From Rothia sp. (in: high G+C Gram-positive bacteria) (lineage in GTDB: Bacteria; Actinomycetota; Actinomycetes; Actinomycetales; Micrococcaceae): 45,743 nt of DNA. Numbering within the stretch: position 1 is the first letter of the stretch; every line of letters starts with the position of its first letter. This document shows positions 1-45,743 of this stretch, piece by piece. The DNA lies in contig JAUNHE010000011.1 of assembly GCA_030524105.1 (NCBI GenBank), forward strand, positions 1-45,743, written 5' to 3'. The notes below the pieces were generated by a model. That model saw nothing but the letters and a program-made list of their open reading frames with translations. It was not told the origin of the DNA and did no database searches. The position numbers and the translations under genes are program-made.

Positions 1-5
1 AAACA

Positions 6-45
6 ACACACCCACACGCACAGGCAAACACCCACACAAACAGGC
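6..45. repeat. Two tandem 20-bp A/C-rich repeats
   Basis: Bases 6-25 and 26-45 are direct repeats matching at 17 of 20 positions; both contain CACCCACAC and end in CAGGC. The array may continue to the left of the window. No function can be assigned from this alone. Confidence 0.5.
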
Positions 46-293
46 CATGAAAAATATTAGACAGGTTTTATAACCCAGTCTCTTGATCCGAGGCTCACAA
101 GACCGTGAGGCTTATTCGGCTCATCTAGTTTACCAGCTTTCCGCAAGACCCGCAAGGAGTTTCTTTAGTGAAGAAAGTCACGTCTGGAAAATTTCCATTT
201 GGTTCTCACAGCAAACCCTGTATTTCAATGTTTTTACCGCCCCACCAAGGTTTCCCTAGCGCAAGGCGACTTCAACAACTATACGCAGTAGCG

Positions 294-379
294 AAAATCC
301 TTGCAACTTCAAATCCGGTGTGCTAGCTAACTTACAGGCGTGTAACTAGGGGTTTTCCCCTAGCAATTCAAGGATTTTC
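294..379. other. Branched inverted-repeat element, possible structured RNA or terminator
   Basis: An outer stem pairs 293-303 (GAAAATCCTTG) with 369-379 (CAAGGATTTTC). It encloses two further hairpins: TTACA-ggcg-TGTAA at about 332-345 and CTAGGGG-tttt-CCCCTAG at 346-363, all perfect. The element lies 41 bases past the rlmB stop on the minus strand, so it could be a complex terminator or a 3' UTR structure. The three-stem layout is richer than a usual terminator, and neither orientation gives a clean U-tract directly after the outer stem. Confidence 0.45.
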
Positions 380-419
380 CCAGCTTAAAAAATTTTTAAA
401 ACTTTAAAGTCAGGGTAAC

Positions 420-1403
420 CTAGGCGCCAAGACTGCGCCTTCTTGTAAGCTCATAGAGGCTAATGCCCACCGCAACCGAAGCATTTAAAGACTCCATAGC
501 AGAGTCAATAGCAATAGAAACCAGCTGATCACAATTCTCGCTGACCAGCCGCGAGATCCCCTTCCCCTCAGAACCTACCACCAAAAGCAGGGGCTCCTGG
601 GCAAGTTCCACCGCTGCAAGCTCAACATCGCCATCCCCGTCCAGACCCAGCACAAAGACACCGGCTTCTTTAGCCTGCTGCACCAGCCGGGTTAAATTCG
701 TAGCCATTGCCACAGGAATACGGGCAGCAGCACCGGCAGACGTCTTCCAAGCAGAAGCCGTCACCGCAGCAGAACGCCGCTCCGGAATAATCACACCATC
801 CCCACCAAAAGCGGCAAGACTACGAATCATGGCACCCAAATTACGGGGGTCAGTCACCCCATCCAAGGCCAAAAACAAGGGCGTATGCTTAAGCTTGCCC
901 TGCCGGTAACGCTCCATAACGGTAAGAACAAGATCGCTGGCATCCGGATACTGATAGGGCGGAATCTGCAAGGCCAAGCCCTGATGCACAGCCCCCTCCG
1001 TCATCCGATCCAGCTCACCCCGGGAAATTTCTAGCATAGGCAGCTGATTCTTCTGGGCAAAACCTAGGACCTCACGCACCCGCTCGTCAGCCTCAATCCG
1101 GCTCATCACAAAAAGATGCTTAGCCGGAATCTGCATGCGCAAGGCCTCCAAAACCGCGTTACGGCCCGTCACCAGCTCTTCACTGACCCGCTTACCGCCC
1201 AAACGCTGGCGAGGGCCAGCATGCAAACCCAGCTGACGACGCTCAGCGGCACGCTTCTGCTTATAGGCCTTATGGTAGGGACGATCCTCCGCCTTAGGGG
1301 TGGGCCCCTTGCCCTCTAAAGCCCTGCGGCCCTTACCCCCAGAACCCTTAGTTGGTCCCTTTTTTGACTTAATAGCGCCGGGACGTCGACCAGCTTTTGC
1401 CAT
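420..1403 (-). CDS. rlmB: 23S rRNA (guanosine-2'-O)-methyltransferase RlmB
   Basis: Predicted 327-residue SPOUT-class (TrmH/SpoU) methyltransferase. RlmB uses S-adenosylmethionine to 2'-O-methylate G2251 in the peptidyl-transferase P-loop of 23S rRNA. The N-terminal 70 residues are basic and low-complexity, as is common in actinobacterial homologues. An RNA-binding substrate domain follows (GRNAVLEAL), then the knotted catalytic domain with the three SPOUT motifs: DPRNLGAMIR, VVGSEGKGIS and SLNASVAVGISLYE. I chose the ATG at 1403, preceded by GAGG, over an upstream TTG at 1439. It is the last gene of the carD-ispD-ispF-cysS cluster. The family is certain; RlmB rather than another SpoU methylase is very likely from the motifs and the cysS neighbour. 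Confidence 0.93.
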   Translation of the reverse strand: MAKAGRRPGAIKSKKGPTKGSGGKGRRALEGKGPTPKAEDRPYHKAYKQKRAAERRQLGLHAGPRQRLGGKRVSEELVTGRNAVLEALRMQIPAKHLFVMSRIEADERVREVLGFAQKNQLPMLEISRGELDRMTEGAVHQGLALQIPPYQYPDASDLVLTVMERYRQGKLKHTPLFLALDGVTDPRNLGAMIRSLAAFGGDGVIIPERRSAAVTASAWKTSAGAAARIPVAMATNLTRLVQQAKEAGVFVLGLDGDGDVELAAVELAQEPLLLVVGSEGKGISRLVSENCDQLVSIAIDSAMESLNASVAVGISLYELTRRRSLGA

Positions 1404-1460
1404 AACAACCTCATCTTCACACCGTAACAAGAGCAGCAAACCTGCCCACCAAAAATATAG

Positions 1461-2879
1461 CTAACCCAGCGACCAGCCAGAGCCCTGAGCCGAATCATGG
1501 ATAACAACACCCGCATCAGCAAGTAGATCACGGATCCGGTCCGCAGCCTCCCAATTTTTCTGGGCCCTCGCCTGGGCCCGCTCAGCCAAGAGGGACTCTA
1601 GCAGCCTCTCCAAAGCTAAGGACTGGCCCCGGTCCCCGGCACCAGCAGATAAATCCATCAGCTCCGTCAGACCAAGAACCCTAGCCATAGCATAAACCTC
1701 ACGGGCCAGCTGCTCCACATCCTGCCCCTGGGCCAAGGCAGCGTTACCGGCCCTGGTCAGCTCATGTAAGCAGGCTAAAGCCTGCGGAATATTGAGGTCA
1801 TCATCCATAGCCGCCGCAAAAGCCTGCGGAACTTGGGCCTGCCCGTCATGATAAGCAGCGGTCTTAAGCAAAAAGGCTTCCACCCGCTCAACAGCAACCC
1901 TTGCCTCCTCCAAAGAAGTTGGCCGATAATCCAGCACCGAACGGTAGTGCGCCTGCCCTAGATAGTAACGGACCACCAAAGGACGGGCCAGCTGCAGCAT
2001 CTGCTCTGGTGAAACCGTATTACCCAAAGACTTAGACATCTTCTCGCCTTCAAAGGTTACCAAACCATTGTGCAACCAAAAACGGGCAAAAGCATGGCCA
2101 GCTGCCCGAGACTGGGCCAGCTCATTCTCATGGTGGGGAAAGCGCAGGTCCAAGCCACCCCCGTGAATATCAAATTCAGCGCCTAAATACTTAACCGCCA
2201 TAGCAGAGCACTCCAGGTGCCAGCCCGGACGACCAGCGCCCCAGGGAGAAGACCAGCAGGCCGACTCTGGCTCACCAGCCTTATACCCCTTCCAGAGGGC
2301 AAAATCCCGCGGATCCCGCTTGCCGCGCGGATCAGCATCCGCAGCATCTTGCATATCTGCAAGCTTTTGATGGGTTAAAGCCCCATACTCTGGCCAAGAT
2401 TCAACGGCAAAGTAGACAGAACCAGAATCGTCCAAGGCAGTATAGGCGTGACCGGCAGCGATCAGGCGCTCAATCAGGCTTATCATCTCTGGGATATGGC
2501 CCGTTGCCCGGGGCTCATAGGTTGGTGGCGCAATAGCTAAAGCGGCATAGGCCTGAGAAAAAATCTTCTCATAGCGGTAAGCCAGGGCCCACCAGGGCTC
2601 ACAAGCATGCTCACCGGCATAATCGGCCCCGTAGGAGGCCCGGGAATTAGCCAAAATTTTATCGTCAATATCTGTGACGTTACGAACCGTTGTCACCCGG
2701 TAGCCGCGGTAGCTTAACCAGCGGGAAAGCTGATCAAAAACTAAGGCAGAGCGGATATGACCAATATGGGGGGCACCTTGAACAGTAGCACCGCAGTAGT
2801 ACAACCGGGCCTGGCCAGGTACAAGAGGCTCAAAGTCTCTGAGGCTTGCAGTAGCGGAATCGTAAAAACGTAAAGTCAC
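1461..2879 (-). CDS. cysS: Cysteinyl-tRNA synthetase
   Basis: Class I aminoacyl-tRNA synthetase, 472 residues from the chosen start, which charges tRNA-Cys with cysteine in the cytosol. Visible hallmarks are the zinc-binding YYCGATVQG followed by the HIGH-type PHIGHIR, the zinc-site region GWHLECSAMA, the HHENELAQS segment, and the KMSKS loop GEKMSKSLGN. The start is uncertain. The reading frame stays open to a GTG at 2981 inside ispF, but the family normally begins at the equivalent of VTLRFYDSAT, so I use the GTG at 2879; a GTG at 2909 is also possible. Ribosome-binding sequence is weak at each. The gene follows ispF closely and is probably cotranscribed with it. Confidence 0.95.
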   Translation of the reverse strand: MTLRFYDSATASLRDFEPLVPGQARLYYCGATVQGAPHIGHIRSALVFDQLSRWLSYRGYRVTTVRNVTDIDDKILANSRASYGADYAGEHACEPWWALAYRYEKIFSQAYAALAIAPPTYEPRATGHIPEMISLIERLIAAGHAYTALDDSGSVYFAVESWPEYGALTHQKLADMQDAADADPRGKRDPRDFALWKGYKAGEPESACWSSPWGAGRPGWHLECSAMAVKYLGAEFDIHGGGLDLRFPHHENELAQSRAAGHAFARFWLHNGLVTFEGEKMSKSLGNTVSPEQMLQLARPLVVRYYLGQAHYRSVLDYRPTSLEEARVAVERVEAFLLKTAAYHDGQAQVPQAFAAAMDDDLNIPQALACLHELTRAGNAALAQGQDVEQLAREVYAMARVLGLTELMDLSAGAGDRGQSLALERLLESLLAERAQARAQKNWEAADRIRDLLADAGVVIHDSAQGSGWSLG

Positions 2880-2919
2880 GTCTTCTAGTGTAGGCCCATC
2901 AGGGAGCACAGCGCATGTT

Positions 2920-3411
2920 TTATGTGGCACAGTTGCCAGCAGGATAAACCAGGGCCGTAGCGATAGCGGCAAGCCCCTCACCGCGGCCCGTTAGCCCCAA
3001 GGCATCGGTGGTAGTGGCCGTGACGCTTACCTCTGTCCCCGCCGCCCGACTCAAAACCCTATTAGCCTCCAGGCGACGGCCAGCAAACCTGGGTTTATTA
3101 CCTACCAGCTGCACCGCAATATTGGCAATCTCAAAGCCTGCCCCCCGCACAATAGCGGCAGCTTCGGCCAGAAGTTTCACCCCGGAAGCCCCCTTAAGCT
3201 CTGGACGGTCCACCCCAAAATTAGACCCAAGATCCCCGGTTCCCGAAGCAGAAAAAAGGGCATCCGCTGCGGCATGAGCCACAACATCACCGTCTGAGTG
3301 CCCCTGCAAACCCGGCTGATCTGGCCAGAACAAACCTGCCAGCCAGCAGGGGGTATCCCGGTCTCCAAAAGCATGAACGTCCAGGGCAATTCCCGTTCGG
3401 GCTAGCAGCAC
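2920..3411 (-). CDS. ispF: 2-C-methyl-D-erythritol 2,4-cyclodiphosphate synthase
   Basis: IspF catalyses the fifth step of the MEP isoprenoid pathway, cyclising CDP-methylerythritol 2-phosphate with release of CMP. The 163-residue length is normal for the family. The metal-binding DVHAF motif is near residue 11, followed by [11 protein letters not shown], with its third metal-site histidine, and the SNFGVDRPE and [16 protein letters not shown] segments. The start is a GTG at 3411, preceded by AAGGAG that overlaps the end of ispD. Only three bases separate it from the ispD stop, so the two are translationally linked. It works one step after a CDP-ME kinase that is not in this window. Confidence 0.96.
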
Positions 3412-3413
3412 AA

Positions 3414-4175
3414 TTACTCCTTCTCGTAGAGGGCTCGGGCCAGGGCAAGGTCCAGGGCGGTTGTAATCTTAAAGGACTCAGCAGAACCGGCAACCGTTTT
3501 TACCCTAATCCCTAGGGTCTCTGCCAGCATGGCATCGTCGGTGATAGACTCCGCCAAGCCACGCTGGCTTGCCTCAGCATAGGCGGCCAAAAGTCGGGGC
3601 AGATCAAAACCCTGCGGTGTCTGCACAGCCCGCAATTGATCCCTGGCATAGGTCTGCACCACGTAATCCTTGGCGTCAACAGCCTTGATAGTATCAACAA
3701 CCGGCAGTACCGGAATAACGGCCTCTTCACCATCGGCCAGAGCAGCAACCACCCTGTCAAAAACAGCAGCTGGAGTAAAACAACGGGCACAGTCATGCAC
3801 CAAAACAGCCTGCGGTGGATCGTCAGGAAAGCCAGGTTGCACCGGCGCAGCAGCAAGGGCCTTAAGCCCGGCAGCAACGGAAGCAGCCCGGCTCGGTCCT
3901 CCAGTCACAGCGAGGGCAGCAGACTGGGCAGCAAGGGCAGAAAGCACCCTGTCTCCGGCAGGAACAGTAACAACAATACGGGAGGCAACCCCAGCAGCCA
4001 GCAGCCCTTCCAGGGCCCAAGCCAACAAAGGCTTGCCGGCTACCTCTACCCGGGCCTTGGGTAAGGAAGAGCCCAATCGCCTGCCCTCACCGGCGGCAAC
4101 AAGGACAGCGGCTATAGCCTGACCGCGGCTAGCCCCCAGCCCCCCGGCAGCAGCATCTGATTTGATTTCAATCAC
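3414..4175 (-). CDS. ispD: 2-C-methyl-D-erythritol 4-phosphate cytidylyltransferase
   Basis: IspD transfers CMP from CTP to methylerythritol 4-phosphate, the third MEP-pathway step. The signature nucleotide loop [18 protein letters not shown] is at residues 24-41, followed by the GGPSRAASV segment, VHDCARCF, and a C-terminal VQTPQGF and SITDDAML. The 253-residue product has about 20 residues before the conserved core, so the real start could be slightly downstream; the modelled start is a GTG at 4175 with only a weak ribosome-binding sequence. It sits between carD and ispF on the same strand, 27 bases after the carD stop, a common actinobacterial arrangement. Confidence 0.95.
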
Positions 4176-4202
4176 AAAAAATGATCATAGCGGAATATGC
4201 CG

Positions 4203-4688
4203 CTAGACGTTCTCAAGAATTTTGTCTAATTCAGCCTCAGCGGCGTCTTCGTCAATCTCTTTAGCCAGGGCCACTTCTGAGGAAAGAATCTGGCGAGCCT
4301 TGGCCAGCATACGCTTCTCACCAGCTGAAAGGCCGCGGTCATTCTCCCGCCGCCAAAGATCCCGCACAACCTCAGCAACTTTAATGACGTCACCCGAAGC
4401 TAGCTTCTCTACATTTGCCTTGTAGCGGCGAGACCAGTTAGCCGCCTCTTCAGTATCGGTTGCCTGCAAAACATCAATAACCTCCTGCAAGCCCCGCTCA
4501 TCAACAACATCACGCATGCCCACCATGTCAACGTTCTCGGCAGGTACCTCAATGACAAGATCCCCTTGAGCTACCTTGAGCTTCAAGTACATTTTTTCTT
4601 CGCCACGAACCTTGCGCATCTTAATCTCTTCAATTGTTGCAGCACCGTGGTGAGGATATACGACGGTTTCGCCAACCTCAAAAAGCAT
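4203..4688 (-). CDS. carD: CarD-type RNA polymerase-binding transcription regulator
   Basis: CarD binds the RNA polymerase beta subunit and stabilises the open promoter complex, with broad effects on rRNA and housekeeping transcription. The 161-residue protein has the N-terminal Tudor-like RNAP-interaction domain ([17 protein letters not shown], residues 3-19) and the C-terminal helical DNA-binding domain with NWSRRYKAN and [20 protein letters not shown]. The ATG at 4688 has an AAAGGGG ribosome-binding site at good distance. It is first in the carD-ispD-ispF-cysS-rlmB run. A TAGAAT -10-like box lies at 4720-4715 on its strand. Essential in mycobacteria; the same is inferred here. Confidence 0.96.
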
Positions 4689-4791
4689 ATGGATAAACCC
4701 CTTTCAGCCTACCCATTCTACCACGACCATTTTTCAGTAATTTTGAAGTAAAAATTAAGTCTCAAAGACTAATATGTCTATATTCTGCTTG

Positions 4792-4809
4792 GTATCTGAG
4801 GCCAGATAC
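4792..4809. promoter_or_regulatory. Palindrome between carD and the divergent lipoprotein gene
   Basis: GTATCTGAGGCCAGATAC has perfect 7-base arms around a 4-base centre. It lies in the 249-base divergent space between carD (-) and the lipoprotein gene (+), upstream of a possible -10 near GACTATAC at about 4834. It could be an operator; the binding protein is unknown. Confidence 0.4.
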
Positions 4810-4937
4810 AGACCTTCTGTCAATAAACCGCTAGACTATACCGGGAAGACTCTTATTGGTTCCTTACTCAATACACACACGGGTCTCTACCAGTTCAGCG
4901 AATCACCTCATTCGTATCCACCAAGGAGTTAAATGCC

Positions 4938-5480
4938 GTGAAGTCTACCGCTACGACTACACTCAAACGTGCCGGTGCAGCAGTTGCGCTCTCAGCAGCC
5001 CTACTCTCCGCTACCGGCTGCGGCTACATTTACCAGCAGCCAACCACTATCGTCTACTCCGCTTCAGACGGGGTCATGCAGGACCTTGCCACCCTTAAAC
5101 TTCGCAACATTATGGTTATTTCAAGCGGTAGTAGCGAACCCGGCCGCCTACTAGGCACCGTCTTAAACACGGGTGACTCAGACGCAACCCTAGAGATAGC
5201 TTTCCCATCGGGCACAAAAACCGTTAACGTTCCTGCAAACTCGGAAATCCGTTTTGAAGAAGAGAAAAACAAGGTTGTTCTCTCCTCCACCGGGGCCGCT
5301 CCCGGCATGGTCCTCAAGGGCGTCAAAACCAGCACTGCAGGCCAGAAGGGAGAGCTGGACATCCCCGTCTTGGACGGCACCCTGGAGGACTACCGGCCCT
5401 ACCTGCCCAATGCAGCAGAATCCGCCCAGGCTAGCCAGTCCAGTACAGCCGCTCAAACACCCAGTAGCGCAAGCTCCTAA
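4938..5480 (+). CDS. Conserved actinobacterial lipoprotein, function unknown
   Basis: A 180-residue predicted lipoprotein. The N-terminus is basic, then a hydrophobic stretch ends in the lipobox SATGC, giving an acylated cysteine at residue 28. The mature part looks like a beta-rich extracytoplasmic domain (LRNIMVIS, RLLGTVLNTGDSDATL) and ends in a disordered Ser/Ala/Gln tail. I recall similar lipoproteins encoded near carD/phoU in other actinobacteria, with no defined role. The start is a GTG at 4938 with AAGGAG 9 bases upstream. It is transcribed alone and ends at a strong terminator. A PCu(A)C-like copper-chaperone fold was considered, but I see no His/Met metal motif to support it. Confidence 0.8.
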   Translation: MKSTATTTLKRAGAAVALSAALLSATGCGYIYQQPTTIVYSASDGVMQDLATLKLRNIMVISSGSSEPGRLLGTVLNTGDSDATLEIAFPSGTKTVNVPANSEIRFEEEKNKVVLSSTGAAPGMVLKGVKTSTAGQKGELDIPVLDGTLEDYRPYLPNAAESAQASQSSTAAQTPSSASS

Positions 5481-5498
5481 ATAAAATCCGAGCAGCAC

Positions 5499-5536
5499 AA
5501 AGGCGGGGCCGAACAAGGTTGTTCAGCCCCGCCTTT
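5499..5536. terminator. Strong bidirectional terminator hairpin
   Basis: Two 18-base arms, starting AAAGGCGGGGC and ending GCCCCGCCTTT, pair with one mismatch around a GG loop. The A/T flanks let it serve both strands: the lipoprotein gene and the convergent regX3. Confidence 0.85.
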
Positions 5537-5591
5537 ACTAACCTAAGACTGCCTAGCCGGCCCAGTTAACCGGCTGAAAAGGAGCCCCGCT

Positions 5592-6272
5592 TTAGGGTTC
5601 AAACTTGTAGCCTAAGCCCCGAACGGTCACCACATAACGCGGATTAGAAGGATCCGGCTCAATCTTAGACCGTAACCTTTTGACGTGAACATCTAAGGTT
5701 TTGGTATCGCCCACATAGTCGGAGCCCCAAACCCTATCAATCAGCTGGGAACGAGTAAGAACCCTGCCGGCATTACGTAAAAGCATTTCCAGCAGCTCAA
5801 ATTCCTTAAGAGGCATAGAAATACTTTGCCCCGACACCGTGACCACATGGCGCTCTATATCCATCCGCACCGGGCCACCTTCAACCGTGTTACCGCCCAC
5901 TTCTTCAGCCTCAGACTGCCGCCGCAACACCGCACGGATACGGGCAATAAGTTCCCGGGAAGAATAGGGTTTTGTTACGTAATCATCTGCGCCCAGCTCT
6001 AGGCCCAGCACCTTATCAATCTCCGCATCCTTGGCTGTGAGCATGATAATAGGAACGGCGGACTGGCTACGCAGCTGCTTACAAACCTCCATACCGGACT
6101 GGCCGGGAAGCATAACGTCCAGAAGCACCAGGTCTGCGCCGTTATGCTCAAACTCAGTTATGGCGGCACTGCCGTTGTCCACAACTTGAACTTCAAAACC
6201 CTCGCGTCCCAGCAAAAATGCTAGCGGTTCGCTTAAGGCTTCTTCGTCTTCTACAACCAAGATCCTGGTCAC
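5592..6272 (-). CDS. regX3: OmpR/PhoB-family response regulator RegX3
   Basis: Response regulator of 226 residues paired with the adjacent SenX3 kinase. In actinobacteria the pair activates phosphate-starvation genes. The receiver domain shows the acidic pocket VEDEEA, the phospho-accepting aspartate in LVLLDVMLPGQ (about residue 52), and the conserved lysine in DDYVTKPYSSREL. The C-terminal winged helix has LKEFELLEMLLRNAGRVLTR and VRGLGYKFEP. It starts at GTG 6272, overlapping the senX3 stop by 4 bases, so translation is coupled. The assignment rests on the OmpR/PhoB architecture plus the senX3 and phoU neighbours. Confidence 0.92.
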   Translation of the reverse strand: MTRILVVEDEEALSEPLAFLLGREGFEVQVVDNGSAAITEFEHNGADLVLLDVMLPGQSGMEVCKQLRSQSAVPIIMLTAKDAEIDKVLGLELGADDYVTKPYSSRELIARIRAVLRRQSEAEEVGGNTVEGGPVRMDIERHVVTVSGQSISMPLKEFELLEMLLRNAGRVLTRSQLIDRVWGSDYVGDTKTLDVHVKRLRSKIEPDPSNPRYVVTVRGLGYKFEP

Positions 6273-7516
6273 TGATACGCGTCCTTCATTTCTCTCACTG
6301 ATGCGGCGCTTCCGCTCAGTACAGCCGGAGACTCTTCTCCGTTAGCCTGGGCAGCTGCTGATGATTCAGCGCCCAAGAGGTCCCCCTCGGTAATTTCGTC
6401 AACCGCCGGTAATGACATAGTAAAGGTTGAACCTTCCCCCAGAACAGACCACAAGCTTATTTCGCCATTGTGTTGTCCAACAACGTGCTTAACAATTGAG
6501 AGCCCCAGCCCCGTTCCCCCCGTCTGGCGTGACCGGGCGGGATCAACACGGTAGAAACGCTCAAAAATTCGATCCTGCTCATCTTCAGGAATTCCCGGCC
6601 CCTGATCCTTAACAGAAATCTTAACCTGACCATCCTTCTCTGAAATACCGATACCCACCTTAGTCTTCTCAGGAGAGTAGCGGATAGCATTTTCAATCAG
6701 GTTACGGATGGCAGTACCCAGCAGCTCAGGATCCCCGTGGACCGGCCGGTGGGCAAAACCCCCGGTCTGCAAGGTGATTTCTTTACCTTCAGCAGTAATA
6801 CGGTTACGGTCCACCGAGGCAGTAACCAGCTGATTAATGTCAACCAGCTTAGACTGGCTGACCACATCCGCAGACTGAAGCCGGGACAGTTCAATGACGT
6901 CCTGCACCAGGGCGGCTAAACGCTTGGATTCTTTAAGAAGCCGCTGGGAAAAATGCTCTACAGCGTTAGGATCGGCCGCAGAGCTCTCGATAGCTTCCGC
7001 CAGCAGTCCAATAGCGCCCACCGGGGTTTTAAGCTCGTGAGAAACATTGGCAACAAAGTCGGTTCGCACCGCCTGCACCCGAGCTATTTCGGTGCGGTCA
7101 TCAGCTAAAACAAGAATGTATTCCCCGCCCACCGGAGCAACCCGCAGGTCAATCACCAGCTGAGACTTGGTCACAGTACCGCGGGTGAGAGTAATCTCTC
7201 GCTCAACAATAACTTCCCGGCTGCGCACCTGGTGCACCATCTCCAGCAGCTGCTCACTCACCAGCGTATGCCCCTTGACCAAACCCAGGGCATAGGCCCC
7301 CGGAGAAGCCTGCACAACGCCGTCCACCGCATCAACCACCACGTAGGCACGACCAATAACGGCCAGCACTTCGGCTGCACCGTCACTAATACTGGGTTCA
7401 GCAACATCGGCCCATTGGGCACGCTCTCGGGCGCTTTTATTAACCGCCCACATGCTCAGCACACCCAGGCCAAGGCCCAATAAAACCGCTACTAAAGCTA
7501 GGAGGATAGGATCCAC
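6269..7516 (-). CDS. senX3: Sensor histidine kinase SenX3
   Basis: Membrane-bound histidine kinase, 415 residues from the chosen start. An N-terminal transmembrane segment (about residues 3-22) is followed by a PAS-like sensor region. The phospho-acceptor histidine is in ANVSHELKTPVG, and the ATPase domain shows the N box (NLIENAIRYSP), G1 (DQGPGIP), F (RIFERFYRVD) and G2 (GGTGLGLSIVKH). The frame extends to a GTG at 7576, but the GTG at 7516 puts the membrane helix at the N-terminus as in family members, so I prefer it. A Glu/Ser/Ala-rich tail of about 45 residues follows the catalytic domain. It phosphorylates RegX3; PhoU is encoded divergently. Confidence 0.9.
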   Translation of the reverse strand: MDPILLALVAVLLGLGLGVLSMWAVNKSARERAQWADVAEPSISDGAAEVLAVIGRAYVVVDAVDGVVQASPGAYALGLVKGHTLVSEQLLEMVHQVRSREVIVEREITLTRGTVTKSQLVIDLRVAPVGGEYILVLADDRTEIARVQAVRTDFVANVSHELKTPVGAIGLLAEAIESSAADPNAVEHFSQRLLKESKRLAALVQDVIELSRLQSADVVSQSKLVDINQLVTASVDRNRITAEGKEITLQTGGFAHRPVHGDPELLGTAIRNLIENAIRYSPEKTKVGIGISEKDGQVKISVKDQGPGIPEDEQDRIFERFYRVDPARSRQTGGTGLGLSIVKHVVGQHNGEISLWSVLGEGSTFTMSLPAVDEITEGDLLGAESSAAAQANGEESPAVLSGSAASVREMKDAYQ

Positions 7517-7586
7517 GCCTACCAGCTTAGGCACAAAATCATTCGCAACGCCCCGAAATCTCACCAAATTACACACAGATTCAACT

Positions 7587-7614
7587 AACGTTTACCAAGG
7601 CAGGCCTAAACGTT
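7587..7614. promoter_or_regulatory. Inverted repeat in the senX3/phoU divergent promoter
   Basis: AACGTTTA (7587-7594) and TAAACGTT (7607-7614) are perfect 8-base inverted arms with a 12-base spacer. CGTTTAC and CGTTCAT also recur as near-direct repeats 22 bp apart, two helical turns, as expected for a PhoB/RegX3-type activator site. RegX3 autoregulation is inferred. Confidence 0.4.
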
Positions 7615-7713
7615 CATATTTTCTTGGCAAGCTATATAAACCTAGGGGTAGATCCGGCTCTGGGCTGCCTTTTATCACATACCGCAATGAACTCGAAGCG
7701 AAAGGATGCGCAC

Positions 7714-8355
7714 GTGCGCAAAGTCTTTCAAGCAGAACTCCAGCAGGTTGGCGAAGAACTTGTTCAAATTGCCACCCTGGTTAAGGAAGCACTTGTTCGT
7801 GCCTCCGAATCATTTCTTAACGCAGATGTAGAAGAAGCCGAAGAAGTCATCTCTAACGATGCCCGCATCGACTTCTTGCAAAACCAGCTCGACGAGCGCT
7901 CCATCGATATTCTTGCCCTCCAAGGGCCGGTTGCCTCTGACCTGAGGATTATTGTTGCTTCGCTGCGAATGAGCTCCTCCCTGGAGCGCATGGGCGATCT
8001 GGCCCGGCACGTAGCCCAGATAGCACGGATGCGTTTTCCAGAAAAAGCTATCCCGGCCGATGTGGCTCCCCTCTTTGAAAAAATGGTAGCCGCAGATGTT
8101 AAGATCATCGAAGATGTAGTCAAGCTCCTGGACACCCACGAGTTAGAGCACGCCGAAGCCATCTACACCCATAAGGCCAGCCTTAATCAGCTGCACCGAG
8201 ATGTCTTTAAGGCTATGAACGCCCCGGACTGGTCTCACCCACCCCAGGTAACGGTAGACGTCACCCTGGCCAGCCGCTACCTAGAACGTTTTGGCGACCA
8301 CGGAGTCTCCGTAGCACGAAAAGTAACCTACCTAGTCACCGGCGACTGGAGCTAG
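7714..8355 (+). CDS. phoU: Phosphate signalling regulator PhoU
   Basis: Cytosolic all-helical PhoU of 213 residues. In known systems it dampens the phosphate sensor kinase and tunes the Pst transporter. It contains two PhoU three-helix repeats: residues about 1-100 with the metal-binding-type RIDFLQNQLDERS and SSSLERMGDLARHV, and a second with ASRYLERFGDHGVSVARKV. The family begins at the equivalent of RKVFQAEL, so I chose the GTG at 7714 with AAAGGA just upstream. It is transcribed away from senX3 through a shared promoter region, consistent with one phosphate-responsive unit. Confidence 0.93.
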   Translation: MRKVFQAELQQVGEELVQIATLVKEALVRASESFLNADVEEAEEVISNDARIDFLQNQLDERSIDILALQGPVASDLRIIVASLRMSSSLERMGDLARHVAQIARMRFPEKAIPADVAPLFEKMVAADVKIIEDVVKLLDTHELEHAEAIYTHKASLNQLHRDVFKAMNAPDWSHPPQVTVDVTLASRYLERFGDHGVSVARKVTYLVTGDWS

Positions 8356-8369
8356 CTAAAAAAATTAAA

Positions 8370-8410
8370 GGCCCTGCGCACCACCTAAGCTGGATGCGCA
8401 GGGCCCGGGT
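8370..8410. terminator. Terminator between convergent phoU and gpmA
   Basis: Arms GGCCCTGCGCA (8370-8380) and TGCGCAGGGCC (8395-8405) pair perfectly around a 14-base loop. A T-run follows on the plus strand and an A/T-rich tract on the other side, so it can terminate both phoU and gpmA. Confidence 0.85.
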
Positions 8411-8418
8411 TTTAACCC

Positions 8419-9159
8419 TTATTTTTTACCTTGATTGGCAACGGCCTTAATGGCAGCTGAAGCAGCCTCAGGATCCAAATACTCTCCGGGTTTAACCGGC
8501 TTAAAGTCTTGGTCCAGCTCGTAATGCAGGGGAATACCCGTCGGAATATTTAAGCCAGCAATATCGGCATCAGAAATTCCATCCAAGTTCTTAACCAGGG
8601 CCCGCAAAGAGTTACCGTGAGCAGCAACCAGCACTGTCTTGCCCTCCCGCAAATCCGGCTTAATATCGGACTCCCAGTAGGGCAGCATCCGCTCCAGAAC
8701 ATCCTTAAGGCACTCAGTTGCCGGAGCCTGCTCCAGCTGGGCGTAGCGAGGGTCGTGAGCCTGAGAAAATTCATCATCCTCAGCGATAGGCGGTGGCGGC
8801 ACATCGTAGGAGCGACGCCAGGTCATAAACTGCTCTTCGCCATAGGTTGCCAGAGTCTGCGACTTGTCCTTACCCTGTAGGGCACCGTAGTGGCGCTCAT
8901 TGAGCCGCCAGCTTCTTTTAACCGGAATCCACAACCGGTCCGCAGCGTCTAGGGCCAGGTTAGCTGTGTTAATAGCGCGACGTTGCAGGGAAGTGTGCAC
9001 CACGTCAGGAAGGAGGCCGTGCTCTTTAAGCAGGTGGCCACCCCGCCGGGCTTCCTCCTGGCCCTGAGCCGTCAGGGCAACATCTACCCAGCCGGTAAAT
9101 AGGTTTTTCTCATTCCATTCTGACTGCCCGTGGCGGAGCAGAATCAAGGTGTAAGTCAT
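8419..9159 (-). CDS. gpmA: 2,3-bisphosphoglycerate-dependent phosphoglycerate mutase
   Basis: Glycolytic and gluconeogenic enzyme, 246 residues, interconverting 3- and 2-phosphoglycerate through a phosphohistidine. The catalytic [10 protein letters not shown] motif is at residues 7-16, the substrate-binding GWVDVALT and [11 protein letters not shown] segments follow, and the second histidine is in [14 protein letters not shown]. The ATG at 9159 has AGAGGGATAG upstream. It is the last gene of a three-gene minus-strand run with DUF2516 and a trans-sulfuration enzyme. With pckG elsewhere in the window it would serve both directions of central carbon flow. Confidence 0.96.
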
Positions 9160-9185
9160 ACTATCCCTCTTCTATTTATCAAAAA

Positions 9186-9485
9186 CTAGCGTCGCGTAGA
9201 AACAGCGGGCCTCACATCGGCCATAAAAACCCCTGCTGCAACCGCGGCAGCCAACTGCGTCAAAACCGAGTTATAGCCGGTAAAGCAGGCAAGAGCAGAA
9301 AAAACAGTGCAGGCTGCCGTCACGGAAACCCAGAAAGTTTTACTCCGCTTAAAAGCGCTCTGATAAGCGTAGGCGCTGGCCCGCAGAGCTTCAAACAGGG
9401 CCCAGACAGACATCACAAAGACAACCGCAGAGAAAACCCTCACGGATAAAACGGTAAAAGTATCAATAAGATCTACGGGACTCAC
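9186..9485 (-). CDS. DUF2516 family membrane protein
   Basis: A 99-residue protein with two or three predicted transmembrane segments: residues about 10-32, 50-68 and 72-90. The ending FMADVRPAV matches the conserved end of the actinobacterial DUF2516 family (typically LxDVRPA). Function unknown. The start is a GTG at 9485 with GGTAAGG upstream. The gaps are 16 bases from the upstream trans-sulfuration gene and 26 bases to gpmA, so it is probably cotranscribed with both. Confidence 0.8.
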   Translation of the reverse strand: MSPVDLIDTFTVLSVRVFSAVVFVMSVWALFEALRASAYAYQSAFKRSKTFWVSVTAACTVFSALACFTGYNSVLTQLAAAVAAGVFMADVRPAVSTRR

Positions 9486-9501
9486 AGCATCAACCTTACC
9501 C

Positions 9502-10698
9502 TCACTGGACCAGGGATGCGAGCGCCTGCTCTAGATCCCGGTATAGATCCTGGGCACTTTCTATTCCCACCGCAAGCCGTAACAGGGATTCTGGAATAGA
9601 GTCTGGCTCTAGACCGTGCCGGCGGCGACGCTCAATCAGGGATTCCACTCCGCCTAGGCTGGTTCCGGGTGTCCAGATTTTTAGGCGTTTTACAACCTCT
9701 TCTGTCTCGACTGCCCCCGCCTTAAGGACGATGCACAAGACAGCCCCGTATCCCTTCATCTGTTTTTTGGCTCGCTGGTGGCCAGGGTCCTGGCTTAAGC
9801 CGGGGTAGCGTACCTGGGCAACTGCCGGGTGCTGCTGCAGTTTTTGAGCCAGGTAGTGGGCGTTTTCCATAGCTTTGTTGACTCTCAGGGCTAGGGTGCG
9901 TATACCCCGTAGCCCCAGCCAGGCTTCAAAGGGGCCAGCTATTGCTCCGTGGCTGGTGCGGTGCTGGTACATGGCTTTGTGCAGCTCCTCATTGGAGGTG
10001 ACGCTAATGCCTAGCAGAACGTCTGAGTGTCCGGCAAGATATTTGGTGGCCGAGTGCACCACGATGTCTGCCCCCAGGGCCAGGGGCTGCTGGACCAGGG
10101 GGGTAGAAAAGGTGTTGTCGACGGCGCTAACGATTCCTAATTTTTTGGCTTCGGCCAGGATAGCCGGAAGATCGGCAACCTCTAGCATGGGGTTGGTGGG
10201 GCTTTCAAGCCAGAGCAGTACCTTGGGGGCACTGTAGTTAATGTTCTGGGGGGTGCAGCCCTTTTCTTGGGCGGCTTTCCTCAGGTCGGCAAGGACTGAG
10301 GGGGTATCTTCAATGTCCAGGCGGACCAGCTGGGAGACAATGCCGCGTTCTTGGAGTTTCTCGGCAATGGTGACGCTGGCCATGTAGGTGTGTTTGGGAA
10401 GCAGGATGGTTGCTCCAACCGGAACAAGTTCCATAACAGCTGCAACGGCTGCCATGCCTGAGGCAAAGAGCAGACCGGGTAGTTGCGCCCCCTCTAGGTC
10501 TGCGACGACTTCTTCAAGGCCGTTCCAGCTGGGGTTATCAAACCGGGCGTAGACAAGGTTTTCTCGGCTGACGGTGCCGGTTCCACGAAAGGTGGAGGAG
10601 AGAACAACCGGTGGGTTGACCGGGGCGTCGTGCTCGTGATCGGGGCGGCCGCTACTGACGACCAGGGTTTCTGGAGTGTATTCTTGCTCTTTGCTCAT
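9502..10698 (-). CDS. Trans-sulfuration PLP enzyme (cystathionine gamma-synthase/lyase family)
   Basis: A 398-residue Cys/Met-metabolism enzyme using pyridoxal phosphate. The cofactor-binding lysine is in VVHSATKYLAGHSD; other hallmarks are YARFDNPSWNGLE, LFASGMAA, LLWLESPTNP and DNTFSTP near residue 190, and the C-terminal SLGGVESLIE and LLRLAVGIE. These fit gamma-synthases and gamma-lyases alike; sequence reading alone cannot separate them, so I give no symbol. The ATG at 10698 is preferred to an upstream GTG at 10734, which only adds a short basic leader. It heads a run with DUF2516 and gpmA and diverges from tmk. Confidence 0.85.
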   Translation of the reverse strand: MSKEQEYTPETLVVSSGRPDHEHDAPVNPPVVLSSTFRGTGTVSRENLVYARFDNPSWNGLEEVVADLEGAQLPGLLFASGMAAVAAVMELVPVGATILLPKHTYMASVTIAEKLQERGIVSQLVRLDIEDTPSVLADLRKAAQEKGCTPQNINYSAPKVLLWLESPTNPMLEVADLPAILAEAKKLGIVSAVDNTFSTPLVQQPLALGADIVVHSATKYLAGHSDVLLGISVTSNEELHKAMYQHRTSHGAIAGPFEAWLGLRGIRTLALRVNKAMENAHYLAQKLQQHPAVAQVRYPGLSQDPGHQRAKKQMKGYGAVLCIVLKAGAVETEEVVKRLKIWTPGTSLGGVESLIERRRRHGLEPDSIPESLLRLAVGIESAQDLYRDLEQALASLVQ

Positions 10699-10831
10699 AG
10701 CCTTTAGCCTACGCTGACTTTTTCTCTGCCGCACAGTCTATGGTCTTGAGCAGAAACATATCGTCAAAGTGCTGGGGAGTTTGCTGCGCTGATGCTGCTG
10801 CTTCTGGACAGCCCTTGCTACCCTGGTATGT

Positions 10832-11524
10832 GTGAATGATTCGCTCCACTATACCCCGGCCTGCTCGGATCAGCTAGCTCCAGCCCAGCAACTGAGCCCG
10901 GGTTATTTTATTGTCTTTGAAGGTGGCGATGGGGCCGGTAAATCTACCCAAATCCGTTTGCTGAACCAGACTCTGCAGGGAGCCGGCTGGCAGGTGACTC
11001 TCAGCAGGGAGCCGGGTGGCACTGCTATTGGGGAGAAGCTGCGCCAGCTGGTGCTTGATGGGACCAAGACCGGTTTGGACGGGCGGGCTGAGGCCTTGAT
11101 TTTTGCTGCCTCCCGGGCTGCCCATGCGCAGGAGGTCATTAGGCCGGCCTTAGCTGCCGGCCATATTGTGCTGTGTGACCGCTATATTGATTCGTCGCTA
11201 GCCTACCAGGGGGCCGGACGCGGCCTGGGGGTTGATAATGTGCGTCAGCTTAATCTTTGGGCAACCCAAAATCTGCTGCCAGATTTGACTATTCTGCTGG
11301 ATCTTCCCCTTGAGCTGGGGCGAGCACGGGCCGGTAGCCGCGGGCAGGCGGACCGGATGGAAGCGGAGTCGGATCAGTTTCACCGGGTTTTGGGGCAGAC
11401 TTACCGGGACCTGGCTACCCAGAATCCGGAGCGTTACGCTCTGATCGACGCCTCGGCCACTATTGAGCAGATACACCAGCAGGTGAAGCAGGCTGTATCC
11501 AAGCTCATTAAGGAAGAGCAATGA
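10832..11524 (+). CDS. tmk: Thymidylate kinase
   Basis: Phosphorylates dTMP to dTDP with ATP for DNA synthesis. The 230-residue product has the P-loop EGGDGAGKST at about residues 31-40, the DRY-type motif LCDRYIDSSLAYQG, and the LID region AGSRGQADRME. About 25 residues before the P-loop region exceed the usual N-terminus, but no later start codon is available, so the GTG at 10832 is kept. Its TGA overlaps the ATG of holB (ATGA), so the two are translationally coupled, as in many actinobacteria. Confidence 0.94.
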   Translation: MNDSLHYTPACSDQLAPAQQLSPGYFIVFEGGDGAGKSTQIRLLNQTLQGAGWQVTLSREPGGTAIGEKLRQLVLDGTKTGLDGRAEALIFAASRAAHAQEVIRPALAAGHIVLCDRYIDSSLAYQGAGRGLGVDNVRQLNLWATQNLLPDLTILLDLPLELGRARAGSRGQADRMEAESDQFHRVLGQTYRDLATQNPERYALIDASATIEQIHQQVKQAVSKLIKEEQ

Positions 11525-12651
11525 CACTCTGGCAAGATATTGTTGGCCAGCCCCGGGCGGTAGAGCAGCTGACCAGGGCGGCAGCAAGCCCTGCCCCCGC
11601 TCATGCCTGGCTGCTAACGGGTCCACCGGGTTCGGGCCGCTCTAGTGCTGCCCTAGCCTTTGCCGCTGCCCTGCTCTGCCAGGAGCAAGAAGGCGGTTGT
11701 GGTAACTGCCGGTCCTGCCATACCGTTCTTAAAGGTAGTCACGCCGACCTCACCTTTTTCTCAACCGAAAATATGCACATTACTATCGACCAGGCGCGGG
11801 AGCTGGTTGTTCTCTCCCAGGATCGTCCTTCGGTGGGTCGCTGGCGGATCATTATTGTAGAAGATGCTGACAGGATGCCAGAGCGCACCTCAAATGTGCT
11901 TCTCAAAGCTATTGAGGAGCCGCCGCCGCAAACCATATGGCTCCTGTGCGCCCCTTCCCCAGCGGATGTGCTCATTACCATAAGGTCCCGCTGCCGGATG
12001 GTAGGGCTGCAAGTGCCGCCCCTGGCTGAGGTGGCTGCCTTGTTGGTGCGCCGGGATAAGGTTCAGCCAGATCTTGCCCGTCACTGTGCCAGCCTAGCCC
12101 AGGGGCATGTGGGTGTGGCCCGCCGGCTAGCCCTGGACCCGCAGGCCTTAGCACGCCGTGAAAAAGTGGTGCAGCTGCCCTTGACGGTTCAGTCTGTTCC
12201 CTCAGCCATGGCAGCAGCTGAGCAGTTGATTGATATTGCTGAGCAAGAAGCTGCCGCTGATGCCCAGGAACGCAATGAGGCTGAGCGGGCAGAGCTGCTC
12301 ACCGTCCTAGGTATCCAGGAGGGGCAAGAAGTTAACCCTTCCTTGCGCTCCCAGCTGCGCCAGCTAGAGGACGACCAAAAACGCCGGGCCCGCCGGATTA
12401 AGACAGACACGCTGGATCGGTTTCTGATCGATATTCAGACGGTTTTTAGGGACGTCATGACGCTACAGCTCAACACGGGATCAGCCCTGATTAACAGCCA
12501 TCTAGAGCAGGAACTTAAAAGTTTTGCCGCTGCGAGCACTGCCAGCAAAACCTTAGCCCACCTTGACACCGTGGCCTTAACGCGCCGACGCATCTGCACC
12601 AACGCCAGCGCCCGGCTAGCCTTCGAAGCCATGCTAACCTCACTGCTCTAG
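11521..12651 (+). CDS. holB: DNA polymerase III delta' subunit
   Basis: Clamp-loader subunit of the replicative polymerase, 376 residues. Seen in order: an AAA+ module with the degenerate P-loop GPPGSGRSSAAL typical of delta', a zinc module with cysteines in CQEQEGGCGNCRSC, a Walker B-like region IIIVEDADRM, and sensor-type segment NVLLKAIEEPPPQTIW. The C-terminal half is helical and charged, consistent with the collar domain. Overlap with tmk shows joint expression. The minus-strand UPF0210 gene follows tail to tail 36 bases further on. Confidence 0.93.
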   Translation: MTLWQDIVGQPRAVEQLTRAAASPAPAHAWLLTGPPGSGRSSAALAFAAALLCQEQEGGCGNCRSCHTVLKGSHADLTFFSTENMHITIDQARELVVLSQDRPSVGRWRIIIVEDADRMPERTSNVLLKAIEEPPPQTIWLLCAPSPADVLITIRSRCRMVGLQVPPLAEVAALLVRRDKVQPDLARHCASLAQGHVGVARRLALDPQALARREKVVQLPLTVQSVPSAMAAAEQLIDIAEQEAAADAQERNEAERAELLTVLGIQEGQEVNPSLRSQLRQLEDDQKRRARRIKTDTLDRFLIDIQTVFRDVMTLQLNTGSALINSHLEQELKSFAAASTASKTLAHLDTVALTRRRICTNASARLAFEAMLTSLL

Positions 12652-12687
12652 CCAGGACGCACCTACCCCAAGGCGGCGGTGCTGCCC

Positions 12688-14052
12688 TTAGTTACGCAGG
12701 CCGTGCAGGGGGGCCGGGATGCGTCCCTGCCGGGCAATAAAAGCTTCCGCCTGGCCCCGGTGAACCGGCAGCACCGGTGCCCGCCCTAATAGACCCCCAA
12801 ATTCCACGGTATCTCCCACATCCAGGCCAATAGCCGGGATAATTCGGACCGCCGTGGTCTTATGATTCATGACGCCGATAGCTGCTTCGTCCGCGATAAT
12901 GGCCGCCAGTGTAGCTGCCCTGGTATCACCGGGCACCGCCACCATATCCAAACCTACCGAGCAGATAGCTGTCATAGCTTCAAGCTTATCCAAACTAATT
13001 TTTCCGGCAGCGGCAGCTTGGATCATGCCAATATCTTCAGAGACCGGGATAAAGGAACCAGACAGTCCGCCTACCCGGGAGCAAGCCATCAAGCCTCCTT
13101 TTTTGACCGCGTCGTTGAGCAAAGCAAGGGCGGCAGTCGTCCCGTGGGTACCCACGTGCTCCAAACCCATTTCTTCAAGCAGATGAGCCACCGAGTCACC
13201 CACTTCAGCCGTGGGAGCCAGGGAGAGATCAACAATGCCAAACTCTACCCCCAGCCGCTGCCCCGCCAAGGTGCCAACCAGCTGGCCCACCCGGGTAATT
13301 TTAAAGGCAGCCTTTTTGATAGCTTCGGCACAGACATCGAAGGGCTCACCCTGCACCTTCTCTAAGGCCCTTTTAACAACACCGGGCCCAGAAACCCCCA
13401 CCGATACCACGGTGTCGGCTTCTTGAACCCCGTGAAAGGCTCCCGCCATAAAAGGGTTGTCGGAGACGGCATTGGCAAAGACCACCAGCTTTGCGCAGCC
13501 AAACCCGTGGCTGTCAGCCGAGCCCTCTGCCGTTGCCCTGATTACCTGCCCCATCTTAGCCAGCGCCGACATATTAATACCGGCCCGACTAGAGCCAATA
13601 TTGACCGAGGCGCACACCAGATCTGTCTGGTTAAGAGCCTGGGGTATAGACTCCATCAGCTTGATATCCGCCGGAGTGCACCCTTTATCCACCAGGGCAG
13701 TGTAGCCGCCAATAAAATTGACGCCCACAGCCCGGGCAGCCCGGTCCAGGGTCTGAGCAAATTTAAAGTAGTCCCTGTCCTGGCTGGCCCCGGCAACCAG
13801 GGCTATAGGGGTCACCGAAATTCTTTTATTAATAATGGGGATGCCCAGCTCAGTCTCGATACCCTGGGCTACTTCTACCAGGCGGGCTGCCCGGCTAGTA
13901 ATTTTTTGGTAGATCTTTTGGCGGGCGCGCTCGCCGTCGCTATCTGCACAGTCCAGCAGGCTGATTCCCATAGTGACGGTCCTAATATCCAGTTTGTCTT
14001 CCTCGATCATCTGGATTGTTTCAAGGATGTTGGCGTTACGGTCAATAAGCAC
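12688..14052 (-). CDS. UPF0210 (DUF711, PFL-family) protein
   Basis: A 454-residue cytosolic protein of the widespread DUF711/UPF0210 group, whose fold relates to pyruvate formate-lyase-like barrels; the reaction is not known. It is rich in Gly/Ala motifs such as [50 protein letters not shown] and [17 protein letters not shown]. The start is a GTG at 14052 with AGGAG upstream. The small ACT-domain gene lies just 9 bases before it, a pairing conserved in many bacteria that suggests ligand sensing by the ACT protein. Length is typical of the family. Confidence 0.9.
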
Positions 14053-14061
14053 AGCAGGCTC

Positions 14062-14331
14062 CTAGAGGGTGTGCATGGCGTCGAAGATCGCTTCGGACTG
14101 GATACGGATCTGTAGTTTTTCCTGCTGGGCTACCTGCTCCAGGGCCTCTTGAAGCTGCTGGATGCTCTGCTGGGAATCGTCAAAACTAGCCTGCATGATC
14201 ATGGTGAAGTACTGGTCCATGAGTGTCTGGGAAATATTGATGATATTGACCCGGTGTTCTGCGAGTTTTCCGGCCACAGCCGCAACAATGCCTTCATGGT
14301 CATGGCCTGTCACAGTCAAAATAATCTTCAC
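14062..14331 (-). CDS. ACT domain protein (UPF0237)
   Basis: An 89-residue single ACT-domain protein beginning KIILTVTGHDHEGIVAAVAG, the typical beta-alpha-beta ligand-binding start. A second helix and strand follow (NIINISQTLMDQYFTMIMQA). Such domains bind small ligands, usually amino acids. The start is a GTG at 14331 with AAGGTAG upstream. It precedes and is probably cotranscribed with the UPF0210 gene; the pair recurs across Gram-positive bacteria. The ligand is unknown. Confidence 0.88.
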   Translation of the reverse strand: MKIILTVTGHDHEGIVAAVAGKLAEHRVNIINISQTLMDQYFTMIMQASFDDSQQSIQQLQEALEQVAQQEKLQIRIQSEAIFDAMHTL

Positions 14332-14485
14332 GGCGCTACCTTAAGTTGGTGGGATCTTTCTGGGGGATCGGGACTGAGCTCCAGCTGCCCTAGTCCAGAT
14401 TACGCGATTTAGAGGGGCTTGTCCTGACCTGGGAAGTTTAAGCAGCAGAAGGCAAGAGCCGGCCATGAAGATTCTTTACCCACTG

Positions 14486-14515
14486 TGACTTGTTATTTCT
14501 TTAAATAACGTGTCA
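14486..14515. promoter_or_regulatory. Operator-like palindrome upstream of the sulfur-import genes
   Basis: TGACTTGTTATTT (14486-14498) and AAATAACGTGTCA (14503-14515) form 13-base inverted arms, 11 of 13 matching, around a 4-base centre, about 50 bases before the transporter start. It may bind a thiol- or persulfide-responsive repressor; that is inference. Confidence 0.4.
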
Positions 14516-14563
14516 TGTCTTGGGGGCTAGAACTTGGGCTGGACAAGGGGCTACCTTGGGCAC

Positions 14564-15667
14564 ATGCTTATTTCAGGATTGATTGTAGGATTAGTATTTG
14601 GCTTCATCCTGCAGCGTGGCCGTTTCTGCGTTACCGGTGCCTTTAGAGACCTCTGGGTTGCAAAAAGTACCTGGTGGCTTGGCGCTTTTATAAGTGCGGT
14701 AGCGGTAGAGGCTGTTGGTGTTGCCCTGCTTAATAGCCTGGGGGTTATTGATGTCTCCGCTGCAGTGAGCCAGTTTTCTCCGCTAGCCACTATTGCTGGC
14801 GGCCTTATTTTTGGGTTTGGGATTGTTCTTGCCGGTGGCTGCGCTACCGGAACCTACTACCGGGCAGGTGAGGGCCTTATTGGGTCCTGGTTTGCTCTCA
14901 TGACCTACGCCCTCTTTGCCGCTGTCTTTAAGTACGGTCCTCTGGCCGAGGTCACCAAAACTATCCGTTCTTGGGAGGTGAGCGGCAAGGCAACGATTGA
15001 TCAGAGCCTAGGTATTTCTCCCTGGATTCTGGTTATTTTTTTGGTTCTGCTCGCTGGCGCCTGGGCCTATAAGAATCTGACTAAACCCAAACTTCCTGTA
15101 GCCCGGTTAGAGCCAGAAAAAACGGGTCTTGCCCATCTTCTCTTTGAAAAAGCCTGGAATCCTTATGCCACCGCTGTCCTGGTTGGGCTGGTAGCTATCC
15201 TAGCTTTCCCTGCCAGCTGGGCTACCGGGCGCGAGGGTGGCCTGAGCGTCACCACTCCCAGCGCTAATTCGGTGCGCTTTTTAACAACGGGAGACACAGC
15301 AGCCATTGATTGGGGTGTGCTTCTGGTGATTGGCATCCTCTTAGGGTCCTACGGGGCAGCTCGGGCCAGTGGAGAGTTTAAGCTGCGGGTTCCGGATGCA
15401 AGCACTATGGTCAAGTCCGGAATTGGTGGTGTTCTGATGGGTTGGGGCGCTGCCTGGGCCGGTGGGTGCTCTATTGGTAACGGGCTGGTTGAAACAGCCA
15501 TGTTTTCTTGGCAAGGTTGGGTGAGCCTGCTTTCCATGATCTTAGGCACCGGTATTGCAGCCCAATTTTTTGTTATCCCCCGGGGGAAAGCTAAAGCGGC
15601 AGGCCAGTCTAGTCTGACCAAAAGTTCTGCTTCACAGCTTCCACACACGATAAAGGAGAAAGTATAG
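14564..15667 (+). CDS. YeeE/YedE-family sulfur (thiosulfate-type) transporter
   Basis: Integral membrane protein of about 367 residues with many transmembrane helices. YeeE-type proteins import thiosulfate, and related YedE proteins act in selenium or sulfur uptake. The substrate-contact cysteines appear in RGRFCVTGAFRD, GGCATGTYYRAGEG and GGCSIGNGLV, matching the repeated family motifs in both halves. I prefer the ATG at 14564; a TTG at 14534 would add ten residues. Its stop overlaps the start of a TusA-family gene by one base, an established pairing in which TusA accepts the imported sulfur. Exact substrate (thiosulfate, sulfide or selenium species) is not decided by sequence. Confidence 0.88.
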   Translation: MLISGLIVGLVFGFILQRGRFCVTGAFRDLWVAKSTWWLGAFISAVAVEAVGVALLNSLGVIDVSAAVSQFSPLATIAGGLIFGFGIVLAGGCATGTYYRAGEGLIGSWFALMTYALFAAVFKYGPLAEVTKTIRSWEVSGKATIDQSLGISPWILVIFLVLLAGAWAYKNLTKPKLPVARLEPEKTGLAHLLFEKAWNPYATAVLVGLVAILAFPASWATGREGGLSVTTPSANSVRFLTTGDTAAIDWGVLLVIGILLGSYGAARASGEFKLRVPDASTMVKSGIGGVLMGWGAAWAGGCSIGNGLVETAMFSWQGWVSLLSMILGTGIAAQFFVIPRGKAKAAGQSSLTKSSASQLPHTIKEKV

Positions 15668-15894
15668 TGGCAACACACGTTTTAGAAACTGATGGGATGG
15701 TTTGCCCCTTCCCTGTGCAGGAGGCCAAGGCGGCCATGGCCGAGCTTAAAAGCGGCGATGAGTTGATCATCAACTTTGATTGCACCCAGGGAACCGAGTC
15801 TATTCCACGCTGGGCGGCAGAAAACGGCTACGGTAGCAAAGATTTTATTAAGCGTGGACCGGCAGAGTGGTCCATTACCGTTATCAAAAACTAG
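15667..15894 (+). CDS. tusA: TusA-family sulfurtransferase
   Basis: A 75-residue SirA/TusA/YedF protein. The single cysteine of the CPxP motif (GMVCPFPVQEAK, Cys13) would carry the persulfide. The rest fits the small two-layer fold, including a GTESIPRWAAENGY segment. The GTG start overlaps the transporter stop and has an AAAGGAGA ribosome-binding site. It most likely takes sulfur delivered by the membrane partner; the downstream acceptor is not encoded nearby. A terminator follows directly. Confidence 0.9.
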   Translation: MATHVLETDGMVCPFPVQEAKAAMAELKSGDELIINFDCTQGTESIPRWAAENGYGSKDFIKRGPAEWSITVIKN

Positions 15895-15912
15895 TCCCGG
15901 TAAAAATACGGC

Positions 15913-15950
15913 GAGGGCAGGCTTCCGCGAGGTTGTCCTGCCCTCTTTTT
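15913..15950 (+). terminator. Rho-independent terminator after tusA
   Basis: GAGGGCAGG (15913-15921) pairs perfectly with CCTGCCCTC (15937-15945), followed by TTTTT. It overlaps the last bases of the convergent manA stop region. Confidence 0.88.
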
Positions 15951-17139
15951 AGCGGTAGCTGGCTAGGTAGGCTTCTCCGGCTCCGCTTATCTTAACCGGG
16001 GTCTGGCTGCCCAGGTGCAAAAGAGCCTGGGTTCCGGTCAGGCTCAGCTTCTGATCTGGGCCGGTAATCTCAAGGCAGCCGCCTACACTCAGCAGGGCGC
16101 TGGTGCCGCTCAGCTCATAGTTAAGCTGCTGGCCCTGGGTTAGGTGCAGTCTGGTCAGGCACATTCTGGGGTCCCAGAGGCTGTAATGACTGATGCCGGC
16201 CGGGCCAGGTTGGGCCTGCTGAATGCGGGGGGCCGGCTGCTGGGGGCTTAAGACCTTAATAAGTTCTTCGGTATCAACGTGTTTGGGGGTCAGGCCTGCC
16301 CGCATGACATTATCGGAAGGATTCATGATCTCAATGACGCTACCCGAAAGGTAGGCATGGATCTGGCCGTCTGGGGTGTGGGCTGCCTGCCCCGGTTTAA
16401 GCTCTAGCAGGTTCATTGTTAGAGCCAGCAAGAGACCTCTATCCCCAGGGTATTTACTGTCAATGACTTCTACCAGCTGCGCTGCTGCTCTCAGCAGGGG
16501 CTCATCATCCCCCGGGTGAGCAGCCAACCAGGCCCTGGCTTGGTTAAGGGTTTGGGCGGTGTAGCGGGCTGCCTCCCCATCTTTAAGCCTGATAATGCTG
16601 GTAAGTATTTCTTTAGCCTGGCCAGCCTGGCAGCTAGCTGCCAGCCAGTCCAGTTCAAAAGCCCGGGCGATTGCCGCTAGCTCCTGCTGGGGCCGTAACC
16701 CGCTAAGAATTTTTGTGTCCGTTAAAGCCAGCACGGTTTCCGGTTTGGAGTGCTGGTCTTTGTAGTTGCGCTGAGGATCGGTAAGTTTGATGCCGGCGGC
16801 GTTTTCTGCCCGGTAACCGGCTTGGGCCTGCTGACTGGTGGGATGCACCTGAATAGACAGTGGAGCCGCTATGGCCAGGATTTTAAGCAGGAAAGGAAAG
16901 GAATCGCTCTCACGCTGGGCCGGTAGAATTCGTTCTGGCTCTGCTGCCACCCACTGGTCCAGTGCAATAGTTTTTTGGTCCAGGAGGGCTAGGGAGGGTC
17001 CTGCCGGGTGGGCACCAACCCAAACTTCTGCTTCCGGTAACTGGGTGGGCTGGGGGATCCCCCGCATTTCAGCCAGGATAGTGTGTGATCCCCAGGCATA
17101 GTTTTGGATGGTATTTTTTAGCCGAACTAGTTGACCCAT
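15949..17139 (-). CDS. manA: Mannose-6-phosphate isomerase, class I
   Basis: Zinc enzyme of 396 residues interconverting fructose-6-P and mannose-6-P. The family start is clear (NYAWGSHTIL at residues 13-22). Zinc-site segments are QVHPTSQQA, the HSKPE element and PDGQIHAYLSG; the catalytic-side arginine region is MRAGLTPKHVD. The ATG at 17139 is the natural start. It diverges from a phosphomannomutase gene across a 124-base region carrying a 28-bp palindrome. Together they lead from fructose-6-P to mannose-1-P for GDP-mannose and mannosylated glycolipids or glycans. Confidence 0.95.
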   Translation of the reverse strand: MGQLVRLKNTIQNYAWGSHTILAEMRGIPQPTQLPEAEVWVGAHPAGPSLALLDQKTIALDQWVAAEPERILPAQRESDSFPFLLKILAIAAPLSIQVHPTSQQAQAGYRAENAAGIKLTDPQRNYKDQHSKPETVLALTDTKILSGLRPQQELAAIARAFELDWLAASCQAGQAKEILTSIIRLKDGEAARYTAQTLNQARAWLAAHPGDDEPLLRAAAQLVEVIDSKYPGDRGLLLALTMNLLELKPGQAAHTPDGQIHAYLSGSVIEIMNPSDNVMRAGLTPKHVDTEELIKVLSPQQPAPRIQQAQPGPAGISHYSLWDPRMCLTRLHLTQGQQLNYELSGTSALLSVGGCLEITGPDQKLSLTGTQALLHLGSQTPVKISGAGEAYLASYR

Positions 17140-17167
17140 GCTCTAAATCCAATCATACGCCTGCAAA

Positions 17168-17195
17168 GTTTTGACCACTATTTAGTGGACAAAAC
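17168..17195. promoter_or_regulatory. 28-bp palindrome in the manA/phosphomannomutase divergent promoter
   Basis: GTTTTGACCACTA (17168-17180) and TAGTGGACAAAAC (17183-17195) form 13-base arms with one mismatch around TT. It is AT-flanked and centred between the two starts, a strong candidate for a dimeric repressor operator controlling both genes. Confidence 0.55.
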
Positions 17196-17263
17196 GAGTG
17201 TTTATCACCATAAGTGGAGGTTAAAAAGAGACTTAAATGACGCCCCGCAGGTAGACTTGCCCT

Positions 17264-18664
17264 GTGAATACTATTGATCTAACCGCCTCTTTTAAGGCCT
17301 ACGATGTTCGTGGCATCGTCGGCGAAACTATCAGCGAAGATACTGTACGAGCCACTGCCGCCGCCTTTGTTGACGTCCTCCAACTAGCCGGACACAAGGT
17401 TTTGGTTGGCTCAGACATGCGTCCCTCCGGTCCCGATTTTATTGCAGCCTTTGCCCAAGGGGCAAATGCGCGCGGTGCCGATGTCGTCAACATCGGTCTC
17501 ATATCAACCGACGAACTCTATTTTGCCTGCGGTGTTGAAAATGCTGCCGGCGTTACTTTTACTGCTTCCCACAACCCTGCCCAGTACAACGGCATGAAGA
17601 TGGCCAAGGCCGGTGCTGTTCCTATCTCCTCCGAGACAGGTTTATTTGAAATCAGGGATTTGGCCCAGAAGTACCTTGACCAAGGCCAGATCCCCGCTCT
17701 TGAGCAAACCGGCAGTCTGACTACAAAAGATTTGCTCAAAGACTACGCCCAGTACCTACGCCAGCTGGTTGATCTCTCCTCTATTAGGCCTCTTAAGCTT
17801 GTTGTTGATGCAGGCAATGGGATGGGCGGCATGACTACCCCGGCAGTCCTAGGAGACTCGCTACTGCCCGGCCTGCCCTTGGAGATCGTCCCGCTCTACT
17901 TTGAGCTGGACGGAACCTTCCCCAACCACCCAGCCAACCCGCTAGAGCCTGCCAACCTGGTAGATCTGCAAAAGGCCGTTCTTGAGCACAAGGCTGACCT
18001 CGGTTTGGCTTTTGACGGTGATGCCGACCGCTGCTTTGTCATTGACGAGAAAGGCCAGCCGGTTCCACCATCAGCTATTACTGCCATTGTTGCTGAGCGA
18101 GAGATTAAACGTGCCCAAGCTGACGGCATCCAAGAACCTGCCATCATTTACAACCTGATTACCTCCCAAGCGGTACCAGAACTGGTAGAAAAATTGGGCG
18201 GCCGAGCCATTAAAACCCGGGTAGGCCACTCCTTTATTAAGGCCGTAATGGCCCAAGAAAACGGCGTCTTTGGGGGCGAGCATTCTGCCCACTACTACTT
18301 CAAAGACTTCTTTAATGCCGATACCGGCATGCTAGCTGCCATGCATGTGCTAGCCGTGCTGGGCAGCGCAAGTGAGCCCCTGTCTGAGCTTGCCGCCGAG
18401 TATTCGCCCTATTTTTCTCCGGGAGAGATAAACTCCGAGGTTGCCGATAAAGAAGCGGCAATAGCGCGAGTACGTCAGGCCCTGGGGGACTCCGTTGAAG
18501 TTTCCGAGCTGGACGGCGTCACCTTTGAAAACAAGGCTGAAGGCTGGTGGGCAAATGTGCGCCCGTCAAATACAGAGCCCTTCCTGCGGCTTAACCTGGA
18601 GGCTGGCGACCAGCAGACCATGGAAAAGGTCCGGGACAAAATACTGGCAATAATCCGTTCTTAA
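17264..18664 (+). CDS. manB: Phosphomannomutase/phosphoglucomutase
   Basis: Alpha-D-phosphohexomutase of 466 residues converting mannose-6-P to mannose-1-P (and probably glucose phosphates). The phosphoserine loop is TASHNPAQYNG, the magnesium loop is DGDADRC, the sugar-binding loop is GGEHSAHYYF, and the phosphate-binding end is RPSNTEPFLRLN. All four domains are present and full length. The start is a GTG at 17264. The divergent partner is manA, so the pair forms the route to mannose-1-phosphate. A long perfect hairpin follows the stop. Confidence 0.93.
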   Translation: MNTIDLTASFKAYDVRGIVGETISEDTVRATAAAFVDVLQLAGHKVLVGSDMRPSGPDFIAAFAQGANARGADVVNIGLISTDELYFACGVENAAGVTFTASHNPAQYNGMKMAKAGAVPISSETGLFEIRDLAQKYLDQGQIPALEQTGSLTTKDLLKDYAQYLRQLVDLSSIRPLKLVVDAGNGMGGMTTPAVLGDSLLPGLPLEIVPLYFELDGTFPNHPANPLEPANLVDLQKAVLEHKADLGLAFDGDADRCFVIDEKGQPVPPSAITAIVAEREIKRAQADGIQEPAIIYNLITSQAVPELVEKLGGRAIKTRVGHSFIKAVMAQENGVFGGEHSAHYYFKDFFNADTGMLAAMHVLAVLGSASEPLSELAAEYSPYFSPGEINSEVADKEAAIARVRQALGDSVEVSELDGVTFENKAEGWWANVRPSNTEPFLRLNLEAGDQQTMEKVRDKILAIIRS

Positions 18665-18684
18665 GCGGGTTAGCCCCTGTATAG

Positions 18685-18730
18685 CAAGGAGCGCTTCTGC
18701 TAAATCTAGATCTATCAGAAGCGCTCCTTG
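18685..18730. terminator. Hairpin between convergent manB and hmp
   Basis: CAAGGAGCGCTTCTG and CAGAAGCGCTCCTTG are perfect 15-base arms around a 16-base loop that contains the small palindrome ATCTAGAT. There is no T-run, so termination is inferred from its position between converging genes. Confidence 0.6.
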
Positions 18731-18767
18731 GGCTTGCCCCTAGGATCATAGTAAGGCAGCAGCTAAA

Positions 18768-19958
18768 TTACTGGTTGGCAGCCCGGGCGGTATCGCGCAA
18801 CATCCATTGATCGGGCCCAAAGATTTCATACTGAATTTGTACACCGGGAACACCGGCTGCAATCAGCTGGCTGCGGGCATTCTGCATAAAGGGCAGCGGA
18901 CCACACAGGTAGACGGCAGCGTTACTGGGCACCTCTAGGGCAGAAACATCCAGTCGCCCCTGGAAATCGCCCTGGCCGTCGCCGGTAAAGGACAGCAGGC
19001 GCGCCTTGGGCAATTGAGCAACCAGCTCAGTCATCTCTTCCCGTAGCGGCCAGGACTGCAGGCTAGAATCCGAATGGACTACCACCACTTCACGCTCTGA
19101 GCCCTGGTCAAGGAGCTCCTGGAGGAAGGCAATCATAGGGGTCACCCCAATTCCTGCCGAGAAAAGATACAGTGGCCCCGAACCGTCATCACCAAAACCG
19201 CCCAGGGTGACATCCCCGTAGGGGTTTGAAATTTCAACGATGTCCCCCTCCTTTAAGGCATGATGTATCTTTGTCATCTCGCCCTCAGGGTCAAGTTTGA
19301 TAGCAACCCTGCGCTGATGAGACTCTGCCGGTAGCAGGGTGTACTGGCGGGGCTGTCGTAGGCCGTCCTCAGCCTTAGTAATCAAGGAGATATACTGGCC
19401 GGCCTTGGCAGGTGTCAGCGGGGTTGCATCGGCTGCCTCAAAGACTAAGTCAACCACCTGCTCACCCGTCTGCCGGCGTGAAACCAGCCTAAAGGGGGCA
19501 AACATAACATCATTAGCCTGCATGGCATACAGGCCCTTTTCTAGCTTGATCAAGGCATTGCCCATCAGCCAGTAGACCTCGGTCCAGGCTTGAGCTACTT
19601 CCTCAGTGCAGGCCGAGCCTAGATCGGCGGCAATGGCCTCAAACAGATACTTATAGACGGTTGGGTATTCGTCTTCCTGCAACCCCAGGGAGGCATGTTT
19701 GTGGGCCACCCGTGAGAGTACCTCGTCAGGGTACTTATCCGGGTTTTGCACAATATAGGAGGCAAAGACAGCAATGGAACCGGCCAGGGCCTTAGGCTGG
19801 GATCCCTCTAACTGCGAAGAACGCGAAAACATACCGTCCATGAGGTCTGGCCGGGCAGCAAACATACGGCGATAAAAATCCGGCGTGATATGAGGGATAC
19901 GCTCGGCAACAAGAGGCAATGTTGCCTCAATGATCGGCCTAGACTTGTCCGAAAGCAT
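18768..19958 (-). CDS. hmp: Flavohemoglobin, nitric oxide dioxygenase
   Basis: Detoxifies nitric oxide to nitrate using O2 and NAD(P)H. The 396 residues are full length. In the globin domain, distal Tyr29 is in DFYRRM and the proximal His88 in VAHKHASLGL. The FAD/NAD reductase half has RQYTLL (FAD), NPYGDVTLGGF, SAGIGVTPMIAF (NAD) and VYLCGPLPFM, with FGPDQW near the end. The ATG at 19958 has AAGGAG upstream. It is preceded by a palindrome that may bind the NsrR-like regulator encoded just upstream on the same strand, and separated from that gene by a terminator. Confidence 0.96.
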   Translation of the reverse strand: MLSDKSRPIIEATLPLVAERIPHITPDFYRRMFAARPDLMDGMFSRSSQLEGSQPKALAGSIAVFASYIVQNPDKYPDEVLSRVAHKHASLGLQEDEYPTVYKYLFEAIAADLGSACTEEVAQAWTEVYWLMGNALIKLEKGLYAMQANDVMFAPFRLVSRRQTGEQVVDLVFEAADATPLTPAKAGQYISLITKAEDGLRQPRQYTLLPAESHQRRVAIKLDPEGEMTKIHHALKEGDIVEISNPYGDVTLGGFGDDGSGPLYLFSAGIGVTPMIAFLQELLDQGSEREVVVVHSDSSLQSWPLREEMTELVAQLPKARLLSFTGDGQGDFQGRLDVSALEVPSNAAVYLCGPLPFMQNARSQLIAAGVPGVQIQYEIFGPDQWMLRDTARAANQ

Positions 19959-20008
19959 GGTGTCTCCTTGCTGACAACTTGTATATAAAACACTATCAAT
20001 TTAGCATA

Positions 20009-20024
20009 TTAAATACTTATTTAA
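20009..20024. promoter_or_regulatory. Candidate NsrR operator upstream of hmp
   Basis: TTAAATACTTATTTAA has perfect 7-base arms around CT and lies about 50 bases before the hmp start codon, in an AT-rich promoter. NsrR sites are AT-rich inverted repeats, so control by the neighbouring regulator is likely but inferred. Confidence 0.5.
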
Positions 20025-20030
20025 GGTTTA

Positions 20031-20066
20031 TTTTTTGAGTCAACCCCTAAGAGCTGACTCAAAAAA
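20031..20066. terminator. Bidirectional terminator between nsrR and hmp
   Basis: TTTTTTGAGTCA (20031-20042) and TGACTCAAAAAA (20055-20066) are perfect 12-base arms. On the minus strand the stem follows the nsrR stop by 8 bases and ends in a T-run, so nsrR and hmp are separate transcription units. Confidence 0.8.
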
Positions 20067-20073
20067 TCAGTAA

Positions 20074-20544
20074 CTAAGCGATGGCTAGTCTTTTTGTCTG
20101 CGCAAGTGGACCCAGGCCTAGCTCAAGAAAAACCGGCCCCATCTGCTCAGACGACGGTAGATCCGAAATAACAATAGGATCTAGCACACTATAAAAAGAC
20201 TCTCTAGCTCTCGCCAGGATCCCACGCAGCTGACAGGCTGAACTCAGCGGGCACTTCTCCCCCTCAGCTTCACATGCCACGATTGGAATATCCCCCTCGG
20301 ATGCTCGCAATACCTGGCCAATGGTAGCCTGCTTGCCTTTGCTTGACAGACTGACTCCCCCTGAGCGCCCACGAGTAGCATCCACCCAACCGTGATTGGC
20401 TAGAAAGGCAACGGATTTAGCAACATGGTTATAAGGTGTCCCCACACCTTCTGCAATGGTCTGTGTTGAAAGTTTTGCCCCTTCAGCACCAGCCAAAAGC
20501 ATCATAATTCGCAGGGACACATCAGAAAAAGCAGTAAGACGCAT
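20074..20544 (-). CDS. nsrR: Rrf2-family nitric-oxide-sensing repressor (NsrR-like)
   Basis: A 156-residue Rrf2 winged-helix regulator. The helix-turn-helix includes LSTQTIAEGVGTPYNHV and the wing RGRSGGVSL. Three cysteines, C91, C98 and C104 (spaced x6 and x5, within VACEAEGEKC and PLSSAC), would bind an Fe-S cluster. An aspartate at residue 8 matches the fourth ligand known in Streptomyces NsrR. These features and the hmp gene next door support NO sensing over IscR or RsrR. The ATG at 20544 has GAAGGGA upstream. Derepression of hmp on NO exposure is the expected behaviour. Confidence 0.88.
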   Translation of the reverse strand: MRLTAFSDVSLRIMMLLAGAEGAKLSTQTIAEGVGTPYNHVAKSVAFLANHGWVDATRGRSGGVSLSSKGKQATIGQVLRASEGDIPIVACEAEGEKCPLSSACQLRGILARARESFYSVLDPIVISDLPSSEQMGPVFLELGLGPLAQTKRLAIA

Positions 20545-20886
20545 TACAATGTCCCTTCTTTCAGCGGCATCCCTTAGACATTCTACGCCGCTTGCCCTAC
20601 ATATTCTGACTCGGCTAACTGGTCAAAACATGTGAGTTTTCTCGTTCTCACAAGGCTACTTATCATCAAGAATAGTCCTTATCTCAGTGGTCGACACCCA
20701 AAAAATCCCTGCCACATTTTACTTACTTCCGGGTAATATGGAGGTGCATCTGCAAACAGCAGCCGGCCATGTATCAGCTTGGGTGTCGTCAAGTTGGCAG
20801 GTGTTGAAATTTTACTCTTTGTCTACAAACATACAGGCAGACAGGTAAAATTTCACATCATTTAATGTATTAGTAAAGGACAAAGC
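20545..20886 (+). promoter_or_regulatory. Structured upstream region of the Roadblock gene
   Basis: This 342-base gap has no coding region. A 10-base inverted repeat pairs CGACACCCAA (20692-20701) with TTGGGTGTCG (20779-20788). Then a perfect 11-base repeat pairs TGAAATTTTAC (20805-20815) with GTAAAATTTCA (20845-20855), ending 31 bases before the start codon. The two are sequential, so a transcript starting upstream of 20690 could carry a structured leader; alternatively the 11-base arms are a spaced operator. The first 100 bases also hold the nsrR promoter on the other strand. Confidence 0.4.
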
Positions 20887-21255
20887 GTGTCTACTCTTGA
20901 TAAATCCATCCAGGAATTGCTAACAATCGAGGGTGCAAACGGTGCAGCCCTGGTTGACATCTCCTCTGGTATGGCACTTGCATCAGGCGGTAACCCGGGC
21001 TTCGACCTAACCGTTGCTGCAGCGGGTAACTCAAATGTTGTGCGTGCAAAACTAAAGACCATGGCAGACCTCGGTTTGGATGGTCACATTGAGGACATCA
21101 TGATCACACTGAATTCTCAGTACCACCTGATCAACGTCCTTAACGCATCCGAGACTTCGGGCCTCTTTGTGTACCTGGTACTCGATCGCAATACCGCTAA
21201 CCTCGCCTTAGCTCGCCATAAGCTCAACACCATTGCTTCACGCATCTCCCTCTAA
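20887..21255 (+). CDS. Roadblock/LC7-like protein
   Basis: A 122-residue cytosolic protein resembling Roadblock/LC7 (MglB-type) proteins: an opening helix with a GANGAALVDISSG turn, a strand-helix-strand core with DIMITLNSQYHLINVL, and a final LFVYLVLDRNTANLALARH segment. Family members bind or regulate small GTPases; in actinobacteria they usually occur in four-gene conservons with a kinase, DUF742 and a GTPase. None of those partners is adjacent here. The GTG at 20887 has AAAGGA upstream. It is monocistronic, with a long leader and a strong terminator. The family assignment is by fold-like pattern and moderately secure; the partner is unknown. Confidence 0.7.
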   Translation: MSTLDKSIQELLTIEGANGAALVDISSGMALASGGNPGFDLTVAAAGNSNVVRAKLKTMADLGLDGHIEDIMITLNSQYHLINVLNASETSGLFVYLVLDRNTANLALARHKLNTIASRISL

Positions 21256-21378
21256 ATTAGGTTTAACAGTTTTATTTAGGGGATTGTAGGGCCAGGCGTC
21301 CGGCCATAATCGAGGATTAGGCAGGACGCTTTTGTGTTAGCGAGCTCAAGGATATTGATAACACGATATCAGGGGATA

Positions 21379-21435
21379 GATCAGGGGCCTTTCTCTAGGA
21401 CTACTACCTAGGGAAAGGCCCCTGATCGTTTTTGT
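21379..21435 (+). terminator. Long-stem terminator after the Roadblock gene
   Basis: Arms 21379-21399 (starting GATCAGGGGCCTTTC) and 21407-21427 (ending GAAAGGCCCCTGATC) pair over 21 bases with one mismatch around a 7-base loop, followed by GTTTTTGTTT. It lies 15 bases short of the convergent ABC gene's stop. Confidence 0.85.
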
Positions 21436-21442
21436 TTGGCAG

Positions 21443-22927
21443 TTAGAGCGGATCGTTACCGATAGCTGCTTCCATCAGAAGGTCCTCCGTGGCACCTTCA
21501 TTGGTTTGCATCAGCACCAGTTCTCCATTACGCATAACCGCTATCCGGTTGCACAGCTCCATCAGCTCAGACATATCCGAGCCAATCATGATAATGGAGG
21601 TTCCCTTCTCCGTCAGTTCTTTAAGCATCTTATAGATCTCACTTTTAGCACTGACGTCGATACCGCGGGTGGGGTGGTTAAGAATAAGCACCTCGCAGTC
21701 GGCTGTAATCCATTTGGCCAGAGCCACCTTTTGCTGGTCTCCTCCGGACAGCTTGCCCACTTCACCTTGGATATTGGTGGTTTTAATGTGAAGTTTTTGC
21801 ACCTGTTCGGCTACCTCACGCAGGGCAGAAACCTCGTGCAAAAACCCGGCAGGGTTAGACTCAATACCGATGGACTCCATCAGTGTTTTAGCGATAGAGC
21901 GTTCGTTGGCTAGGCCAAGTTCATCATCATCGTCAGAGAGGTAACCCATACCGTAGAGCACGGAATCTTCGGGACCGTTAAGAGTAATATCCTGACCATC
22001 AATACGCAGGGTCGAGAATGTTGCCGGTTTAACCCCCACCAGGGCGGCAGCAACCTCATTGATGCCTGAGCGACGCATACCTGTCAGTCCAAGGACTTCG
22101 CCCCGGCCCACGCTAAAGGAGACGTTTTTTAAGAAGCCATCTTTAGAGTTAAGGTTTTCCACCACCAGCTTGTCGTCCTGGCAGACAAACTGCTCGGGAC
22201 GCTGCCCCATAGGAATCTCGCGCTGAAACATCTTGTAGGCGATTTCCTTTGAGCTCATTCGGCCCGGGCTGATCTCGTGTGAGATCAAGCCGTCATCAAG
22301 AATGACGGCACGATCCGCCAGGGAGCGGATCTCGTCAAGACGGTGGGTAATGTAGATGACAGATCTTCCCTCTTCCACCAGCCTGCGGGTAATCTCGTGC
22401 AGCTGGAAGATCTCGTAGTCATTAAAGGTGGCCGCAACCTCGTCCATGAGGACCAGCTGAGTTTCTTCCGCCTCCATGCGGACAACTTCTACCAGGGCCT
22501 GTTCAGCCCGAACCAGGTCTCCCATTTTGGTGTCGGGACTGATCTTTACATCCGCATCGGTGAGCAGTTTTTGCGCCCGTTCGCGCTGCTCATCGACAGA
22601 CTTTTCTGCATGAAAAGTTGAGCGAAAGATGGCCTCGGCAACAGTCAGACCGGGATCCACCTTAAATTTCTGCCGGATAGAACCAACCCCGCAGGCAAGA
22701 GCCTCGTCCGGGCTCTTGGGGCTATAAGGTTCCCCCGCCAGAATAAGTTCACCAGAATCAGCAGTGTCCCATCCCCCTAGGATGGACAGAAAAGTTGATT
22801 TACCGGCACCGTTTTCGCCAAGAAGCCCAACAACTTCGCCACGCCCAACGTTAAGATCTACACCTTTAAGCGCGCGTAATTGCTCATGGTTTTTGGTCAA
22901 ACCTTTAACACTGAGCAGATTATCCAC
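21443..22927 (-). CDS. Sugar-type ABC transporter ATP-binding protein, degenerate, orphan
   Basis: A 494-residue double-ATPase protein of the RbsA/MglA type. In NBD1 the Walker A GENGAGKST (about residues 37-45), the Q loop and the switch histidine (ITHRLDE) are intact and Walker B reads LMDEVAATF, but the signature is LVRAEQ instead of LSxGE. In NBD2 the Walker A is GMRRSGIN (degenerate, as usual in the family), the signature LSGGDQQ is good, but Walker B reads LILNHPTRGID, with Asn-His in place of Asp-Glu. So one composite site looks active and the other dead. The GTG at 22927 has AAGGGG upstream; a TTG at 22945 is less likely. No permease or binding protein is encoded nearby. Confidence 0.85.
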   Translation of the reverse strand: MDNLLSVKGLTKNHEQLRALKGVDLNVGRGEVVGLLGENGAGKSTFLSILGGWDTADSGELILAGEPYSPKSPDEALACGVGSIRQKFKVDPGLTVAEAIFRSTFHAEKSVDEQRERAQKLLTDADVKISPDTKMGDLVRAEQALVEVVRMEAEETQLVLMDEVAATFNDYEIFQLHEITRRLVEEGRSVIYITHRLDEIRSLADRAVILDDGLISHEISPGRMSSKEIAYKMFQREIPMGQRPEQFVCQDDKLVVENLNSKDGFLKNVSFSVGRGEVLGLTGMRRSGINEVAAALVGVKPATFSTLRIDGQDITLNGPEDSVLYGMGYLSDDDDELGLANERSIAKTLMESIGIESNPAGFLHEVSALREVAEQVQKLHIKTTNIQGEVGKLSGGDQQKVALAKWITADCEVLILNHPTRGIDVSAKSEIYKMLKELTEKGTSIIMIGSDMSELMELCNRIAVMRNGELVLMQTNEGATEDLLMEAAIGNDPL

Positions 22928-23080
22928 CGAAATTTTCCCCTTCAAATTACGAGCGACGATTTAAGACAGTTCAACTTCTTGTGCAGAGAAGAACGGACCT
23001 TCAAACTGCTTTCTTTGTCAAATATTACTAGGTAGTAGGCACCAGAGCACTATTATATTGAAGAGAGGTTAATAACGACA

Positions 23081-23123
23081 GAAAAGAGGTGCTGGTCAAC
23101 TTGATGTCGCCACCACCTTTTTC
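23081..23123 (-). terminator. Terminator after pckG
   Basis: On the minus strand AGGTGGTGG and CCAGCACCT pair with one mismatch around a 14-base loop, followed by CTTTTC. It begins about 27 bases after the pckG stop. Confidence 0.6.
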
Positions 23124-23149
23124 CGTACAAACACTGCACTTTTGTCGGC

Positions 23150-25027
23150 TTATTGGCCGGCTTTGGCACCCTTAATGCGTTGGGATAATTCATCCCGCTG
23201 GTCATAAATTTCCTGGGGTAATTCATCCCCAAATTTACAAAGCCACTCGTCAATGCCTTTAAGCTCAAGCTCAAACTCATCAACGTCAATAGCTAATGCT
23301 GCCTCTATTTCACTTTCTGAAATCTCCAAACCCTTTAAATCAATGTCTTCTTTAGTGGGGACAAGACCAAAAATGGTCTGGCGCCCAGAAGCTTTTCCTT
23401 CAAGCCGCTCAAATATCCATTTAACAACCCGGGAATTTTCCCCAAAACCTGGCCAGGCAAATCCACCGTCAGGTGTACGCCGGAACCAATTCACATAATA
23501 TACACCCGGCATATTCTCTTGGCCGTGTTTTTGGCCTAAGTCTAGCCAGTGCCGAAAATAATCAGCAGCGTTATACCCAATAAAGGGTAGCATTGCCATG
23601 GGATCGCGCCGCACCACGCCGACGGCACCTTTAGCGGCAGCTGTAGTTTCTGACGAAAGTGTTACGCCGCGGAAAACACCCTGCTCCCAGCTTTCCGCTT
23701 CAGAGACCAAAGGAATCGTCGTCTTACGCCGTCCACCAAAAATAATGGCAGACAGTGGCACCCCGTCCGGTTCATAAAACTCTTGTGCCAGCATGTCCAC
23801 CTGGTCAATAGGGGTACAGAAACGTGAATTGGGGTGGGCTGCCGGCTGGTCCGAATCGGGGGTCCAGTCGTTGCCGCGCCAGTCGATTAAGTGATCGGGT
23901 GCCTGCTCAGTCTTTCCTTCCCACCACACAGAGTTGTCGTCAGTCAGAGCCACATTGGTAAAAATTGTCCGGCCTTTTGCGATAGCCCGCATGGCATTAG
24001 GGTTGGTAGACCAGCCTGTACCAGGAGCTACACCAAACATGCCCGTCTCTGGATTAACCACTCGAGGTTTACCCTGCTGATCAAAGTGGATCCAGGCAAT
24101 ATCATCACCCACCAGCTCGGCCTTCCACCCTTCAACGGTAGGATCCATCATGGCAAAGTTTGTTTTACCGCAGGCAGAAGGGAAGGCTGCACAGAAGTAG
24201 CGTGTCTTCTGCTGGGGATTGGTCACCTTCAGGATGAGCATGTGTTCAGCCATCCAACCCTGGTCGTGCCCCAGAACAGAAGCAATACGTAAGGCATAGC
24301 ACTTCTTGCCCAGGAGGGCATTGCCACCGTAACCGGACCCAAAGGACCAAATTTCCCTGTCCTCTGGAAAATGGACAATATATTTCTCTGGGTTACAGGG
24401 CCAGGGCACGTCCTGCTGGCCCGGCTCTAAGGGGGCACCTACCGAATGCAGGGCCTTGACGTAGAAGGCTTGTGTGTCAGAAAGCTTTTTAAGCACTTGC
24501 TGCCCGGTTGTTGCCATAATGTGCATCGAGCAAACAACGTAAGCCGAGTCCGTTATTTCTACACCGTACTTAGGCTGGCTTGCATCAAGAGAACCCATGA
24601 CAAAGGGGATAACGTACATGGTCCGTCCCCGCATGCATCCCGTGTATAGCTCTGTGAGAGTTTGCTTCATCTGAACCGGGTCACACCAGTTATTAGTAGC
24701 ACCGGCCCCGGCTTCTGTTTCAGAGCAAATAAAGGTTCGCTCCTCTACCCGAGCTACGTCATCCGGGTCAGAAAAGGCAGCGTAAGAGTTGGGGAACTCA
24801 TGGTCCGAAAGGCGGATAAAGGTACCCGCCTGCACCAGTTCGCCAGCCAAACGGTCGTACTCCTGCTGGGAACCATCAACCCAATAAAGGGAATCAGGCT
24901 GAGTGAGTTCAGCCACACTACGAACCCACTGCAAAAGATCCCCATAGGCAGTAGGAGCCTCGTCGAGCTGCTTAAGCACCTTTGCAGACAGCTTTGAAGG
25001 AACATTGGCATTTAAAAGGTCAGTCAT
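23150..25027 (-). CDS. pckG: Phosphoenolpyruvate carboxykinase (GTP)
   Basis: Gluconeogenic enzyme converting oxaloacetate and GTP to PEP, CO2 and GDP; 625 residues from the chosen start, the usual size for the GTP class. Hallmarks are the P-loop [16 protein letters not shown], the metal site VGDDIAWI, the substrate region [13 protein letters not shown], and the nucleotide segment [13 protein letters not shown] chose the ATG at 25027 with AAGGGGA upstream; the frame runs on to 25117 without family-like sequence. It stands alone, with 222 bases before the ABC gene and its own terminator. With gpmA it supports growth on organic acids or amino acids. Confidence 0.96.
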
Positions 25028-25423
25028 CTGACAAATCCCCTTATATGTTGACTTTTTTCTCATCGCGCCAGGCCTAGAAACTAAATCGGCATCCCATCCT
25101 GCAAGGACAGAAAACAAAAAAGCGCCACCTGCTTAGCTAGAAGAAGGCAACGCTCATTGAAACCGGAGTTGCTCACCTCGTCGTGATACAACCAGGGTAA
25201 CGGGTTTAGGACTGAATCCGAACTGTTTACAGCACTTTAAAGACAAAAACCCAGATCTGCCCTCAGATTCCCCGAAAAATCGGCGGACCATCCCGCAAAC
25301 CACACCTTAATATGAACGCAACATCTGTGAGAGCAGCCTCACTATGTTTCAATTTGCTGTTACTTTTAGCCCGGTGTAGAGTGTTACCTGTTGTCATCTG
25401 GGAGCATATCCCCAGTGTGACGG
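25028..25423. other. Spacer between pckG and tRNA-Arg
   Basis: This 396-base region holds the pckG promoter side on the minus strand and the tRNA promoter on the plus strand. I find no protein gene; a frame from 25312 overlaps the tRNA and has no support. No other clear structure is seen. Confidence 0.6.
25354..25382 (+). promoter_or_regulatory. Promoter of tRNA-Arg
   Basis: TTGCTG at 25354-25359 and TAGAGT at 25377-25382 are separated by 17 bases and lie 42 bases before the mature tRNA, a good sigma-70-type match. Confidence 0.65.
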
Positions 25424-25499
25424 GCGCCTGTAGCTCAACGGATAGAGCATCTGACTACGGATCAGAAGGTTGGGGGTTCGAATCCCTTCGGGCGCGCCA
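25424..25499 (+). tRNA. tRNA-Arg (anticodon ACG)
   Basis: A 76-base tRNA including an encoded CCA. The acceptor GCGCCTG pairs with CGGGCGC, with one G-U. The D arm has TAGCTCAACGGATAGAGC, the anticodon arm is CTGA-CTACGGA-TCAG with anticodon ACG, and the T arm contains GGTTCGAATCC. ACG would be edited to ICG by TadA to read CGU/C/A codons. A terminator follows 9 bases later. Confidence 0.97.
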
Positions 25500-25507
25500 C
25501 AAGCATG

Positions 25508-25537
25508 AACCCGGTTCTCTAGAGCCGGGTTTTTTAT
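25508..25537 (+). terminator. Terminator after tRNA-Arg
   Basis: AACCCGGTTC and GAGCCGGGTT pair over ten bases with one G-U around a 4-base loop, followed by a run of T. Confidence 0.88.
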
Positions 25538-25664
25538 TAACAAATTTCTGGCCCCAGGTTCTTTAGCGGGAAAAATAAAATATACTACACGGAATCGCAA
25601 GCAGTTCCCCTCTTACACCGCTAAAATCTATGGTGATACTTAAACCACTAAGGAGAATAGCAAC

Positions 25665-25985
25665 GTGAGCATTAACATCAAGGTTATCGACGAGAACGGT
25701 CAGGCCCGCACCGCCACTTGGGACGAGGATCAGACCCTACTTGACGCTCTCCTGGCTCACCAATTCCCCGTTTTGGCAACCTGTGGCGGCAACGCTTCCT
25801 GCGCTACCTGCCACGCTTTTATAGACCCCGAGCACTACCCAGCTGGCGGTCAGCGAAGCGAAGCAGAAGAGGACCTACTCGATATGCTGGACGATGTTGC
25901 CACAGAATACTCCCGCCTCAGCTGTCAAACTGAGTACGCTCAAGGTCTGGACGGGGCAACGATTACCCTCAAACCTGGGATGTAA
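25665..25985 (+). CDS. [2Fe-2S] ferredoxin (adrenodoxin type)
   Basis: A 106-residue electron carrier. Cluster ligands are Cys40, Cys46 and Cys49 (CGGNASCATCH) and Cys87 (RLSCQTEY), with the x5/x2 spacing of adrenodoxin-type rather than plant-type ferredoxins. An acidic patch (EAEEDLLDMLDD) is the expected reductase-binding helix. The GTG at 25665 has AAGGAG upstream. It lies five bases before a lipoprotein gene, so cotranscription is likely, though a functional link is unclear. No cytochrome P450, oxygenase or ferredoxin reductase is encoded nearby, so its partner must be elsewhere. Confidence 0.92.
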   Translation: MSINIKVIDENGQARTATWDEDQTLLDALLAHQFPVLATCGGNASCATCHAFIDPEHYPAGGQRSEAEEDLLDMLDDVATEYSRLSCQTEYAQGLDGATITLKPGM

Positions 25986-25990
25986 TACCA

Positions 25991-26743
25991 ATGAACATGC
26001 TGACCACCTCACGCACAACCCTAACAGTCCTCTTCTGTACCAGCGCCCTGGTTCTGAGCGGCTGCGCGGCTGAGGATGGCAAGTCCTCCTCCCCCACCTC
26101 CGAGCTAAGCACAGCGAGCGCTACCCCCGGTGCAGCTAGCACAACAGCCTCCAGCCAATCTGCCACAAGCCCTAGCGCTAGTAGTTCACAAGAGACTGGA
26201 GCAAAGCCCTCAGTTACAAGCTCCAGCCAAACCAATAAACCGGCTGATCAGCAGTCGAGCAGCCCGGCTAGTGTGCAGGGGGCAGATCCCGCTGCTTCTG
26301 GAGCCGCTGCTGGAACCCCTATCTGTGATTACGGGCAGGTGCATATTAGAGCCGAGGTGGCCGACGGGGCCGGAGCAGCCGGATCCCGCTACATTAACCT
26401 AACTTTTACCAATTCAGGCAGCACAGCCTGTAGCATGAGCGGCTATCCCGATGTCATCTACGTTGATGGCAGCGGCCAGCAGATAGGGGCAGCTGCCTCA
26501 CACGCTGCAGAGTGGACTAGCTCTGGCAAGGTATTAGCTGCTGGTGAGTCCATTGGTGCCACCTTACGTGAAACCAGGGCCAGCCTCTACGAAGCCCAGC
26601 TCTGCCAACCTACAACAGCTGCCGGTTATCAGCTGACTATTCCAGGAACCTCCCACTCGCTTACCCTGCATTTTCCTGCTGAGGCCTGCAGTAATTCTGG
26701 TATCACTCAGCTTAGTGTTGGGCAAGTAGGCGCCGTGGCTTAA
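25991..26743 (+). CDS. DUF4232-domain lipoprotein
   Basis: A 250-residue predicted lipoprotein: signal peptide with lipobox VLSGC (Cys25), then about 80 disordered Ser/Thr/Ala/Gln residues, then a C-terminal domain from about residue 112 (CDYGQV) to the end. The domain shows the DUF4232 pattern INLTFTNSGSTACSMSGYPDV, a GESIGATL segment and a final cysteine, so it may hold disulfides at 112/147 and 213/232. The family is common on actinobacterial surfaces; role unknown. It immediately follows the ferredoxin gene and ends at an inverted repeat. Confidence 0.82.
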   Translation: MNMLTTSRTTLTVLFCTSALVLSGCAAEDGKSSSPTSELSTASATPGAASTTASSQSATSPSASSSQETGAKPSVTSSSQTNKPADQQSSSPASVQGADPAASGAAAGTPICDYGQVHIRAEVADGAGAAGSRYINLTFTNSGSTACSMSGYPDVIYVDGSGQQIGAAASHAAEWTSSGKVLAAGESIGATLRETRASLYEAQLCQPTTAAGYQLTIPGTSHSLTLHFPAEACSNSGITQLSVGQVGAVA

Positions 26744-26782
26744 GGCAGCTAGAGCCTCTTCAGACGGGCCTTAATCTAAGGC

Positions 26783-26826
26783 GGTGTGCGCAGCAGCGCC
26801 CTGGCTGGCAGCCTACCGCGCACACC
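26783..26826. terminator. Inverted repeat between convergent genes
   Basis: GGTGTGCGC (26783-26791) pairs with GCGCACACC (26818-26826). There is no T-run; its place between the convergent lipoprotein and nitroreductase genes suggests a weak bidirectional terminator. Confidence 0.5.
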
Positions 26827-26850
26827 CGTTAAGGAAGTTTTGGCTTGGCC

Positions 26851-27444
26851 CTACAGTATTTCGGTAACGTCCTCAAAATCAAATCGTTTGTTTCTGGGGT
26901 AACTCGGTTGCACCCCGTAGCCGATGTTAACAATCAAAAAGGATCGCCGCTGTCCGTCCGGATAAAACTCTTGGTCAATAGCCTTAAAATCTGCACCGGT
27001 CATAGGACCAGCCGCTAAGCCGAGTGCTCTAATAGCGGTAATAAAATAGCCGGCTGCTATATTTGCAGACTGGTAGCCGGCAGCATGGCGGGCCGTCTCG
27101 TCGGTAAAGAGGGAGGCCATACCCATCTGTGCCGCCATGGGGTTAAATTCCTCAAACCTAGCCGACCAGTTGGTATCAAAAGAAAGGATGGCTGTCACGG
27201 GAGCATCCTTGGTTTTCTCTTGGTTGCCTTCTGCCAGTAAAGGAATCAGCCGTTCTCTAGCCTGGGCACTACGCAAGAAGGTAACCCGTAGTGGCTGGGC
27301 GTTAAAGGCAGTAGGTCCCATCTTGGTCAGATCCCAAATTGCCTTAAGATCCTCCTGGCTAACCTCCTGATCTGTAAAGTGATTGACGGTTCTAGGCTGG
27401 CTAAAGAGTAATTCCAAACTCTCCTGAGGTAAAGCTGCTGACAC
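26851..27444 (-). CDS. Nitroreductase-family protein (RutE/HadB-like)
   Basis: A 197-residue FMN-type nitroreductase. It follows the malonic semialdehyde reductase (RutE/HadB) pattern: SLELLFSQPRTVNHF, then KMGPTAFNAQPLRVTFL for FMN binding, the central AARHAAGYQSANIAAGY-like helix and the terminal FLIVNIGYG. Substrate cannot be read from sequence; possibilities include enals, quinones, or 3-oxopropionate. No other pyrimidine-degradation genes are nearby, so a Rut role is unsupported. The start is a GTG at 27444 with AAAGGAT upstream. It is divergent from the pseudouridine synthase across a long gap. Confidence 0.85.
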   Translation of the reverse strand: MSAALPQESLELLFSQPRTVNHFTDQEVSQEDLKAIWDLTKMGPTAFNAQPLRVTFLRSAQARERLIPLLAEGNQEKTKDAPVTAILSFDTNWSARFEEFNPMAAQMGMASLFTDETARHAAGYQSANIAAGYFITAIRALGLAAGPMTGADFKAIDQEFYPDGQRRSFLIVNIGYGVQPSYPRNKRFDFEDVTEIL

Positions 27445-28125
27445 AGTACTATCCTTTCAAATATTTTCTCTGTAAAGTATATCTTTTGCACCCGGCGGCT
27501 TCAGAGAAATAGGCTCTGCCAAGCTCTGAGCTTAAATAGAGATCGGCGGCTCCACATGGGGGATTTGGAACCGCCGACCTAGGGGAATATGTTTCCGAGT
27601 GGAACATATATTTTTATATAAGGCACCTAGCTTTGCATAGTGCAACTAGATACTTGGCCTTGGGGATAGGCCATTCTGGCGGAATATCACGCTCTATTGG
27701 TAACTTCGTCATAACCAATGTGTTCAATTCACGCTCAGAGCTTGGGGCTAAACCGCACCTGAGGCCCTAGAGCCTTGCAATAGGTACTATCTAGCGGGAT
27801 GTAAATGTTCTGATTTTTCTCTTTTCACTCGGGGGAAATCCTGGTTTATAACCACATGTGTCTACACTACCAGTGAGTAAAATAAAAGCAAAGAAAAAAG
27901 TCTTAACTGACTAAAAAATAATAGGTCTAAAAAGTTACCAAAGCTATTATTTTTACATTTCAGCTAGTCACATCTGAACGGCAAATTTTATATACAGCTG
28001 TAAAATATAACGTTTTTTTACGCCATTTTGTCTATACCGGTTGGGAGCAATCAGTATGCCACCACAAAAGAGGACTAACTGCCGATTGAGCCCCAGTTGC
28101 ACCCAGCCTGGTTCATAATAAAGGA
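27445..28125. other. 681-base gene-free region with hairpins
   Basis: I find no convincing protein gene. Two adjacent hairpins stand out: TCGGCGGCTCCA (27543-27554) with TGGAACCGCCGA (27566-27577), and ATATGTTTCC (27587-27596) with GGAACATAT (27601-27609), the latter followed by ATTTTT like a plus-strand terminator. No plus-strand gene lies upstream within 700 bases to need one, so a short RNA is conceivable. From 27830 on the sequence is AT-rich and ends in a plausible leaderless promoter (CATAAT at 28114-28119) for the next gene. TACAGCTGTA near 27995 is a 10-base palindrome. Confidence 0.45.
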
Positions 28126-29178
28126 ATGTCGCGACGAGCCAGAAACCCCCGCCGAATTGCCCCCTTACCTCAGCGTAGAGGGTTAGACCCAGTCAGACTT
28201 GTTTTACCGGAACAATTCCCAGCCGAGTTGAGCAGCATTAACCCCCAGCAAGCCCGGGTTGCCGATTATCTTATTGGCCGCTTTTACCCTCAGGATCCTC
28301 AGGCAGTCTACGATCGTTTTACGGCCGGGGAAGTAACCGATGATGCGGGTAAAAAACTTACGCTTGAGACCCCTTTCCAAGCCAAGCTTGCTATCTGGTA
28401 CTACCGAGACCCCGGACTAGAACCAGAACTGCCTAGCGACCTACCCGTGCTCTACCAAGATCCCTGGATCCTGGCTGTCGATAAACCACACTTCTTACCC
28501 ACCACCCCGCGAGGGATGTTTGCCGCTCAAACAGCACTCACCAAACTAAGAATCCGAGAGGATAACCCCCGGCTAAGCCCGGTACACCGGCTTGATAGGG
28601 CTACCGCGGGTGTCCTTGTCTTTGCTAAAGTTCCTGAGGCTCGCGGTCCTTTTCAAATCCTCTTTCAAGAACGAAAAGTCAGCAAAACCTACCAGGCCCT
28701 GGCCCCCCTTATTCCCGGAATAAACCCCGGCCAAAAAATAGAAGTTGAGTCCTACATCCACAAGCAGCGCGGCATTGCGCAGGTGAAACAGCTGAGCTTA
28801 AGCCAATGCCAAAGGCAGGGCCTGACCCCCAACGCTAAAACCCAGATTCTACTCCTAGGCACGGTTACTGTTCCGCAGTCCTTTCCGCAGGTGAGTAGCA
28901 AAAATCCCCTCCTGAGCCTGCCTAAGCCGGGCAGTATTTGGGGCCACTACAGGCTGCTACCCTACACGGGTAAAACCCACCAACTCCGCGCCCACCTCAA
29001 CCTCTTACAGGCACCTATCCTAGGAGACGTTCTTTACCCTGTAGCTGCCAACCAAGCTGATGATGAGCCCCTTCTTCCCCTGCAACTGCTTGCCGATTCG
29101 CTGACCTTTCGCCACCCCTTCACCGGGTCCGTCACCCGTATTGTGGGAAAGCGAAAACTCCTGCTGACCAGCTCATAA
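28126..29178 (+). CDS. RluA-family pseudouridine synthase
   Basis: A 350-residue RNA pseudouridine synthase. The catalytic aspartate is in SPVHRLDRATAGVLVFA, with the preceding WILAVDKPHFLPTTP and the C-terminal LLPYTGKTHQLRAHLN that completes the family pattern. About 100 residues precede the catalytic core; they resemble the N-terminal extension of actinobacterial RluA-like enzymes acting on 23S rRNA or tRNA. The target is not decided. The ATG at 28126 has no spaced ribosome-binding site, while a CATAAT box ends 6 bases upstream, so leaderless translation is plausible. Confidence 0.88.
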   Translation: MSRRARNPRRIAPLPQRRGLDPVRLVLPEQFPAELSSINPQQARVADYLIGRFYPQDPQAVYDRFTAGEVTDDAGKKLTLETPFQAKLAIWYYRDPGLEPELPSDLPVLYQDPWILAVDKPHFLPTTPRGMFAAQTALTKLRIREDNPRLSPVHRLDRATAGVLVFAKVPEARGPFQILFQERKVSKTYQALAPLIPGINPGQKIEVESYIHKQRGIAQVKQLSLSQCQRQGLTPNAKTQILLLGTVTVPQSFPQVSSKNPLLSLPKPGSIWGHYRLLPYTGKTHQLRAHLNLLQAPILGDVLYPVAANQADDEPLLPLQLLADSLTFRHPFTGSVTRIVGKRKLLLTSS

Positions 29179-29284
29179 AGGCAAAGGATCAAAAAATTTG
29201 TGGGCTGGTTTGCGGAAAATACCGGCACGAAAAAATAGTAAGCATGGGTTAGAATGGGGGGCGCATCAAACATGTGAGGAAATC

Positions 29285-30562
29285 ATGAGCCAGAATCCTA
29301 CCCGACGTTCACAGCGTGTTTATGCTAGTGAAACAGAGATTGCCCGGCTAAAGGCTGAACACGCCCAGCAGACCAGCCAGCGGGCCGAATTAGCCGGAGA
29401 ATCCGTCATGGGCCTTTTCGCCGGAAAACTAGCCGGCCTACCGACAACCCTGCTAGGTAAAACGCAGGTCCCAGATCAACGTAAGCTGGCCGCCCGCTTA
29501 GCAAACTGGAATTACTGGTGGCAGGCTCAGCTACTAGATTGCACTATTGATGCAGCCCTCCGCGCGCATAGTCAAGGCCACTCTCAGCAGCAATTAAGCT
29601 GGTTTGACCGTGCTCAGCGCGTTTTACGCGGGATCCGTGCCCGTAATCTAGGTAGTTTTAGCGTCAGTTACTACGACGACATGGCTTGGCTGACCCTGGC
29701 AGCGGGCCGCCTCAACGGTTTGTCCCGCTTGATTCGTGGCCGCGGACATCTTTTAAGCCAGGAAGCCGGCCAGGAACTGTACCGGGCCCTTGCCCGAGGA
29801 GCAACAGAAGACCTCGGGGGCGGAATGTTCTGGAATAAAGACCACTCCTTTAAAAATACGCCGGCAACTGCACCGGCAGCCCTGGCCTTTGTTCGGGGAC
29901 AGCAGACAGAGCGCGCTGCTTCCCTGCTTAATTGGCTCAACGACAACCTCTGGGATGAACAAGAGAAAATCTACCTCGACGGCATTAAAATCGGTCGCGA
30001 TGGGCAGCAGCTTGAAACCGGCCGCTATACCTACAACCAGGGTCCCGTCTTAGCGGCCATGCTTGAAACTGAGCAGGCCGGTGGCCAGCTTAACTGTGAC
30101 GTCCCCGAGCGAATAGCCCAGGTGCTGGCCGGTATCGAGCAGCATTTTGTGCAAGATTTTGAGCTCTCAGCAGCCGAAACTATTCAGGTAATCCGCACTC
30201 AAGGCAGCGGTGACGCCGGTCTTTTTACCGGTATTCTTGCCCGCTACCTGGCCCAAGTTGCCCTCCAGGATGGGCTGGCCCCGCAGCTACGAGAACGAGC
30301 CGGAGACCTTGTCATTAAGACCGCTGAGCTCCTCTGGGAAGGCCGGCGCGAGTTTGATCCGCAGCTGCCCTTAAATGAACCCGGTATCGATGTGACTGAG
30401 ATTCGCGGTCAGGCCAGGGTCCTTTTCTCTAGCAATGTGGTAGAGCATTCTTCCGTTACCTTACGACCGGGTGCCGCTATAGAACTAGCCCCCCAGCTAC
30501 AGGCCTGGATGATTCTGGAAGCGGCAGCTAAAATTTTGCGTCAGGACCAAGCAGCCAGCTAA
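29285..30562 (+). CDS. Glycoside hydrolase family 76-like protein, cytosolic
   Basis: A 425-residue protein of the GH76 (alpha-1,6-mannanase) alpha/alpha-barrel type. The hallmark Asp-Asp pair is in SYYDDMAWLTLA (about residues 131-132). GGGMFWNKDHSFKNTPA and TYNQGPVLAAM are further family segments. No signal peptide is visible, so it appears cytosolic, unlike secreted GH76 mannanases; the substrate is uncertain. The ATG at 29285 with GAGGA upstream is chosen over a longer frame from 29198. It sits between an RluA gene and tgt. The manA/manB pair elsewhere here hints at mannose metabolism, but there is no operon link. Confidence 0.82.
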   Translation: MSQNPTRRSQRVYASETEIARLKAEHAQQTSQRAELAGESVMGLFAGKLAGLPTTLLGKTQVPDQRKLAARLANWNYWWQAQLLDCTIDAALRAHSQGHSQQQLSWFDRAQRVLRGIRARNLGSFSVSYYDDMAWLTLAAGRLNGLSRLIRGRGHLLSQEAGQELYRALARGATEDLGGGMFWNKDHSFKNTPATAPAALAFVRGQQTERAASLLNWLNDNLWDEQEKIYLDGIKIGRDGQQLETGRYTYNQGPVLAAMLETEQAGGQLNCDVPERIAQVLAGIEQHFVQDFELSAAETIQVIRTQGSGDAGLFTGILARYLAQVALQDGLAPQLRERAGDLVIKTAELLWEGRREFDPQLPLNEPGIDVTEIRGQARVLFSSNVVEHSSVTLRPGAAIELAPQLQAWMILEAAAKILRQDQAAS

Positions 30563-30637
30563 AGTGCAGCTGCCAACCCTATACCTATGCCTACTGTGCT
30601 GTTAGCCGGGCCCTGCCAAAGCTTGTACACTGGTTAG

Positions 30638-31909
<1,272 letters not shown>

Positions 31910-31933
31910 TCTCCGCAGCGAAAGGCTCTTACT

Positions 31934-32434
31934 ATGACCGGCCCCAGTCTCAAAGACATGGACCCCGCCACGATTGTCAGCTACCGGCACGAGTTTGCCC
32001 TGACTCCACAGCAGGTCTATGAGGCTTTTATCCAGCCTCAGCTTCTAGTAGGCTGGTTTGGCCCCAGTCAGTGGCAGATTATTCCGGCCAGCCTCACCCT
32101 TGAACCGGTAACCGGTGGCCGGCTGCAGTTTGTGATGCGGCACAGTCTAAACCCTAAGGTTCAGGCACCCATGTACCTGCGTTTTGTTGGCATGGTAGAG
32201 CCCTCTTTGCTGGAATTTCAGGAGGCTATCCCCACGGCCCAAGGCCAGCCCAGTGCCAACCTGCTTGCTCTACGTCTAGAGCTGACCGAATCTGCTGCCT
32301 TAGGCAGTACAGGGGCTGATCCGGGCACGGTCTTATCCCTGCAGCAAGGCCCCCTACCCAAGCAGGTACACAAGCAGACCATTAACAGCTGGCGCCAGTC
32401 TTTCCAACGCTTAGCCCAGCTCTATTCCGCCTAG
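31934..32434 (+). CDS. SRPBCC (AHSA1-like) domain protein
   Basis: A 166-residue protein of the START/SRPBCC superfamily, AHSA1-like branch. It shows the opening strand YRHEFALTPQQVYEAF, the WFGPSQWQ turn, VTGGRLQFVMR, and a closing helix SWRQSFQRLAQLY. Such proteins bind hydrophobic ligands or act as co-chaperones; no specific role can be given. It begins 24 bases after tgt with GCGAAAGGC upstream of the ATG, probably in the same transcript, and ends 17 bases from the convergent amidase-like gene. Confidence 0.82.
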   Translation: MTGPSLKDMDPATIVSYRHEFALTPQQVYEAFIQPQLLVGWFGPSQWQIIPASLTLEPVTGGRLQFVMRHSLNPKVQAPMYLRFVGMVEPSLLEFQEAIPTAQGQPSANLLALRLELTESAALGSTGADPGTVLSLQQGPLPKQVHKQTINSWRQSFQRLAQLYSA

Positions 32435-32451
32435 CGGACTCCATCCCTCTT

Positions 32452-33612
32452 TTAGCGGCCTTTATGAAGCAGGGCCCAGGTTTTGGAACCCACAATTCCG
32501 TCTGGGGTCAGACCGGTTCGCCGCTGGTAGGTACGCACTGCGTCAAGGGTTGCTAAACCAAATTCCGCGTCCTCGGCCAGGCCAGCCAGCTGGCGGGCGT
32601 TCAGGGCTCGTTGCACCCTCAGGACGTCTTCTCCGCGGCTACCGATCAGCAGCCGAGGCCTGGGTCCTGCTGCCAGCAGGGCACACCAGCTCTGTTCTGA
32701 CAAGATGCCGTCGGCCCTTATACCAAGGCTAACCTGAAAAAGTTTAAGGGCTAAAACGGTTTGGGGGCAGAAAGTACCGTAGATAAACCCGGGGTTGTAG
32801 CCCACACGAATCAGCTCACGCTGGGCATTTTTAACGGCAGGATCCCGGCTATTGGGGTAGAGCTGGGGGTAACCGTAGGTTTGATCTATTCGAGTCAGGT
32901 TAGCCACCGACAGGCTACCGATAGCTAAGGTTTGTGCTACGTCTGCCCGGAGGATGTTTAACCTTTGGATAAGTTCCTGCCCAGGGTATTGCCCTTCCTT
33001 GCTTGGGTAATCTCTGGGTCCCAGAATATGGGAGACGGGAATACCGTATTGCTGGCAGATAAAGGCAACCATATGCACCAGGGAACGGTACTGAGAAAGT
33101 GGGAGTAGATCCTGGCTAAAATCCCCCTCTGTTTGAATACCGACTGTTCTGGCGTTAGCGTACTGGCCTTCTCCCGTCCGACCAGTCAGGACGCCGCGTT
33201 TTCCGTTAAGAAGCATTTCTAAACTGCGGTGGCGGCCTTCAAAGATCCTGCCTGACTGGGTGATGGTGAAGTTATGCAGTGTATCCGCTGCTAATAGCTC
33301 TGCCATGTGGTTGGCCTGGGTCTGCTGGCAAAAATGTTTGTCTTTTTTTTCAGGTTGTGGGCCCCGGTTTATCATGCTGGTGTGGTGTATGGCAATATGG
33401 GTGGGTTTTTGCCCCAGCGCTATAGGCTGCTGCGCCCGTTGTGCCCCCCAATCAGCACAGCTGTATATTTTTGGCCGGTCTAAGGCTGCTGCCTTATGTG
33501 CCTGTACCTTAGGCCTGCTTGTGCCCAAACCAATGGCTGAACCCAGTGAGAAACCCGATGCCCCCCGAGCAAACAAGCGACGGGACGGCGCTGTCCCTTG
33601 CATGTACCTCAT
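32452..33612 (-). CDS. Amidase_2/PGRP-fold protein with two peptidoglycan-binding domains, Tat signal
   Basis: A 386-residue predicted cell-wall protein. The N-terminus carries a twin-arginine motif (SRRLFARG, Arg11-Arg12) and hydrophobic stretch. An Amidase_2 domain spans about 47-222, followed by two PG_binding_1 repeats (about 236-305 and 310-386, ending RTGLTPDGIVGSKTWALL). The first zinc histidine is present (IAIHHTS, His76/77), but the second site reads SHILGPRDYPSKEGQYPG: proline (199) where the family has His, and tyrosine (209) where it has Cys. The tyrosine of GYHF-type motifs is also replaced. Catalysis is therefore doubtful and a binding role is possible. The ATG at 33612 has GAGGATAG upstream. 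Confidence 0.85.
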   Translation of the reverse strand: MRYMQGTAPSRRLFARGASGFSLGSAIGLGTSRPKVQAHKAAALDRPKIYSCADWGAQRAQQPIALGQKPTHIAIHHTSMINRGPQPEKKDKHFCQQTQANHMAELLAADTLHNFTITQSGRIFEGRHRSLEMLLNGKRGVLTGRTGEGQYANARTVGIQTEGDFSQDLLPLSQYRSLVHMVAFICQQYGIPVSHILGPRDYPSKEGQYPGQELIQRLNILRADVAQTLAIGSLSVANLTRIDQTYGYPQLYPNSRDPAVKNAQRELIRVGYNPGFIYGTFCPQTVLALKLFQVSLGIRADGILSEQSWCALLAAGPRPRLLIGSRGEDVLRVQRALNARQLAGLAEDAEFGLATLDAVRTYQRRTGLTPDGIVGSKTWALLHKGR

Positions 33613-34159
33613 ACTATCCTCACAATATTAGAATCCCAACCCTAGCATTTAAACCTTTTAAGAAAGAAGAGAAAATAACTGCTCAATTTCAAGTTATTTA
33701 AATACCCCCGATTACCCTATATCTGCTTTCTGATTATTTGTATATAAAAGTATAATTTTAATTCTCTGCAGTCTTGCGCGCCTCTTAAAAAGTAGCTCAG
33801 AATCGACCTGACCTGATCATTATTACGCAAAATTACGGGGTGATGCTCCGGCTAATTGGCGCTGATCTGGGGTGATGGAAGGTAGCTTAGTCTTGATTTC
33901 TCGGGGGTAAAAACGTTTTCACAAAATTTTTTATTTTACCCATCAAATGTGCCAAGTAGGTAATCAATAGCTGTATATCTGTTTAGAAAAACTAAACATT
34001 CCGGTCAGCAAAATAGTCCTATTTTTTAAAAAAGATCAGCAGCTGTCTAACCTATGTTTAAAAAACATATACTTTATTTGACGAAAATAACACGCTTGAG
34101 ATTTCACTGGCTGCTGAGTTTATTAGACTTCTTTGTCTGCACTCTGGCGTCTTGGCCCG
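33613..34159. other. AT-rich gene-free region with several inverted repeats
   Basis: This 547-base gap is clearly more AT-rich than its neighbours and has no convincing gene. Hairpins include GGGTAAAA/TTTTACCC (33905-33941), TGTTTAG-aaaaa-CTAAACA (33980-33998) and TATGTTT-aaa-AAACATA (34053-34069). The left end is the promoter side of the amidase-like gene; the right end follows the thioesterase stop on the minus strand. A small plus-strand frame at 34054 lacks support. Confidence 0.5.
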
Positions 34160-34621
34160 CTAACGCGCAAGACGCTGGCGCTGCTGCCTGCTCAGGCGTA
34201 CCAGCCCGTGAGTTTGCGTATCATAAAAAACAAGGACCGTTGATGCGCTAACGCACTGCCTACCCGTATCGCTATCAAAAATATCGTACGAAAGCTCGAT
34301 AGAGGCAGGCTTAACCTCTAGCAGGCTAACCTGAATCGGAACCGGTAAGGCCCGGTAGGGCAGGGGCGAGAGGTATTTAATATGGTGTTCAGCAATGAGG
34401 GCCTGAACGCCGTCGGGCATGCTAGCAAATAGGGCAAAAGGCGGCTCCGTTGTGCCAACCAGTGGCTGACCGGATGAGGGTGGGCAGCCAAAAACCGCAA
34501 TGCGGGCTTCTTCCAGCAGCTGAACCATTTTGGCATTATTGACATGACCGTAGGCGTCCATGTCTGCCCAGCGCAGCGGAATGTGAACAGTAATAGATTT
34601 TTTCTCCGTGGTGACAGCCAT
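34160..34621 (-). CDS. Hotdog-fold acyl-CoA thioesterase (4HBT-like)
   Basis: A 153-residue 4HBT-type thioesterase. The catalytic region is RWADMDAYGHVNNAKMVQLLEEAR, in which the aspartate at the start of DAYGHVNN is the usual nucleophile or base, followed by hotdog strands YLSPLPYRALPVPIQVSLLE and SYDIFDSDTGRQCV. It would hydrolyse an acyl-CoA; which one is not clear. I use the ATG at 34621 with AAAGGTAG upstream rather than a TTG at 34627. It stands alone between gene-poor stretches. Confidence 0.87.
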   Translation of the reverse strand: MAVTTEKKSITVHIPLRWADMDAYGHVNNAKMVQLLEEARIAVFGCPPSSGQPLVGTTEPPFALFASMPDGVQALIAEHHIKYLSPLPYRALPVPIQVSLLEVKPASIELSYDIFDSDTGRQCVSASTVLVFYDTQTHGLVRLSRQQRQRLAR

Positions 34622-34697
34622 GCTCAAAGTCTACCTTTGCCTCCAGCCTCTACTAGGCTGAGCGCAGTACATTGAGCTAGATCGGGCCAAAGAACGA

Positions 34698-34747
34698 CAG
34701 AAAGAGGCTCTCTAGCAAGAAGAACCCCCAGCTCTGAGACCCCTCTT
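34698..34747 (-). terminator. Possible terminator after the downstream amino acid permease
   Basis: On the minus strand AAGAGGGGTCTC and GAGAGCCTCTTT pair with one bulge around a 23-base loop and end in TTT, just past the permease stop. The stem is imperfect. Confidence 0.4.
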
Positions 34748-34749
34748 AG

Positions 34750-36165
34750 CTAGGAATCGGATCCTTCACTAGCCTGCCGGGCTTCCTCAAAGATAGCCTC
34801 ATCCGGCAGGTAAACTTTACGCACCACAGCAAAGTAGATCATGGTCAGCACCATAAAATAGACCAAGCCAATCGCTGCCGGGGCAGCATTACCCTGGGCC
34901 ATAAAAAGTGCAGCCCAGATAGCAAGCAGCATAAGAATACCCAAGGCCGCACTAGCCCTACCACCCCAGATACGGAAGGCAGAGGAATTACCTTCTACTC
35001 GTTTAAAAGCCATGTAGGCAAGCAAGATTAAAACCCACACGGTAAGAGCACACACCATGACCAGGGTCATCATGGTGGAAAAGGCAGAGCCCGGCTGCAC
35101 AACAGCTAAAATAATAGCCAGTAAAACTCCTAGCGAAGAAGCCCACATAGCAGACACCGGGATCCCCTGCCCAGAAACCTTGGCCAGCTTAACGGGAGCC
35201 ATAGCATCTGCTGCTAAAGAATGCAGAAGACGGGTGGCCGCATACAGATTGGCGTTAGCGGCCGAAAGTGCAGCCGTTAAAACGACCAGGTTGGTCACAC
35301 TAGCGGCAGCCGGAATCCCTAAATCGGCAAAAACCATGACAAAGGGAGAGGCCTCCACCTGCTCTCCCAGCTGGGCAGCCTGCCGCCAGGGCAGCAGGCA
35401 CATGACCACAAACATAGCTAGAACGTAAAAGGAAGCCAGACGCCACATCATAGCCTTGGCAGAAGTCCGCACCGATCGAGCCGGGTCCTGGGCTTCAGCG
35501 GCAGAGATCGAAATCATCTCTATACCACCAAAACTAAACATGACCACAGCCAAAGAAAGCCAGACAGATTTAATACCACCGGGCATAAATCCACCGTCAC
35601 TGCTCAAATGTGCCGTTCCAACGGGATCCTGCCCAGGAAGCCCAAAGAAAATCAGGCATAGACCAACCACAATAAAAACGATCAGGGCAATAACTTTAAC
35701 GGAAGAAAGAATAAACTCAGTACTGCCAAAATACTTAACGCTACGAATATTAAGACCAATGATGAGGGCAGCAAAGATAGCAATACCCGCCCATAGGGGT
35801 AGCTGCGGCCACCAAAATCTCAGGTAAGAAGCCACCGCAACCAACTCAATACCGGCAATGACCGTTGTGCAGGTCCAGTAGGCCCAGCGGGTTAAAAACC
35901 CGGCAAAAGAACCTAAATATTTAGTGGCAATAGAACCAAAGCCACCGCGCACTGGCGAATGTACCGCCATTTCTCCGGTTGCGCCCCCAATAATAGCCGC
36001 CAGTAAAGATCCCAGGGCATAGGAAAGAATAACAGCCGGGCCAGCAAGGTCAATAGCCTCACCAGAACCCAGAAAAAGCCCGGTTCCCAAGGCTGAACCT
36101 AAGACAATCATGGTCATCTGACCGTGGGTTAAAGACCTTTTAAGACTGCGCGAATTCTCAGTCAT
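34750..36165 (-). CDS. APC-family amino acid permease (paralogue 1)
   Basis: A 471-residue inner-membrane permease with about 12 transmembrane helices, of the amino acid transporter (AAT/APC) type. It opens with HGQMTMIVLGSALGTGLFLGSG, the usual first-helix substrate motif, and has GEMAVHSPVRGGF and FGGIEMISISAAEAQDP. Substrate is unknown; similar proteins carry aromatic amino acids, histidine or proline. The ATG at 36165 with GGGGA upstream is preferred to the frame start at 36213. A close paralogue precedes it by about 100 bases, a tandem duplication. Confidence 0.9.
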   Translation of the reverse strand: MTENSRSLKRSLTHGQMTMIVLGSALGTGLFLGSGEAIDLAGPAVILSYALGSLLAAIIGGATGEMAVHSPVRGGFGSIATKYLGSFAGFLTRWAYWTCTTVIAGIELVAVASYLRFWWPQLPLWAGIAIFAALIIGLNIRSVKYFGSTEFILSSVKVIALIVFIVVGLCLIFFGLPGQDPVGTAHLSSDGGFMPGGIKSVWLSLAVVMFSFGGIEMISISAAEAQDPARSVRTSAKAMMWRLASFYVLAMFVVMCLLPWRQAAQLGEQVEASPFVMVFADLGIPAAASVTNLVVLTAALSAANANLYAATRLLHSLAADAMAPVKLAKVSGQGIPVSAMWASSLGVLLAIILAVVQPGSAFSTMMTLVMVCALTVWVLILLAYMAFKRVEGNSSAFRIWGGRASAALGILMLLAIWAALFMAQGNAAPAAIGLVYFMVLTMIYFAVVRKVYLPDEAIFEEARQASEGSDS

Positions 36166-36264
36166 TTTTCCCCATTCAGCAAGCCTATCTTGCCTTAGCA
36201 TTGTACTGCACAAATCCGATCAAGCAGAAAGGTGCTCTCGGACTCTGGATTAGCTTAAGCCCAG

Positions 36265-37698
36265 CTAGGCCTGCGGCTTCTCCAGCTGCTGCCGGCTTTG
36301 TTCAAAGGCGGAGTCGTCAAAACTTTGGTACTTACGCACCAGGGCATAATAAACCAGGGTGATAAAGGCAAAGAAGCCCAGGCCAACACTGGCTGGAATA
36401 GCCATGTCACGGGCAAAAAACATGGCGACAAAGGTAGCTAAAACACCGATGAGCCCCAAAGAAGCACTGTACCGGCCAGCAAAGACCCTAAAGGGTGAGG
36501 AGTTACCTTCAACTGCCTTAAATTTGAGGTAGGACAAAAGAATCATGGCCCATACCACCAGCACACACACTGTTACCAGCGACATCATCATGACAAAAAT
36601 ATTTGCCACCTCGGTGATAGCCATAATCACCGCTACCACAGAGCCAAGCATAGAAACCGCTAAACCTAGAATAGGGATACCGTTTTTACTGGTTCGAGCC
36701 AAAATACCCGGTGCCATGTGATCATGAGCCAGGGCATGAATCTGCCGGGTCGCCGCGTAAAGAGCAGCATTAGCACCAGAAAGAGCAGCCGTCATGACTA
36801 CAAAATTTGTAATTCCAGCAATATAGGGAATATGCAGAGCAGAGAAAACCAGCACAAAGGGAGAAGTGCTGACCTCACCCTCCAATTGAGCTGCCTGCTG
36901 CCAGGGAACCATGCAGAGCACCACAAAAATAGCAAGCACGTAGAAGGTAGCTAAGCGATACATCATGGCCTTGGCACTAACGCGTACAGAGCGTACCGGA
37001 TCTTTTGCTTCCGCAGCAGAAATCGAGACAAGTTCGATACCGCCAAAAGAGAACATGACAACAGCAAGCGCCAACCAAATAGAGGCCGGCCCCTGGGGCA
37101 TAAAACCATGATCGGTGAGGTTAGCTAGGCCAGCCGGTTCCACTCCGGGCAGTCCAAAGAAAACAAAGATCAGACCAAAGAGAATAAAAACAGCCACCGC
37201 TGTTACTTTGATGGAGGAGAGCAAAAACTCCGTGCTCCCAAAAGACTTAACCGAAAAAAGGTTAAGGCCAAGAATAAGCAGACCCGAGATCAGCACCCAG
37301 ATCCACAGCGGAAGCTGCGGGTACCAGTAACCCATGTATTTTCCAACGGCAACAAGTTCTGCCCCGGCTAGCGGAACCATGGTAGCCCAGTAGGCCCAAC
37401 GCGTCATATAACCAGCGTAGGGGCCAAGGTAGCGGCCCGCAATGGTACCAAAACCGCCCCGAACCGGGTAGCGTACCGCCATTTCGCCAGTGCAGGCAGC
37501 AATAATAGCGGCAATTAAAGATCCAATGGCGTAACTGACAATAACAGCCGGGCCAGCTATGGCAATAGCGTCTCCCGAGCCAAGGAAAAGCCCCGTTCCC
37601 ACAGCCAGGCCCAGGGCAATCATGGTCATCTGCCTGTGCGAAAGCGAACGAGATAGCTGGCCTTGACCTGCATCTTTCTGGGTCTGCTCTGGACTCAT
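36265..37698 (-). CDS. APC-family amino acid permease (paralogue 2)
   Basis: A 477-residue permease closely related to its downstream neighbour: both share MTMIxLG-type first helices, GEMAV-PVRGGFG, the FGGIE-ISAAEA-DP segment and LARTSKNGIP/LAKVSGQGIP-like loops. About 12 helices are predicted. The ATG at 37698 has AGGAGG and lies two bases after the YhhQ stop, so the two are cotranscribed. The tandem pair probably covers different substrates or affinities. Confidence 0.9.
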   Translation of the reverse strand: MSPEQTQKDAGQGQLSRSLSHRQMTMIALGLAVGTGLFLGSGDAIAIAGPAVIVSYAIGSLIAAIIAACTGEMAVRYPVRGGFGTIAGRYLGPYAGYMTRWAYWATMVPLAGAELVAVGKYMGYWYPQLPLWIWVLISGLLILGLNLFSVKSFGSTEFLLSSIKVTAVAVFILFGLIFVFFGLPGVEPAGLANLTDHGFMPQGPASIWLALAVVMFSFGGIELVSISAAEAKDPVRSVRVSAKAMMYRLATFYVLAIFVVLCMVPWQQAAQLEGEVSTSPFVLVFSALHIPYIAGITNFVVMTAALSGANAALYAATRQIHALAHDHMAPGILARTSKNGIPILGLAVSMLGSVVAVIMAITEVANIFVMMMSLVTVCVLVVWAMILLSYLKFKAVEGNSSPFRVFAGRYSASLGLIGVLATFVAMFFARDMAIPASVGLGFFAFITLVYYALVRKYQSFDDSAFEQSRQQLEKPQA

Positions 37699-37700
37699 CT

Positions 37701-38393
37701 CTATCCTCCTGCTGCCCCTTGAGGCCTGTAGTCCTTCTCATTTCTGCGAAACCAGCCAATAACCGGGAGGGTTAGGGGCATCAGCAGAAACTCAACCAAA
37801 CATTTGTATAGGTAGCCTACGACAACATAATTCAGAAAATCTGCCGGGTTACTAATACCTATGATAGGTGCTGCAATACTGCAAAAAATAAGGGTGTCTG
37901 CCAGCTCTCCTACCAGCGTGGATCCCATGAGCCGGCCAACCAAAAACCTGCCCTGGAATTTTTCTTTCATGGCTACCATAACCCAAGAATTGAGCAGCTG
38001 GCCCACCAGATACCCCAGCAAAGAGCCGGACACAATAAGCGGCACTGGGCCCAGCACGGCCTCTAAGGCCTGCTGGTTTTGGTAAAAGTCAGCGGCAGGT
38101 AGCTTAATGACCAGCCAGAAAGTGAAGCTGGCAAATATTGCGCAGCAAAAACTAAAGATAATAGCCCTGCGGGCCCGGGCAAACCCGTAAATTTCGGCCA
38201 AGATATCGCCCACAATATAGGCCAGGGGAAAGAGGAAAAATCCTCCGTCTGTCAGGATGGGACCGAAGGCAACCCCTTTACCGGCCGCAATATTGGAAAG
38301 AACCAAGACTAGGGCAGAAATCCCTAGCAGCAGGTCAAAATAGTGGCCTTTGTGCACGCTAGTGGCGAGGGGGCGGGGGCTAGGAGCGGACAT
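37701..38393 (-). CDS. yhhQ: Queuosine precursor transporter (YhhQ/VUT family)
   Basis: A 230-residue integral membrane protein of the ECF-like VUT-1 family, with about six transmembrane helices. Known members import preQ0/preQ1 (or queuine). Diagnostic segments are LVLSNIAAGKG, PLAYIVGDILAEIYGF, the GRFLVGRLMGSTLVGELADTLIFC region and the C-terminal VVGYLYKCLVEFLLMPL. It is the first gene of a run with two permeases. A tgt gene 6 kb away gives it a purpose: feeding salvaged precursor to tRNA modification. Confidence 0.88.
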   Translation of the reverse strand: MSAPSPRPLATSVHKGHYFDLLLGISALVLVLSNIAAGKGVAFGPILTDGGFFLFPLAYIVGDILAEIYGFARARRAIIFSFCCAIFASFTFWLVIKLPAADFYQNQQALEAVLGPVPLIVSGSLLGYLVGQLLNSWVMVAMKEKFQGRFLVGRLMGSTLVGELADTLIFCSIAAPIIGISNPADFLNYVVVGYLYKCLVEFLLMPLTLPVIGWFRRNEKDYRPQGAAGG

Positions 38394-38490
38394 TATTCTC
38401 CCTGGAATCTAAAGTCAATACCTTCTGCTCGTCTGCCACCCGAACCCTCACAGTCTACCCACAGCTCGGTGCAGGATAAAGTAGGCTACC

Positions 38491-39300
38491 TTAACGATTG
38501 ATCTGGCGAAGAGCAGCAAAAGGTGCCTTGGATACCAGACGCTGCTCAATACCTGCGGTCACAAAAGCCTTAGCCTGCCGGGCTGCCTCCAGGGGATCGA
38601 GGCCCTGAGCCAAAAAGGCGGTGAGTGCAGCAGCTAGGGTGCAACCGGCACCGGCAACGGCTTCTCCCTGACCAATTTTGGGGCTTTCTAGCACTTCAAG
38701 AGTACTGCCGTCATAAAAGACGTCAAAGGCCTGCGAGCCCTCCAGGCGGATGGATCCCTTGGCTAAGACGGTTGCCCCGGAAAGTTCATGAATAATGCGG
38801 GCTGCCTCTTTGAGGTCTTCAAGGGTGTCAATGCTCTGCATGCCAGAAAGGGAAAGTGATTCAAAGTGGTTGGGGGTCACGAAGGTGGCTAGCGGAAGTA
38901 CCTGCTCTTTGAGGGCGTTGTCCGTGTCAAGGGCAGCTCCGGGTTCTTGGCCTTTACAGATAAGTACAGGGTCCAGGACCAGGTGCTGGGGCCGGTGTTC
39001 TGCTAGAAATTGCGCCACAGCTTGGATGGCACCCGGTGTACCCAGCATGCCTATCTTGACGGCAGCAAGGTTGTGAGCTGCGTGGATGGCTTCAAGCTGG
39101 TCAGCAATAACGCCTGGTTCCACCGGAACAAAACGGTGGGCCCACTCTTTGGCTGGGTCAAAGGAAACAATGCAGGTCAGCGCCAGGGAGCCGCTAACGC
39201 CCAGGGCTTGAAAGGTTTTAAGGTCTGCCTGTGCTCCGGCACCGCCGGTCGCTTCGTTGCCGGCGATGGTCAGAACTGACGGAGGATTTGTCATAGGCAC
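38491..39300 (-). CDS. PdxK/ThiD-family kinase (pyridoxine- or HMP-kinase)
   Basis: A 269-residue ribokinase-fold kinase. The N-terminal SVLTIAGNEATGGAGAQADLKTF corresponds to the GSDSSGGAGIQADLKTF motif of ThiD. The middle reads VLDPVLICKGQEPG, VTPNHFESLSLSG and VLAKGS, and the catalytic end is GQGEAVAGAGCTLAAALTAF. The CKG segment and WAHRFVPVE resemble the Gram-positive ThiD-like pyridoxal/pyridoxine kinases (PdxK), so vitamin B6 salvage is as likely as thiamine synthesis; no other thi genes are here. The GTG at 39300 lies 8 bases after AAAAGGG and is preferred; an ATG at 39294 is the alternative. Divergent from a TetR regulator. Confidence 0.82.
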   Translation of the reverse strand: MPMTNPPSVLTIAGNEATGGAGAQADLKTFQALGVSGSLALTCIVSFDPAKEWAHRFVPVEPGVIADQLEAIHAAHNLAAVKIGMLGTPGAIQAVAQFLAEHRPQHLVLDPVLICKGQEPGAALDTDNALKEQVLPLATFVTPNHFESLSLSGMQSIDTLEDLKEAARIIHELSGATVLAKGSIRLEGSQAFDVFYDGSTLEVLESPKIGQGEAVAGAGCTLAAALTAFLAQGLDPLEAARQAKAFVTAGIEQRLVSKAPFAALRQINR

Positions 39301-39375
39301 TAATGTATCCCTTTTTAAGAGTGATTGCACACTCACGACTAAGAATTGTGACTTTGGGGCAAGCTGAGAAGTAGC

Positions 39376-39429
39376 TGACACTTTTCCTGTTTCTGTCAGC
39401 AATTGCTGACGAATTGGTATAAAGTGTCA
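39376..39429. promoter_or_regulatory. Nested palindromes in the PdxK/TetR divergent promoter
   Basis: A perfect 16-base palindrome, GTCAGCAATTGCTGAC (39395-39410), is flanked by a second inverted pair, TGACACTTT (39376-39384) and AAAGTGTCA (39421-39429). TATAAA at 39418-39423 is a -10 just 8 bases before the TetR ATG. The TetR protein is the natural candidate to bind here and repress itself, and possibly the kinase. Confidence 0.6.
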
Positions 39430-39431
39430 TT

Positions 39432-40103
39432 ATGCCTCGAATTTCAGCAGCATCAAACGCGGCCCAGCGTGAAAATACTAAACGGGCAATCCTAGATTCT
39501 TTTGGTCGCCTTCTCTACAGTCGGGGCCTACCCGGCTTAACCATGACGGATATCGCAAAAAACGCCGGAGTTGGCAGAACTGCCGTCTATAACTACTTTG
39601 CTGACATGGGGGAACTGCTGGTTGCCTATGCCATGGATGAAACTGACAAGTTTCTTAAAGACCTTAACGCCAGCCTTGAGGGGGTCAGCAACCCCATTAA
39701 AAAACTGGCCGTCTATATTCAGCTTGAGATTGAACGGCTTTCCCTCCACCACATGCCGCCGGGTCCGGCCATGCGTTCGGTTCTCTCACCAGATTCATTT
39801 GCCAAACTGGGTAAACACGTATCCGAGTTACAGGTTGTCTTGGCAAAAATCTTAGGTGAAGCCATGGATCAGGGGTACATTCCCCAGCACGATATTGGTC
39901 AGCTGGCCCAGCTTGTACACGGTTCCCTGTCTGCGAGCGCTAACCGTACGGACGAGACCGGAAGTGCCCTGGCACGTCAAGACCATATTGCCGCCACTAT
40001 TCGTTTTATTCAGCTGGGCCTGGGGGCCCGTTTTGACAGCAAGGGGCAGCCTCTCACCTTGGATGGTTCTGAGGACCGGGTTCAGCTCTCAGCTGTCTCC
40101 TAG
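39432..40103 (+). CDS. TetR-family transcriptional regulator
   Basis: A 223-residue regulator. The helix-turn-helix is at about residues 35-62: LTMTDIAKNAGVGRTAVYNYF, with the usual preceding helix TKRAILDSFGRLLYSRG. The C-terminal helices (residues 70-200) form the ligand domain; ligand unknown. The ATG at 39432 follows TATAAA by 8 bases and has no ribosome-binding site, indicating leaderless translation. It diverges from the PdxK/ThiD kinase over a nested palindromic operator, and its end overlaps the convergent small gene by 15 bases. Confidence 0.9.
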   Translation: MPRISAASNAAQRENTKRAILDSFGRLLYSRGLPGLTMTDIAKNAGVGRTAVYNYFADMGELLVAYAMDETDKFLKDLNASLEGVSNPIKKLAVYIQLEIERLSLHHMPPGPAMRSVLSPDSFAKLGKHVSELQVVLAKILGEAMDQGYIPQHDIGQLAQLVHGSLSASANRTDETGSALARQDHIAATIRFIQLGLGARFDSKGQPLTLDGSEDRVQLSAVS

Positions 40104-40409
40104 GCCGGCAGCCAGCTGGTCCATATCCAGAACCCTGGCGTACATAATGGCCCGACGCTGGAGGGCTGTCCTAAGGGCCCTGTGCACGCCCTCCTCTAGG
40201 TAGAGGTCAGCTTTGTAGCGTATAACGTGGGGGAATAAGTCCCCGTAGAAGGTGGAGTCTTCAGCCAGAAGGGTCTGTAAGTCGAGGTTGCGTTGGGTGG
40301 TAATGAGCCGGTCCAGGCGAACCTGTTCGGGGGCTATGCTGCCCCATTGCTGAGCAGTCAAGCCGTGGTCAGGGTAGGGTCGGCTCTCTCCCACTGCCTT
40401 AAAAATCAT
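40089..40409 (-). CDS. Small conserved actinobacterial protein (VapB-antitoxin-like annotation)
   Basis: A 106-residue protein. The RPYPDHGL opening and LLAEDSTFYGDLFPHVIRY plus LYLEEGVHRALRTALQRR blocks match a protein conserved across actinobacteria. I recall it is sometimes annotated as VapB-family antitoxin. No VapC PIN toxin is adjacent, so a toxin-antitoxin role is not supported here. The ATG at 40409 is 7 bases after TACAAT (40422-40417, minus), so it is probably leaderless; the frame continues upstream to 40511 without conserved sequence. Tail-to-tail overlap with TetR (40089-40103). Confidence 0.7.
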   Translation of the reverse strand: MIFKAVGESRPYPDHGLTAQQWGSIAPEQVRLDRLITTQRNLDLQTLLAEDSTFYGDLFPHVIRYKADLYLEEGVHRALRTALQRRAIMYARVLDMDQLAAGLGDS

Positions 40410-40422
40410 GGCATATATTGTA
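40410..40422 (-). promoter_or_regulatory. Leaderless-type -10 box
   Basis: TACAAT (40422-40417) sits 7 bases before the ATG at 40409, placing the transcription start at or near the start codon. It decides the start of the small conserved protein. Confidence 0.5.
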
Positions 40423-40515
40423 CCTGTCTGCTCGGGAAAAGACCTAAAGAAGGATTTTAAAGTAGCCTGACCTGCAGGGGCTGCTGCCCAGGGGCCAGCT
40501 CTAGTGGCCATCAGT

Positions 40516-40558
40516 AAAACCGGTGAGGCAGGTTTGGCACCTGCACAACACCGGTTTT
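40516..40558 (-). terminator. Terminator after the DUF1501 gene
   Basis: Nested stems: AAAACCGGTG with CACCGGTTTT outside, GCAGGT with ACCTGC inside. It follows the DUF1501 stop on the minus strand and ends in TTTT. Confidence 0.82.
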
Positions 40559-40572
40559 AGTTTGGCTGTAGC

Positions 40573-41973
40573 TTAGTTCAGTACGCCGACTGGGCTGGGA
40601 GTGAATTCTGGAAAGACTTCTTGGACACGTCCCTGGTCAATGCCTAGGCCCTTGCTCATTACTTCAGCAGCTAAGGAGCGGTAGTCAGTTTTAATGACGT
40701 TGTCTTTGTCTTCTGAGTTCTCTAAGCCTACCCAGGAGCCGCCGGCAATTTTACCGGTGGCTTTTCCGGAGAGGATAAAGGAGAAGTTGCCGGCGCCGTG
40801 GTCGGTGCCCTGGGAGGGGTTCTCGATGGTGGTGCGGCCAAATTCAGAGACGGTGAGTACCACGATTTTTTGCATACGCAGTGCTCCCATGTCCTTATAG
40901 AAGGCACCTAGGGCGTCGCCTAGTTGGCTGGCTAGGGGGGTAGCCCGCTCGTTTTGGCCGCGGTGGGTGTCCCAGTCACCGTGGTCTACGGTAACTACCT
41001 GCACTCCTTTATCGGCCTTGATGATTTGGGCGATATCTCGCATGGAGGCGCCGAAGTCTGATTTACCGTAGTCGGCTCCGTTTTCTGGGGTGTAGCCGGC
41101 TTCGGCAAGCTGCCTGATTTCGCCCATACCGTTGAGGGTGTGTTGGGCGGTCTGGCCTAGGCTTCCGCCAACAGAGTTGGCAATACGGTTGGCTACCCCA
41201 TTGATGGTGGCAACATCGTTGGCGTTGGAGGTGACCTTAAAGTTGGAGAAACCGTTGATGGCTAGGATGTCCTGGTCTGCCCCGTAGAAGGCACCGGCCA
41301 CCCTGGAGGCGTGGGAGAAGGCCCGGAACTGGGACTGGTTGTCTTCGGTTAGGTCTAGCAGGCGGGCTAACCAGCCGGTTTTGTATTGGACCGGTGCAGA
41401 TCTGTCGGCCAGGGTGTAGTTGGTGAAGTGGGAGCGGGTGTTGTTATCAATGCCCACTGAGTGGGCAATGGATAGGTCCCCGGCTACCCAGGCTTCGCGG
41501 AGGCCACCTAGCTCTGGGGCTAGCATAAAGGTGTCGTCTAGCTTGTAGGCACCGGTCATGTCGAGGGATTTTTTGGTTGTCCGCCGGTTTTGGTGGTAGA
41601 AGGGGTCGTTGTAGGGGGTGACCAGGGATAGACCGTCTGCTCCACCGCGCAGGTAGATCATGACCAGGACGGTGCCGTCTCCTAGGGGGGTATTAGCGTA
41701 GGCGTAGCGCGGTGCTGCCGATTCGGTTAGCATTACCGTGCTTAAGGATAGGACGCCAGCGCCGGCTCCGGCCAAGAGGGTGCGGCGGTTAAGAGAGGTG
41801 CGGCCGTGACGAGCCAGTATGCGATCTAGGGCGATCTCGTTGGCTTGGCTGATATTTTTGACGGTCTGTCCGGTCTCGGTATCAACCAAGAAGTTGCGGG
41901 TGTCATCGCCAGAGTGGTGGTGTACCTGGTGCAGGGCGTCGTCTTTGAGAAAAAGAGTTTTGAGGGGTTTCAT
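40573..41973 (-). CDS. DUF1501 protein with Tat signal
   Basis: A 466-residue DUF1501 protein (alkaline-phosphatase-like superfamily). After an unusually long polar N-region of about 60 residues, with a His run (QVHHHSGDD), comes a twin-arginine signal: SLNRRTLLAGAGAGVLS (Arg63-Arg64), with possible cleavage near AYA-N. No in-frame alternative start lies between residues 2 and 80. The mature part has VMIYLRGGADGLSLV, DHGDWDTHRGQNE, SEFGRTTIENPSQGTDHGAG and GGSWVGLE, typical of the family. Function unknown. It is 40 bases downstream of the DUF1800 gene, a pairing widespread in bacteria. Confidence 0.9.
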   Translation of the reverse strand: MKPLKTLFLKDDALHQVHHHSGDDTRNFLVDTETGQTVKNISQANEIALDRILARHGRTSLNRRTLLAGAGAGVLSLSTVMLTESAAPRYAYANTPLGDGTVLVMIYLRGGADGLSLVTPYNDPFYHQNRRTTKKSLDMTGAYKLDDTFMLAPELGGLREAWVAGDLSIAHSVGIDNNTRSHFTNYTLADRSAPVQYKTGWLARLLDLTEDNQSQFRAFSHASRVAGAFYGADQDILAINGFSNFKVTSNANDVATINGVANRIANSVGGSLGQTAQHTLNGMGEIRQLAEAGYTPENGADYGKSDFGASMRDIAQIIKADKGVQVVTVDHGDWDTHRGQNERATPLASQLGDALGAFYKDMGALRMQKIVVLTVSEFGRTTIENPSQGTDHGAGNFSFILSGKATGKIAGGSWVGLENSEDKDNVIKTDYRSLAAEVMSKGLGIDQGRVQEVFPEFTPSPVGVLN

Positions 41974-42013
41974 TAATATTTCCTTAAAGTGGTTCCCGGG
42001 GGGTACTGATTTA

Positions 42014-43576
42014 CTAGCTGATGAGCATGTGTGGGGCTGTCATGGCTGCCTCCACCATACGTTGAACTTGTTCTTCACTCTCAACGGTGCCATCGCTTGG
42101 GGAAGCACTTAAAACTGTCTGTTCGTCTCGCGCGGTTGCGTAGAGGGCTATGGCGTCAACAACTGCCTGGCTGTTTGCCTCGTAACCAGAGAGGTACTGG
42201 AAGATAGCTTTTGCTGCGTCGGTGAGGCTGGTTTTTCCTATTTCGATACCTGCGCAGGAGCTCCAGGTAATAGGGTTTGCCCAGTTAGCAAGGCTATCTA
42301 CTGAGTCTCCGTCCCATTTACTGACGTAGTTTGCATAGCGGTTGAAGCTGGACAGGCCCGCATAGCTGACAGAGTTGATCCATTCTTCGGCGTCTAGGGG
42401 GTAGCCATTGGTTGCCGGTGCATCAAAGGGCATGCCGCCGGTATCGTATTTGAGGGTTAAAAACATTTTGTAGAGGGGGGCTGTGATGGTATCCGGGTTG
42501 CTGACATCGTGGTAGCCCTTGAGCTCCAGCTTGCCGCTGGCTAGCATGGAGCAGAGCACGGCCCAGGGGCGTCGGATGGTTTGGCCTCCAGAATTTTTAA
42601 ACTCTTGGGAGGTGAGCAGTTCTCGTAGAACCGGGCGAATCTCGGTGTCGTTGCTGGTGTAGGTTGTGGCCAGCCTTTGTGCTAGAGCCTCGTAGTCACC
42701 CTCTTGGCCGATAAAATACTGGATCAGGCGGCGGGCTAGGCGTAGGCCGGTAAAGCGATCACTGGCTAAGTGGTCGGTGAGCTCACGGACGGTCTTGTAG
42801 ATGTCCTCTGTTGTTGAGCCGGAGTTGGCAAATGTTTTGCCGGCAACGGTGAGCTCACCAAAGTAGTGCAGCTCTGGCTTAGCTTCGGTGAATTTTTCTG
42901 CCACGTTAGCGCCTAAGCCGGTGAGGAGTTTAGAGACAGAGATTACGTCTTCTTGGCTGTAGCCTTTTTCTGGGCCCCAGGAGTGCAGTTCCATGAGCTC
43001 GCGGCCCATGTTTTCGTTGAGGGCAAATTGGGTATTGGTGTTGTTATCTAGAAAGATAGCCATGGTTTGGCTGGTGGCGATGTTGTAGAGCAGGTCTTTG
43101 TATTTGCCCAGGGCGCCGTCAAAGAGCATGGCAATGTAGTCGTGGTAGCCGTCGGGGGCTTTTTCGATGGTTGCTGCTAGAACATCTGCCCAGAAGAGTG
43201 CCATGTTGGCCTGGAGCTGTTTTTTACTAGCCCAGAGCCGGTGCAGTGCCGATTCCAGCACGTAGACGCTGACCTCGTAGGGGTGGCTTCTGCGAGAGCT
43301 GGGCTGGTAGGTGTCCCAAAAGGTTTTGTCCAGGGTCTTGTTACCGCTGGGTGCGGTAAAGGTGCTGGGAAAGAGTGCCTTTCTCTCTCGTTCGTAGGAG
43401 GGGCTTTCTGTTATTCCTTCTGGGTTGAGCTGTTCTTCGAGCCAGGCGTCAACGCCGCGTTGGGCTATGTAGTCAGCCCATTCTTGGGTTGCTGCTAGGT
43501 TGATCTTGCGAGCGTAAAACCAGCTTTCGCTGGAGGTAAGATTTGTTTCGGTCAGATACTTAGAGACGAAATCCAT
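42014..43576 (-). CDS. DUF1800 protein
   Basis: A 520-residue DUF1800 protein, the usual genomic partner of DUF1501. The family signature NENMGRELMELHSWGPEKG is at about residues 188-206, and helical segments YVLESALHRLW and ALFWADVL precede it. There is no recognisable signal peptide: the sequence opens MDFVSKYLTETNL. Since DUF1501 does have a Tat signal, the two may be exported together as a folded complex; that is inference. The ATG at 43576 has no clear ribosome-binding site. Function of the family is unknown. Confidence 0.9.
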   Translation of the reverse strand: MDFVSKYLTETNLTSSESWFYARKINLAATQEWADYIAQRGVDAWLEEQLNPEGITESPSYERERKALFPSTFTAPSGNKTLDKTFWDTYQPSSRRSHPYEVSVYVLESALHRLWASKKQLQANMALFWADVLAATIEKAPDGYHDYIAMLFDGALGKYKDLLYNIATSQTMAIFLDNNTNTQFALNENMGRELMELHSWGPEKGYSQEDVISVSKLLTGLGANVAEKFTEAKPELHYFGELTVAGKTFANSGSTTEDIYKTVRELTDHLASDRFTGLRLARRLIQYFIGQEGDYEALAQRLATTYTSNDTEIRPVLRELLTSQEFKNSGGQTIRRPWAVLCSMLASGKLELKGYHDVSNPDTITAPLYKMFLTLKYDTGGMPFDAPATNGYPLDAEEWINSVSYAGLSSFNRYANYVSKWDGDSVDSLANWANPITWSSCAGIEIGKTSLTDAAKAIFQYLSGYEANSQAVVDAIALYATARDEQTVLSASPSDGTVESEEQVQRMVEAAMTAPHMLIS

Positions 43577-44114
43577 AGGAAGTTAATGGCCTTTGCACTA
43601 GGGGGTATTTGTCCGGCTCTTAAGGTGCGGTGAGTGAGTGGGGTTAGGTTTAGACTGCTCCCGAAGGCAGTGTTTTGCTGATTGGGTTACGCTGGGCGCA
43701 ACAAAGGGACTATTACCTAATTTTTGGGGGTCTAGCTGTTTTGCGGTAACAGCGCTATATGACTTAACAGGGTAAGACTCTACAACAGGATTCAACAACA
43801 TGTCGCATATTCGGCAGGTTCTGATCCAATTCACATGTAACAAGTAGAATTCACCAGAAAAGTGCATATATTTTTGATGTACTTCTCAGGTGAGGAGTAA
43901 GAGCAATCACAAGCTCCCTGAGTATTACGCACAGAAGTCCATCATAGCCCTCCCAGGTCAGAAAAACAATTTATCTGGTCACTACTGATCTGCTCCCGGC
44001 CTAAGGGTCCGTAACTCTGTTGTAGCGCTAACAGTAGCTCGAGGGTTTTTACGATAGAGCTGTAGTATTACCCACCAGGTAAAATAGGCCTTTCAAGCCC
44101 TAGGAAGAATACTT
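43577..44114. other. Upstream region of the DUF1800-DUF1501 pair
   Basis: This 538-base gap holds no gene I can support; an 89-codon minus-strand frame at 43598-43867 looks random. It contains AGCTGTT-ttgcggt-AACAGC near 43730 and the palindrome TACTTCTCAGGTGAGGAGTA (43880-43899, one G-T pair), which may be operators. The right end holds a possible promoter (TAAAAT near 44082) for the small gene at 44115. Confidence 0.45.
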
Positions 44115-44231
44115 ATGAGCAACCTACCAGTAGAGCCCACCCAGGCCGCTGCCGATCAGCAGTTCGAGAATGCAATGGAGGCTGTTCTTGAAGAACTAGC
44201 GGGGGTAAACGCCTTGCTCGCCAATCGGTGA
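44115..44231 (+). CDS. Predicted small protein, 38 residues
   Basis: A short frame starting ATG at 44115 with AGGAAG about 8 bases upstream and TAAAAT a further 25 bases up. The product starts MSNLPVEPTQAAADQQ and continues FENAMEAVLEELAGVNALL, an acidic amphipathic helix; there is no signal peptide or membrane segment. Codon choice resembles the neighbouring genes. I do not recognise the family, and it may be a small regulator or an unexpressed frame. Support is the ribosome-binding site, promoter spacing and composition. Confidence 0.45.
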   Translation: MSNLPVEPTQAAADQQFENAMEAVLEELAGVNALLANR

Positions 44232-44448
44232 GGGTAGCTAGCGCCTCCCCTGATAGAGGGCCTATTTACTTGCCACTCTGCCTGCGCGTCCAGGTATACA
44301 AGGTGGCCTCCGCGCATTAAATACTGGGAGTAAGCGCGGTAACTGCAGATACTCAGCCCTTCTCATCCTTCTATTTTCAGGGGTTTATCTAATACAAACT
44401 AGGCAGTGCTGCTTCTGAATGCGTAGAAGTTTTGACGCCTAATTTAAC

Positions 44449-44493
44449 TCCCCAATCCAGCGCGCTGGCTTACATCAAGTCAAAGCTTGGGGA
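44449..44493 (-). other. Palindromic structure at the 3' end of the Abi gene
   Basis: TCCCCAA (44449-44455) and TTGGGGA (44487-44493) enclose CCAGCGCGCTGG (44457-44468), a perfect 12-base palindrome. It overlaps the Abi stop codon. No T-run follows, so it may be a weak terminator or an mRNA structure. Confidence 0.35.
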
Positions 44494-45445
44494 AAAGTAA
44501 GCCCCACCGAAAATAGTCATTCTGTTCCACCAAATTCCACACAGTGGATGAATACTCGCTATTCCCCTGTAAGTAATCAACCCATGAAGATAAGAGTAAC
44601 AGCACAGAAATGGGCGATTCTCTGGGGTAGAACCTGAAAGGGGGCAAGTTTACCTTGTCCCAAGGCGGTTTAGCAACTGGTCGACTAAGCGTCCGGCCCC
44701 ATAATCGAGAGTGATGGGCTGATATATTTCTAAAGTAGTTGATATTCCCAACTGCTCTTTTCAACTCTGCAACTTTGCGAAAACCAAGGTCTCGCGCCAA
44801 AGAGCTAAGCTGCGAGTCATTTTTCCAGAGGCTAATCATCTTAGAAAGGTCGCCCAACGACATCACTTCAACGACTGCCCACAAGGGCGGGTCTTGGTTT
44901 TTATCCTTAAAATGCTGGAGGAAGATCTCTTCCCTCTCCAACAACTTCTCAATGTTACTCAGCAGGACCTTCCTCGCCCTGGTGTAACCTGCATGCTTCT
45001 TCTTCCAAGATTCCATGGTTTCGCTTGCAGGGGGCTTATTATCTGGTGATCGTGGTTCATACGAACTTCTTAATCTATATTTAGTTGCCCCGTTCTTTCC
45101 TTGCGAAAAGTAGTAGGCCACTTTTGCCCTTAGTAGAGGTTCTATGCTTTGCACACCCTCAAAAACACGTAGACGCAGTTGGGCATCCAAAGAGTAGACT
45201 GTCAACAAAGTTTGGGCTGTTGTACCTGGAAGAAAATAATGTGGTGGTTCTTTAGTTTCGTAGAATTGGCAATAGTAACCGCTGAATCGGTAATAGTTCT
45301 CCCTGGCCAGAAACTCTTGCAGATCTTGCTCTGTTACTTCCCCCAGCCCTAGCCCTCTTTCTATGAGTTTTTGGACCTGCTGCTCATAATTTAGCCAAGG
45401 CTTCTGCGCTGGAACTATATTAGGCATATCACGGGGAGTAAGCAT
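44480..45445 (-). CDS. Abi-family (AbiD/AbiF, Abi_2) HEPN defence protein
   Basis: A 321-residue Abi_2 family protein, related to lactococcal AbiD/AbiF abortive-infection proteins. Family segments are LARENYYRFSGYY (residues 47-59), VYSLDAQLRLRVFEGVQSIE, PPLWAVVEVMSLGDLSKM and a HEPN-type Rx4H motif, RNISAH (239-244), which in HEPN RNases forms the active site. It probably cleaves RNA when triggered. The codon use is more AT-rich than the neighbours. It lies on the same strand as, and 244 bases after, tRNA-Ser, a typical place for acquired DNA. The ATG at 45445 has TATAGA 8 bases upstream and no ribosome-binding site; an ATG at 45427 is the alternative. No partner gene is visible. Confidence 0.85.
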   Translation of the reverse strand: MLTPRDMPNIVPAQKPWLNYEQQVQKLIERGLGLGEVTEQDLQEFLARENYYRFSGYYCQFYETKEPPHYFLPGTTAQTLLTVYSLDAQLRLRVFEGVQSIEPLLRAKVAYYFSQGKNGATKYRLRSSYEPRSPDNKPPASETMESWKKKHAGYTRARKVLLSNIEKLLEREEIFLQHFKDKNQDPPLWAVVEVMSLGDLSKMISLWKNDSQLSSLARDLGFRKVAELKRAVGNINYFRNISAHHSRLWGRTLSRPVAKPPWDKVNLPPFRFYPRESPISVLLLLSSWVDYLQGNSEYSSTVWNLVEQNDYFRWGLLFPKL

Positions 45446-45640
45446 GGGTTAAGTCTATAAAAACTCCGGAGTATGCGGCACAGAATGACGAATCACCTTA
45501 CAAACAAGATGTTTGCCCACACACTACGGAGCAGAATGTTGCTCCCATTCTATGTGCTCGCGGTCCAATCTGCAACAACCAGCAGTCAAGTTCCTCCCTC
45601 TCACTTCCGCCAGCGACAGAGCCCCCGCTAGAGGGGTAAT
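45446..45640. promoter_or_regulatory. Promoter region of the Abi gene with palindrome and alternative hairpins
   Basis: On the minus strand TATAGA (45459-45454) is the likely -10. Behind it lies the perfect palindrome ACTCCGGAGT (45463-45472), in the position of the promoter spacer. Further upstream, GGAGCA (45528-45533) can pair with TGCTCC (45540-45545), or AGAATG (45533-45538) with CATTCT (45546-45551); the two hairpins share bases and exclude each other. CAAAC-aagat-GTTTG lies near 45501-45515. This 195-base stretch has no protein gene and could contain a small RNA. Confidence 0.4.
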
Positions 45641-45683
45641 AAAAACCCCTGTCTCTCCTAGCTAACTAGGTGAAACAGGGGTT
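45641..45683 (-). terminator. Terminator after tRNA-Ser
   Basis: AACCCCTGT (45644-45652) pairs with ACAGGGGTT (45675-45683), with an inner CCTAG/CTAGG stem. On the minus strand it follows the tRNA and ends in TTTTTATT. Confidence 0.85.
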
Positions 45684-45688
45684 CTTGC

Positions 45689-45743
45689 TGGCGGAGGATG
45701 GGGGATTTGAACCCCCGAGGGCGTGAACCCAACACGCGTTCCA
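45689..45743 (-). tRNA. tRNA-Ser (anticodon GGA), partial
   Basis: The 3' part of a class II tRNA runs off the window edge. Minus-strand features: encoded CCA at 45691-45689, acceptor strand ATCCTCC plus discriminator G, a T arm with GGTTCAAATCC, a long variable arm TTGGGTTCACGCC, and the 3' half of the anticodon arm, where TGGAAC precedes the GCGTG stem. This matches actinobacterial tRNA-Ser(GGA). The 5' half is outside the window. Confidence 0.85.

Follow-up and report, generated by a model that had tools for sequence, protein, structure and literature searches.

The window analysed here is the whole of contig C7, 45,743 bases long, of a 2.19-Mb Rothia sp. genome (G000), and its features described below are on the minus strand unless stated otherwise. 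The contig ends within a tRNA-Ser(GGA) gene, so that only the 3' part is present (45689..45743). The identical 55 bases end a second contig, C5, which has the entire tRNA-Ser(GGA) and stops precisely at its 3' end. Upstream of the tRNA on C5 lie what we take to be a dnaX-like gene and an SRP-RNA-like stretch. The overlap of C5 and C7, rather than reads, places the genes probably in the order tRNA-Ser, Abi, DUF1800, DUF1501. A third copy of the 55 tRNA-Ser bases is absent from the assembly, and a break in the assembly graph at this tRNA may hide an excised or mixed state.

The Abi gene (44480..45445) and tRNA-Ser are transcribed in the same direction, as stated in a first-pass annotation of this DNA. 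That annotation also described a gene-free gap of 195 bases between them. The distance from the Abi start to the tRNA end is in fact 243 bases, and 195 is obtained only when the terminator hairpin of the tRNA (45641..45686), common to the Abi-less sister genome G004, is left out. On the other side, the DUF1800 gene (42014..43576) is the left neighbour of the insertion, and it follows tRNA-Ser, without Abi between them, in G004, G017, and G018. About 0.9 kb without a clear gene separates Abi from DUF1800; it holds a 38-aa ORF (44115-44231, plus strand) without a Pfam match, and blastn of this stretch at E 0.1 against the other fetched loci gave 0 matches. The Abi gene is AT-richer than its neighbours, as previously noted, with a G+C content of 0.460; the two genes next to it have 0.537 and 0.572, and the window as a whole has 0.533.

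The Abi gene encodes a 321-aa HEPN protein of the Abi_2 (AbiD/AbiF) type with the predicted catalytic motif R239-N240-I-S-A-H244. The Pfam Abi_2 profile matches the protein with an E value of 2.3e-39 (136.1 bits, against a cut-off of 25.6) and the PADLOC profile AbiD with an E value of 7.8e-42, in agreement with the initial assignment, which had pointed out RNISAH. This motif has the Rx4-6H form, and R239, N240, and H244 are invariant, together with K15, L46, Y51, R53, Y57, D87, E102, and W189, in an alignment of 28 Abi_2 proteins that takes in the window protein and three orthologues. A PDB sequence search at E up to 1 gave three matches, of which the sole credible one was 8VZ6, an Abi family protein (E 2.8e-17) with the title 'PbAbiF dimer bound to ncRNA'; PbAbiF and the window protein are 21-22% identical. 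An AlphaFold2 model of the window protein, built from a shallow alignment of 4 sequences, had a pLDDT of 70 and a pTM of 0.67, and a fold search with this model also retrieved 8VZ6, so that the predicted fold is PbAbiF-like. The window protein is probably an RNA-cutting self-toxin of the AbiD/AbiF phage-defence family.

The predicted structured RNA upstream of the abi gene

A predicted small structured RNA, here called class VI, was delineated at 45459..45544 by sequence comparison and folding, with a putative 5' end. It starts with the 11-mer GAGCAACATTC (45544-45534) and comprises stems P1 (45532-45527/45468-45463) and P2 (45525-45517/45478-45470), hairpins P3 (45516-45510/45506-45500) and P4 (45497-45493/45488-45484), and a final T-tract (45463-45459). 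Sequence and alignment place a -10-like TAGAAT, TAGACT in the orthologues, at 45547..45552; a possible -35, TTGCAG at 45570-45575, is a poor match to -35. The promoter scan listed no promoter for this RNA, neither at TAGAAT nor at TTGCAG, and its stem is absent from the list of the terminator scan, which takes loops of 3-8 only.

The -10-like hexamer, the 11-mer, a long stem with one 1x1 mismatch, and the T-tract are common to the leader of the window and those of the 52-53% identical orthologues, and the distance from the T-tract to the ATG is 13 bases in the window and 15 in R. nasimurium. Individual folding of five leaders, those of the window and of four relatives, of which two are identical, gave in every case a basal stem, then the mismatch, and then a second stem. 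Beyond these, two hairpins complete a three-way junction in the window and in three of the four relatives, while both hairpins merged in the fourth (L005). The loop of the second hairpin is UUCG in the window and in G018 or else UCCG. The window RNA folded better than every one of 200 shuffles, and among the 200 shuffles made for each relative, 3, 3, 2, and 0 did equally well. A structured RNA directly upstream of an HEPN RNase-type protein had been proposed for this locus, and the 70-nt structure on the same strand that the window and its orthologues have in common, in a comparison of two lineages, bears this out at the level of sequence.

The individual elements named in the first-pass annotation fared differently. 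The 10-base palindrome ACTCCGGAGT is present at 45463-45472 but belongs to a far longer stem, of which it forms the 3' arm. Both of the 6-bp hairpins described can form in the window but neither is kept in the orthologues: the first (45551-45546 with 45538-45533) is absent from their predicted folds, and the second, GGAGCA/TGCTCC, which the scan lists in its opposite-strand form with 7 pairs, cannot form in their sequences. The idea of an anti-terminator formed by GGAGCA with TGCTCC was dropped because this pairing is not conserved. An affiliation with the Rfam abiF RNA family did not hold either, as RF03085 had no match in the window at the gathering score and none at E up to 10 on 43600-45743. 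At the gathering score, Rfam matched the other tRNA of the window, and at E up to 10 there were six weak matches on 43600-45743, including a partial tmRNA that corresponds to the tRNA-Ser end.

Between the RNA and the gene, the stretch TAGACT-TAACCC (45446..45457) holds a possible -10 six bases before the abi ATG, and its orthologue counterpart is TAAAAT-TTAGAC-ATG. The promoter scan listed no promoter at 45446-45457. Because no Shine-Dalgarno sequence was seen before the abi ATG and a -10-like TAGACT/TAAAAT stands six bases ahead of it, the abi mRNA may be leaderless, with its own promoter.

MAFFT puts the 3' arm in the wrong place when the two RNA lineages are aligned, and pairs were therefore counted both in a hand-fixed register, for which the shared 11-mer and the U-tract served as anchors, and on an alignment fitted to the model, which is biased towards the structure. 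In the hand register, two-sided changes affect 3 pairs of P1 and P2 and one-sided changes another 3, and 6 pairs are the same; the mismatch is displaced by one between the lineages, and one more window pair is without a partner in the relatives. The tool count on the model-fitted alignment also gave 3 two-sided changes, a value reached by 9 of 500 shuffles, and the count of further pair types was no better than in shuffles (500/500). Since class VI has only two lineages (four distinct rows in all), the window and the near-identical R. nasimurium/nasisuis copies, this covariation represents one divergence and not many.

A covariance model built from the five R. nasimurium/nasisuis copies alone ranked the window site first in the window, with 20 bits and an E value of 0.007, and the runner-up was a plain hairpin with 15.4 bits. 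With default filters, the same model was run on 55 locus records, including four repeats, and matched the window's own locus and no other. The leader-versus-leader local alignment score was 18, which 1 of 500 shuffles reached, and the 49 other Abi_2 leaders scored at most 15. A second model, R2, to which the window had been added, was run on 35 Rothia genomes. Its 6 strong matches are identical to its 6 training sequences and thus give no independent support; the search returned 0 new members and 0 RNA copies away from abi. An Abi_2 ORF follows five of the six strong matches (in two pieces in G018), and the sixth, in G012 near a contig end, is followed by the first 9 bases of abi and then by different sequence. 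There were also 12 weak matches (E 0.001 to 0.6, 20-30 bits) with no Abi_2 ORF within about 1.5 kb, so that 20 bits at the window are insufficient alone; three of these weak matches, when read, were plain hairpins with T-runs. The case for the class VI RNA needs position, shared 11-mer, and fold jointly, with position and 11-mer weighing much.

It is very unlikely that the hairpin is merely an unrelated terminator left by the insertion, next to an Abi_2 protein without RNA control. Such hairpins are common between genes and precede 15 of the 78 other ORFs in these loci. However, the tRNA owns the terminator at 45641-45686, about 100 bases before the RNA start, the same RNA precedes abi at a different locus in R. 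nasimurium, and R2 found no second site for this RNA in its own genome. Most likely, the three-armed RNA ahead of the gene keeps the toxin off.

Probable acquisition in Rothia

The tRNA-Ser(GGA) site was surveyed in 29 of 34 other genomes, the rest being four without a fetched locus and one without a match. The window's Abi protein was found within 1.5 kb of tRNA-Ser(GGA) at none of these 29 other Rothia loci (tblastn, E 1e-3), and DUF1800 follows the tRNA at three of them. The nearest empty site is that of sister genome G004 (L051), where the match to the window covers the tRNA together with its terminator, up to 45634, and starts again at 43603. The module is therefore likely an insertion behind the tRNA-Ser terminator. 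Acquisition at the tRNA, as initially suggested, is consistent with the site being empty in relatives, but integration into the tRNA itself is unsupported. A repeat search of 43500-45743 found no tRNA-derived direct repeat on the far side, and the 28-base tRNA end, with up to 3 mismatches, was found only at the two contig ends. A tRNA attachment site was thus rejected. In G018 (L039/L055), the region downstream of tRNA-Ser carries an apparent fragment from the 3' part of a different tRNA, along with GGGTTATAGGACAAAAAGTGTG repeats, and a similar repeat comes after the first 9 abi bases in G012 (L088).

The site of the orthologues lies between two genes that we take to be a DUF3151 gene and ald. 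Among 27 DUF3151 loci, 4 have abi (one of them in two pieces), 1 has the RNA and a cut gene, and the other 22 do not. The predicted strain variation was thereby found, with Abi present in some relatives and absent at the same site in others. The distance from the DUF3151 stop to the start of ald is 117-121 bases in the five empty genomes that are closest, compared to about 1,315 bases when the site is occupied, and a copy of the DUF3151 3' end (28-31 bases) follows the abi stop in L003, L004, and L005. The RNA and abi were therefore acquired jointly at this site. In R. nasisuis the abi frame is broken and in G012 abi is cut, and in both the RNA is intact. Such a pattern would be expected if a costly toxin had been lost while a harmless RNA stayed, although two cases are no proof.

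Direct repeats of the sequence upstream of the unit flank RNA-abi units of several classes. They span 78 columns in L028, 50 in L002, 28-31 in L003-L005, and 26 in L030, and partly coincide with the terminator or 3' end of the gene upstream, which would look like insertion of the unit by duplication of a transcription end. The repeats scored 23-57, compared to cross-locus control means of 8.7-10.1, with an equally high control maximum for L005 and L030, where near-copies are in the control set. The window has no flanking direct repeat of this kind. In its own genome, a second Abi_2 gene (L002/L037, contig C1, 194010-194690) with an RNA of type II adjoins the tmRNA gene, and in G017 (L010) an Abi_2 gene lies directly behind tmRNA.

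A first scan of genome contigs gave no orthologues, a second gave only the four R. nasimurium/nasisuis loci, and a search of viral contigs gave none. In 394 genomes of the class searched at E 1e-25, only two besides its own genome, both at about 1e-26, were among the matches listed. Plasmid and phage matches had at most about 32% identity (best 20 of 300 for plasmids and best 20 of 33 for phages).

RNA types and known AbiF systems

We compared the leaders of 54 Abi_2 loci, after 5 duplicates had been dropped. The loci were drawn from the genus, the family, the order, and the class, and are the best matches listed and thus a non-random sample. A hairpin and then a T-run lies upstream of the domain in 45 of the 54. 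Under a stricter rule, which left out the 5 loci without an N-terminal start, such a hairpin was found at 42 of 49 loci versus 147 of 490 shuffled leaders (30%, a high background, as the scan is permissive) and the 15 of 78 other ORFs. The hairpins were sorted by loop motif into types I and Ib (both abiF-like), II (CCGGUUCCGC...GUCCAGGG), III (UUCAGCCCGC...GGGCUGGAU), IV, V, and VI (the window); these are our own labels, given by pattern, and L117 and L019 were assigned manually to class II from their leaders. RF03085 reaches its cut-off at only 9 of the 54 loci (L008, L009, L027, L049, L109, L111, L116, L120, and L121), all of them among the 10 assigned to type I, and scores 29 bits, below the cut-off, at L028. 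Most such RNAs, if real, would therefore be missed by standard annotation.

On a tree of 50 proteins (4 fragments left out, 5 rows without an assigned class, and 'none' taken as one label), the labels required 9 changes; the smallest possible number is 7, and shuffled labels needed 32.5 on average, with none of 200 shuffles as low as 9. Near-copies favour clustering of this kind for any label. Types II, III, IV, V, and VI, five of the seven, each lie on one side of a supported branch. Types I and Ib need 2 changes each and so are not single clades. These results suggest that, among the 50 proteins, the RNA type is specific to the toxin clade.

We consider it probable that the locus is a two-part, type III-like toxin-antitoxin/abortive-infection module. 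The class VI RNA would be transcribed from its own promoter, end at the U-tract 13 bases before the ATG, fold as a three-way junction, bind the AbiD/F HEPN dimer, and block ssRNA cleavage, and its terminator-like stem would also limit transcription into abi. If the RNA supply failed, for example upon phage takeover, the protein would cut cell RNA and growth would stop. The computed parts of this module are the gene with its conserved motif and fold, the RNA structure common to the orthologues, its place before abi, and the absence of abi at this site in relatives; RNA-protein binding, neutralisation, RNase activity, and growth arrest would follow the examples of PbAbiF/AbiFr and AbiFCd/RCd22.

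The window RNA differs from both. Unlike AbiFr, it is unmatched by RF03085 and forms a three-way junction of 70 nt. RF03085 is likewise located at Abi_2 genes, including L008, L009, and L027, which were fetched with the window protein, but it is a hairpin of 37 nt whose consensus contains AAGCCUC and CUCAAAU. In AbiFCd/RCd22 of C. difficile, as described in an excerpt of PMC12373285, the toxin gene likewise has an RNA right ahead of it on the same strand and is preceded by a terminator-like stem. However, the abiF motif occurs twice in RCd22, the terminator there is a separate element, and abiFCd is preceded by a ribosome binding site (PMC12373285, same excerpt). The window has a single branched structure with a stem of its own that leads into the U-tract, and a Shine-Dalgarno sequence is not visible before its abi. 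ToxIN-like type III systems have tandem repeats of the antitoxin motif (excerpt of PMC12373285). The window leader has one structure, and the repeat search found no direct repeat with both copies there. Each PbAbiF monomer binds one AbiFr according to an excerpt of PMC12737573, so repeats do not define the AbiF branch.

The position of the stem, which runs into a U-tract 13 bases before the ATG, could also be that of a cis attenuator only, i.e., a terminator or leader that limits read-through into abi without RNA-protein contact, and in C. difficile transcription mostly stops at the terminator upstream of abiFCd (PMC12373285, in excerpt). We regard this as unlikely. A terminator needs neither a shared three-way junction nor an RNA type that tracks the protein clade, the closest solved relative is an RNA-protein complex (8VZ6), and abi transcripts from the possible promoter that lies past the terminator, ahead of the ATG, would escape attenuation.

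The diversity of the RNAs found at AbiF loci has already been considered, since the covariance models for AbiF RNAs by Zilberzwige-Tal et al. include one file named 'diverse' (PMC12804078, known from a partial text), and the class VI RNA may be among those models. Among the titles and abstract openings listed for AbiF/AbiD/Abi_2 RNAs, the abiF motif, RF03085, and Actinomycetota/Rothia, none describes class VI. Cas13 has been proposed to descend from AbiD/F toxins with their RNAs (excerpts of PMC12165695 and PMC12737573), and an RNA that guides the HEPN protein to RNA targets, beyond only inhibiting it, would accord with such an ancestor. This is extremely improbable for class VI, which lacks any variable segment resembling a spacer; only 3 of 92 columns vary among the five R. 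nasimurium/nasisuis RNAs.

Whether the antitoxin reading extends to a Rothia RNA family missing from Rfam we judge to be evenly balanced. In that case, a single three-way-junction RNA would guard one AbiD/F clade, as one of several clade-specific types in the order, and the RNA-toxin unit of ~1.2 kb would land behind transcription ends, at several other loci leaving a copy of the neighbour's 3' end on both sides. If so, the RNA type would represent the antitoxin specificity of each toxin clade. Swapping toxin-RNA pairs between clades would then probe this specificity and would also ask how an antitoxin RNA could become a guide.
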